From assembly GCA_012521675.1 (NCBI GenBank), contig JAAYLU010000083.1, forward strand, positions 1 to 41,700: DNA of 41,700 nucleotides, read 5' to 3'. Origin of the DNA: Synergistaceae bacterium. Its GTDB lineage: Bacteria > Synergistota > Synergistia > Synergistales > Aminobacteriaceae. The stretch's first letter is position 1. Each line of letters begins with the position of its first letter. This document shows positions 1-41,700 of this stretch, one piece after another. A program made the position numbers and the translations under genes. The notes under the pieces were generated by a model. The model had not been told where the DNA came from. It ran no database searches and worked only from the letters and a program-made list of their open reading frames with translations.

Positions 1-73
1 AACCCGGCAGTCAAGCCCTCCATCGCCGATGGTACTGCGGAGGCTATCCGTGGGAGAGAAGGTCGACGCCGGA
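1..73 (+). rRNA. rrf: 5S ribosomal RNA, 3' part (cut by window start)
   Basis: The first 73 bases match the 3' two thirds of a bacterial 5S rRNA: the GCCGATGGTACTGC segment at 26-39, the GTGGGAGAGAAGGTCG segment at 50-65 and the closing GCCGGA that would pair with the missing 5' end. The window therefore opens inside the last gene of an rRNA operon transcribed rightward. Recognition is from memory of the 5S consensus; the 5' end is not available to confirm the terminal helix. Confidence 0.88.
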
Positions 74-90
74 AATCCCTTGAAAGAGAG

Positions 91-121
91 AAGCGGCCGC
101 CCAATTGGGCGGCCGCTTGTC
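91..121 (+). terminator. rRNA operon terminator (28-bp perfect palindrome)
   Basis: Positions 91-118 form a perfect 28-bp palindrome, a 12-bp GC-rich stem around AATT, followed by a short T-rich tail. It lies 18 bases after the 5S end. It also lies about 80 bases past the stop of the minus-strand gene ending at 200, so it may serve both directions. Confidence 0.7.
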
Positions 122-199
122 GTCTGTCAGATCCCTCGTCGTCTGCGACTCCTCGGGATAAGCGATCGACACGGCTTGCTTCGCTCGCCGGTCGCCTGC

Positions 200-610
200 T
201 TACGGTACGAGGACGTATGGCCCAGGGTATGCGTAGGGAATTCTCAAGGAACTCAAAGGTACTCCTGCGACCGGTGTGTGGACGAAATAGTATGGTGCGG
301 CGGTATAAGCGGCAGGGACTGCCAGTGCCTTGGGGGCAAGTACGTATGAAGGATGAGTGACATAGTACCTTCTCCCGATGGTGTCGTATGTAAACAGGTA
401 CCCGTCGGCCGAGCGAAGCACCTGGCCTGGCACGGAAAGGTGCGATGGCGACGGGAAGGTATAGGGGTTGATAAAGTCGGCCTTGGTGATTATGGCCGGC
501 GCAGGAGAGGCTACGACAATATATTGCGCCTCCGATATGCTCGCCAAGCTAAAGCATATAGCCAACGCAAATGCGACAAACAGCAGTCTGTTTAGGCTTT
601 TCATTTTCAT
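200..610 (-). CDS. Small exported protein of unknown function
   Basis: This 136-residue protein is not recognised. Residues 1-28 look like a Sec signal peptide (MKMKSLNR, a hydrophobic stretch, then SEA before QYIVV). The mature part is rich in Pro, Ala, Tyr and Val and has a DGYLFTYD segment loosely similar to a DGYPIV segment in the upstream neighbour, so the two may be distant relatives. The start at 610 has an AAAGGAGG site 7 bases upstream; the second in-frame ATG at 604 is less well placed. It lies 30 bases after the upstream gene on the same strand and is probably co-transcribed. No catalytic motif, lipobox or membrane anchor is visible. An envelope role is only inferred from the signal peptide. 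Confidence 0.75.
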   Translation of the reverse strand: MKMKSLNRLLFVAFALAICFSLASISEAQYIVVASPAPAIITKADFINPYTFPSPSHLSVPGQVLRSADGYLFTYDTIGRRYYVTHPSYVLAPKALAVPAAYTAAPYYFVHTPVAGVPLSSLRIPYAYPGPYVLVP

Positions 611-640
611 GCCAATTCCTCCTTTATCGGCTGCAAGAGC

Positions 641-1414
641 CTAAAAATCGGCGGGGGTGATCCGCCCCATCCAGATATAACCCCATACTGCCGCCTGGTT
701 GGCTAAAATTGCGCTGTCCGCATCCTTCCAGGTAAAATTGTTGGTGTTGACCATGCGCATCAGGGAGTAGACATGTCCCTTTATCAACTCCGAGGGTATG
801 GCAAGAGACTCCTTGCCCGCCCTAATCTGGTACCAACTTTTTCCTGTCCAGACGTACAAGACTTTCGGTCGGTCGCCTTTCCACGCGATAGGGGTCCTCG
901 GCTTCTCCAAAATCCCCATCCTGTCCACAAGCCTGTTCCAGGCACCTATCGAGGTGAAGGCCGACTGGGTAGCCCACTCGGGGACGTAGGTCGGGGTTAT
1001 GGTGTGGGGCACTACCGCCACGCTCTGAACCGATGGTGCGGGAGGAACGGGGAGCGGGGTGATCGGCACGCTCTGCGTGCTGGATACTTTTGCGGCACCA
1101 GCGTATTGCACGATGGGAAGAGCATGAGGATTTATGGATCCCACTACATAGGTTGTGGGGGCAAGAGCGCTGCCGTCGTACGTTCCATACACCCAGATAC
1201 CCTGTACGTTCTTGACGATCGGATAACCGTCGAAGGTCACGAACCATCCCGGGGGTACGTCGTAAGGTCTGTAGGCGTAAAAGGACATGCCGGCGTACGC
1301 CGGTTGAGCCACTAGCACCGGCTCGGCGACGAACGTGACCGCCTCAGCGATACCTGGAAGTACCATGAAGAGGGTCAAAGCCACGATCAGGGATAGATGC
1401 AATGGTTTTTTCAC
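641..1414 (-). CDS. Exported protein of unknown function
   Basis: This 257-residue protein has a clear signal peptide: MKKPLHLS, a hydrophobic core, and an AEA cleavage site near residue 25. A Pro/Val/Ser-rich linker lies around residues 115-145. The C-terminal half (about 150-257) looks like a small folded domain rich in Trp and Tyr, ending near GYIWMGRITPADF. No family is recognised. Translation probably starts at GTG 1414, where a GGGGAG site lies about 8 bases upstream and gives a complete signal peptide. A promoter with an extended -10 lies at 1533-1541, leaving a leader of about 110 bases with two short palindromes (1441-1453 and 1461-1472). The gene at 200-610 follows in the same direction. 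Confidence 0.75.
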   Translation of the reverse strand: MKKPLHLSLIVALTLFMVLPGIAEAVTFVAEPVLVAQPAYAGMSFYAYRPYDVPPGWFVTFDGYPIVKNVQGIWVYGTYDGSALAPTTYVVGSINPHALPIVQYAGAAKVSSTQSVPITPLPVPPAPSVQSVAVVPHTITPTYVPEWATQSAFTSIGAWNRLVDRMGILEKPRTPIAWKGDRPKVLYVWTGKSWYQIRAGKESLAIPSELIKGHVYSLMRMVNTNNFTWKDADSAILANQAAVWGYIWMGRITPADF

Positions 1415-1532
1415 TGTGGATCACTCCCCTTCCGGGAATTGTATCGGCGATACCGGCTGCTTGCTTAAGCAATGCAAAGGCCCCCGTGCACGCTCGTTGG
1501 TAGCCATGTTGGTCACCGTCAATGTGCGTAAA

Positions 1533-1541
1533 ATTATACCA
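1533..1541 (-). promoter_or_regulatory. Extended -10 promoter for the 641-1414 gene
   Basis: On the minus strand this reads TGGTATAAT, a perfect TATAAT preceded by the TGn extension. No good -35 is seen, which is typical of extended -10 promoters. It lies just outside the end of the upstream TPR gene and would start a transcript with a leader of about 110 bases. Confidence 0.55.
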
Positions 1542-1562
1542 TAATAAATGTGATGGGGCGGA

Positions 1563-2705
1563 TCAGTCCTCTGTAGCGCCATCATCTGCCGGAATGTCGG
1601 CAGGTGGTGGCGGCAAGTATACAGGTCCTTCGATCTCTTCGATATCCGGTTGCCGCACTTCCGGGTCCGTCGGCTCTTCAATAGGAGGCCCTTCCGATGA
1701 CGGTGGAGGCGGTGTGTAAACGGGCTCCTCGTTCTCGACGATCGGCGGCTCTATCTCCAGGTCCGGGGACGTGACAGGGGAGGGCGCCCCGGGTGTTGGT
1801 GGTGGCGGCATGTAAGCGGGCCCTTCGAGGTCCTCGACGGCAGGCTGCTCCACCTCTTGTCCCGATGGTGGAGGCATTGCGGGCGCCTGCTCAGGCGGCG
1901 GCGGAGTGTACGCCGGCAGAGGCATGGTCTCGTCCTTCGGTGTCTGAGGAGGCTTCTTGGCCGCTCCTGGAGGAGGAAGGGGTGCCCCTGGTTGCACCAC
2001 TCGCACAGGCACGGTTTTTTTCTTTTGATGCCCCTGGGGAGGTGGAGGCACATCCTGCGGCGGCGTCTCCATGCTCTGCGAGGGGGGAGGAGCGAACGGC
2101 TGGTAGAGCTGAACCGGGGCCTCCTGCCCAATGGGTGCCATAAGGGCGCTCTCCTCGTACGAGGGAGGCATAATCGTGAATCCGTCTATCGCCACAGGTA
2201 TCTCCTCTATCCTCGCCGGTCTGCTCGGATCCCAGAGAGGCTGCCTGTCTCCCGCGGTCGGGTACTCGAGGAACCTTGAGAGCTCGCTGAAGGACGGGTC
2301 CAGTTCTAATGTCCTGCGGAAGGCCCTCTGGGACTCGGGGAAAAAGCCTCTCTCCCGGTACGCTCTGCCCAGAGCATACCAAGCGTTAGCATTCAGCGGC
2401 TCGGCTTCAACTATCTGCAGGAGAAGCTTGGTCGCCTTGGTGAAATAGCGCTGTTCTATCAGTACAAGAGCCTCTTCAAGCGGATCGGGAAGGGTAATGA
2501 CTTCCACCACTTCAAGTTGAGGCTCGGGCGGCGGCTTCGGAGCCTTCTTCGGTTTTTTGGGCGCGGCCTTGGGTTTCTCGGCCTCTTCAAGCTCGGTCAC
2601 TATCACGCCGTTTGCATAAGCCGCGCCAAGGTTCAGCGGCACGTCCATGTTCAAAAGAGCGAGGACCGTTAAAACCAGGAGGCTAAGGGACATGATTTTT
2701 CTCAT
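1563..2705 (-). CDS. Exported TPR and proline-rich repeat protein
   Basis: This 380-residue protein has an N-terminal signal or anchor segment (residues 1-32), then a Lys/Pro/Ala-rich spacer (40-65). A single TPR-like helical pair with NANAWYALGRAYRERG and AFRRTLELDPS follows at about 80-140. The C-terminal 200 residues are dominated by proline: PPPP occurs repeatedly. Three related units, each acidic-rich then Y-x-PPPP (GPAYMPPPP, EPVYTPPPP, GPVYLPPPP), are spaced about 40 residues apart. Such tails usually span the periplasm or bind partners. The start ATG overlaps the stop of the upstream gene as ATGA (2702-2705), so translation is coupled and the two proteins likely act together. The function is unknown; an envelope-complex scaffold is a guess. 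Confidence 0.75.
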   Translation of the reverse strand: MRKIMSLSLLVLTVLALLNMDVPLNLGAAYANGVIVTELEEAEKPKAAPKKPKKAPKPPPEPQLEVVEVITLPDPLEEALVLIEQRYFTKATKLLLQIVEAEPLNANAWYALGRAYRERGFFPESQRAFRRTLELDPSFSELSRFLEYPTAGDRQPLWDPSRPARIEEIPVAIDGFTIMPPSYEESALMAPIGQEAPVQLYQPFAPPPSQSMETPPQDVPPPPQGHQKKKTVPVRVVQPGAPLPPPGAAKKPPQTPKDETMPLPAYTPPPPEQAPAMPPPSGQEVEQPAVEDLEGPAYMPPPPTPGAPSPVTSPDLEIEPPIVENEEPVYTPPPPSSEGPPIEEPTDPEVRQPDIEEIEGPVYLPPPPADIPADDGATED

Positions 2706-3700
2706 CGCAGACGCTCCACCTTTTTCTTCCCGTACGGGGGGGCCGTAATCAGGTCGTTCAGTTGAACCGGGTCATTTTTCCTTTCATTCACCAATCTGAC
2801 GATCGCCTGGTCGCTCATGACCTTGATCACCTTGACGTTCCCTATCACTCTGGACAGGACGACTACGGGGTTCTCCGGGTCCACCGTGACGTAGGTGTCG
2901 CCCCTTATCACCTGGAGTATGTCGCCTGCAGCGATGGCGTCCTGCTTTCCCAGGGTGATTATATACTCCCTGTTCTTTTTCGTTGAGTTGGCCGTGGGAG
3001 AGATTATTCGTCCGATCACGTACAGTTCGCCGTCCTTCATGTTGGCAATTCCCGAGGCCACGTCGTCTATGGCGTTTTTAAACGCCTGCCAATAGGGGGT
3101 GCTCGAAAACTGGGCCCAAGTGGGGCGGCTCATCTTCTGACCCTTGTAGGAGGGAGAGAGGCGGAGAAAGTCGAGCCCGTCCCGGTAGATGATGTCGATC
3201 AGGCTCGTCCTCGTGTTTAGAAGGAAGAGTTGGTCGTCGCCCGGGTCGAAGGTGTAGCGCTGGTCCTTTCCCGACGCTACAAAGGATTCGATCAGTCCGG
3301 CCTCCATCGGATTGTATATTCTCACTCGGAGGGAGACGTCCCCTTTTTCAAAGGAACCGAAGACCTCCCTCTGCTTGGCTATCACGTGGTGCAGCTCCAT
3401 TCGGACGGCGAACGTGCACTGTCTGAAGGTAGGATCGTCCATCCATCGCTCGGCCTGGCCCCCGTCGAGGACGGACACGTCCGTGAACGGGTTTCCTCTG
3501 AGCAGGGAGGCGAGATAGTCCGTCATCTTATGTTCAAGGACGTTTACCGGGTAGTATTTGCTTTCCCAGACCTCGTACTCCGTGTAGTTGATGGAGGGAA
3601 GCAGTACTATATGCCGCACCGGGGCCTCTCCGAAGGAAGGGGCGGCAAAAATCAGCAAAAAAAGCGTTAATAACAGGGTCTTCCTGTAAAGAGGCTGCAT
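2702..3700 (-). CDS. Exported protein, possible FlgT/CsgG-like C-terminal fold
   Basis: About 332 residues from the chosen start. The start at 3700 gives a textbook signal peptide (MQPLYRK, then a Leu/Phe-rich core, ending APSFG-EAP) and has GAGAGG 9 bases upstream. A TTG at 3739 also opens the frame but would lie inside a strong leader hairpin, and an ATG at 3709 has no spacing to that site. After an N-terminal region with VLLPSINYTEYEVWESKY, the last 100 residues carry a pattern of short strands (GKQDAIAAGDILQVIRG, then VIGNVKVIKVMSDQAIVRLV) resembling the small beta-barrel at the end of FlgT- or CsgG-related proteins. That similarity is tentative. It is the first gene of the operon with the TPR/proline-rich protein. 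Confidence 0.72.
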   Translation of the reverse strand: MQPLYRKTLLLTLFLLIFAAPSFGEAPVRHIVLLPSINYTEYEVWESKYYPVNVLEHKMTDYLASLLRGNPFTDVSVLDGGQAERWMDDPTFRQCTFAVRMELHHVIAKQREVFGSFEKGDVSLRVRIYNPMEAGLIESFVASGKDQRYTFDPGDDQLFLLNTRTSLIDIIYRDGLDFLRLSPSYKGQKMSRPTWAQFSSTPYWQAFKNAIDDVASGIANMKDGELYVIGRIISPTANSTKKNREYIITLGKQDAIAAGDILQVIRGDTYVTVDPENPVVVLSRVIGNVKVIKVMSDQAIVRLVNERKNDPVQLNDLITAPPYGKKKVERLR

Positions 3701-3730
3701 TATTCTCATCCTCTCGAGTGTCTTTCTCAC

Positions 3731-3804
3731 TCGCTGCAAGTGCAGCGAAAGGGTCCGCGATGACCCAAAACAGGCCCGGCGGGAGATGCCGGGCTCAATT
3801 TTTT
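3731..3804 (-). other. Structured leader of the exported-protein operon: three hairpins
   Basis: Three perfect inverted repeats sit in a row: TCGCTGCA-AG-TGCAGCGA (3731-3748), GGGTC-N6-GACCC (3751-3766) and GCCCGGC-N7-GCCGGGC (3774-3794). If transcription starts near 3801 from the -10 at 3808-3813, all three are in the roughly 100-base 5' untranslated leader of the minus-strand operon. Read on the plus strand, the last hairpin is followed by TCAATTTTTT, the form of a rho-independent terminator, which would stop antisense transcripts before the dfx promoter. Confidence 0.6.
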
Positions 3805-3807
3805 ATC

Positions 3808-3813
3808 ATTATA
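3808..3813 (-). promoter_or_regulatory. -10 element of the 1563-3700 operon
   Basis: Minus-strand TATAAT just upstream of the hairpin leader. At the usual spacing the -35 would be TGGCGC (3831-3836), a poor match, so the promoter may need an activator or be weak. Confidence 0.4.
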
Positions 3814-3843
3814 GAGCAAAACGAAGAACAGCGCCAGAGAGTG

Positions 3844-3871
3844 TTGGAATAGACCGAGGAGATGTTATAAT
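3844..3871 (+). promoter_or_regulatory. Promoter of the superoxide reductase cluster
   Basis: TTGGAA (3844-3849), 16-base spacer, TATAAT (3866-3871): a good sigma-70-type promoter. The predicted start near 3878 leaves a leader of about 40 bases that ends in an AAAGGAGG site before the dfx ATG. Confidence 0.65.
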
Positions 3872-3919
3872 CAACACGTTTCCCAAAACACAACGCTTTC
3901 AAAGGAGGAAGGATGCTGA

Positions 3920-4282
3920 ATGAAGAGACTGGATATATTCAAGTGCGAGCTATGCGGAAACATCGTTGAGCTTCTTCACGTGGGAGGAGGAGAGCTTGTC
4001 TGTTGCGGTCAGCCGATGAAGCTCCTGGAGGAGCAGACGGCGGACTCCGCGACGGAGAAGCACGTTCCCGTCGTCGAGGGCAAAACCGTCAAGGTGGGCA
4101 GCGTTCCTCATCCGATGACGGAGCAGCACTACATCGAGTTCATCGAGATTATTGCAGGCGACAAGATCTGCAGAAGGTTCCTGTCGCCGGGCGAGGCCCC
4201 CGAGGCGGTCTTCGAGGACTTTACTCCCGAGATAAGCAGGGAGTACTGCAACATTCACGGCCTGTGGAAAGCGGTCCTGTAG
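3920..4282 (+). CDS. dfx: Desulfoferrodoxin (superoxide reductase)
   Basis: Reduces superoxide to hydrogen peroxide in the cytoplasm of anaerobes without making oxygen. The 120-residue protein has both domains of the two-iron form. The desulforedoxin-like domain at residues 1-36 has the four iron cysteines C9, C12, C28 and C29. The catalytic domain has the His4Cys iron site as H48 (in EKHVP), H64, H70, C110 and H113 (CNIHGLW). Length matches the family at about 125. The ATG follows AAAGGAGG and a good promoter. It is followed after one base by ferritin and then a flavin-reductase-like electron carrier, so the three form an oxygen-defence unit: superoxide removal, sequestration of iron, and a redox partner. 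Rubredoxin, the usual electron donor, is not in the window. Confidence 0.96.
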
Positions 4283-4283
4283 G

Positions 4284-4778
4284 ATGATTAACAGGAAAGT
4301 CGAAGAAGCGATAAACGAGCAGATAAACGCCGAACTTTACTCGGCCTATATCTATCTGTCCATGGCCTCTTGGTTCGACTCCATGAACCTTGGCGGGATG
4401 GCCCACTGGATGAACCTCCAGGCCAAGGAGGAGGTCGAGCATGCGCTGAAGTTCGCCGACTTTCTCATGGAGAGGGGCGGCAGGGTGATCTACAAGGCGA
4501 TCGAGGGCCCCGAGACGGAGTGGCCGTCTCCCCTGGAGGCTTTCAGGGCCGCTTACGATCACGAAAAGTACGTGACCCGCAGGATAAACGACCTCATGGA
4601 TATAGCCATAGCGGAAAAGGACTACGCCAGCCAGGTGTTTCTGCAGTGGTTCATCACCGAGCAGGTGGAGGAGGAGGCGAGTGCGAGCGAGATAGTAGGC
4701 AGGCTCGAGATGATAGGCGACGGCAAGCATGGATTGCTGATGATCGACAAAGAGCTGGCCGGCAGGGAGGACGACTAG
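4284..4778 (+). CDS. ftnA: Ferritin
   Basis: Iron-storage protein that oxidises Fe(II) and mineralises it inside a 24-subunit shell. The 164-residue sequence is a complete non-haem ferritin. The ferroxidase-site residues are visible: E17, E50 and H53 (E-x2-H), E94 and Q127, with E130 nearby. The start ATG lies one base after the dfx stop, with little room for its own ribosome binding site, so translation is probably coupled to dfx. Removing free iron limits hydroxyl-radical formation from the peroxide that superoxide reductase makes, which explains the pairing. No haem-ligand Met typical of bacterioferritin is evident. Confidence 0.95.
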   Translation: MINRKVEEAINEQINAELYSAYIYLSMASWFDSMNLGGMAHWMNLQAKEEVEHALKFADFLMERGGRVIYKAIEGPETEWPSPLEAFRAAYDHEKYVTRRINDLMDIAIAEKDYASQVFLQWFITEQVEEEASASEIVGRLEMIGDGKHGLLMIDKELAGREDD

Positions 4779-4829
4779 CTCCGCGCCGGCATGCCTGTTA
4801 AGAAAACCTGATTTCGAGGAGGGGGCGCA

Positions 4830-5357
4830 ATGAGCGACGCAATTGATCCCAGGGCTCTGTTTACGCTCAGTTACGGCGTTTATATTCTAAGCACGGCGCA
4901 TGAAGGCAGATTCAACGGGCAGATCATCAACGCCCTTATGCAGCTCACCGGCAAGCCGATAACCATGGCCGCTTGCCTTCACAAGGACAATTACACGACC
5001 GAGCTGGTGGAGAAGAGCGGCCGCTTCGCCGTCTCCATCCTGGAGGAGTCCGTCCCGCTTAAGTTCATCGGCATCTTCGGATTTCGCTGCGGCAGGGATT
5101 TCAACAAGTTCGGAGAGTGCAACTACGAGCTCGGCGAGGAGGGCCTCCCCCTCGTGACCGACTATTCGCTAGCCAACATCGAGCTCGAGGTGATGTCGTC
5201 CCGGGACGTCTTCACCCACAGGCTCTTCGTAGGAAGTGTGAAGAGCGCCCGCCTTCTGAAAGAGGGGGTTCCACTTACATACGCCAACTATCACAGGGTG
5301 AAGAAAGGGAAGTCCCCTGCGAACGCACCCTCTGCAATTTTCAACGAGATGAAATAG
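4830..5357 (+). CDS. Flavin-reductase-like FMN-binding protein (flavoredoxin type)
   Basis: The 175-residue protein fits the flavin-reductase-like split-barrel family: SYGVYILSTAHEGRFNGQIINALMQLTGKPITMAACLHK near the start is the usual FMN-binding first third, and VEKSGRFAVSILEES follows. Homologues occur as flavoredoxin and as the N-terminal part of high-molecular-weight rubredoxin in anaerobes, where they pass electrons to oxygen- or nitric-oxide-reducing enzymes. A strong GAGGAGGGG site precedes the ATG. Its place after dfx and ftnA suggests a redox partner in the same stress response. Whether it serves the superoxide reductase or a flavodiiron protein elsewhere cannot be told. Confidence 0.85.
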   Translation: MSDAIDPRALFTLSYGVYILSTAHEGRFNGQIINALMQLTGKPITMAACLHKDNYTTELVEKSGRFAVSILEESVPLKFIGIFGFRCGRDFNKFGECNYELGEEGLPLVTDYSLANIELEVMSSRDVFTHRLFVGSVKSARLLKEGVPLTYANYHRVKKGKSPANAPSAIFNEMK

Positions 5358-5374
5358 CGAGTGGACGGGATCTG

Positions 5375-6190
5375 ATGTCGGTATCAGCGGGCATCGCCGC
5401 CCTTGGGCGAGCCCTTCCTCATCTGGAGGAGGCCTACGCCAGGCTGAACAGGCGGGAGTACGTATCGCCCGATCCCCTCGAGACTCTGTATCGTTATGAA
5501 TACTTGGCGGACAGGGAGGTGGCGGCGCTCCTCGTCTCCTGTATCTCGTACGGACGGGTCGCCATGATTCTGCGAAGCGCAAGGACGCTCCTCGGGGTGC
5601 TCGGAGACCATCCCGCCGAGTTCCTGGTGAGCGCCTCGCAGGTGGCGCTGGGAGAGGAGCTGCGCCCTTTCCGCCACCGTTTCACAACGGGCGAGGAAGT
5701 CGCCTCCCTTATGGTAGGCATAGGGAGGGTCATTCGCGAATATGGCTCGCTTGAGGAGCTGATGGCGGCCTCCCTGGAGAGGGGCGTGACTCCGATCGAG
5801 GGGGCAGTGGCCTTCGTGGAAAAACTTCGAGCGAAGAGTGAGCTGGACGGCAAGCACCTCCTGCCCTCGCCAGCCGACGGGAGCGCGTGCAAGCGTCTCT
5901 TCCTGTTCCTGAAATGGATGGTGCGAAGCGACGAAGTGGATCCCGGGGGGTGGTCCGCGCTTCACCCCCGGGACCTGCTTCTCCCGATGGACGTGCATAT
6001 GTTCGACATATGCAAAAAGCTTGGCCTGACCAGTCGCAACCAGGCGAACCTGAGGGCGTCCATAGAGGTGACGGATCTCTTCAGGACGGCGGTTCCCGAG
6101 GACCCGACTAAGTTTGACTTTGTTATCACCCGTTTCGGCATCAGAAAGGAGCTGGACAAGAGGTCGCTGGTCGAGCTATGTCTCGGCTAA
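5375..6190 (+). CDS. TIGR02757 family (DUF2400) protein
   Basis: The 271-residue product matches the conserved TIGR02757/DUF2400 family of unknown function: an LETLYRYEYLADREVAALLVSCISYGRV segment near the start, LFLFLKWMVRSDEVDPGGW in the middle, PLDVHMFDICKKLGLTSR-like text (here PMDVHMFDICKKLGLTSRNQ), and DPTKFDFVITRFGIRKE near the end. The family has helix-hairpin-helix DNA-glycosylase-like character, which has led to suggestions of nucleic-acid binding, but no activity is established. The ATG at 5375 was chosen because the family begins there; the upstream open frame overlaps the preceding gene and is not conserved in type. No convincing ribosome binding site is present. Its stop codon overlaps that of the convergent asparaginase gene. 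Confidence 0.85.
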   Translation: MSVSAGIAALGRALPHLEEAYARLNRREYVSPDPLETLYRYEYLADREVAALLVSCISYGRVAMILRSARTLLGVLGDHPAEFLVSASQVALGEELRPFRHRFTTGEEVASLMVGIGRVIREYGSLEELMAASLERGVTPIEGAVAFVEKLRAKSELDGKHLLPSPADGSACKRLFLFLKWMVRSDEVDPGGWSALHPRDLLLPMDVHMFDICKKLGLTSRNQANLRASIEVTDLFRTAVPEDPTKFDFVITRFGIRKELDKRSLVELCLG

Positions 6191-7209
6191 TCCCCGCTGC
6201 ATGAGGGCGATTCGATCTCGTCGCAGAAGTTGCAGTGCAGGACCGACTCGAGCTCTCCCTTCGCGACGCCCGGAATCACGGTCATCAGCTTTGTGATGAT
6301 GGCCTCTCTCGTCATGTCCTGCCCGGAGATCACTCCGAGCTCCAGGGTCTTTCTCCCGACCTCGTAAACGCTCAGATCAACGCCTCCATATACGCACTGA
6401 GTCGTGATGACCACCGGTATGTCCTGATCCCTGAATTTTTCTATGGCGGGCAGAAGATTCTCCCCCAGGTAGGGGACGCCCCCCAGGCCCAGGGCCTCCA
6501 GGACGATCGCCTTCGGCGCGGCCTCGGCCAGGTGGAACAGGTGGCGCGACCTAAAGCCGGGAAAGAGAGTCACAAGGAATATCGAAGTCTCGAGCTCCAT
6601 GCCGCCGACGTCCACAGGGTATGAATCCTGCAGCGTTGGCTCGTGCTCCAGTGTGATACGGTCTCCGTCCCCGTACCCCAGGTGAGGATAGTTTATGCTG
6701 GAGAAGGCCATGGACTCGTGGCTGAGAATCTTCTGCGAGCGAGGGCCGTGGATGAGGCGGTTGTGAAAGGAAATCGACACTCCTCTGGACCCCCTGCCAT
6801 GCAGTGCCGACAGGAAGGCGAAGGCGCACTCGATATTCCCCTCCGCGTCCGATCCGGGGACGCCGATCGGCTCCATGGATCCGGTCAGTATGACTGGCTT
6901 GCTGTAGCCGGGCAGCAGAAAGGAGAGGGCCGAGGCGGAGTAGGCCATCGTGTCCGTCCCGTGGAGTATGAGAAACCCGTCGTAATTCCTCTCCTCCGAT
7001 CTAAGGCACGCGGTCATCATCTTCCAGTCCTCCGGCGACATGTTGGAGCTGTCCTTCGAAAGCAGGTCCAGAATGGTAATATCGCCGAACCTCTCGATCC
7101 CAGGGACGAACTCCAGCAGCTCCTCTCCCGGCAGGGAGGGGACAAGTCCCTCGGCCCCCGGCCTCGAGGCTATAGTGCCGCCTGTTGAAATCACAAGAAA
7201 GGATGCCAT
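6187..7209 (-). CDS. ansA: L-asparaginase, type I
   Basis: Hydrolyses L-asparagine to aspartate and ammonia. The 340-residue protein has the two catalytic threonine motifs of the family: STGGTIAS at residues 8-15, and HGTDTMAYSA near residue 83 with the Asp of the second triad. GSMEP and the following loop are also typical. There is no signal peptide, so it is the cytoplasmic type I enzyme rather than the periplasmic type II. The ATG follows an AGGAGATGGGAG stretch. The stop overlaps the stop of the convergent TIGR02757 gene (6187-6190). A deacetylase and a transporter gene lie upstream on the same strand. Asparaginase fits an amino-acid-fermenting lifestyle. Glutaminase side activity cannot be judged. 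Confidence 0.93.
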   Translation of the reverse strand: MASFLVISTGGTIASRPGAEGLVPSLPGEELLEFVPGIERFGDITILDLLSKDSSNMSPEDWKMMTACLRSEERNYDGFLILHGTDTMAYSASALSFLLPGYSKPVILTGSMEPIGVPGSDAEGNIECAFAFLSALHGRGSRGVSISFHNRLIHGPRSQKILSHESMAFSSINYPHLGYGDGDRITLEHEPTLQDSYPVDVGGMELETSIFLVTLFPGFRSRHLFHLAEAAPKAIVLEALGLGGVPYLGENLLPAIEKFRDQDIPVVITTQCVYGGVDLSVYEVGRKTLELGVISGQDMTREAIITKLMTVIPGVAKGELESVLHCNFCDEIESPSCSGD

Positions 7210-7227
7210 TCTCCCATCTCCTTCTTT

Positions 7228-7941
7228 TTATGAGTGGACTCGTGGCCCTTCAAGCCGATGGGCCGAGTATTCGGACAGCATCTCGTCGAGGGTCACGAAC
7301 TCGTACCCGTTCTGTCTCAGGGTCTCCACGATCGCGGGAAGGGCCTCTATCGTGGAGGAGACCCCCGAATGGAAAAGAATGATCGATCCCGGCGATGACT
7401 TTGAGATTATTCGAGCGCTCATCTTCGCGGGCGACACGCCTGTGTAATCTCTGCTGTTGATGTCCCAGAGCACTGTGCTCAAACCCACCTCCTCGACGAG
7501 GGAGAGCACGGACCTGGTGTAGTTCCCCCCCGGCGGCCTGAAGAAGCGGACCCGGACGGGGATATTGCGTTCTATAGCCTCGCTGCACCTCAGGATGTCC
7601 GAGGAGAATTCCTTGTCCGTGAGAGTAGAGGAGTTCCTGTGCTCGTAGGAGTGGTTGCCGACCGTGTGCCCCCGTGCGAATATCTCCCTGACAATGGCGG
7701 GGTTTTTGTCGACCATCTTCCCCACCAAAAAAAAGCTTGCCTTCACATCGAGCGAATCCAACGTGTCGAGGAGATCCGGTGTCAGGGTCGGGTGTGGCCC
7801 GTCGTCGAAGGTAATGGCAATGGTGCGGATCATCCGGTCGCCCGAGTATACCGGTGACTTGGACTCCGCCCTGCCGTGCGCCGCCAGGGTGATGACAAGG
7901 CTCAGCAGCAGAATGCGAAAAAAAGCGTTTCTGACGCGCAT
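7228..7941 (-). CDS. Exported polysaccharide deacetylase (NodB domain)
   Basis: Removes acetyl groups from N-acetylated sugars of a polymer such as peptidoglycan or an exopolysaccharide. The 237-residue protein has a signal peptide (MRVRNAFFR, then a hydrophobic core, AAHGRA). All five NodB motifs follow: TFDDGPHP with the catalytic Asp and metal Asp, GNHSYEH with the two metal His residues, RPPGGN, DINSRDY, and ILFHS with the late catalytic His. The start at 7941 lies two bases beyond the stop of the upstream MFS gene and has AAAGGTGG nearby, so the two are translationally linked. A longer open frame reads on through the MFS gene in another frame and is not real. The substrate is unknown. 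Confidence 0.92.
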   Translation of the reverse strand: MRVRNAFFRILLLSLVITLAAHGRAESKSPVYSGDRMIRTIAITFDDGPHPTLTPDLLDTLDSLDVKASFFLVGKMVDKNPAIVREIFARGHTVGNHSYEHRNSSTLTDKEFSSDILRCSEAIERNIPVRVRFFRPPGGNYTRSVLSLVEEVGLSTVLWDINSRDYTGVSPAKMSARIISKSSPGSIILFHSGVSSTIEALPAIVETLRQNGYEFVTLDEMLSEYSAHRLEGPRVHS

Positions 7942-7943
7942 GT

Positions 7944-9179
7944 TCAGCCTTCCACCTTTCTCAAAATCAGGATGCCCAGTATGAACGTGTACGAGAGGAT
8001 CGCGATGGCCATGGAGCTGGATCCCGCCAGATGGGTGACGATGCCGAAGATCGCAGGGCCCAGGATGCCTGAAAACTTGCTCGATACGTCGTAGAAGCCG
8101 AAAAACTCGGCATTTCTGCCCGGCGGGATCATGGAGGCGAAGAAGCTTCTGCTTATGGCCTGAACCCCTCCCTGCACCATCCCCACCGCGACCGCAAGAG
8201 CCCAGAAGTGCCAAGGCCTGCTTATGAAGATGCTGGTGACGGTCAGGCACAGGTAGAAGTATAGACCGGCCAGGATGGACCTCTTGCCGCCTATCCGGGA
8301 GCTGAGAGTCCCGAACGCCAGCGAGAAGGGGATCGCGACAAACTGTGTCAGCAGAAGCGCTCCCACCAGGTGGTTCATCGGTATGCCAAGCTGCGACCCG
8401 TAGATCGCGGCCATGCGTATGATGGTCCCGATGCCGTCGTTGTAGAACCAGAATGCCACTAGGAACAGGAACAGGTTCTTGTAGGACCGAATATCCCTGA
8501 AGGTGCAGCGAAGGCGAAGAGCCCCCTGCAAAAGCGCCTTTCGCGAGCTGATCTCTCTCTCTTCGACGGGAGGCTCCTCGACGTGGAGGAGGAGAGGGAT
8601 CGTAAACCCTCCCCACCATAGTGCGGCGGAGAGAAAGGAGAGCCTCGCGCCCAGGGTACCGGGAAGGATCGCGATGAAGAGAAAGTTTACGGCCAGCAGC
8701 CCGCCTCCGCCCAGATAGCCCAGAGCGTACCCCTGGGAGGAGACCATGTCCATCCTCGACGCGGGGACCAGGGTCGGGAGGAGGGCGTCGTAGAAGACGA
8801 TGGAGACTGTGAAGCCCACTGTGCCGAACGACATCAGCAGCAGGGCCGCCAGCCAGTTCCCCGGCCCTATCAGCGCCATGCACCCGGTCGAGAACACCCC
8901 TATCGCCGTGAACAGGGCTAAAAGGCGCTTTTTGGAGCCCTGGACGTCGGCCAAGGCCCCGAGAAGAGGGGAGAGAAAGGCGCTCAGGAAGAGGCTTGCG
9001 GATGCTGCATACGCCCAGTAGGCGGTGGAGACGGAGGGAGCAAGACCGAGCGACGCCACCTCGCTGTAGTAGACCGGGAAGATCGCCGCCATGATCGTCG
9101 TGGCGAAAGCCGAGTTGCCGACGTCGTAGCCGCACCATGCCAGCACATTTTTTTCAAGCTTGCGTAACGAAGAGAACAT
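7944..9179 (-). CDS. MFS transporter, UMF1 (Atg22-like) family
   Basis: Inner-membrane major-facilitator protein of 411 residues with about 12 hydrophobic segments. The N-terminal WCGYDVGNSAFATTIMAAIFPVYY is typical of the UMF1/Atg22-like family: a charged start followed by a YD-x-GNSA-type motif in the first membrane segment. The MFS loop motif appears as LGALADVQGSKKR after the second or third segment, and FYNDGIGTIIRMAAIYG marks the start of the second half. Yeast Atg22 exports amino acids from the vacuole, but bacterial members have no settled substrate. Promoter TTGAAC-N16-TATGAT lies at 9257-9230. The neighbouring deacetylase and asparaginase follow on the same transcript. Confidence 0.88.
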   Translation of the reverse strand: MFSSLRKLEKNVLAWCGYDVGNSAFATTIMAAIFPVYYSEVASLGLAPSVSTAYWAYAASASLFLSAFLSPLLGALADVQGSKKRLLALFTAIGVFSTGCMALIGPGNWLAALLLMSFGTVGFTVSIVFYDALLPTLVPASRMDMVSSQGYALGYLGGGGLLAVNFLFIAILPGTLGARLSFLSAALWWGGFTIPLLLHVEEPPVEEREISSRKALLQGALRLRCTFRDIRSYKNLFLFLVAFWFYNDGIGTIIRMAAIYGSQLGIPMNHLVGALLLTQFVAIPFSLAFGTLSSRIGGKRSILAGLYFYLCLTVTSIFISRPWHFWALAVAVGMVQGGVQAISRSFFASMIPPGRNAEFFGFYDVSSKFSGILGPAIFGIVTHLAGSSSMAIAILSYTFILGILILRKVEG

Positions 9180-9229
9180 GCGATGCTCCTCATCTGTGCC
9201 CTTCGGCGATTTTTTTTGCGCTGCATAGT

Positions 9230-9257
9230 ATCATATCACGCGCGTGTTTCGGTTCAA
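9230..9257 (-). promoter_or_regulatory. Promoter of the MFS/deacetylase/asparaginase operon
   Basis: On the minus strand TTGAAC (9257-9252), a 16-base spacer and TATGAT (9235-9230). It is placed about 45 bases before the MFS ATG and is divergent from the dCMP deaminase promoter about 75 bases away. Confidence 0.5.
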
Positions 9258-9308
9258 CTTCAATGCTCATCAATCACCAATTCTGAAATATACCAGCGTC
9301 GATGATGA

Positions 9309-9314
9309 TATAAT
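9309..9314 (+). promoter_or_regulatory. -10 element of dCMP deaminase
   Basis: A perfect TATAAT with no convincing -35. It matters for the start choice: transcription from here would begin near 9321, two bases before the first in-frame ATG (9323) and 20 bases before the ATG at 9341. Confidence 0.5.
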
Positions 9315-9340
9315 CAGGAATTATGGCAGGGAGGCGCTCC

Positions 9341-9844
9341 ATGGATATGGCGAGGCCGGATTGGGATCTGTACTTCATGATGATGGCGGGAGTTGCGGCG
9401 ACGCGCAGCACCTGCATACGCCGCAAGGTGGGTGCCGTGATAGTAAGGGGCAGGCAGGTTGTGAGCACCGGTTACAACGGCCCCCCCAAGGGGTTGCCGC
9501 ACTGCGCCGATGTCGGCTGTCTCAGAGAGATTCTCTCGATACCCTCCGGTGAGAGACACGAGATCTGCAGGGGCTCTCACGCGGAGATGAACGCGATCGC
9601 CCAGGCCGCCGCGACGGGAGTCTCCACCGAGGGTGGACATATCTACTGCACTCACGAGCCCTGTTCCTTTTGCACCAAGGCGATAATCAACTCCGGCATA
9701 ACAAGGCTTGTATACCTGCGCCCCTATCCCGACGAACTGGCGAGGGAGCTGCGCTCCCAGGCTGCGATCGAATCGGCGCAGCTGCCGGCAGCACTATTGG
9801 CCTCGGCGGAGCTGCTTTTGAAAAGCATCTTCACGCCTGATTGA
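9341..9844 (+). CDS. dCMP deaminase family protein (ComEB type)
   Basis: Deaminates dCMP to dUMP, feeding thymidylate synthesis. The 167-residue protein has the zinc site of the cytidine/deoxycytidylate deaminase fold: HAEMNAIAQAA (His ligand and catalytic Glu) and PCSFCTKAIINSGI (two Cys ligands). VGAVIV and YNGPPKGLPHC are also typical of dCMP deaminases. The ATG at 9341 is preferred over 9323 because AGGGAGG lies 6 bases upstream of it and because family members start with a short lead into RPDWDLYFM; the first ATG sits almost on the predicted transcription start. The last 35 residues are Ala/Leu-rich and variable. An HD-domain gene follows 20 bases later. Confidence 0.92.
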   Translation: MDMARPDWDLYFMMMAGVAATRSTCIRRKVGAVIVRGRQVVSTGYNGPPKGLPHCADVGCLREILSIPSGERHEICRGSHAEMNAIAQAAATGVSTEGGHIYCTHEPCSFCTKAIINSGITRLVYLRPYPDELARELRSQAAIESAQLPAALLASAELLLKSIFTPD

Positions 9845-9864
9845 CACTTTAGGAGGGAGTACCG

Positions 9865-10446
9865 ATGGAGCACACGAGAGAAAAGGCTTTGGAACTTTTG
9901 AAGGAGCACAACAAGGAAGAGAGTCACATCAAACACGCATACGCCGTGGAGGCAACCATGAGATTCTTCGCCGAGAAAATGGGCGGCGACGTGGAGAAGT
10001 GGGGCATCGTTGGCCTGCTTCACGACATCGACTGGGAAAAGACGCAGGACACGCCCGAGAAGCACACGGTAGAAGGGGCTCGTTGGCTCTCGGAGGCTGG
10101 ATGGCCCGAGGATATAGTCAGGGCCGTGCTTTCTCACGGCTGGGAGATATGCTCCGACGTAAAACCGGAATCCGACATGGAGAAGGTGCTTTACACGGTC
10201 GACGAACTGACAGGCCTGGTGATAACAGCCGCTCTGGTCCGTCCAAGCCGTTCAGTGCAGGATCTCGGGGTGAAGTCAGTCAAGAAGAAATGGAAGGACA
10301 AGGCCTTCGCCAGGGGAGTGAACCGCGATATCATCGTCAAGGGCGCGGAGATGATCCCCATGCCCCTGGACACTGTAATCGAGTGGGTGATACTCGCGCT
10401 CAGGGGCATCGAGCAAGAACTGGGGCTGGGACAGGCGGGGTCCTGA
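9865..10446 (+). CDS. HD-domain protein
   Basis: The 193-residue protein has the HD metal-hydrolase signature: H-x(n)-HD as KHAYAVEATMRFFAEKM then GLLHDIDWE, and later HGWEICSD with a further conserved His. This is the compact HDIG-related type, often annotated as a predicted hydrolase acting on phosphorylated nucleotides; the substrate is not known. It follows dCMP deaminase by 20 bases with a strong TAGGAGGGAG site and is probably in the same operon, which hints at nucleotide housekeeping. That link is inference. The C-terminal part (about 120-193) is helical and contains VDELTGLVITAALVRPS, a segment conserved in this subgroup. Confidence 0.82.
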   Translation: MEHTREKALELLKEHNKEESHIKHAYAVEATMRFFAEKMGGDVEKWGIVGLLHDIDWEKTQDTPEKHTVEGARWLSEAGWPEDIVRAVLSHGWEICSDVKPESDMEKVLYTVDELTGLVITAALVRPSRSVQDLGVKSVKKKWKDKAFARGVNRDIIVKGAEMIPMPLDTVIEWVILALRGIEQELGLGQAGS

Positions 10447-10527
10447 GAGACGGCCCGTGCCAGTGAACTCGTGGAGCGAGCGGCCCCGCAAGGAGGCAAG
10501 ACCTATTGATGCAAAGGAGTGAACTGC

Positions 10528-11163
10528 ATGACCGTTAGAATTGTGCTTGCAGATGACCACCCCCTCACCCGCGCGGGCATATCCGCCTATCTCGCCGAGG
10601 AGAGCTCGTTGGAGCTGGTAGGCGAGGCGGAGGACGGCACCAGCGCCTGGAAGATGATCAGCGAGATGAAACCTGACGTGGCCCTCCTTGACATTCGAAT
10701 GCCCGGGGAGGACGGAGTCACGGTCGCAAGGCGGATAAAAGAGGCCGGCCTTCCCGTGGCGGTGATAATGCTGACATCGTACGACGCGCAGCAGTATGTC
10801 CTCGCCTCTCTCAGGGCGGGTGCTCGAGGTTTCATCCTGAAGACCGCCACTCCCGAGGAGATAACAAGGGCGATAAACACAGTGTCCAAAGGAGGATTTT
10901 ATCTCGATTCCGAGGTAGCCTCGGCCATGGGAGAAGGGGAGTTTACCCCGGAGAACCTCTCTGCGAGGGAGAGGGAGGTACTCATGCTCGCCTCCAAGGG
11001 GTTTTCAAGCAAGGAGGTGGCGGCGCAGCTCTTCATCAGCGAGAGGACAGTCCAGACCCACCTCGCCTCCATATATGACAAGCTGGGCGCCAAGAATAAG
11101 ACCGAGGCTCTGCTCCTGGCTCTGAAATACGGCGTCGTCACCCTGGAGGAACTGCTTGAATGA
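10528..11163 (+). CDS. NarL/LuxR-type response regulator
   Basis: DNA-binding response regulator of 211 residues. The receiver domain has the acidic pair D9/D10, phospho-acceptor D55 in ALLDIRMPGEDG, and the conserved Lys in FILKTATPEE. The C-terminal LuxR helix-turn-helix starts at about residue 140 with LSAREREVLMLASKGFSSKE, continues with ISERTVQTHLASIYDKLG and is complete. The ATG at 10528 has AAGGAG 8 bases upstream; a GTG at 10519 touches that site and is rejected. The stop overlaps the start of the sensor kinase as ATGA (11160-11163), so the two are a cognate, co-translated pair. The signal and target genes are unknown. Confidence 0.94.
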   Translation: MTVRIVLADDHPLTRAGISAYLAEESSLELVGEAEDGTSAWKMISEMKPDVALLDIRMPGEDGVTVARRIKEAGLPVAVIMLTSYDAQQYVLASLRAGARGFILKTATPEEITRAINTVSKGGFYLDSEVASAMGEGEFTPENLSAREREVLMLASKGFSSKEVAAQLFISERTVQTHLASIYDKLGAKNKTEALLLALKYGVVTLEELLE

Positions 11164-12578
11164 GAAGGCGCCACCTTCTCTCGATCATATTCGCGCTTAT
11201 GCTTCCTTCGTTGGCGGCGCTCATCGTATCCGGCATGGGCATCCTTCAGCACGAACTGGCCATCAGGCACGTCGCCCGCTCCTACGTTCAGGAGATGGCG
11301 GAGAACACCGCCACCAGGGTGCTGGAGAACGAACCGCTGGGATGGGGCATGGAGTTTAACCTCAGAGGTTTCCGGGGTCTGCGCCTGTTCACATGGGGGC
11401 CGTCCATCCCCGGATGGGTGGCGGTGCTGCACGCCGATGGAAGGCTACTGTTCTCCTCTCCCGGCGCCGACATCGCCGCCGTCTGGCGTCCGAACATACC
11501 GATAGGGCAGGCGGTCGAGATCAAGGATAAGAACGGGGATCTCTACACCATAGCAGTCTATCCGGTCGGAGCTGGCGACAGGTTCGTGATCGCCGCCGTC
11601 GCTTGGGAGCAGCTTTTGGGGCCTCTGGCCAGGGGAAGCCGCTTCTGGCTGGTGCTTGCCGTGATAATGACAGTGTGCATCCTCCTGGCCCTCTGGGCTC
11701 TGTGGAGGAGGCTTATCAGCCCGTTGAGAAGGCTTGTGACGGAGCTGGAGATCCTGAACTGGGGACGAGACCTGCCAGACCCGTCCGACCCGGGAGCTGT
11801 CGGAGAGATCGACAGCCTGAGGGGAGTGCTGTTCAAGCTCGCCAGGGCCGCAGTGGAAAGGGCCCTCCTGAGGAACAGGTACGTAAACGATATAGTTCGC
11901 GTTCAGGAGGAGGAGAAGTACAGGATTGCAAGAGAGCTTCACGACGGTCCTTTGCAGAACATCACGGCGATAATTCAGCAGGTCCGCCTCGCCAGGATGA
12001 GCCGCGACGAGACGGTGGCAGGAGAGCGTCTCTCCCTGGTAGAGGAGACAGCTCACCTGGCCGTGAGAGAGCTGAGGGAGATGTGCGACGAACTCTCCCC
12101 TCCGTGGATTGACCTCGGGCTTGAACAGGCGATGACCGAGCAGACCGAGCGTCTGGCCAGGCACTATAACATCAACATAACCCTCGAGACACTGGATCAG
12201 CTTGTGCTGGACCAGGAGGTGATCCTCTCTCTTTCCCGCATCCTGCAGGAGGCGGTCTCAAACGCCGTGCGTCACGGCAAGGCGGACGAGATGACGGTGA
12301 GAGTGTTCACTGAAGGGGACAGTGCGGTGTTCGAGATGGCCGATAATGGAAGCGGGTTTGAATACGATCTCAACTACGAAAGGCTCAGGGTGGAGGGACA
12401 CAGGGGGCTGGCCAACATGCAGGAGCGCATGGCCGCAGTCGGAGGAAGGCTGGAGGTGCGCTCGCAGAGGGGTGCCGGGACTGTGATCAGGTGCATCATC
12501 CCGATCCTGGCTCCTCTGGACCGGGAGAAGGAAACGGCGCTCCCCGTTTTGGAAGGAGGGACCCCTCGAGGGGAATAG
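11160..12578 (+). CDS. Membrane sensor histidine kinase, NarL-partner (HisKA_3) family
   Basis: The 472-residue kinase has two membrane segments (about 8-28 and 161-182) that flank a periplasmic sensor region of about 130 residues. A HAMP-like linker (RLISPLRRLVTELEIL) follows. The HisKA_3 dimerisation box has the phospho-acceptor H261 in ARELHDGPLQN. The ATPase domain has the N box ILQEAVSNAVRHG, the G1 box DNGSGF and the G2 box GHRGLANMQERM. It phosphorylates the response regulator encoded immediately upstream with which its start overlaps. No known sensor domain is recognised in the periplasmic part. The downstream nuclease gene begins 3 bases after the stop and is probably in the same transcript. 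Confidence 0.93.
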   Translation: MRRRHLLSIIFALMLPSLAALIVSGMGILQHELAIRHVARSYVQEMAENTATRVLENEPLGWGMEFNLRGFRGLRLFTWGPSIPGWVAVLHADGRLLFSSPGADIAAVWRPNIPIGQAVEIKDKNGDLYTIAVYPVGAGDRFVIAAVAWEQLLGPLARGSRFWLVLAVIMTVCILLALWALWRRLISPLRRLVTELEILNWGRDLPDPSDPGAVGEIDSLRGVLFKLARAAVERALLRNRYVNDIVRVQEEEKYRIARELHDGPLQNITAIIQQVRLARMSRDETVAGERLSLVEETAHLAVRELREMCDELSPPWIDLGLEQAMTEQTERLARHYNINITLETLDQLVLDQEVILSLSRILQEAVSNAVRHGKADEMTVRVFTEGDSAVFEMADNGSGFEYDLNYERLRVEGHRGLANMQERMAAVGGRLEVRSQRGAGTVIRCIIPILAPLDREKETALPVLEGGTPRGE

Positions 12579-12581
12579 ACC

Positions 12582-14195
12582 ATGAGGCTCAAGACGATAG
12601 GCGCAGCCGGCGAGGTTACGGGATCCTGCTATCTGTTGGAGTGCGCGGGGACCCGCGTCCTCGTTGACTGTGGAATATTCCAGGGCAGGGACGACGACAG
12701 AAAGAACCGTGCTCCCTTTCCTTTCTCTCCCTCGTCCATCGACGCCGTGCTCTTAACCCACGCTCACCTGGATCATTCAGGGAGGATTCCCCTGCTCGTG
12801 AAGGAGGGCTTCAAGAGAAAGGTCCTTGGGACTCTGCCGACGATGGAGCTGGTGAAGGTCCTCTGGTACGACTCAGCGAACCTCATGAGGGAGGAGGCGG
12901 AGTGGAAGACCAAGAAGAACTCGCGAAGAGGTCTTCCAAAGGTGGTGCCTCTGTACGGGACGGACGACGTCGACAGGACGATCGGCATCCTGTCGGCCGT
13001 GGGCTACGACGATAAAATTTCAGTGGCCCCCGGCGTGGACGTGCGCTTCAGGGACGCCGGACACATACTCGGCAGCGCCATCCTGGAGATATGGCTGGAG
13101 GAGGATGACAAGCAGGTGAAGATCGTCTTCAGCGGAGACCTCGGCCCTCAAAAAACCGTCATGGAGAGGACACCGGCCGTCATCACCTCCGCCGATTACG
13201 TCGTCCTGGAGTCCACCTACGGGGACAGGCTGCACAAAAGCACGGAGGAGAGCCGCGAGGAGTTTCGCCACGTGATAACTTCGTCGTTGAAGGACAGGGC
13301 GAAGGTCTTCATCCCCAGTTTCGTCGTGGACAGGGCCCAGAGGATACTCTACGAGCTTTCGCTGCTCAAGGACGAGGGGGCGGTAGATCCGGCGGTCCCC
13401 GTCTTCTTCGACTCCCCCATGGGAGTCAAGGCCACCGAGATCTATCAGAAGCATATGAACCTGCTCTCCTCCGAGATACAACAGTATCTGAACCTCGGAA
13501 AAGACCCCTTCGCCCCGGACAAGCTCAAATACGTCACCAGCGTCGAGGAGTCCCAGGCGATAAACTCCGTGAAACATGGAGTGGTGGTAGCGGGGAGCGG
13601 CATGGCGAACGGCGGTCGCATCGTGCATCACCTGAAGCACGGGATCTGGAATCCCCATAACCACATAGTATTCGTCGGCTACCAGGCGAACGGCACCCTG
13701 GGTCGGAGGATAGTAGACGGGGAGAAGAACATGCGTATCGCGGGCGAAGAGGTCAATGTGAAGGCACAAGTTCACACCATCAACGGCTTTTCCGCTCATG
13801 CCGACAGAGACGACCTGCTGACGTGGGCGGGCAATTTCACCACGTCTCCGCTGTTTATAATTACTCACGGTGAGCCGGCATCATCCTCCGCACTGTCGAA
13901 GACATTCAATGACGCCGGCATGAAGGCGGCAGTGCCATCACCGGGGCAGGAGATCGAACTCGTTCCGAACGGCGCGACCGACATGCATCGCTTGGCGGAG
14001 CAACCGGTCGTGCTGGCAAGGGACGAGGCAAGCTCTCTTCTCTCGGACATCCAGTCCATGGTGACGGTGATGAGAGGCCTGGCGACGCCTGTCCAGGGAG
14101 AGGAGACGATCTCCCTGCTGAAATCCAGCAAGATTCTGCTGGAGACGGCTTATGACAGGGTCAACAAGAGCTCGGTGGAGATCGACGAAGGGTAA
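12582..14195 (+). CDS. MBL-fold beta-CASP ribonuclease-type protein
   Basis: Metallo-beta-lactamase fold protein of 537 residues with the beta-CASP insertion found in RNA-processing nucleases of the CPSF73/YSH1 type. The zinc motif is LLTHAHLDHSGRIP (H60, H62, D64, H65), followed by GHILGSA and FSGDLG with the later ligands. The beta-CASP motifs are visible as IPSFVVDRAQRILYEL, FFDSPMGVKATEIY, VVAGSGMANGGRIVHHL and GFSAHADRDDLL. Bacterial members are thought to act as RNases, but substrates are mostly unknown, and this is not RNase J by length or motif order. About 70 C-terminal residues beyond the core are helical and unassigned. It follows the two-component genes by 3 bases. Confidence 0.9.
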   Translation: MRLKTIGAAGEVTGSCYLLECAGTRVLVDCGIFQGRDDDRKNRAPFPFSPSSIDAVLLTHAHLDHSGRIPLLVKEGFKRKVLGTLPTMELVKVLWYDSANLMREEAEWKTKKNSRRGLPKVVPLYGTDDVDRTIGILSAVGYDDKISVAPGVDVRFRDAGHILGSAILEIWLEEDDKQVKIVFSGDLGPQKTVMERTPAVITSADYVVLESTYGDRLHKSTEESREEFRHVITSSLKDRAKVFIPSFVVDRAQRILYELSLLKDEGAVDPAVPVFFDSPMGVKATEIYQKHMNLLSSEIQQYLNLGKDPFAPDKLKYVTSVEESQAINSVKHGVVVAGSGMANGGRIVHHLKHGIWNPHNHIVFVGYQANGTLGRRIVDGEKNMRIAGEEVNVKAQVHTINGFSAHADRDDLLTWAGNFTTSPLFIITHGEPASSSALSKTFNDAGMKAAVPSPGQEIELVPNGATDMHRLAEQPVVLARDEASSLLSDIQSMVTVMRGLATPVQGEETISLLKSSKILLETAYDRVNKSSVEIDEG

Positions 14196-14231
14196 TCGCG
14201 CTGGGCGTCCCTCTGTCCACGGAGAAAAACG

Positions 14232-15701
14232 ATGATGAAAAAGCCGACTCCAATACGCCTGACATCCCTGATTCTCGCAGTTGCGTCCGTGGTACTCCTG
14301 TACGCCGTCCAGGGGCCGGAAGGACGTCGCCCGGCCTCCGCGATCCCCAGGCCAAAAGAGGGGACGCCCTTTCTTTATTTCGAGACTGCGAACGCGTCCT
14401 CGCTGCCCGACCTGCTGAAGGCGGCCGCGGCGTTTCGATGGGAGGACGATGATCGCCTGCGGCGCCTCTCCGCCTTGCTGAATAATTCGAGGGAGGCGGC
14501 CGGCCTGATCACGGTCGAAAAAAATCTGTTTCACCTGCAGTTGGCCGTGAAGATGTCAAGGGATTTCGAAGGCCCACCGATGGATTCGGACACTGACCTG
14601 GCCGCGCCGTACCTGTACGGGGGTGATGAAGCCCCGTTATATTGCGATGCTAAGGGTGGAATCACGATGTTCGCCACAAGATATGACAAGCTCCAAGAGA
14701 TGGGACGTATCTTGGACGACCGGTCGCGGACCTTCAAAAACGCCCCCGAGCTTGATCGACGTTCGTCCAACCGGCTTCTCATCTCGGATGGAGGGTATCT
14801 ATCCGGAATTGCCTCGATCCAGGGACTTCCAGCGAGCAAGGGAACTGTATACCTGTCGGCCGCATGGCACGAAGGCTCCCGAGGGGGCGGGATAAAGTGG
14901 AAGATTTACGGACTGTCCGGCGTCCTGCCGCAGGGTGTTTTGAAAAGGTTCAAGAAGGCATCTTGGTGCGGAGAGATCTGCTTTCCCGAACCGCTTGTCG
15001 CTGCGATCGGGGTGAATATCCCCGAGCTTCCGGATTCATCCGGATTGATGAATGCCGAAGGGCTCCTTAGCCCGTTCGGCGCCTCTGTGGAAAAGATCGG
15101 CAAGATGCTTCCCGGGCCGTGCGTCCTATCCCTGTCGGGCAGGAGCAAATTCCTGGTCTTCTCACTCCCCGGGCTCCTGATGGAGCTTCCCGGCCGGGGG
15201 CAAGGCGGAATGGACTTCATAGACCAATTTTGGAGGACGGAGAGAGGAAACCTCGTCCCAGAGGTCGAAAAACTGGAGGGATTCCCCTCCGGGGGAACAT
15301 CGTTAATTCCCTTTTCGATACTTGCGGCGGCGAATCCGCAAACCGTGCGCCTCGGATTGATAGACAGGGATGCTCTGAAGTCGGATAATCATCATCACAT
15401 AGGCTATTACGCCCCATCCTTGAGCGGACTGAAAGAGGCCTTCCTCTGGGGCTACGTCGATCTGGAAAAGTTCGACACGGCGCTCAAAGCCCTATTGCGA
15501 ACTGGAAGAGTAGCTGGAAAAATGGGGATGGATATAAAGATGAGCGCCACCTCCCTCCTCATGATCACAGATCTGTTGGAGGGAGTAAAGTCGATCGTCA
15601 TGCTGATGACCGGCCCGGGAGAGGGAATGCTCGAGTGGACGAGGATTCCCCGTCATGATCATACACAGGCTCAAGACCATGAGTCTGCAGGAGGGAATTA
15701 A
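14232..15701 (+). CDS. Exported or membrane-anchored protein of unknown function
   Basis: The 489-residue protein is not recognised. It begins with a positively charged stretch and a hydrophobic segment (about residues 10-28), then GRRPASA, so it is exported or anchored by one N-terminal helix. The mature part has repeated patterns seen in large alpha/beta periplasmic proteins (TPFLYFETANASSLPDLLKAAA; VYLSAAWHEGS) and ends in a hydrophobic helical stretch (LLMITDLLEGVKSIVMLM) before a charged tail. It resembles DUF3352-like proteins in general layout only. It lies between the beta-CASP gene and tyrS, whose ATG overlaps its last stop base, so it is probably co-transcribed with tyrS. Confidence 0.75.
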   Translation: MMKKPTPIRLTSLILAVASVVLLYAVQGPEGRRPASAIPRPKEGTPFLYFETANASSLPDLLKAAAAFRWEDDDRLRRLSALLNNSREAAGLITVEKNLFHLQLAVKMSRDFEGPPMDSDTDLAAPYLYGGDEAPLYCDAKGGITMFATRYDKLQEMGRILDDRSRTFKNAPELDRRSSNRLLISDGGYLSGIASIQGLPASKGTVYLSAAWHEGSRGGGIKWKIYGLSGVLPQGVLKRFKKASWCGEICFPEPLVAAIGVNIPELPDSSGLMNAEGLLSPFGASVEKIGKMLPGPCVLSLSGRSKFLVFSLPGLLMELPGRGQGGMDFIDQFWRTERGNLVPEVEKLEGFPSGGTSLIPFSILAAANPQTVRLGLIDRDALKSDNHHHIGYYAPSLSGLKEAFLWGYVDLEKFDTALKALLRTGRVAGKMGMDIKMSATSLLMITDLLEGVKSIVMLMTGPGEGMLEWTRIPRHDHTQAQDHESAGGN

Positions 15702-16982
15702 ATGTTCGAAGATGCGCTTAAATTACTGAAGGAACGGGGACATATAGAGTGGTGCAGCAACGAAGAGGAGTTGAGCTCTCTCTTCTCCAGCGAGATGGTC
15801 ACGGCCTACGTGGGATTCGACCCGACAGCCGACAGCCTTCACGTAGGGCACCTGATCCCGATAATGGCCCTTGCGTGGATCCAGCGCTGCGGCCATCGCC
15901 CCATTCCTCTCGCCGGGGGCGGCACCGGCCTGATCGGAGACCCCTCCGGCAAGAGCAAGGAGAGGAACCTTCTCACGGTCGAGAAGACCGCCGAGAACAT
16001 GGAGGCCGTGAAAAAGCAGCTTGCCCACTTCATGCGCTTCGACTGCGGAGAGTCGTCGGCCCTGATGATAAACAACTACGACTGGCTGGGAAAACTGACC
16101 TTCCTGGAGGTTCTGAGGGATATAGGCAAGCACTTCTCGGTCAACTCGATGGTGGCCAGGGAGTATGTGCGCAGCAGGCTGGAGGACCCGGAAAAGAGCA
16201 TCTCCTACACGGAGTTCTCCTACGTCCTTCTCCAGGCCTACGACTTCCTCCACCTGTACAACAACTACGGCTGCAAACTGCAGATGGGAGGCAACGATCA
16301 GCAGGGCAACATCATCTCCGGAGTCGACCTCATAAGAAAGAAGACCGGTGAGACGGCGTTCGGTGCCACTCAACCCCTCCTGCTCACATCGTCTGGCAAC
16401 AAGTTCGGAAAGACGGAGGAGGGCGCCGTATGGCTCGACCCGGCTCGCACCTCCCCGTACAAGTTCTACCAATTCTGGATGAACACCGAGGACGAGACTG
16501 TAGAGAGGCTTTTGAAGCTGTTCACCTTCCTTCCCCTGGACGAGATCGCAAGCGTCATGGATGCTCAAAGAATAAACCCGGCCATGCGCGAGGCCCAAAA
16601 GAGGCTGGCCTTCGAGGTCACGGTCATCGTCCACGGAGAGGAGAGCGCCATGATGGCGAAGAAGGTCAGCTCCGTCCTCTTCGGGGATTCGTTCGAACCG
16701 CGGGAACTCTCCCGTGAAGAGCTCGACATGCTCGCGGGGGAGACGCCCGGCGGAACCGCCTCCCCGGCCTTCCCTTCGCCTCTGACCGACCTTCTGGTCT
16801 CAGCGGGGGCATGCTCCTCGAAAAGCGAGGTCAGGCGCCTGATAAAAGGCGGCGGTCTTTACCTGAACGGAGAAAAGGTAGTCGCCGAGAATGCGTCCGT
16901 GGACGATTCGGACCTTCTGGCTGGAAAGTATCTCTTCGTTCGCCTGGGGAAGAAGAGAATTTTCATGGTCCTCTTCAATTAG
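15702..16982 (+). CDS. tyrS: Tyrosyl-tRNA synthetase
   Basis: Attaches tyrosine to tRNA-Tyr in the cytoplasm. The 426-residue protein is a full-length class I TyrS. The first signature is PTADSLHVGHL (HVGH at 47-50), followed by GGGTGLIGDPSGK. The tyrosine pocket shows YDFLHLY and QMGGNDQQGNI, and the KMSKS-like loop is KFGKTEEGAVWL. The C-terminal S4 RNA-binding domain is at about 355-426 with SKSEVRRLIKGGGLYLNGEKV. The start lies one base into the stop of the preceding gene, with GGAGGG upstream. No T-box leader is present directly upstream, so this gene is apparently not controlled by uncharged tRNA here. Confidence 0.97.
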   Translation: MFEDALKLLKERGHIEWCSNEEELSSLFSSEMVTAYVGFDPTADSLHVGHLIPIMALAWIQRCGHRPIPLAGGGTGLIGDPSGKSKERNLLTVEKTAENMEAVKKQLAHFMRFDCGESSALMINNYDWLGKLTFLEVLRDIGKHFSVNSMVAREYVRSRLEDPEKSISYTEFSYVLLQAYDFLHLYNNYGCKLQMGGNDQQGNIISGVDLIRKKTGETAFGATQPLLLTSSGNKFGKTEEGAVWLDPARTSPYKFYQFWMNTEDETVERLLKLFTFLPLDEIASVMDAQRINPAMREAQKRLAFEVTVIVHGEESAMMAKKVSSVLFGDSFEPRELSREELDMLAGETPGGTASPAFPSPLTDLLVSAGACSSKSEVRRLIKGGGLYLNGEKVVAENASVDDSDLLAGKYLFVRLGKKRIFMVLFN

Positions 16983-17008
16983 TGGCAAAGAGAGGGGTGA
17001 GCGGACCT

Positions 17009-17878
17009 GTGAACTGCTACTGGTACGTCAGCGATTCGCTTCGCCCTTGGGAGGCGGCGGTCGCCGGTTCTCTTGCAAGGGCGTTGATAAAAAACGGGGT
17101 GGAGATCACCTCATACTCTGCGGCCGGCACTGAGTCCCTCGGCGTGCCGGGGCTCCTCTCATGGCGTTCCATGACGACGGTCGAGAGGATGACCACGGTC
17201 GGCACCCGGGGAAAGCTCTGGCACCTATGGGGGACTCCACCCCCCTGGTGGAGGCTGATACGACTGAGGTCGAGGACCGTCCATACGAGATTCAACCAGC
17301 TTTCCAGATGGGAGGGACACCCGACGGCGTTGACCACCTCGGCATTCGACTCGAGCGTCTCATATATACCCCCTGCCTTCGAGATGAAGATGAGCTGGGG
17401 GGCCGAGGAGGATAAAGACCCCTCCAGCGAAGGCCGCCCCGCTCTCTTCCTGCTCTCCGGGGCGATCGACGAGGGGCGCATGTACGCCGAGTCCGCAGCA
17501 TCCCTATCCAGCATGCTCCTCGACTTCGACCGGGCCGACGAGGGGATGAATCTTCTCTCTTCGGACAACTGCATACTCCTTCTTCCGCAACCCACCTCCT
17601 CTCTGTCGCTCTTGGCGGCACTTGCCGCCCTGATGGGGGTGCCCACGGTGGCAGCCGGCTCCTCAAGCCTGAACGAGCTGTTGGGTGAGGAGGGGTACGT
17701 GCATTTAGCCTCCCCTTCGCCGGAGGATATCAGGAGCGCCTTCTCCCTCGTTCTCGGAGAAGGGGGCAGAAGCGCCTCGGCCTTCGCCAGGCGTAACGTG
17801 GCGGAGTCGTACCCTCCTGAAAAGGGAGCGAGAAAACTGAAGGAGATATACGAGAGGCTGGCAGGGAGTTCCAGTTGA
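17009..17878 (+). CDS. Glycosyltransferase-like protein (GT4-type C-terminal half)
   Basis: From the chosen start this is 289 residues. The last 90 residues fit the C-terminal nucleotide-sugar half of GT4 glycosyltransferases: MGVPTVAAGSSSLNELLGEEGYVHL, then SPEDIRSAFSLVLGE and ARKLKEIYERL. The N-terminal half is short and divergent, and the usual KPE-type Glu motif is not clear, so it may be an atypical or degenerate enzyme. GTG at 17009 is preferred because GAGGGG lies about 11 bases upstream; GTG at 16982 (overlapping the tyrS stop) and 16997 are alternatives. Its stop overlaps the start of the lipid A acyltransferase gene, which suggests a role in lipopolysaccharide or glycolipid assembly. 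Confidence 0.75.
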   Translation: MNCYWYVSDSLRPWEAAVAGSLARALIKNGVEITSYSAAGTESLGVPGLLSWRSMTTVERMTTVGTRGKLWHLWGTPPPWWRLIRLRSRTVHTRFNQLSRWEGHPTALTTSAFDSSVSYIPPAFEMKMSWGAEEDKDPSSEGRPALFLLSGAIDEGRMYAESAASLSSMLLDFDRADEGMNLLSSDNCILLLPQPTSSLSLLAALAALMGVPTVAAGSSSLNELLGEEGYVHLASPSPEDIRSAFSLVLGEGGRSASAFARRNVAESYPPEKGARKLKEIYERLAGSSS

Positions 17879-18729
17879 AATTCAAGACTTGCCTTATCAA
17901 CTCCTTGGCCGCCTTCAGCCGCCCCGGCTGGCGGGCGAGTCTGGTCCATGCCTTTTGCCTGGCGGTTTTGAGGATTGTCCGACCGAGGATCAACGTGGCA
18001 CGCGAGAACCTCGGATCGGTCTTCCCGGACGCTACCGACTCATGGATCCGTGACACGGTGAACGGCGTATACAGCCACCTATCCTGGATGGTAGCCGAGT
18101 ACCTGGCCCTGCAGCGAGACCCGCGACTGGCGCTCAACTGGATGAGGGCGGTCGAGGGCAAGGAGATCCTTGACGAGCTCAAGGCCTCCGGCAGCGGGGC
18201 GATCATCCTCACCGGTCACCTAGGCAACTGGGAGCTGCTGGCCGCGTGGCTGGCTCAATCCGGCTACCCCCTTTCCGCCGTGGTCAGGAATCCCGATGAC
18301 TCCGAGGTGGCGGCGTTGATCGCCTCTTATAGAACCAAGGCGGGCGTCGGCTTCTTCGAGAAGCAGCACGTGATGAAAGAGGCAGTGCGCTTCGCGCGCA
18401 AGGGCGGCTTTTTGGGGCTTTTGATCGACCAAGCGTGGAATATCTCCGGCGTGCCCACAACCTTCCTGGGGCGGCCCTGCTACACCGCGAGCGGACCGGC
18501 GGCAATTGCGAAGCTTGCCGGGGTTCCGGTCGTCCCAGTGGCCTCGTACAGGGTCGCGCCCTTCAAGCACCAGGTATTCATCTCCGATCCAATAACCATG
18601 AACGAGGATACGGCAGGCAAAGAGGAGTACATCAAGAAGAACACGGAGATTATGAACAAAACCGTGGAGAAGATGATCCTTAACCGTCCTGAACAGTGGT
18701 TGTGGCTTCACCGCAGATGGAGATACTGA
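17875..18729 (+). CDS. Lipid A biosynthesis acyltransferase (LpxL/HtrB family)
   Basis: Transfers a fatty acyl chain to a lipid A precursor at the inner membrane. The 284-residue protein has the acyltransferase motif TGHLGNWELLA (H-x4-E) at about residue 113, the DQAWNISGVPTTFLG segment, and the family ending RPEQWLWLHRRWRY. An N-terminal hydrophobic stretch anchors it. Translation probably starts at TTG 17875, overlapping the upstream stop (TTGA) with AGGGAG 7 bases before it. Its presence is good evidence that the organism makes lipopolysaccharide or a similar outer-membrane lipid. Which acylation step it performs cannot be decided. Confidence 0.93.
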   Translation: MKFKTCLINSLAAFSRPGWRASLVHAFCLAVLRIVRPRINVARENLGSVFPDATDSWIRDTVNGVYSHLSWMVAEYLALQRDPRLALNWMRAVEGKEILDELKASGSGAIILTGHLGNWELLAAWLAQSGYPLSAVVRNPDDSEVAALIASYRTKAGVGFFEKQHVMKEAVRFARKGGFLGLLIDQAWNISGVPTTFLGRPCYTASGPAAIAKLAGVPVVPVASYRVAPFKHQVFISDPITMNEDTAGKEEYIKKNTEIMNKTVEKMILNRPEQWLWLHRRWRY

Positions 18730-18763
18730 GAGGGTTGGATATACCCCTGGTAGTAAATCTCCC

Positions 18764-18792
18764 TTGATAGTTTGAAAAATCCATGTTAATCT
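18764..18792 (+). promoter_or_regulatory. Promoter of the 18818 gene
   Basis: TTGATA (18764-18769), 17-base spacer, TAATCT (18787-18792). A predicted start near 18799 leaves about 19 bases before the ATG at 18818, just enough for the run of seven G that acts as ribosome binding site. Confidence 0.45.
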
Positions 18793-18817
18793 TGTATGGA
18801 AAAAGGGGGGGATGCAG

Positions 18818-19747
18818 ATGATATTCGAGCTCATGTCGAAAGGGAATCTAGCGAGGCTGCCTGACGATATGCATGTGGCGGGCGTTCCCGAGGCACACTC
18901 CCCGAGGGTTTTACTTCTCCTTCCCTACAACCGTTTTATCCTCGGAACCGCCACGTTGAAGGCATACGAGAAATGGGTTATCGGCAAGCTCGGTGCCGAT
19001 GAGACGGAGGAGATCTTCCTCTACGACGCCAAGCCCAAGACACTAAGTCTCGGGGATGTCGAAAAGGTCACGATCGCAAAAGAGGCGGTCGACCGCCTCA
19101 AGGCATGTCTGCGGGGTCAGATGATGCCGCCGGGAGAGCACAAGCCCACGATGCATATCCTTCGGGGCTTCCTGAAAAACGACCCCCTCTTCTTCGTGGA
19201 CGAGCTCTTGGAGAACGAGAAAGAAGCGCACGACTACCTGGAAAGAGACAGCACCGCTCGCATGGCCTACTGGGCGATAAGATTCGCCCTCTTCCGCAAC
19301 GATTACGAAGAGGTGTCGCGGATAAAGACATGGATCAGGATAGCGTCGGACGTCTTTGAAGGGGCCATAACCCAGCCTAGAATCTGGTTTTCACTCATGG
19401 ATCTCCCCGGTGGACAGAGCATAGAGGACATGGAGGCCCTGTCCTACTCGGTGGACGATCTGCAGAGGATGAACTCGCAGAGCTCTAGGCCCGTCGTCCT
19501 GTACAGCAAGTCCGGCTATCTCGTCCTATCGGATTATGGTAACGACTCGTCCGGATTCCGGATCTGGCTCTACCTGCCGATACCCATCTGGAACGAGATG
19601 CGCGAGAGGCGAAAGCTGTCGATCAAAGAGATCGTCATGGCGACATGGGGATACTTGGATGGTGTCGCTGCCGACTCGGAACGGTCGACCTTCGGATGCG
19701 AATCCCTGCTGTCGGAGGAGAACGGCTCGGGCACGGCCTTGCGTTGA
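18818..19747 (+). CDS. Conserved-looking cytoplasmic protein of unknown function
   Basis: The 309-residue product (from 18818) is not recognised. It has no signal peptide or membrane segment and is an acidic alpha/beta protein. Stretches such as SPRVLLLLPYNRFILGTATLK and RIWLYLPIPIWNEMRERRK give it a strand-rich frame with a helical middle part (about 100-190: VDRLKACLRGQMM, FFVDELLENEKEAHDYLERD). Two ATGs are possible; the one at 18818 has AAAAGGGGGGG six bases upstream, while that site touches the one at 18812. It is monocistronic: its own promoter lies upstream and a strong bidirectional terminator lies directly downstream. Confidence 0.72.
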   Translation: MIFELMSKGNLARLPDDMHVAGVPEAHSPRVLLLLPYNRFILGTATLKAYEKWVIGKLGADETEEIFLYDAKPKTLSLGDVEKVTIAKEAVDRLKACLRGQMMPPGEHKPTMHILRGFLKNDPLFFVDELLENEKEAHDYLERDSTARMAYWAIRFALFRNDYEEVSRIKTWIRIASDVFEGAITQPRIWFSLMDLPGGQSIEDMEALSYSVDDLQRMNSQSSRPVVLYSKSGYLVLSDYGNDSSGFRIWLYLPIPIWNEMRERRKLSIKEIVMATWGYLDGVAADSERSTFGCESLLSEENGSGTALR

Positions 19748-19764
19748 ACCGCGCCGAAAGATGA

Positions 19765-19810
19765 AAAGAGGGGCCATGCCGTGAAGACACCGGCAAGGCC
19801 CCTCTTCTTT
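19765..19810. terminator. Bidirectional rho-independent terminator
   Basis: AAGAGGGGCC pairs with GGCCCCTCTT, and the inner TGCCG pairs with CGGCA, giving a stem of about 15 pairs with a T-rich flank on both strands. It stands between the convergent 18818 gene and the ABC permease gene and can stop both. Confidence 0.85.
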
Positions 19811-19817
19811 TGCGTCC

Positions 19818-20471
19818 TTAGGCTACTGTCCAGCGTTTTTCAATGTACTGCAGGGCGAGGCTTGTCGCGCTGGTCATGACAAGGTAGATCAGGCCGACCA
19901 TTATGAACGTCTCGAAGGATGCGTAGGTCACGCTGCGAACCTGCTGTCCGACCATCGTAAGCTCCGTTATGGCCAGAGTCGAGAGCAGCGATGACTCCTT
20001 GATAAGGGTGACGAACTCGTTCCCGATGGCGGGCAGCATGTTGCGGATCGCCTGCGGCAGTATGATATATCGCATCGTGCCAAGGTAGGACAGTCCGAGT
20101 ACCTTGGAGGCCTCCCATTGCCCCTTGGGGACGGCCTCTATCCCTCCCCGGACGATCTCGCCCACGTACCCGGAGGAGTTGATGGTCAGGCCGATGATCC
20201 CCGCCGTGAAGGCCGGCAGGTTCAATCCCAGCGAGGGCAGCCCGAAGTAGATCAGGAACAGCTGGATAAGCAGGGGAGTGCCCCTGATCACGTAGATATA
20301 TGCCGCGGCGATCGACCTCAGCGCCCCAAACGGCGCCACCCGGACCGCTCCGACAAAAACACCAAGGACGGTACCGCAGAAAAGAGCTAGGAGGGACGCG
20401 TGAATTGTGATCTGCGCACCCTTGAGAAGCATGTGAAAATATGGGGTGATTGCTGTGAAGTCAAGAGTCAT
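19818..20471 (-). CDS. Polar amino-acid ABC transporter permease (HisM/GlnP family)
   Basis: Inner-membrane channel subunit of an importer for polar amino acids. The 217-residue protein has about five hydrophobic helices. The EAA loop that docks the ATPase reads EASKVLGLSYLGTMRYIILPQAIRNMLPAIGNEF, a very good match to the HisM/GlnP family. IRGTPLLIQLFLIYFGLP is the typical early motif. The ATG follows AAAGGAG by 9 bases, 20 bases after the ATPase stop. The ATPase gene precedes it in the same operon; no periplasmic binding protein is present in the window. Confidence 0.95.
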   Translation of the reverse strand: MTLDFTAITPYFHMLLKGAQITIHASLLALFCGTVLGVFVGAVRVAPFGALRSIAAAYIYVIRGTPLLIQLFLIYFGLPSLGLNLPAFTAGIIGLTINSSGYVGEIVRGGIEAVPKGQWEASKVLGLSYLGTMRYIILPQAIRNMLPAIGNEFVTLIKESSLLSTLAITELTMVGQQVRSVTYASFETFIMVGLIYLVMTSATSLALQYIEKRWTVA

Positions 20472-20491
20472 AGGTCAGTCTCCTTTCCAAG

Positions 20492-21298
20492 TCAGGGAGC
20501 TTGGATGAGCTCTTTGCCCACGGTTGCCAGCATCCTCTGCAGGAACAACCTGGTGCGCGGCATCTTCGGGGCGGTGAACAGCTCGGAGGGCGGCCCCTGC
20601 TCGACAATGCCGCCCTCGTCCATGAACAGGACCCTGTCCGAGACGTCCTTGGCGAAGAGCATCTCGTGCGTTATTATCATCATGGTCATCCCGGTGCCAG
20701 CCAGGTCCGCTATGACCTCCAGCACTTCGCCTACAAGCTCCGGGTCGAGCGCGCTCGTCGGCTCGTCGAACAGCAGTATGCGCGGGTTCATGGCCAGGGC
20801 GCGCGCTATCGCCACCCTCTGGCACTGGCCGCCTGAAAGCTCACTGGGGCGGGCGTCCTTCTTGTCGATCATTCCGACTCTTTTCAGCAGGCTCAGGGCC
20901 CTCTCCTTCGCCTCGGGCGGCGGAACGTCCAGTATGCGGATCGGGCTCAGGGTGATGTTCTCCATGACGGAGAGGTGGGGGAACAGGTTGAACTGCTGGA
21001 ATATCATTCCTACGAGGAGGGCGATATCTCGGTTCGAGTGCTTTCCGTTGTCGATTCTTTCTCCGCGCAGAAGGACCTCGCCCTTGTCTATCTCCTCGAG
21101 GCGGCATATGCAGCGAGCCAGGGTGCTCTTGCCCGAGCCGCTCGGCCCTATGACAGACACTACCTCTCCCTCCTGAATGGAAAGAGATATATCCTTAAGG
21201 ACGACCAAGCTGCCGAAAGATTTTTTCAGCCCGCGGACTTCGAGTGCTGGAATGGAAGAAGAAGCCGTTTCACTGCTGCGGTTGGGCACTCCCTTCAC
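20492..21298 (-). CDS. Polar amino-acid ABC transporter ATP-binding protein (GlnQ/HisP family)
   Basis: ATPase subunit that powers the import. The 268-residue sequence has Walker [10 protein letters not shown], the Q-loop FQQFNLFPH, the signature LSGGQ (in [16 protein letters not shown]), Walker [13 protein letters not shown] and the switch His in MIITHE. About 20 N-terminal residues precede the ABC core and are unusual for the family. GTG 21298 sits directly on the GGGAGG site; a GTG at 21289 lies 8 bases from it and may be the true start. Promoter and a candidate operator lie at 21318-21354. The substrate-binding protein must be encoded elsewhere, or the complex shares one. Confidence 0.95.
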
Positions 21299-21317
21299 CT
21301 CCCGGTTTTGTTAAGCC

Positions 21318-21354
21318 ATTATACACCAGTATATAAATTTCGTGACATACGAAA
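21318..21354 (-). promoter_or_regulatory. -10 element and overlapping inverted-repeat operator of the ABC operon
   Basis: Minus-strand TATAAT occupies 21318-21323. The inverted repeat TTTCGT-N5-ACGAAA occupies 21338-21354, covering the place of the -35 (about 21341-21346), which itself is a poor match. A protein bound there would occupy the polymerase site, so repression is the simplest reading. Confidence 0.5.
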
Positions 21355-21370
21355 ATAAACGTATATATTT

Positions 21371-21399
21371 AAGAAAATTATCGCCTGTCCGGTACAGGC
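21371..21399 (-). terminator. Terminator after the AEC transporter gene
   Basis: Minus-strand GCCTGT-N5-ACAGGC (21399-21383) followed by GATAATTTTCTT. The stem is only 6 bp and the T-tract interrupted, so it is probably a moderate terminator, separating the AEC gene from the ABC operon promoter. Confidence 0.5.
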
Positions 21400-21407
21400 A
21401 TCCATAT

Positions 21408-22337
21408 CTAGGCCCCGAGAAGGCGGATCCACAGAGGAAGGGTGACGGCGGACAGAATAGTGGAGGAGGTGATCATCTCCCCCGCATATTTTTCGTCGAG
21501 CCCCATCCCTTGCGAGAGTGCAAGTGAGTTCACAGCGACCGGCATGGCCGATGTCAGCACGACTACCTGCATCATGACCCTGTCGACAGGGAAGGGGATT
21601 AAGAGCAGCAGGGTAATGAGCGGGTGAAAGATAAGCTTGACCGTGCAGTCACGCCATGTGGAGCGGAAAAGCCCCCTCGTCGAGCGGAGTGATATTGTGG
21701 AGCCGAGGGCCATGAGAGCAAGCCCCGTGCCCACGTCACCCAGCACTCTGAGCACCGTGTCGATCCACTCGGGAAAGTCGTTCAACCCGGCAAAGGCGCA
21801 GAGGACGCCGGTGAGACAGGCGATTATCAGCGGGTTTTGCGCAAGTTTAAGCAGTGCCTCGAGGATGGAGCGCATCGAGAATCTTCCCGAGAGGACGAAC
21901 TGGGACGAGGAGACGGACAGCAGCTGGTATCCCGCCTGGCTCATCGCCAGAAAGACGGAGAGGGCCTCCAGGCCCGGCTTGCCGAGGGCCATCGATATCG
22001 CGGGCATTCCCATGAATACCTGGTTCGATCTCATGGACACAAGAGCGGATATGGCCAGGCGCTTTCTCTCCTCTCGGAAGAGCTTTCCCAGCCCCCATGC
22101 GAGGAAGGGCAGTATGAAATAGCTGGCATGAGCCGCGATGAACAGGTTCCAGCCGCTGTCGAACAGGGCGAGATCGGCCTTCGCCGTCATGCGAAACAGC
22201 ATGGCGGGAAGGGAGACCCAGTACAGAATCGAGTTAGACTCCCTGAAAGTGTCGTGAGACACGAGGCCGCTGAGGGAGAGCAACTTGCCTATCGATATCA
22301 CGATGGCTATGGGGGCGATAATAAAAATCTCGTTCAA
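21408..22337 (-). CDS. AEC-family (auxin efflux carrier-like) transporter
   Basis: Inner-membrane permease of 309 residues with about 10 hydrophobic segments in two similar halves. The N-terminal stretch IIAPIAIVISIGKLLSLSGLVS, followed by SLPAMLFRMTAKADL, and the second half (NPLIIACLTGVLCAFAGL; SAMPVAVNSLALSQGMGLD) match the AEC/bile-acid-auxin permease group. Bacterial members move small organic acids such as malate or malonate, but the substrate here is not known. It begins at TTG 22337 with AAGGA about 11 bases upstream. Its position beside the amino-acid importer is suggestive but not evidence of a shared substrate. Confidence 0.85.
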   Translation of the reverse strand: MNEIFIIAPIAIVISIGKLLSLSGLVSHDTFRESNSILYWVSLPAMLFRMTAKADLALFDSGWNLFIAAHASYFILPFLAWGLGKLFREERKRLAISALVSMRSNQVFMGMPAISMALGKPGLEALSVFLAMSQAGYQLLSVSSSQFVLSGRFSMRSILEALLKLAQNPLIIACLTGVLCAFAGLNDFPEWIDTVLRVLGDVGTGLALMALGSTISLRSTRGLFRSTWRDCTVKLIFHPLITLLLLIPFPVDRVMMQVVVLTSAMPVAVNSLALSQGMGLDEKYAGEMITSSTILSAVTLPLWIRLLGA

Positions 22338-22530
22338 AAGGACACATCCTTCTCACCGTTCACAGCGGCAATTTTGACTTTATTGTATAATCACCCTGCA
22401 GCTTGAACACATGCGATGCAATAATAGCACAAAAGTAACATGCCGCGGACGAATGAGGCTCTAGGCCGAGAGACGGCCCTCTCATGTGCAGGCTTGCGTT
22501 TTGCAACGGATTTCGACGAGGAGGAGAAAA

Positions 22531-23919
22531 ATGCAAATTCCGAACGCAATATTCCGAGAGTACGACATCCGAGGCGTTGCGGACAGGGATCTCTCCGACG
22601 GGACAGTCTCGAGCATCGCCCGCGCTTTCGGCACGTGGCTAAAAAGACGCGACGTAAAGACCGTCGTGATAGGGGGAGATGTCCGTCATTCAACCCCGAG
22701 GATCTCCTCCACCCTGATCGACGGGCTTGTACAAACCGGCCTTGATGTCATAGACATCGGCGTAGTCACGACCCCGGTGCTCTACTGGGGCCTGCATCGG
22801 TTCGAGGCGGGGGGAGGGGTGATGATAACCGGAAGCCACAACCCCAAGGACATGAACGGTCTGAAGCTTGCGTACGACGGCGCAACCATCTACGGCGACG
22901 ACATCCAGGAGGTCATGCGGATGATACTGGCCGACGACATGTCGGACGACGGCCCGGTGGGTACTCTCTCCAAGCAGGACATAAAGGACGAATACCTCCG
23001 GATGCTGCTGTCGAAGTGCAGCATAGGACCCAGAAAACTTAAAGTGGTGGCGGACAGCGGCAACGGCACGGCCGGGCTTATGATTCGACCCTATCTCGAA
23101 GCGCTCGGCTGCGAAGTGATCTCCCTCTTCGAGACGCCGGACGGATCCTTTCCCAACCATCATCCCGACCCTCAGCAGAGAAAGAACCTCGCTGTCTTGA
23201 CGAAGACCGTCCTTGAAGAGAAGGCCGACGTCGGCATAGCATTCGATGGAGATGCCGACAGACTGGGAGTCGTTGATGAAAAGGGCGAGATGATATGGGG
23301 CGACATACTCATGGCCCTCTACTGGCGCGAGATATTAGAAAAGTACCCGGGCGCTGACGTGATAGTCGAGGTCAAGTGCTCCCAGTCGCTGATCGACTAC
23401 ACGGAAAGACTGGGAGGCAAGCCTCTGTTCTGGAAGTCCGGACACTCGGTGATAAAGGCAAAGATGAAGGAGATAGGTGCGGTCTTCGCCGGGGAGCTAT
23501 CCGGCCACTTCTTCTTCGCCGACGAGTACTTCGGCTTCGACGACTCCTTCTACGCGGCTGCAAGGCTGCTTAGAATCATGTCATCGGGCGAGGCGCCCCT
23601 CTCGGAGTTGCTCTCGGACATCCCGAGGTACCCGGGCACCGCCGAGATAAGGATAAACTGTCCGGACGAGAAAAAATTCGACGTCGTAGCCTCTTTGAGA
23701 GAGAAGGCCCTGAGAGATCACGAGGCTGTAACGGTCGACGGAGTACGCATTCTCTACCCGCAGGGGCGGGGATGGGGACTGGTCAGGGCCTCCAATACCC
23801 AGCCGGTCATAGTCACAAGGTGCGAGGGCAGGACGGAGCAGGACCTGGAGAGTATTTCCGCGGATGTGCGCCGAAGGCTCCTGGCCGAAGGACTCCCTGA
23901 CTTTCATTGGACTTACTAG
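22531..23919 (+). CDS. Phosphomannomutase/phosphoglucomutase
   Basis: Interconverts hexose 1- and 6-phosphates for polysaccharide and nucleotide-sugar synthesis. The 462-residue protein has four-domain phosphohexomutase motifs: TGSHNPKDMNGLK with the phosphoserine, FDGDADRLGVVDEKG binding magnesium, GELSGHFFFADEYFGFDDSF for sugar binding and VRASNTQPVIVTRCEGR for phosphate binding. The start at 22531 has GAGGAGGAG just upstream and begins at the family's usual position (IFREYDIRGVA); 15 upstream codons in frame are discarded. A -10 TATAAT lies at 22386-22391 without a good -35. Whether mannose or glucose is preferred cannot be told. It may serve the lipopolysaccharide genes at 17009-18729. 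Confidence 0.95.
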   Translation: MQIPNAIFREYDIRGVADRDLSDGTVSSIARAFGTWLKRRDVKTVVIGGDVRHSTPRISSTLIDGLVQTGLDVIDIGVVTTPVLYWGLHRFEAGGGVMITGSHNPKDMNGLKLAYDGATIYGDDIQEVMRMILADDMSDDGPVGTLSKQDIKDEYLRMLLSKCSIGPRKLKVVADSGNGTAGLMIRPYLEALGCEVISLFETPDGSFPNHHPDPQQRKNLAVLTKTVLEEKADVGIAFDGDADRLGVVDEKGEMIWGDILMALYWREILEKYPGADVIVEVKCSQSLIDYTERLGGKPLFWKSGHSVIKAKMKEIGAVFAGELSGHFFFADEYFGFDDSFYAAARLLRIMSSGEAPLSELLSDIPRYPGTAEIRINCPDEKKFDVVASLREKALRDHEAVTVDGVRILYPQGRGWGLVRASNTQPVIVTRCEGRTEQDLESISADVRRRLLAEGLPDFHWTY

Positions 23920-24013
23920 ACCGAAGCGTCAAAGATCATAGTTGCTTTTTTGAGGAGAGCTTGCAAGCAGAGTCGAACCACGATCGCCGGGCGAGTCAAG
24001 GAGGAGGAGTGTC

Positions 24014-25660
24014 ATGGCTTTTACAATCACAGTCAAGAATGGGCCCGTATTTTCAAGCGATGTCCCCATAACGGCCAGAACAGTTCTTTCGGAGTGCAAT
24101 CCCGATGGAGAGAGAAGCAACATAGTCGCCTGGAGGGTGAACAACTACCTTCGCTCCCTGGACTGGGTGATAGAGGACGACGCGACGGTAGAGTTCATCG
24201 ACACGTCGTCGTTCGAGGGAATGGAGGTCTACAGGCGTTCACTTAGCTTCCTCCTAGTGCTCGCGTGCAAGAGAGCGCTGAGAAAGGACGTCCTGATAAG
24301 GCATTCGATAAGCGAGGGCTGCTACTGGGATTTCGTGGACGGAGAGATCTCCGTGGACGATATATCCGCGATACTGGGCACCATGGACGAGCTGGTGAAA
24401 AAAGACCTCCCCTTCGTGCGCAAGGTCGTATCGCTCGACAAGGCCAGGAGGATATTCGAGCGCCAGGGGAGCGGAGAGGTGGCGAGGCTCTTTCAGTGGG
24501 GGGCCGTCGACCCGGTGGAACTCTACCGGTGCGCGGACATGTACGGATACTACTACGCCCCCTTGGCGCCCTCAACCGGCTACCTGAAGCTTTACGGCCT
24601 GCGAAAACTGGGACCCGGGATGGTCCTCCGCTTTCCGACCATCAGTTATCCTTCGTCGTTGCCACCCTTCAGGGCCTCGAAGAACCTCTCGGGGGTCTTC
24701 CTGGACTATGCGGACTGGCTTGAGGTCCTGGAGCTCGGCACCATGGACAGTCTTCACAGGAAAGTGGCCGAGGGGAAGGCGCAGGAGGTCATACTGGTAT
24801 CCGAGGCGTTCCATTCGCGTAACCTGGGGAGGATAGCGGACGAGGTGGCATCCCGTGAAAAAGTGAAGGTCGTGGCGATAGCCGGCCCCTCCGGCTCGGG
24901 GAAGACCACCTTCTCGGAGAGGCTGAAGATCCAGCTCCTCGTCAGCGGGAGGAACCCGGTAACCCTAGCCATGGACAACTACTTCGTCGATCGAGAGTTT
25001 ACACCCAGAGACGACGAGGGGCATTACGATTTCGAAGTAGTCGAGGCACTCGAGCTCGACCTGCTTCAAGATCAACTTAAGCGCCTTCTCTCCGGGGAGA
25101 GGGTCCAGACCCCCCAGTTCGACTTCATCGAGGGGAAGAAAAAGCCGGGCAAGATCATTGAGCTCGGGCCGAGGGACATCCTGATCATGGAGGGTATTCA
25201 CGGCCTCAACTCGAAGGTCACATGCGCCATCCCGGACGATGCCAAGTACGGGGTCTTCGTCTCGCCACTCACCGGCGTGAACTTCGACAAGCACAACAGG
25301 ACCAGCACCACCGACAACAGGCTTGTCAGGCGGCTCATCAGGGACGCCAGGACCAGGGGTCATCCGGCAGAATCCACCCTGATGATGTGGCCAAAGGTCA
25401 TCAAAGGCAGCATGAAGTACGTTTTTCCGTACCAGAAGAGAGCGGACGCGATGTTCAACTCCTCGTTGCCCTACGAAATGGCCGTCCTGCGTGCCTACGT
25501 GGACCCGATCCTTCACAAGGTCCCCGAGGGCTCGCCCGTCTACGGCGAGGCTCAGAGGCTGCTGTCGATGATAAAGTTCGTCCCGATAATCCCGACGGAG
25601 AGTATACCGAACAATTCGATAATCAGGGAGTTCCTGGGGGGATCCTGCTTCGAGGTGTAA
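24014..25660 (+). CDS. Uridine-kinase-like P-loop protein with N-terminal ThrRS-like domains
   Basis: The 548-residue protein has two parts. Residues about 1-210 resemble the TGS-like and second additional domains that precede the catalytic core of threonyl-tRNA synthetase (HSISEGCYWDF; MDELVKKDLPFVRK). Residues about 285-548 form a uridine kinase/phosphoribulokinase-type domain: Walker A GPSGSGKTTF at 291-300, MDNYFVDRE, YDFEVVEALELDLL, and IMEGIHGLN as the substrate-loop region. Such fusions are known in anaerobic bacteria and are usually annotated as nucleoside kinases. The ATG follows AAGGAGGAGGAG. There is no ThrRS active site, so it is not a synthetase. Confidence 0.9.
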   Translation: MAFTITVKNGPVFSSDVPITARTVLSECNPDGERSNIVAWRVNNYLRSLDWVIEDDATVEFIDTSSFEGMEVYRRSLSFLLVLACKRALRKDVLIRHSISEGCYWDFVDGEISVDDISAILGTMDELVKKDLPFVRKVVSLDKARRIFERQGSGEVARLFQWGAVDPVELYRCADMYGYYYAPLAPSTGYLKLYGLRKLGPGMVLRFPTISYPSSLPPFRASKNLSGVFLDYADWLEVLELGTMDSLHRKVAEGKAQEVILVSEAFHSRNLGRIADEVASREKVKVVAIAGPSGSGKTTFSERLKIQLLVSGRNPVTLAMDNYFVDREFTPRDDEGHYDFEVVEALELDLLQDQLKRLLSGERVQTPQFDFIEGKKKPGKIIELGPRDILIMEGIHGLNSKVTCAIPDDAKYGVFVSPLTGVNFDKHNRTSTTDNRLVRRLIRDARTRGHPAESTLMMWPKVIKGSMKYVFPYQKRADAMFNSSLPYEMAVLRAYVDPILHKVPEGSPVYGEAQRLLSMIKFVPIIPTESIPNNSIIREFLGGSCFEV

Positions 25661-25756
25661 GACAACGCCGGAAAGCGGGACCAGCCGCGCGTAGGGCCTT
25701 TTGCGTCATGGCGGTTGAAAGGAAAAGGGGCTCGATTAATCGGATTGAAAAGCAAA

Positions 25757-25845
25757 TCCTTCCTCGCTACGCTCGTTCGGGATGACGGAGAGGGAAGCCC
25801 TCGGGGCGGCAGAGGGAGAAGCACTCGGGGTGATGGAGGCTAGCA
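25757..25845. repeat. Dispersed-type intergenic repeat with three degenerate tandem units
   Basis: TCCTTCCTCGCTACGCTCG at about 25758-25776 followed by TTCGGGATGAC has the form of a short intergenic repeat that occurs widely in bacterial genomes (reverse form: GTCATCCCGAACGAGCG and so on). It leads into three related units that each begin CTCG(GG): 25772-25799, 25800-25823 and 25824-25845, sharing the pattern CTCGGG-x-TGA-x-GGAGAGGGAAGC. The units are 28, 24 and 22 bases long and diverged. No transposase is nearby. Confidence 0.55.
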
Positions 25846-25846
25846 C

Positions 25847-25869
25847 AAAAAGCCGTCCGGCCGCCGGCT
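25847..25869 (-). terminator. Terminator of the PAS/GGDEF-like gene
   Basis: Minus-strand AGCCG-N9-CGGCT followed by TTTT, 63 bases past the stop of the gene ending at 25932. The loop is GC-rich and may extend the pairing. Confidence 0.6.
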
Positions 25870-25931
25870 TATGTGCCATCCCGACGACCAGCGGGAGGAG
25901 AGATCCAGGCAGGCGACCATCCGAATGCAAA

Positions 25932-27065
25932 TTATGTTTCGCTCGCGCCCCCCAGGGAGTCCTGGAGCTTCTGGATGAAGTCCTCGAAAGCCAGGGGGTG
26001 GGTGCCGCTGTAGTAGATCAAACCATACTCGATGTCCACGGAGAAGGGGAGGTCCACCCTCATCTCCTCCAACTCATCCGGCAGAGACACGAGCCTGAGC
26101 GCCGAGTCCTTTGCTCCTTGTTGCGATGTCTCGGGGAGAAGCAGTAGCACTTCCTGCCCCCCGAGGTAGAACCCCATGTCGCTGTCCCTTATCTCGCTTT
26201 TGACATACTCTAAATAGGCCATGAAAAAAGCCTTTTCAAGGTCCGGGCTCCCGTCCATGCCAGGCAGATCGACATACGAGACCTTCAAATATATGCCGCA
26301 CAGCCACCTGCGGTATCGGGCCGCCCTGCCTATCTCCTCCGGGCCCCTGATACTCGCGTACTCTTTCGAATAAAGCCCGGTGACGCTGTCGAACAGCTCG
26401 ACGAGTCTACTTGCCGCGCTGTTTTTCCCAACTCCCTTCTTAATTGGATCCATCATGGAGAAATAGAACAGTCCGTCCTTCGTCTTCTGAAAAATAAGCA
26501 GCGTCTTTCCACCTATGCTTCCCTCGGAATTGCCGGGGTTGAAAAACTCCGACACTGATTTGCCCTCCGGGGCCTTGTCGCCGGATAGCTCCTTGAACGC
26601 ACTGTTGGCCTCTATGATCGTCCCCTCCCTGTTGGCTGAAAGCATAGGGAAGGGAGACGAGTCGGTCGGGGGCGCGAGGGCGTCTTCCAGGTGCTCGACC
26701 TCCTGGATTTGAGCCGGCGTCCGGGGGGGTCCTTTAAGCTGACCGATGAATTGATTCGCCAGCGAGACAAAACCCGAGGCCGCGATAGCGACCCCTAACC
26801 ACGGGACCATAAACGGGGAGCCCGCCTCGAGGGATATAATGCATATGATAATCCCCTGGGCGGCCAGCTGCAGAGGCATCAGGGGGAAAGAGCGCCTGCG
26901 GTTGATGTTGTAGGCGTATACCAGGCTGAGGGACAGGTAGAGAATCAGTAGCAACAGCCATAGAGGCCCTTCTATCGGCATTCTGTTTGCATCCTTTGCG
27001 AACGCGATCAGAAAAACAGAGATTGGTATGGAGATCAGAGGAGGAAATGTTAGCCATAAAACCAT
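25932..27065 (-). CDS. Membrane protein with PAS-like and degenerate GGDEF domains
   Basis: The 377-residue protein has three or four hydrophobic helices in residues 1-110. A PAS-like segment follows at about 140-200 (SANREGTIIEANSAFKELSGDK). The last 150 residues resemble a GGDEF domain: DSVTGLYSKEYASI at about 227, a GIYLKVSYVDLPGMDG strand-loop, and FYLGGQEVLLLLPE where the active-site GGDEF/GGEEF should be. GGQEV lacks the catalytic acidic residue, so diguanylate cyclase activity is unlikely; it may act as a receptor or partner. The ATG follows GGGAGG by 8 bases. A minus-strand terminator lies downstream and several operator-like repeats upstream. Confidence 0.82.
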   Translation of the reverse strand: MVLWLTFPPLISIPISVFLIAFAKDANRMPIEGPLWLLLLILYLSLSLVYAYNINRRRSFPLMPLQLAAQGIIICIISLEAGSPFMVPWLGVAIAASGFVSLANQFIGQLKGPPRTPAQIQEVEHLEDALAPPTDSSPFPMLSANREGTIIEANSAFKELSGDKAPEGKSVSEFFNPGNSEGSIGGKTLLIFQKTKDGLFYFSMMDPIKKGVGKNSAASRLVELFDSVTGLYSKEYASIRGPEEIGRAARYRRWLCGIYLKVSYVDLPGMDGSPDLEKAFFMAYLEYVKSEIRDSDMGFYLGGQEVLLLLPETSQQGAKDSALRLVSLPDELEEMRVDLPFSVDIEYGLIYYSGTHPLAFEDFIQKLQDSLGGASET

Positions 27066-27114
27066 CGTAAAACCTCCCGGCCGGGCCTGAAAAACCTGGA
27101 AAAATACATGGGTC

Positions 27115-27208
27115 GATCAAAATCCGATTCGCCGACATCAAAAGATGTATGAACAGTATTTGATCAAGATCCGACGACGATATTCTTTTCATTCGCCCGG
27201 AATGAAAA
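27115..27208. promoter_or_regulatory. Cluster of operator-like repeats between divergent genes
   Basis: Three kinds of repeat fall within 94 bases: a 13-base direct repeat GATCAA(A/G)ATCCGA at 27115-27127 and 27162-27174, the inverted repeat ACATC-AAAA-GATGT at 27135-27148, and a perfect 9-bp inverted repeat TTTTCATTC-N5-GAATGAAAA at 27186-27208. They lie upstream of the PAS/GGDEF-like gene (27065) and of ychF (27376). The density suggests protein binding, but no regulator can be named. Confidence 0.45.
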
Positions 27209-27270
27209 ATAAAACAGCGGCCGAACACCAAGCCACGCGGCAACATCGGTAATAATACCAGAAACAGGAA

Positions 27271-27298
27271 AAAATGCCTCGTTTCTCCAAAACAAGGC
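27271..27298 (-). terminator. Minus-strand terminator facing away from ychF
   Basis: On the minus strand GCCTTGTTT pairs with GAAACGAGGC (one T-G wobble, nine pairs, five-base loop) and is followed by ATTTTTT. It would stop leftward transcripts that start in the ychF promoter region, where a minus-strand TATACT (27324-27319) overlaps the plus-strand TATAAT. Confidence 0.6.
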
Positions 27299-27320
27299 CC
27301 TCTTCAAGGTGGGAAGCGAG

Positions 27321-27326
27321 TATAAT
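27321..27326 (+). promoter_or_regulatory. -10 element of ychF
   Basis: A perfect TATAAT, about 50 bases before the ychF ATG. No good -35 is seen at 17 bases; the region reads CCCTCT there. Confidence 0.45.
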
Positions 27327-27375
27327 CCTGTATAAGGCTTTGATATCCAAAACTATGCGACAAGGGTGAGGTACT

Positions 27376-28467
27376 ATGCTTAACTGCGGGATCGTCGGAC
27401 TTCCACTGAGTGGAAAGAGCACCATATTCAACGTTTTGACAAACGCGGGCGTCGAGGTGAAGTCATATCCGGGGGGCAGAACGGACCCTAACAGGGCCGT
27501 CGTCGAGGTACCGGACGAAAGGTTCGACCACCTAGCAAGCCACTTCGCCCCGAAAAAGGCGACGCACGCCACTGTCGAGTTCGTGGATCTTGCGGGCCTG
27601 TCCAAGAACGCGGGAAAAGGGGAGGGGCTGGGCAACTCATTTCTCTCCTTCGTGTCCGAGTCCGACGCCCTTATACACGTCCTCCGACTATTCGAAAACC
27701 CGGACGTCCCGCACCCGGAGGGCGGGATAGACCCCGTCAGGGATTGGGAGATAGTGGAGCTGGAGCTCATATTTCGCGATCTGAGCGTGATTGAAAACCG
27801 GCTTTCCAGAATGAGCGAAAAAAAGAAGAACATCCCAGCCGAGGCCGTCGAAAAAGAGCTTCTCGAGCGCTGCCAGACCTGCCTTCTCGAGGAGCGCCCA
27901 CTCAGGGAGCTTTCGTTGAACCAAGAGGAAATGAAGCTTCTCAGCGGGTTCGCCTTCGTCACGATGAAGCCCGAGATAATCGTCGCGAACCTGGATGAAA
28001 CACAGACCGGCGAGTCCGACCCCCATCTGTCCGCGGTCATGACCCTGGCGAAGGAAAAGGGTATACGCCTGGTTCGGGTCTTCGGCAAGATGGAGATGGA
28101 GCTGGCCGAGTTGCCCCGGGAGGATCGCGGAGAGTTCATGGACGAGCTGGGTCTTTCGGCACCTGGGCGCAATCGCCTGATATCCGAGGCATATTCGCTC
28201 CTCGGCCTCATCTCGTTTTTTACAATCGGAAAGGACGAGGTGAAGGCATGGACTCTTCGAAAGGGACAGAACGCACTGGAGGCCGCGGGAACAATTCACA
28301 CGGACATGGCCAGGGGCTTTATCCGGGCGCAGGTAGTATCCTACGAGGACTTTATCAAAAACGACCGGTCGATGCCGAAATGCCGTGAAAGCGGGGTCCT
28401 CAGGCTGGAGGGCAAGGAGTACCCGGTTGCGGATGGAGATATGATAGAAATACGCTTTAACATCTGA
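27376..28467 (+). CDS. ychF: YchF/OLA1-type redox-regulated ATPase
   Basis: Ribosome-associated P-loop ATPase of the Obg branch, implicated in oxidative-stress control. The 363-residue protein has the P-loop GLPLSGKST (usual form GLPNVGKST, so two loop residues differ). The G3 region is DLAGLSKNAGKGEGLGN. IVANLDE replaces the NKxD motif, as expected for a family that prefers ATP. The C-terminal TGS domain is at about 275-363 (ISFFTIGKDEVKAWTL, GFIRAQVVSYEDF, YPVADGDMIEIRF). The ATG follows GGGTGAGG by 8 bases. The 310-base gap upstream holds its promoter, a minus-strand terminator and several repeats. Confidence 0.95.
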   Translation: MLNCGIVGLPLSGKSTIFNVLTNAGVEVKSYPGGRTDPNRAVVEVPDERFDHLASHFAPKKATHATVEFVDLAGLSKNAGKGEGLGNSFLSFVSESDALIHVLRLFENPDVPHPEGGIDPVRDWEIVELELIFRDLSVIENRLSRMSEKKKNIPAEAVEKELLERCQTCLLEERPLRELSLNQEEMKLLSGFAFVTMKPEIIVANLDETQTGESDPHLSAVMTLAKEKGIRLVRVFGKMEMELAELPREDRGEFMDELGLSAPGRNRLISEAYSLLGLISFFTIGKDEVKAWTLRKGQNALEAAGTIHTDMARGFIRAQVVSYEDFIKNDRSMPKCRESGVLRLEGKEYPVADGDMIEIRFNI

Positions 28468-28469
28468 TG

Positions 28470-28478
28470 TGGTAAAAT
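28470..28478 (+). promoter_or_regulatory. Extended -10 promoter for the 28520 gene
   Basis: TGGTAAAAT, one mismatch from TGnTATAAT. It starts 3 bases after the ychF stop and gives a leader of about 35 bases. No good -35 is seen. Confidence 0.4.
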
Positions 28479-28519
28479 CGTTCATTGATTGCCAAATTCA
28501 CCGAAAGGGGCGTTAAACA

Positions 28520-28966
28520 ATGGTCATGCCCATGCAAATAAGCTTGGATGAAATCCTGTCCATGCTTCTCGCGAGAGTCGACAGCCTCGCGATAAACGAC
28601 GAAAACTCGAAGAGCAAGTTCAACATCGTGACTAGAGTGCTGTACAAAAAGGGGATCCTCTCCGACGCGGACATAGTAGAATCCATCAAGGAAGAGCATA
28701 GGATGCTGAAGGAGTTGGGCGTCATCTCGGAAGAGCCTTCTGATGAGATAGTTCAAACGATCGCGGACGGAATTCTTCAATGGATAAAGGGTGACGTCGA
28801 ATCGGTTAAAAAAGGCCTCGAGGATTACGAACGCAGGGTCCAGGAGGCCATGGCGAAACAGCAGGCCCAAAAACCCAAGATCGACGTCGCATCCCCGGCG
28901 GTCTTGCACCAGCTGAACCGCTTGGGAGGCGCGAAAGGTCAGGGCGGAGGAAAGATCATAATTTAA
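28520..28966 (+). CDS. Small cytoplasmic protein of unknown function
   Basis: The 148-residue protein is helical and charged, without signal peptide or membrane segment, and is not recognised. Features are ISLDEILSMLLARVDSLAI near the start, LYKKGILSDADIVESIKEEHRMLKELG at about 42-68 and a coiled-coil-like stretch VKKGLEDYERRVQEAMAKQQAQ at about 95-117. The flexible C-terminus ends in GGAKGQGGGKIII. It could be a regulatory or adaptor protein. An AAAGGGG site lies about 14 bases upstream of ATG 28520; a second ATG at 28529 is possible. A helical-repeat protein gene follows 72 bases later. Confidence 0.7.
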   Translation: MVMPMQISLDEILSMLLARVDSLAINDENSKSKFNIVTRVLYKKGILSDADIVESIKEEHRMLKELGVISEEPSDEIVQTIADGILQWIKGDVESVKKGLEDYERRVQEAMAKQQAQKPKIDVASPAVLHQLNRLGGAKGQGGGKIII

Positions 28967-29038
28967 CCGGATATGCCGAGCTTCTCTTGTTTCCACATTG
29001 CAACCGACCCCGTCGGAGTATTGGAGGAAAGACCTCGA

Positions 29039-29968
29039 ATGATGGACTATGATATGATCCTCACCCTGCTTGAAAAGGCTTATGAAACGGACGATGAAGA
29101 GGAGACGGAAAGACTGCTCAGGCAGATACTGGAGATCGACGAGTACAACCCCGAGGCCCTGATACTGCTGTCGGACTTGACCGACGACCCGGAGGAGAGG
29201 CTGTTCTGTCTTGAGCGAGCGTGGGAAATGCTGGAAGAGGAAATGCAAGATTCCACGATCCCGGACGACGTGGACTTTTTAGAAGACAACTTCGGAATTT
29301 TGTACGTGACCGGCCTTCTAAGACTGGCATTCGCCTACTTCTCCGAGGGACGAAATGATGAGGCACTCGAACTTGCGCAGATTTTGGTCGAATACGACCC
29401 GAACCGTACAACGCCCTCGGCGACCCTGTTCTACCGTCTTCTCCTGGAAAACAAGGAGTACGGCAGAATAATCGAAGAGAGTCTGAAGGAGCCCGAACCC
29501 TTTCCAGCAATGTTGCACAGCCTCGCCATTGCGACCTTCAAGCTCTCGGGCCCCGGAGACAGGGCTTATAAAGCGCTCTGGTCGGCGATCTCGTCCGACC
29601 CGGCCGCTTCTTTTTATATGCTGGGTTATCTCGAAGAGCCGGACGACGACGCCGATCCGGAGATGATCGAGAGCTTCAACCTCGCGATGCTTTTCGAGGA
29701 CGCCTGGCTGTCACAGACCGACACGTCGCTTTCAAACTGGCTTGCGTCCGCTATCATACTTCTTGGCCTGGCTGCCTCCGTCTTTCCCCTGGACACGGTC
29801 GAAAACATGATGATCCTGGCGGATGCCCTCGATATTGCTGATTCAGTGGAGGACGTGATCATAAAGCTTGAAGCCAGAAGCGACTGGGGCGTGCTCACCG
29901 GTGAAGAGCGGCTTGTAGCCGCATTGGAGTTGATCTCCTCTGGGAGATATCTCCCGGATCGATCATGA
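29039..29968 (+). CDS. Acidic helical-repeat (TPR-like) protein of unknown function
   Basis: The 309-residue product is strongly acidic and helical. The first part reads like TPR units: LLEKAYETDDEEETERLLRQILEIDEYNPEALILLSDL, then LARRLAFAYFSEGRNDEALELAQILVEYDPN-type text (here LRLAFAYFSEGRNDEALELA). Similar helices continue to the end. No enzyme motif is visible; a scaffold or protein-binding role is the usual one for TPR folds. ATG 29039 has GGAGG 11 bases upstream and was preferred over ATG 28973, which has no ribosome binding site and adds 22 unlikely residues. A strong promoter for the next operon lies directly after it. Confidence 0.72.
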   Translation: MMDYDMILTLLEKAYETDDEEETERLLRQILEIDEYNPEALILLSDLTDDPEERLFCLERAWEMLEEEMQDSTIPDDVDFLEDNFGILYVTGLLRLAFAYFSEGRNDEALELAQILVEYDPNRTTPSATLFYRLLLENKEYGRIIEESLKEPEPFPAMLHSLAIATFKLSGPGDRAYKALWSAISSDPAASFYMLGYLEEPDDDADPEMIESFNLAMLFEDAWLSQTDTSLSNWLASAIILLGLAASVFPLDTVENMMILADALDIADSVEDVIIKLEARSDWGVLTGEERLVAALELISSGRYLPDRS

Positions 29969-29981
29969 TGCGCAGGGAGGC

Positions 29982-30010
29982 TTGAGCCGATCGATATTGC
30001 GGCCTATAAT
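29982..30010 (+). promoter_or_regulatory. Promoter of the NuoE/NuoF/FdhA-like operon
   Basis: TTGAGC (29982-29987), 17-base spacer, perfect TATAAT (30005-30010). The predicted start is near 30017, so the transcript carries a leader of about 177 bases before the first gene. Confidence 0.65.
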
Positions 30011-30016
30011 GTAAAA

Positions 30017-30193
30017 ACTTTCAAATAACCCCTTTATTAGGCAAAAAACCTAACTTCCGTGGTAATATGAGCGAGGGTTTGAACGCCGTAAACATACCTT
30101 CGATTGTCTCGTACAACGCGATAGAATTGTTTGCGGCTGGAAGGACTTTGTCTTCGACAAGTTAATTTAATCACTTATCTAGGGGGTCGGGCA
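30017..30193 (+). other. 177-base leader of the redox operon with inverted repeats
   Basis: No gene was found here. TTAGG-N7-CCTAA occupies 30037-30053, about 20 bases into the transcript. A hairpin ACTTTGTC-TTC-GACAAGT (one bulged T) occupies about 30147-30164. Neither is followed by a T-run, so this is not an obvious attenuator. No known riboswitch consensus was recognised. The leader ends in AGGGGG, 8 bases before the ATG at 30194. Confidence 0.45.
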
Positions 30194-30673
30194 ATGGTTG
30201 TGGAAGTAAAGCAGGACGTGGAAGCCGTCGTGCAGGAGATTACCGCTCCATGGAAGGGAACACGGGGAGGCGTGATCCCGGTGCTTCAAGAGACGCAGAA
30301 GAGGGTGGGTTACCTGTCCAAAGAGGCGATGGAGGTCGTCTCCGAGGAGCTTGGGGTTCCGTTGGCGGAGCTTTACGGAGTCGCCACTTTCTACGCTCAG
30401 TTTCATCTGAAACCCAGGGGCAGGCATATCATCAAGGTATGCCGCGGGACGGCGTGTCACGTAAGAGGCAGCGCGGCTATCATGGACACCATCATGAAGA
30501 TGCTGGATGTCAAGGAGAACGAGACGACCGAGGATCTTCGTTTCACTCTGGAGCCGGTGGCGTGCCTCGGCTGTTGCGGGCTTGCTCCCGTGATCATGGT
30601 GGACGACGACACCCACGGAAGGCTGAACAACAGCGAGGCGGAGCTTAGGAGCTTCCTGGACCAGTACGCCTGA
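30194..30673 (+). CDS. NuoE/HndA-like [2Fe-2S] thioredoxin-fold subunit
   Basis: Small electron-transfer subunit of an NADH-linked flavin/iron-sulfur complex. The 159-residue protein has the four cluster cysteines of the NuoE family: two in VCRGTACHVRG and two in ACLGCCGLAP. The helical start reads GVIPVLQETQKRVGYLSKEAMEVVSEELGV, and YGVATFYAQFHLKPRG is also typical. ATG 30194 follows AGGGGG and begins at the family's usual place; 21 upstream codons in frame lie in the leader and are rejected. It passes electrons between the NuoF-like flavoprotein and partners. It is the first gene of a six-gene operon. Confidence 0.93.
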   Translation: MVVEVKQDVEAVVQEITAPWKGTRGGVIPVLQETQKRVGYLSKEAMEVVSEELGVPLAELYGVATFYAQFHLKPRGRHIIKVCRGTACHVRGSAAIMDTIMKMLDVKENETTEDLRFTLEPVACLGCCGLAPVIMVDDDTHGRLNNSEAELRSFLDQYA

Positions 30674-30675
30674 CC

Positions 30676-31215
30676 ATGTTGGAAGACCTCTCCCACCACA
30701 TTCTCGACATAGCCGAGAATGGCGTGAACGCCGGAGCGAGCGCGATCACCATAGAGCTGGAGGACGACGAGTACATCCGCCTTACCGTGAAGGACAACGG
30801 CAGGGGAATGGACGAATCGACCGCCCGATCCGTGGTGGATCCTTTCTACACGACTCGCACCGAGCGCAGGGTTGGGCTTGGTCTGCCTTTTTTAAAGCAG
30901 TTGGCGGAACTGTGCGGCGGGAAATTCCTTCTCCGCTCCTCCCCGGGAAAGGGGACCGATGTTTCCGCCACTTTCAGAAAAGACAGCGTCGACACCCCGC
31001 CCCTGGGGGACATCCCCTCCACGCTCCTGACACTCTTGGTGGGGAACCCCCAAATCGCTTGGAGGTATATCCACAGGGTCGGGAATCGCGAGTTCGTTCT
31101 CGACAGCGAGGAGCTCGCGGAGGCGCTCGGCGGCGGTAATCCCTTCGCCGACGCGGCGTTGGCAGTGGGAATCAAGGAGTTCATCGCTACAAACATCGAA
31201 GAGCTCTCAGTTTGA
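30676..31215 (+). CDS. Stand-alone HATPase-domain protein of the NuoE/NuoF operon
   Basis: The 179-residue protein has a histidine-kinase-like ATPase fold without a phospho-acceptor domain. The N box is HHILDIAENGVNAGA, the G1 box is KDNGRGMDES and the later glycine-rich part reads RRVGLGLPFLKQLAEL. Residues about 110-179 form a small extra domain. Homologues of this type sit between nuoE- and nuoF-like genes in several anaerobes, especially in hydrogenase clusters, but their role is not settled; anti-sigma-factor or regulatory kinase functions have been suggested for the fold. It begins 3 bases after the NuoE-like stop, so it is co-translated with it. Confidence 0.87.
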   Translation: MLEDLSHHILDIAENGVNAGASAITIELEDDEYIRLTVKDNGRGMDESTARSVVDPFYTTRTERRVGLGLPFLKQLAELCGGKFLLRSSPGKGTDVSATFRKDSVDTPPLGDIPSTLLTLLVGNPQIAWRYIHRVGNREFVLDSEELAEALGGGNPFADAALAVGIKEFIATNIEELSV

Positions 31216-31248
31216 AATATGGTATTAATGCGGACAGGAGGAAGAAAT

Positions 31249-31635
31249 ATGACCGAGGAAAAGAAAAAAATCCGTAGTCTCGACGATCTTAGGAAGATCA
31301 AAGAGAAGACGGGGGATCTGACATCCGCGCGCTCCGAGCAGGACAAGGTCAAGGTCATCGTTGGAATGGGCACCTGCGGAATAGCGGCGGGAGCAAGAGA
31401 GATCATGAACGCGGTTCTGAAAGAGCTCGAGGTACGCAACCTGCGCAACGTCGCGGTCGAGACCACGGGCTGCATAGGCATGTGTCAGAACGAGCCGCTT
31501 CTGGACGTGATCCGTCCCGGCGAGCCCAGGATCACCTACTGCACCGTCACCCCGGCCGACGTGACGAGGATCATCTCCGAACACGTCGTGAACGGACAGA
31601 TAGTGCAGGACAAGCTCTACGGCCGAGCCGACTAG
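31249..31635 (+). CDS. HndB-like (2Fe-2S) ferredoxin-domain protein
   Basis: The 128-residue protein fits the HndB family of thioredoxin-like ferredoxins, named from the NADP-reducing hydrogenase operon. GMGTCGIAAGAREIMNAV and TGCIGMCQNEPLLDV carry three of the cysteines, and a further Cys lies in ITYCTVTP. It probably relays electrons within the complex formed with the NuoE- and NuoF-like subunits. The ATG at 31249 has AGGAGG about 8 bases upstream; a 10-residue upstream extension in frame has no site. It lies between the HATPase gene and the NuoF-like gene. Confidence 0.9.
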   Translation: MTEEKKKIRSLDDLRKIKEKTGDLTSARSEQDKVKVIVGMGTCGIAAGAREIMNAVLKELEVRNLRNVAVETTGCIGMCQNEPLLDVIRPGEPRITYCTVTPADVTRIISEHVVNGQIVQDKLYGRAD

Positions 31636-31653
31636 CCTGGGAGGTACGGAAAT

Positions 31654-33447
31654 ATGGCACTGTATCGCGCTCACGTACTGGTCTGCGGCGGAACCGGCTG
31701 CGAGTCGAGCGGCTCCAGCAAGATATTCGAACTCCTCCAGGAGGAGCTGGTCAAGAAGGGCCTCGACAAGGAGGTCCTGGTCATAAAGACGGGATGCCAC
31801 GGGATGTGCGAGTTCGGCCCCATCGTGGTCGTGTACCCGGAGGGCACGTTCTACTCCCGCGTGCAGCCATCGGACGTCCCGGAGATAGTGGAGGAGCACC
31901 TCTACAAGGGACGTATCGTCACTCGCCTTCTCTACAAGGAGCCGGTCACCGCGGAAAAAGTCTCGCACTACAAGGACATACCCTTCTACGGCAAACAGCA
32001 CAGGATAGTGCTCAGCAACTGCGGCTACATCAATCCCGACAACATCGACGAGTACATCTCCCGCGACGGTTACCAGGCTCTGGGCAAATGTCTCACCGAG
32101 ATGAAGCCCGAGGAGGTAATCGAGGAGATCAAAAAGTCCAGCCTTCGCGGGCGCGGAGGCGGCGGATTCCCGACCGGCTTGAAGTGGGGCTTCTGCGCCG
32201 CCAGTCCGGGAGAGAAGAAGTACGTAGTCTGCAACGCCGACGAGGGAGACCCCGGTGCCTTCATGGACCGCTCCATACTCGAGGGAGACCCCCACGCGGT
32301 AATCGAGGGCATGATGATAGGTGCCTACGCCATGGGATCGGACGAGGGATACATCTACTGTCGTGCCGAGTATCCCCTCGCCATCAAGCGCCTTCAGACG
32401 GCCATCGAACAGGCCACCGAGTACGGCCTCCTCGGAGAGAACGTGCTCGGGACCGACTTCAGCTTCACTGTTCACATAAAGGAGGGCGCGGGCGCCTTCG
32501 TATGTGGAGAGGAGACGGCTCTGATGGCCTCCATAGAGGGAGAGAGAGGCATGCCTCGCGCACGTCCTCCCTTCCCCGCGGTAAAGGGTCTGTGGGGCAA
32601 GCCGACCAACATCAACAACGTCGAGACCTGGGCCAACATACCGCGCATCATCGTGCAGGGTCCGGAGGTATTCGCCTCCATGGGCACGGAGAAATCCAAG
32701 GGCACCAAGGTCTTCGCCCTCACCGGCAAGGTCAAGAATACGGGGCTCGTCGAAGTCCCGATGGGGATCACCATACGCGAGATAGTCTTCGAGATTGGCG
32801 GAGGAATAATCGACGACAAGAAGTTCAAGGCAGTCCAGATAGGCGGCCCCTCGGGCGGATGCCTGGTCGACGAACACCTGGACCTGCCGGTCGACTACGA
32901 GTCCCTGACCGCCGCGGGCGCGATCATGGGTTCGGGCGGCCTCGTCGTGCTCGACGAGGGCAACTGCATGGTGGACACGGCGAAGTTCTTCCTCGAGTTC
33001 ACTCAGCGAGAGTCCTGCGGAAAGTGCGTGCCCTGCCGCGAGGGGACCAAGAAGATGCTCGACATTCTCACCCGCATCACGGAGGGTAAGGGACGCCCCG
33101 AGGACATCGACAACCTTCTCTACCTCGGCGAACAGGTCAAGGACACGTCCCTCTGCGCCCTTGGAGGGACGGCGCCGAACCCGGTGCTCACCACCATCAA
33201 GTACTTCCGCGAGGAGTACGAGGCGCACATATTCGACAAGAAGTGCCCGGCCGGCGTCTGCCAGGATCTGCTCAGCTACTCGATCCTCGCCGACAAGTGC
33301 ATCGGCTGCACCAAGTGCGCCAGGAACTGCCCGGTCGACTGCATCGCAGGGAAGCCGAAGGAGGTCCACGTGATCGACCAGGAGAAGTGCATCAAGTGCG
33401 GCGCCTGCATGGAAAACTGCCCGACCGGGGCAGTGATAAGGTCGTAA
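31654..33447 (+). CDS. NuoF/HndC-like NADH-binding flavoprotein subunit
   Basis: Oxidises or reduces NAD(P)H through FMN and iron-sulfur clusters. The 597-residue protein has the full soluble HndC/HydB layout. An N-terminal thioredoxin-like [2Fe-2S] domain has C11, C16, C48 and C52. The NuoF core has the FMN/NAD loop GRGGGGFPTGLKWGF at about 166-180 and GEETALMASIEGERG. An SLBB-type region is followed by the [4Fe-4S] site ESCGKCVPCREGT. A C-terminal two-cluster ferredoxin domain (CIGCTKCARNCPVDC and CIKCGACMENCPTGA) is not found in complex I. Such proteins work in electron-bifurcating or NAD(P)-linked hydrogenases and formate dehydrogenases. Confidence 0.95.
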   Translation: MALYRAHVLVCGGTGCESSGSSKIFELLQEELVKKGLDKEVLVIKTGCHGMCEFGPIVVVYPEGTFYSRVQPSDVPEIVEEHLYKGRIVTRLLYKEPVTAEKVSHYKDIPFYGKQHRIVLSNCGYINPDNIDEYISRDGYQALGKCLTEMKPEEVIEEIKKSSLRGRGGGGFPTGLKWGFCAASPGEKKYVVCNADEGDPGAFMDRSILEGDPHAVIEGMMIGAYAMGSDEGYIYCRAEYPLAIKRLQTAIEQATEYGLLGENVLGTDFSFTVHIKEGAGAFVCGEETALMASIEGERGMPRARPPFPAVKGLWGKPTNINNVETWANIPRIIVQGPEVFASMGTEKSKGTKVFALTGKVKNTGLVEVPMGITIREIVFEIGGGIIDDKKFKAVQIGGPSGGCLVDEHLDLPVDYESLTAAGAIMGSGGLVVLDEGNCMVDTAKFFLEFTQRESCGKCVPCREGTKKMLDILTRITEGKGRPEDIDNLLYLGEQVKDTSLCALGGTAPNPVLTTIKYFREEYEAHIFDKKCPAGVCQDLLSYSILADKCIGCTKCARNCPVDCIAGKPKEVHVIDQEKCIKCGACMENCPTGAVIRS

Positions 33448-33462
33448 AACAGGCATAAGACA

Positions 33463-36081
33463 GTGACGGGAGCAAGGGCGACGATCGACGGCATACCGGT
33501 GACGGCCGATCCGGATACGACCGTTCTCCAGGCCGCGAGGGCAGCGGGGATATATATACCCACCCTTTGCGACCACCATGCGGTCAGCCCGTTCGGAGCA
33601 TGTCGACTCTGCCTGGTAGAGGTGGAGGGATCGCCCAAGCTCCTCACCGCTTGCACCACTCCGATAACCGATGGGGCGGTCATACATACGACCACCCCTC
33701 GGGTTATCGGTGCACGGAAGGCCGTGCTTGAACTGATTCTGGCCCGTCATCCTCTTGAATGCGAAGGCTGCCCCAACGAAGGGGCCTGCGAGCTGCAGAA
33801 GATCGCGCGCGAGCTGGGGGTCGAGACCTCCCCCTTCGCGGACGAGGGAGCTCCCCGAACGCATGAAGGAATCGAGGACGCCAACCCCTTTTACACGAGG
33901 GACCTTGACAAATGCATTCTCTGCGGTCGATGCGTGCGAGTATGCCGTGAACAGGCGATACGCCGGGCGATCGTCTTTTGCGGGCGTGGCCGGGAGACGT
34001 CGGTAGGGCTGCCTGACGAGTCCGGATGCGACCTGTGCGGTCAGTGCGTGCAGGTCTGCCCGGCCGGGGCCCTCATGGAAAAGACCTTCGTGGACACAGG
34101 CCGGCCCGCAGACGCGAAAAGCGTGAGGACGATCTGCCCCCACTGCAGCGTGGGGTGCGAGCTTGTGGTCAACGTTGACGAGGCCTCGGGGAAGATATCG
34201 AACGTGACGACCGATTATTCCCGCAGCACGAGTTTGAATCGGGGCAGATCCTGCGTAAAGGGGCGCTTTGCATGGCGTTTCGTCCACAGAGAGGAGCGTT
34301 TGACCGTCCCTCTCCTCAAAGAGGGAGGCGCCTTCCGAAGGGCATCGTGGAGCGAGGCTCTCCTGCTCGTCGCAGACCGGCTGGGCGAGATAAAAAACGC
34401 ACACGGTCCCGGTGCGCTGGGCTTTTTAGCGTCCCATCACTGCACCAACGAGGAGAACTACCTCATGCAGCGCCTGGCCAGGGAGGTCGTTGGAACCGAC
34501 AATATCGACCTGGGCTCGAGCGTTCATTCGGACACGGCGTCGAGCCTTCTGATCACGTTGCCTGCGTGCGGTGCCATGACGAACGACTTTCAATCCATCA
34601 CCGAGTCGGACGTAATTCTCGTAATAGGTGCCGACCCGACGGAGAACCAGCCGGTGGCCGGTACTTTCACCAAGGAGCGATTCGCGGGAGGGGAGTGCGC
34701 ATTGTTAGTCTGCGACCCCAGGAGGACCGAGCTCGCAAGATGCTCGACGATCCACGCGAGGCAGAGGCTAGGCTCGGAGACGGCGCTGCTTAACGGCATG
34801 ATGAATGTCATCATCGACGAGGGGCTCTACGATCACGAGGCGGTCTCAAGTGCCGCCGAGGGATTCTACGAGCTGAGAAAAACCGTCGAAAGCTACACCC
34901 CCGATGCCGTCTCGACTATCACGGGCCTGCCCGCGCAGATTGTTCGCGAACTGGCAAGGATCTACGCCAGGGGGCCCAACTCCGCCGTCTTCTTTACTCC
35001 CGTGGCGACACGGCACATCGACTCGTTCAAAACCCTGCTGGCGACGTATAACCTGTCGCTCCTTTGCGGCATGTACGGCAGGGCCGGTACCGGCGTGAAT
35101 CCTTTGACGGGAAAAGGGAACCGCCAGGGTGCGATCGACGCTGGTTGCATGCCGGGTCTCGCCCCCGGCTTAAGAAAGATCAGTACGGATCTCATTCCCG
35201 AGACTCCCGGACTTGGTGCCGGAGAGATGTTGCAGGCTGCCGTGGACGGAAAGCTGGCGGGCATGTACATCATGGGCGCAAACCCCCTCGGGACGGACTT
35301 CCCCGATGCAGCAGCCCGTGCCCTTAACAGCTTGGAGTTCCTGGTCGTCCAGGATCTATTCCTTACCGAGACGGCCGAGCTGGCCGACGTGATTCTGCCT
35401 GCGGCAGGCTGGGGAGAGAAGGACGGTACTTTCACGAACGTTTGCCGCTCTGTCCAACGGCTTCAAAAGGCCGTGGAACCGCCGGGCGAAGCCCTCCCGG
35501 ACTGGGAGATAATACAGCGGATAGCAAGGCGAATGGGCGCAGGATGGGGCGCATACGGCTCTCCAGAGTCGATTTTTGACGAGATGCGCCTGTTAAACCC
35601 GCACTACGCCGGAATTACGTACGAACAGCTTGATGAAGGGCCTCTGTCATGGCCTTGTCCGGTGCCTGGGCATCCCGGAACCCCTCTCCTTCCCTCGTTG
35701 AACCTCGAGGGAGGGAAGACGCGTTTTTATTCTTGCGAATGGTCGCCGCCCGACGTGTGGCCGACCGAGCGCTTCCCGTTCGTGGCTCTGTCCGATTCTC
35801 CATTCTTGGACGGCCGAGCGGAGAGCATGATGTACAGGGATGTCACGGGAGAGTTCGTCAAAGATCCCGTCATCGGGATCAACCCTTATGACGCCGCAGA
35901 CCTTGGTGTAAGATCCGGGGAGAGAATAAAGGTCGCCTCCGCCGGAGTAGAGTTCTTTGGAGACGCCAAACTTTCGGACAGTGTGCCCTCGGGCACGGTC
36001 CGGCTTCCAAATCACCACAAGTTCGGGCATGATACCGGGATGCTCGAGCTCGGCGCTGTGAGGCTTGAACGTACCGTTTGA
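33463..36081 (+). CDS. FdhA/NuoG-type molybdopterin oxidoreductase subunit with altered active site
   Basis: The 872-residue protein begins with NuoG-like domains. Cluster ligands are all present: [2Fe-2S] at C36, C47, C50, C64; His-Cys cluster at H96, C100, C103, C109; two [4Fe-4S] at C151-C161 and C189-C199. The molybdenum-subunit cluster is at C225, C228, C232, C264, then Lys266, which relays electrons. The molybdopterin domain matches formate dehydrogenase alpha subunits in sequence (CTNEENYLMQRLAREVVGT; GVNPLTGKGNRQGAIDAG). However, the ligand position normally Cys or Sec falls at V354/H355 in GSSVHSDTASSLL, and the Arg of RGQNNVQG is Thr549. The GTG start has only a weak AGG upstream. 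Formate dehydrogenase activity is doubtful; NADH-linked electron transfer or another substrate is possible. Confidence 0.9.
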   Translation: MTGARATIDGIPVTADPDTTVLQAARAAGIYIPTLCDHHAVSPFGACRLCLVEVEGSPKLLTACTTPITDGAVIHTTTPRVIGARKAVLELILARHPLECEGCPNEGACELQKIARELGVETSPFADEGAPRTHEGIEDANPFYTRDLDKCILCGRCVRVCREQAIRRAIVFCGRGRETSVGLPDESGCDLCGQCVQVCPAGALMEKTFVDTGRPADAKSVRTICPHCSVGCELVVNVDEASGKISNVTTDYSRSTSLNRGRSCVKGRFAWRFVHREERLTVPLLKEGGAFRRASWSEALLLVADRLGEIKNAHGPGALGFLASHHCTNEENYLMQRLAREVVGTDNIDLGSSVHSDTASSLLITLPACGAMTNDFQSITESDVILVIGADPTENQPVAGTFTKERFAGGECALLVCDPRRTELARCSTIHARQRLGSETALLNGMMNVIIDEGLYDHEAVSSAAEGFYELRKTVESYTPDAVSTITGLPAQIVRELARIYARGPNSAVFFTPVATRHIDSFKTLLATYNLSLLCGMYGRAGTGVNPLTGKGNRQGAIDAGCMPGLAPGLRKISTDLIPETPGLGAGEMLQAAVDGKLAGMYIMGANPLGTDFPDAAARALNSLEFLVVQDLFLTETAELADVILPAAGWGEKDGTFTNVCRSVQRLQKAVEPPGEALPDWEIIQRIARRMGAGWGAYGSPESIFDEMRLLNPHYAGITYEQLDEGPLSWPCPVPGHPGTPLLPSLNLEGGKTRFYSCEWSPPDVWPTERFPFVALSDSPFLDGRAESMMYRDVTGEFVKDPVIGINPYDAADLGVRSGERIKVASAGVEFFGDAKLSDSVPSGTVRLPNHHKFGHDTGMLELGAVRLERTV

Positions 36082-36209
36082 GCACCCCGTTTCGGCGCAC
36101 TGCGCCTGATACCCTGGCTGTGACATTTGGGAACAAGCGTTTAACGGACTGCGTCATACGAATTGATGCGGCCGTTTAAAACAAACAAACGAAAGAGAGG
36201 ATTCAGAAA

Positions 36210-37031
36210 TTGAAGACACCAGCGGAACTGGCAAAACTGGCATGTGCGGTTTCAAAAGTCAAGGGTAATCTCTCGGTCAGGCAGATGGTCCTCATGGGGA
36301 TCCTGGCGGGCGCCTACATCGCCTTCGCGGGATGGCTCATGACCGTCGTGTCTCACGACATGACGCCCCTGTACGGCGGAGGGATAACCAGGTTGATCTC
36401 CGGCGCGGTATTCAGCGTCGGGCTGATGATGGTCGTGATAAGCGGATCGGAGCTATTCACCGGCAACTGCATGATGCCCCTTGGCTACCTCGCGGGATGC
36501 ACGCCCATGAAGAATATCCTGCGTAACTGGGGCTGGGTCTACTGTGCCAACCTCGTGGGCAGCATCCTCATCGCTCTTTTGATCTTCTTCTCCGGACTTG
36601 CCGACGGCGCGGTCGGAGGCAGGGCTCTCCAGGTCGCCGCCGGCAAAATGACCCTTCCGTTCGGACAGGCCTTCTTCCGCGGGGTCCTCTGCAACTGGCT
36701 CGTCGTGCTTGCGGTCTGGATGGGAATGGCCGCAACTGAGATAGTGGACAAGATCTGGGCGATCTTCTTCCCGATCATGACGTTCGTCGCCGCGGGCTTC
36801 GAGCACTCCATCGCCAACATGTACTTCATGGCGCTCGGCATGTTCCTGAAGGGCACCCCCGCGGCGGTAGAGGCATCCGGGCTCTCCGAGCAGGTCCTTT
36901 CACGCGTCGGAGTGGGCGGCTATCTCAGCAACCTGATCCCCGTGACCATCGGAAACATGGTTGGAGGAATAGTCTTCGTCGCCGTGTTCTACTACTTCAT
37001 ATTCAAGGACGGCCTTACGGACCTCGAATAG
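36210..37031 (+). CDS. focA: FocA-type formate/nitrite channel
   Basis: Inner-membrane pentameric channel of the FNT family that passes formate and related anions. The 273-residue protein has six hydrophobic segments, the family motif GSELFTGNCMMPLGYLAG, and the later NWLVVLAVWMG and AGFEHSIANMYF stretches with the pore His. Translation starts at TTG 36210 with AGAGAGG 9 bases upstream. It follows the molybdopterin gene after 128 bases without a terminator, so it may be co-transcribed; a strong terminator stands 22 bases after it. This neighbour is the main reason to connect the operon with formate. Nitrite or hydrosulfide transport is also possible in this family. Confidence 0.92.
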   Translation: MKTPAELAKLACAVSKVKGNLSVRQMVLMGILAGAYIAFAGWLMTVVSHDMTPLYGGGITRLISGAVFSVGLMMVVISGSELFTGNCMMPLGYLAGCTPMKNILRNWGWVYCANLVGSILIALLIFFSGLADGAVGGRALQVAAGKMTLPFGQAFFRGVLCNWLVVLAVWMGMAATEIVDKIWAIFFPIMTFVAAGFEHSIANMYFMALGMFLKGTPAAVEASGLSEQVLSRVGVGGYLSNLIPVTIGNMVGGIVFVAVFYYFIFKDGLTDLE

Positions 37032-37052
37032 CCCCGGTCTTCACGCCGTACC

Positions 37053-37088
37053 AAGGCAATCGCCCGAAAAGAGGCGATTGCCTTTTTT
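37053..37088 (+). terminator. Strong rho-independent terminator of the redox operon
   Basis: AAGGCAATCGCC pairs perfectly with GGCGATTGCCTT around an eight-base loop and ends in six T. Confidence 0.92.
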
Positions 37089-37089
37089 A

Positions 37090-37098
37090 TGCTATAAT
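37090..37098 (+). promoter_or_regulatory. Extended -10 promoter of the 6S RNA
   Basis: TGCTATAAT, a perfect extended -10 starting two bases after the T-run of the preceding terminator. The -35 place overlaps the terminator stem and is not conserved. Predicted start is about 37105. Confidence 0.6.
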
Positions 37099-37104
37099 GT
37101 TCTC

Positions 37105-37290
37105 AGAAAGAGTCCCTGCGGTGCCCGTGATCGTGATTTTTGTCTTGAGCCAACACTCGCGCCTTGCGGGGCCGCCAGTTCGGGCCGGTGGAGGAGCCGT
37201 GAAAACGGTGACGAAACTGAGGCTTGACAGGCCCTAATGCTATAGGAACGGGTCAAGACGTTCATGACACGGCATTGCGGGGAAGCATCA
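37105..37290 (+). ncRNA. ssrS: 6S RNA candidate
   Basis: 6S RNA binds the housekeeping RNA polymerase by mimicking an open promoter. This gene-free stretch folds into one long irregular hairpin. 37114-37125 pairs with 37271-37282 (12 pairs with a few G-U), 37127-37129 with 37268-37270, 37131-37136 with 37262-37267, and 37142-37148 with 37253-37259. Inside lies an open central region with a small hairpin on its 3' side (CCTA at 37233-37236 with TAGG at 37243-37246), a hallmark of 6S RNA. The apical arm includes CCGT-GAAA-ACGG. It has its own promoter and terminator. 6S RNA near rarA is a known arrangement in other bacteria. Length of about 185 fits. Call made by folding by eye only. Confidence 0.75.
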
Positions 37291-37291
37291 G

Positions 37292-37325
37292 GACAGGGAC
37301 GGAGATATGCCGCTCCCTGTCTTTT
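37292..37325 (+). terminator. Terminator after the 6S RNA
   Basis: GACAGGGA pairs with TCCCTGTC, with an inner CGG/CCG pairing, then TTTTATT. It sits 4 bases before the AGGAGG site of the HAD gene, so readthrough could still supply that gene. Confidence 0.8.
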
Positions 37326-37341
37326 ATTAGGAGGAAAACCC

Positions 37342-38313
37342 TTGTCTTCACACGGATGTACACACCTCTGGCGCCCCGCCCTTTCAAGCTCGTTCATCCT
37401 GGACTGGGACGGTGTCCTGGCCGAGACCAAGCTCAGCTTCGCCCATATTCGAGAGAAGTACTTCCAAGGCAGATTCGTCCCCCTGTTCGAGTCGATAGAG
37501 ACTCTCCCTGCGGAGACGGCCAAGGCACTGGAAAAAGACATATACAACGAAGAAATGAGAGGCGCCGAGATCGCCGAGGCGGTTCCCGGCGCCTTCGAGC
37601 TCGTCGAATGGCTCCAGGCGAAGGGCATCCCCTGGTGCGTCGTATCAAGGAACTGCTTCGACTCCATTCGCCTGGCGGCGCAGAAAGCGGGCCTCTCCTT
37701 GCCATCGATCGTATACAGCAGGGATACGCCGCCTGTAAAACCTTCCCCGGAGGCCCTATGGCGGGCCGCGGAGGATATGAAGGTCCACCCGTCGGGTTGC
37801 CTCATGATAGGGGACTTCGTCTACGACCTGGTGGGCGCGAGGCGCGCAGGCATGAGGGCGGTCCTGGTGCAGCGCCCGGGAGTGGAATGGGAGCATTGGG
37901 CGGACGCCTCCTTCGACAGGCTGCTGGATTTCGTGGAAGTGCTGAAGAAAGAAGGTTCGCTCCAGGCCTGGGAGTACAGGGCGCTTCAAGGATCCGGTGG
38001 TGACGCCGCCTCCCTCGAAGCCTTGGCCGGATGCGCTCTTTCGATGCCCGACTCCCGCGAGGACATCCTCTCTGTGTGCATGAAGTGCGCTGCAAGAGGG
38101 GTGTTGAACTTCCACCTGGAGGGGGAGGGGACCCTGGGCGCCGCCCAGTGGTTCGAGATCCAGGGATTGTCGCCCGAGTGGCTCGATATGCCTGTGAAAG
38201 AGGTGTTGAAACACCTGCTCGGCTTGAAGTATCCTCTCGCCCGCGTTATCGATGATATGGCCGGATTCACCGCCCTGCGGGTGAACGAGGCAGGAGAACC
38301 GGAGGTACTGTGA
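37342..38313 (+). CDS. HAD-family hydrolase with an unassigned C-terminal domain
   Basis: The 323-residue protein has a haloacid-dehalogenase-type phosphatase core in residues about 15-190: FILDWDGVLAETK with the nucleophile and general-acid Asp pair, VVSRN as motif II, KPSPEAL with the conserved Lys, and GDFVYDLVGARRAGM as motif IV. Residues about 195-323 are not recognised and could bind a partner or substrate. Translation probably starts at TTG 37342, with AGGAGG 7 bases upstream; an upstream in-frame ATG at 37264 lies within the 6S RNA and is rejected. rarA follows with a one-base overlap (TGATG), so both are made from one message. Confidence 0.87.
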   Translation: MSSHGCTHLWRPALSSSFILDWDGVLAETKLSFAHIREKYFQGRFVPLFESIETLPAETAKALEKDIYNEEMRGAEIAEAVPGAFELVEWLQAKGIPWCVVSRNCFDSIRLAAQKAGLSLPSIVYSRDTPPVKPSPEALWRAAEDMKVHPSGCLMIGDFVYDLVGARRAGMRAVLVQRPGVEWEHWADASFDRLLDFVEVLKKEGSLQAWEYRALQGSGGDAASLEALAGCALSMPDSREDILSVCMKCAARGVLNFHLEGEGTLGAAQWFEIQGLSPEWLDMPVKEVLKHLLGLKYPLARVIDDMAGFTALRVNEAGEPEVL

Positions 38314-39578
38314 TGACGCCCCGCGGGTTTGCCGAGACACCCTTGGCGGAGAGGATGCGTCCCGGGAACCTCGACGAGGTGGCGGGACAGGCGCATCTGA
38401 TTGGGGAGGGCGCGCCTCTCAGGAGAATAATCAATTCCGGGGTCTTGCCAAGCTGCATCCTGTACGGGCCGCCAGGAACCGGCAAGACGACCCTGGCCCG
38501 CCTTATGGCCCGCCTGACGGACAGGGATATCCTCGAGATCAACGCAGTGTCCGCGAAGGTCGCCGAGCTTCGCGACCTGCTGAAAGAATCGGAGAGACTG
38601 AAGGCCTTCAGATCGGGCAGAAGCGCCGTCTCCTTCGTCGACGAGATCTATCACTTCAACCGGACTCAGCAGAACGTCCTGCTTCCCTCGGTCGAGAGGG
38701 GAGACATAGTGCTGGTCGGGGCGACCACCGAGAACCCCTGGTTCGAGATAAACAAGACCCTTCTCTCGCGCATGATGGTCTTCGAGCTTCAACCCCTTCA
38801 GACGGACGACCTTGTAAAACTCCTTCACGCTGCGCTCCATGACGATGAGCGAGGCCTTGGCGGCCTTGACGTTGCTTTCGAGGACGAGGCTCTGCGCAGG
38901 ATCGCACTGACGGCCGGAGGCGACGCGCGCCAGGCTTTGGGACGCCTCGAGTTTGTCGCGATGGCGGCCCTCGGCCTCAAGAAAAAAGTGACGGAGGAGT
39001 TCGCCTTAAAAACCCTGCCCGCCGCGGCGATAAGGCACGACAAGTCGGCCGACGATCATTACGCGGTGATCTCCGCCCTTATTAAGAGCATAAGGGGCTC
39101 CGACCCCGACGCGGCCATCTACTGGCTTTCCAGGCTCCTCGTGGCGGGAGAGGATCTGCGGTTCATCTGCAGACGCCTTCAGATATCCGCTGCGGAGGAC
39201 ATAGGTCTCGCCGATCCGCACGCCCTGGTCGTAGCCTCGTCGGCGGCCCGGGCCGTAGACATGACAGGCATGCCGGAGGCCAGGATCATACTTGCCGAGG
39301 CAGTCATATACCTCGCGGCGGCGCCGAAGAGCAACAGCGCGTACCTCGCGGTGGATAGAGCGATGAAATCCATCACGCAGGGCAACCTACAGAGCGTGCC
39401 TTACCACCTGCGCCCAGGCGGCGAAGGCTATGCATACCCACACGACTCCCCGGGACACTGGGTCTCTCAGCAGTACATGACGGAACTGGCGCGTTTTTAC
39501 TACCCGGGCGAGCTTGGAGCGGAAAAGGACATGCTGGACAGGCTGAAGAAGTATTGGAGGCGCTTCAGCACCCCCTAG
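38313..39578 (+). CDS. rarA: RarA (MgsA) replication-associated recombination ATPase
   Basis: AAA+ ATPase of the clamp-loader-like family that acts at stalled replication forks. The 421-residue protein has the family opening PLAERMRPGNLDEVAGQAHLIG, Walker A GPPGTGKTT, the NAVSAKVAELRDLL segment, Walker B as VDEIYHFNRTQQN (most homologues have His where Tyr stands), sensor 1 GATTENPWFEIN and LSR. The C-terminal tetramerisation part has HYAVISALIKSIRGSDPDAAIYWLSRLL and the ending PGHWVSQQYMTE. ATG 38313 overlaps the HAD stop, with GGAGG 7 bases upstream. The minus-strand pseudogene remnant ends within its last codons. Confidence 0.95.
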   Translation: MTPRGFAETPLAERMRPGNLDEVAGQAHLIGEGAPLRRIINSGVLPSCILYGPPGTGKTTLARLMARLTDRDILEINAVSAKVAELRDLLKESERLKAFRSGRSAVSFVDEIYHFNRTQQNVLLPSVERGDIVLVGATTENPWFEINKTLLSRMMVFELQPLQTDDLVKLLHAALHDDERGLGGLDVAFEDEALRRIALTAGGDARQALGRLEFVAMAALGLKKKVTEEFALKTLPAAAIRHDKSADDHYAVISALIKSIRGSDPDAAIYWLSRLLVAGEDLRFICRRLQISAAEDIGLADPHALVVASSAARAVDMTGMPEARIILAEAVIYLAAAPKSNSAYLAVDRAMKSITQGNLQSVPYHLRPGGEGYAYPHDSPGHWVSQQYMTELARFYYPGELGAEKDMLDRLKKYWRRFSTP

Positions 39579-39838
39579 GCGGAAGTCTCCCTCCACCAGC
39601 AGAGGCCCTTCGAATTGCAGAACGGGGCGGCCGCGAGCATTCGAGTGCAGAAGGGGGTGGAGAGGGCGTAGATCAAAAACGCAGTGAACAGAACAAGCGA
39701 CGCCGCTTCGTAATTCCTCTCTCCTTCGGCTGGGCCCCTCCATATGTATCGGATCGAGAAAAGCAGCAGAAGTATGAAAACGCCGGGAGGAGTTACAAAC
39801 TAGCCCACCGCCTTGTACAGGACATAAGACCAGGTCAT
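39575..39838 (-). pseudogene. N-terminal remnant of a YdcF/ElyC-type (DUF218) gene
   Basis: The minus-strand frame from ATG 39838 reads MTWSYVLYKAVG, an in-frame TAG (39802-39800), then FVTPPGVFILLLLFSIRY and on through a second hydrophobic stretch LVLFTAFLIYALSTPFC. It stops at 39575, 87 codons in all. This is the two-helix N-terminus of YdcF/ElyC/SanA-like envelope proteins; the catalytic-like DUF218 domain that should follow is missing. The ATG overlaps the gntR stop as ATGA, so it was once an intact coupled gene. A frame two bases over continues with RPVLQFEGPLL, possibly more of the old gene. The end abuts the end of rarA, so a deletion joined them. Confidence 0.68.
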
Positions 39839-40536
39839 AAGTCAGTAACTTCCCTGAGGGCGTCTTTTGCGCGGATCTTCAGCGAGGCGATCAGGCTCTG
39901 CCTGCTTAGCGCGATATGCTTCCTCGTCTCTTCCACGGCCCTGTCGATGTCTCTCTTAAGCACAGCGTCCACGATAGCCTCGTGTCCCATGATGAAATTC
40001 GTAACGCGTGAACTCTCCAGCGAGAAGGGCCTGCACAGGTGAATCAGGTCTGCGATATTGGCCAGGGTGTTTGCCAGGTACTTGTTCGTGACGGACTTGT
40101 AGATCAACGAGTGAAAGGCCTTGTCCTCGCGGACGTACTCCTCGGTGATCGTGTCGTCGGTCATTGCTCCGAATATGGACCGGAAGCGCTGCAGCCCGAC
40201 GGTCAGCTCTTCCGAATGGTCCGCCTTGCAGAGATTCACCGAGGCCATGACCTCAAGCTCCTCCCTGAGATCGTACAGGTCCGAGGCGTCTTTGAGGGAC
40301 GGCATGGTCACGAATGCGCCCTTGCGCGGCTCCAGAGTCACGAGCCCCGTCTGGCCCAATTGGCGAATCGCCTCTCTTATCGGAGTCCTCGAGACTTCCA
40401 ACCGTTCAGCAAGGTCAATCTCCGAAAGTTTCGTCCCAGGTTTAATGGAGCCATCCACGATCGCGCTCCTTAGTTTCTCGTAAACAATCTGCCGGAGCCC
40501 CTGGCTCATAGCAGGGGACAAGACACCTCTGTCCAC
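39835..40536 (-). CDS. GntR/FCD-family transcriptional regulator
   Basis: Ligand-responsive DNA-binding protein of 233 residues. The N-terminal winged helix reads VYEKLRSAIVDGSIKPGTKLSE and LEVSRTPIREAIRQLGQTGLV. The C-terminal FCD domain has the usual metal-binding residues (EDKAFHSLIYKS and later MGHEAIVDAVLKRDIDRA and RKHI). GTG 40536 was chosen because AGGGGGG lies about 8 bases upstream; ATG 40509 is the alternative and would lose 9 residues. FCD regulators often control sugar-acid or amino-acid use. A palindrome at 40632-40646 upstream could be its operator. It may control the divergently placed genes, but no target is evident. Confidence 0.9.
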   Translation of the reverse strand: MDRGVLSPAMSQGLRQIVYEKLRSAIVDGSIKPGTKLSEIDLAERLEVSRTPIREAIRQLGQTGLVTLEPRKGAFVTMPSLKDASDLYDLREELEVMASVNLCKADHSEELTVGLQRFRSIFGAMTDDTITEEYVREDKAFHSLIYKSVTNKYLANTLANIADLIHLCRPFSLESSRVTNFIMGHEAIVDAVLKRDIDRAVEETRKHIALSRQSLIASLKIRAKDALREVTDL

Positions 40537-40569
40537 AAAAAAACGCCCCCCTATTTTTTCATTGTACTC

Positions 40570-40598
40570 ATTATACTGCATGGGAAGTGCTTTTATAA
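40570..40598 (-). promoter_or_regulatory. Promoter of the gntR gene
   Basis: Minus-strand TTATAA (40598-40593), 17-base spacer, TATAAT (40575-40570). The predicted start near 40563 puts the AGGGGGG site and GTG 40536 within a short leader. Confidence 0.5.
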
Positions 40599-40631
40599 GC
40601 CCCGATTCCACTGGACATCGAGCCTCAAGTA

Positions 40632-40646
40632 TGGTAAAAATTACCA
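40632..40646. repeat. 15-bp palindrome TGGTAA-AAA-TTACCA
   Basis: Perfect 6-bp arms with a three-base centre, 6 bases before the tRNA-Leu gene and 34 bases upstream of the gntR -35. It may be an operator for the GntR protein or a tRNA promoter element; it does not match the usual short-spaced FCD operator. Confidence 0.4.
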
Positions 40647-40652
40647 GTGTTC

Positions 40653-40738
40653 GCCGGGGTGGCGGAATGGTAGACGCAGCGGACTCAAAATCCGCCGTGG
40701 GCGACCACATGGGGGTTCGAGTCCCCCCCCCGGCACCA
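40653..40738 (+). tRNA. tRNA-Leu (anticodon CAA)
   Basis: Complete class II tRNA with encoded CCA. Acceptor GCCGGGG (40653-40659) pairs with CCCCGGC (40728-40734). The anticodon loop CTCAAAA gives anticodon CAA, which reads the TTG codon. The long variable arm is GTGGGCGACCACAT, and the T arm is GGGGG-TTCGAGT-CCCCC. Its codon matches several TTG starts in the window but that is coincidence. A terminator pair follows. Confidence 0.96.
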
Positions 40739-40741
40739 GAC

Positions 40742-40828
40742 AGACAGGACGGCTGCACGGAGGTCGTCCGGACGGCCTGTCTGCGAGCGAGGCTGAACGA
40801 CCGGGGATCGTCTGCGGACCCCGGTTTT
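40742..40828 (+). terminator. Two hairpins ending in a terminator, after tRNA-Leu
   Basis: AGACAGG (40742-40748) pairs with CCTGTCT (40776-40782), with GGACG/CGTCC inside. Then ACCGGGG (40800-40806) pairs with CCCCGGT (40819-40825), followed by TTT. The second is the likely rho-independent terminator of the tRNA transcript. Confidence 0.65.
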
Positions 40829-40885
40829 CCGTCCTTTGCGTCTGCTTCGCAGGAGATGTGTGAAAAAAGGAGGCGAACAGTAACG

Positions 40886-41359
40886 ATGAAAAAAATGTTC
40901 ATGTGTTTGGTTCTGTCGATCGCTCTTATCGCGATGACGGGCCTGTCCGCCTGCGCGGAGCCTCTGGCTCGTGTGGCAACCTTCTTCAAGGGCGACGGCA
41001 TGGCGGAGTTCTTCGACACGATCGACGACTCAAAGATAACTCCCGTCTTTCCGGCGCAAGAGTGGGGCGACACTGTCGTTCTCGTAATGCCTCTGTGCGA
41101 CGACTGCACTGTATCGGTCTACATGGCCGTGCTCGACGACGACTACCGGCCCGTGCCCGACCGGGACGATCTTATCCTGACCGGACCGGTCGGATGGGGG
41201 GTCCCGTACTGGTGCATGATCCCGGAGGGTGCGCCCGGCACGATAGTCGTGCTGACCGACGGAGAGGGGGAGGAGCACATGTGGGTTCCGGCCTACAGCG
41301 GTGAAGACGGCTCTCTCATCACCGATCACAAGTTCGTGCCCTTCGACGAATTGTCATAG
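40886..41359 (+). CDS. Small exported, probably lipid-anchored protein
   Basis: The 157-residue protein has an N-terminal signal (MKKMFMCLVLSIALIAMTG) with LSAC at 20-23, a good lipobox that would attach the protein to a membrane through C23. Cleavage by signal peptidase I near SACAEP is an alternative. The mature part is small and acidic, with a CDDC pair (in LMPLCDDCTVSVY-type text, here VMPLCDDCTVSVYMA) that could form a disulfide or bind metal. No family is recognised. The ATG has GGAGG 12 bases upstream, somewhat distant. A second exported protein gene follows 21 bases later in the same operon. Confidence 0.75.
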   Translation: MKKMFMCLVLSIALIAMTGLSACAEPLARVATFFKGDGMAEFFDTIDDSKITPVFPAQEWGDTVVLVMPLCDDCTVSVYMAVLDDDYRPVPDRDDLILTGPVGWGVPYWCMIPEGAPGTIVVLTDGEGEEHMWVPAYSGEDGSLITDHKFVPFDELS

Positions 41360-41380
41360 AGGGGCGAGGGAGGTAGTATC

Positions 41381-41700
41381 ATGAGAAAATTCATTCTGCT
41401 CTCGGTCGTCCTGCTGACTTCGATGACCCTAGGAGTTCAGTCGGCCTCGGCGGCGTTGCCCGCCGACTACCAGGAGTTCAAGGCTCGCTACCAGGAGGAA
41501 GGGAGGACTATGGAGGGCGCGGCTCATCTCTACTTTGAGGCCGTGTTCAGCTATATGAACCCGAGCAAAAGGAGCGAAGCCTCGAAGATGCTCCGCTACG
41601 CCATGCATCTGCCCATGTCCCTTGAGAAGTCCAGCGTCAACAGGACTTTCATCGATCGCCTGCAGGACGAGTCGTTTCACTACATTTTCCGCAGCTTCGC
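41381..41700 (+). CDS. Exported protein, N-terminal part (cut by window end)
   Basis: The frame from ATG 41381 stays open to the window edge, giving 106 residues plus two bases. A GAGGGAGG site lies about 8 bases upstream. The start is a clear signal peptide (MRKFILLSVVLLTSMTL, then SASA before ALPADYQEF). After it the sequence is helical: YQEEGRTMEGAAHLYFEAVF and SKRSEASKMLRYAMHLPMSLE. The family cannot be named from this part. It is probably in one operon with the upstream lipoprotein gene. Confidence 0.75.
   Translation, partial: MRKFILLSVVLLTSMTLGVQSASAALPADYQEFKARYQEEGRTMEGAAHLYFEAVFSYMNPSKRSEASKMLRYAMHLPMSLEKSSVNRTFIDRLQDESFHYIFRSF

Follow-up and report, generated by a model that had tools for sequence, protein, structure and literature searches.

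Does the short gap between a formate/nitrite transporter gene and the genes for a HAD-superfamily hydrolase and RarA in a Synergistaceae bacterium encode a 6S RNA? 6S RNA, found in many bacteria, regulates RNA polymerase by parking it when nutrients run out. The gap lies in a stretch of 41,700 nucleotides (contig JAAYLU010000083.1; hereafter the window), to which all coordinates refer; the RNA, its promoter and terminator, the terminator preceding it and the two genes following it are on the plus strand. A preliminary description of this DNA had proposed an unannotated 6S RNA gene 5' of HAD-rarA. That proposal is supported both by a match to the Rfam 6S model and by covariation in relatives, so that neither of the two outcomes named there as refuting it (a missing covariance-model hit and a lack of compensatory changes) was observed. 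We regard it as almost certain that the locus is a 6S RNA gene, the only one in the genome of this Synergistota bacterium. The gene is thus of a known kind, and is a new member of it in a phylum in which 6S RNA is little described.

Identification of the 6S RNA gene

The search of the interval against RF00013 (Rfam 6S), suggested in the preliminary description as a check, gave at a relaxed threshold a significant match at positions 37110-37287 (37.9 bits, E = 3.8e-6), which covers the full length of the covariance model (1-187 of 187). It is the sole match of this model in the 2.2-Mb genome (97.6% complete), which also encodes RpoD. The score is lower than the Rfam gathering cut-off for RF00013 (46.4 bits), which is a curation rule and not a biological definition. 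At the gathering threshold the window gives a tRNA only and no 6S RNA, and because of this low score standard annotation would miss the gene. RF00013 finds 6S RNA in 109 of the 188 Synergistota genomes, in 43 of them above the cut-off. Since the orthologues of these 43 genomes exceed the cut-off, with scores of up to 92.4 bits, the shortfall of the window reflects divergence from the Rfam model, not absence of the RNA. These counts, together with a search of the available literature in which no study of the RNA in Synergistota turned up, bear out the earlier remark that 6S RNA is poorly documented in genomes of this type.

Transcript boundaries and genetic neighborhood

The 6S RNA was placed at positions 37105-37287, and its presumed ends give a length of about 183 nucleotides, or up to about 222 nucleotides if the transcript extends to the terminator. 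The shorter value is within the range of a typical 6S RNA (about 160-200 nucleotides) with its own promoter and terminator, both of which were recognized here by sequence. At the 5' end, the extended -10 element of the preliminary description (TGCTATAAT) was found at 37090-37098, which places the transcription start near A37105. No good -35 box at the right spacing from this element was seen in the window sequence. A pattern scan placed the terminator of the preceding formate/nitrite transporter gene at 37053-37088, directly against the -10 element of the 6S RNA gene. Because this terminator ends where the -10 element starts (37053-37098), a -35 box would sit within the terminator stem; transcription of the 6S RNA probably relies on the extended -10 element. 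In 40 of the 91 loci the exact motif TGnTATAAT lies at most 32 bases upstream of the homologue; for comparison, the locus DNA as a whole (381 kb) has 65 copies on the same strand.

The strong terminator reported earlier for the 3' end is also present: the predicted fold contains a 13-pair stem (37290-37323) followed by a U-rich tail, so that the whole element occupies 37290-37327. A stricter pattern scan for terminators missed it and reported only that of the upstream gene. Among the homologues, a terminator-like structure is located 3' of the 6S RNA in 31 of 89 loci, compared with 6 in shuffled flanks.

The HAD-superfamily hydrolase gene (37342-38313; Pfam HAD_2, E 4.4e-15) is followed by rarA (MgsA; 38310-39578; Pfam MgsA_C, E 7.5e-57). 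HAD models match the hydrolase up to approximately residue 206, and the remainder of the protein is without a family match. The claim that the 6S stretch is gene-free holds only in part: it agrees with the likely start of the HAD gene, a TTG codon at 37342 behind GGAGG, but an ATG open frame from 37264, within the 6S RNA, joins the HAD gene (37264-38313). With automatic gene calling, the HAD gene may in this way be extended across the 6S RNA, which would then be hidden. On the other side, the region 33463-37031 encodes a formate dehydrogenase-like alpha subunit and then the formate/nitrite transporter, gene assignments suggesting formate handling beside the 6S RNA gene.

Downstream sequence of 1,480 bases or more is available at 80 loci; on the same strand, rarA is found there in 54 of them and the HAD gene in 56, usually with HAD before rarA. 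The resemblance to the neighborhood in other bacteria, pointed out before, is therefore a feature of most relatives, and Firmicutes too keep 6S RNA adjoining rarA (PMC8414754); the 6S-HAD-rarA order conserved in Synergistota echoes the arrangement in that phylum. In the window the RNA lies immediately 5' of HAD-rarA, in the same orientation, and only 14 bases separate the end of its terminator from the likely TTG start. Such a position would also suit, instead of a free RNA, a cis-acting leader (a riboswitch or an attenuator) of a HAD-rarA operon. We consider this very unlikely, as the segment's only credible Rfam match is 6S, the RNA comes with a promoter element and a terminator of its own, and it is conserved in clades without HAD or rarA downstream (e.g., genomes G022, G033 and G010, and genus g16). 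Because the RNA persists where both genes are absent, it was not taken for a leader of HAD-rarA.

Occurrence of 6S RNA in Synergistota

We collected 91 homologues, aligned 66 of them and built a covariance model from these 66 relatives. This Synergistota model finds 6S RNA in 168 of the 188 genomes and in 60 of the 63 genera, and with detection in 110 of 116 good-quality genomes it constitutes a working model for finding 6S RNA in the phylum. The 6S RNA of the window, which is a training member, obtains 159.4 bits. Sequences outside the training set, including those of the most distant families (f11 and f12), are found as well, with E-values of about 1e-17 or better. Acetomicrobium hydrogeniformans (L125), a cultured relative, also has the gene, and named relatives bear out the placement in Synergistota. 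The lack of a 6S RNA in two congeners (G001 and G004) was treated as a result of assembly gaps and not as true absence: in G001 the contig starts some 87 bases ahead of the rarA match and the upstream part is missing; in G004 a true rarA was not found.

The model gives one match per genome, with the exception of G099. This genome, belonging to a genus with mostly short 6S forms, is the only one scanned with two matches (contigs C15 and C93), both of full length, which could represent a duplication or mixed strains.

A motif pattern derived from the Synergistota 6S RNAs and scanned over all species found a locus of Salisediminibacterium, which RF00013 independently identifies as 6S RNA (62.8 bits). 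Pattern matches in Hylemonella and Tepidimonas were rejected: there is no 6S match at those loci, and about three chance matches are expected by our own estimate.

Template of the predicted product RNA

6S RNAs carry the start of their product RNA at the edge of the central bubble. In the window, the putative template UUGAGCCAAC occupies positions 37145-37154, and the corresponding motif YUGAGCCAAC is present in 89 of the 91 homologues, at the bubble edge. The template is followed by an A in the window and in the homologues; separately, a G is found one base further on in 23 of the 91. The product RNA predicted from this sequence is 5'-GUUGGCUCAAGAC-3', with its start opposite C37154; it would begin with GUU and contain GGCUCA at positions 4-9. 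From the template, the product RNA is expected to begin with GUUGGCUCA or GUUGGCUCAAG, and in Acetomicrobium with GUUGGCUCAAGGC. Both the GG at positions 4 and 5 and the A beside the start agree with the rule given for product RNAs (PMC8414754).

These features also bear on whether the RNA could be Ms1-like, binding the RNA polymerase core rather than the sigma-bearing holoenzyme. PMC9130861 presents Ms1 as structurally related to 6S RNA and as likewise binding RNA polymerase, and also assigns it to Actinobacteria, which it names as an exception to the distribution of 6S RNA. The Rfam match of the window is to RF00013 and its template, with GG at positions 4 and 5 of the product RNA, is 6S-like, so we judge an Ms1-like identity to be even more improbable than a leader.

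Predicted fold and covariation

The predicted fold of 37105-37287 has a free energy of -85.2 kcal/mol, as against a mean of -64 kcal/mol (sd 4.4) for dinucleotide shuffles (z -4.8), and none of 200 such shuffles folds as low. The long hairpin with an open middle, originally counted as 12+3+6+7 pairs, appears in this fold with 13, 3, 6 and 8+2 pairs. In five helices compared among 88 homologues (the outer stem, the inner stem and three apical helices), 26 of 42 pairs show changes on both sides and 92.8% of the cells are paired; the count covers these five helices, block 3 of the stem (37131-37136/37262-37267) being too poorly aligned across the phylum. Shuffles give a mean of 18.2 pairs with both-side changes, and 0 of 500 reach 26. 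None of the slid pairing registers approaches the consensus register (88 sequences). The covariation recurs on an unguided MAFFT alignment, not fitted to the structure (again 0 of 500 shuffles), and all five helices display compensatory changes. There is thus good support for the outer stem, the inner stem and the three apical helices, as covariation is seen on both alignments, and the compensatory changes in relatives that the preliminary description had called for were found.

The supported structure consists of a closing stem, an open central bubble and an apical arm. The 5' strand of the outer closing stem (37114-37129) pairs with 37268-37282 (15 pairs, 6 of them with both-side changes in the 88 sequences, and 90.2% of cells paired), and that of the inner closing stem (GUCUUGA.CC; 37142-37151) with GG.UCAAGAC at 37250-37259 (9 pairs, 3 of them with both-side changes, and 100% of cells paired). 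The 5' side of the central bubble (37152-37167) is without consensus pairing and includes the highly conserved CAACRCU. The apical arm comprises (i) a base helix, 37168-37173 with 37230-37235, in which 6 of 6 pairs have both-side changes (90.3% paired), (ii) a second helix, 37178-37186 with 37221-37228, with 7 of 8 such pairs (90.3% paired), and (iii) a terminal hairpin (37196-37209), 37196-37199 with 37206-37209, with 4 of 4 (94.3% paired). In the single-sequence ensemble the base helix is populated to only about 10%.

The small hairpin described earlier on the 3' side of the middle (CCUA/UAGG; 37233-37246) does occur in the minimum-energy fold, with a pairing probability of about 0.9 in the single-sequence fold, but it shares C37233-U37235 with the base helix of the apical arm. 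It was rejected as a conserved family feature, since it competes with this helix, which covaries across the phylum.

A chance stem-loop between two genes might be suspected from the inverted repeats in this short gap and from the sub-cut-off Rfam score, but its probability is negligible: the phylum-wide conservation and the compensatory changes refute it.

Proposed mechanism of action and release

By extension from the family, the Synergistota 6S RNA would mimic an open promoter and, under nutrient shortage, occupy the form of RNA polymerase that contains the housekeeping sigma factor. When nucleotide levels rise, the polymerase would use the template to synthesize a short product RNA (5'-GUUGGCUCAAGAC...), and the 6S RNA would be released. 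By analogy, the 6S RNA of the window most likely binds the sigma-bearing RNA polymerase and is freed by synthesis of the product RNA.

Once the inner stem is displaced, ACUCG on the 5' side of the bubble (37155-37159), a putative strand of a collapse helix, would pair with the freed CGGGU (37249-37253) in a helix resembling that of 6S-1 of Bacillus subtilis. With the template held unpaired, as it would be by the product RNA, the predicted fold pairs ACUCG with CGGGU and closes the base helix of the apical arm. At least 4 contiguous pairs in the collapse register are found in 72 of the 91 homologues; the GGGU of the 3' strand is nearly invariant, so covariation is uninformative here. In 48 genus representatives, the RNA's own 5' and 3' strands give -10.8 kcal/mol compared with -9.65 kcal/mol for shuffled ones (0 of 5,000), a comparison uncorrected for kinship. 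These modelled pairings are only suggestive of a release helix formed by collapse of the central bulge in Synergistota 6S RNA. A release hairpin of the Escherichia coli type, formed from the flanks of GGGUCAAGRC (GAACG/CGUUC in the window), was rejected, as l2-r2 pairs occur in 43 sequences, with 42.5 expected by chance.

Short forms of 6S RNA

Genus g16, of the same family as the window, contains 6S matches of only 109-138 bases in at least 23 genomes (among them loci L163, of genome G107, L164-L179, L182, L084, L087 and L092). In the 20 short forms that were aligned, template block and closing stem are both retained. In their predicted folds one or two tiny hairpins replace the apical arm, and in G107 (109 bases) only a bare loop is left. 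RF00013 detects L084 and L092, below the cut-off. Since two genomes of this genus, G087 and G099, have kept a full-length 6S RNA, the loss of the arm probably arose inside g16. We think it rather likely that the g16 RNAs have lost the apical (upstream) arm and, if functional, are natural 6S RNAs without an upstream duplex, and so minimal promoter mimics. The apical arm would in that case be dispensable, and the short forms make the need of 6S RNA for the upstream arm directly testable. In family f3, three members (L098 of G038, L113 of G125 and L114 of G127) have a 6S RNA of only 152 bases, in which the apical arm may have been shortened independently.

Comparison with known 6S RNAs

Among characterized members of RF00013, 6S-1 of B. 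subtilis shares with the window (i) a rod composed of a closing stem, an open center and an apical arm, (ii) a product RNA beginning with GUU (GUUCGGUCAAAACU in B. subtilis; PMC12005410), (iii) the proximity of rarA and, possibly, (iv) a collapse helix of the central bulge. It differs in the location of GG in the product RNA (positions 5 and 6, as opposed to 4 and 5 in the window), and the sequence is otherwise diverged. In addition, the window has a HAD gene between the 6S RNA gene and rarA, and its genome has one 6S copy only.

In 6S RNA of E. coli (ssrS; RF00013), as in that of the window, the closing-stem sequence is close to the family consensus and the product RNA contains GGCUCA with GG at positions 4 and 5 (AUCGGCUCAGGGG in E. 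coli; PMC12005410), whereas the product RNA starts with A in E. coli and with G in the window. The E. coli RNA refolds via a central hairpin (PMC12005410), a covarying equivalent of which was not found in the Synergistota homologues. The product RNA of Aquifex aeolicus 6S RNA (GUAGGCCCC...) differs in sequence after position 6, but it likewise has GGC in its 5' part, and a collapse helix has been proposed for that RNA as well (PMC4227106).
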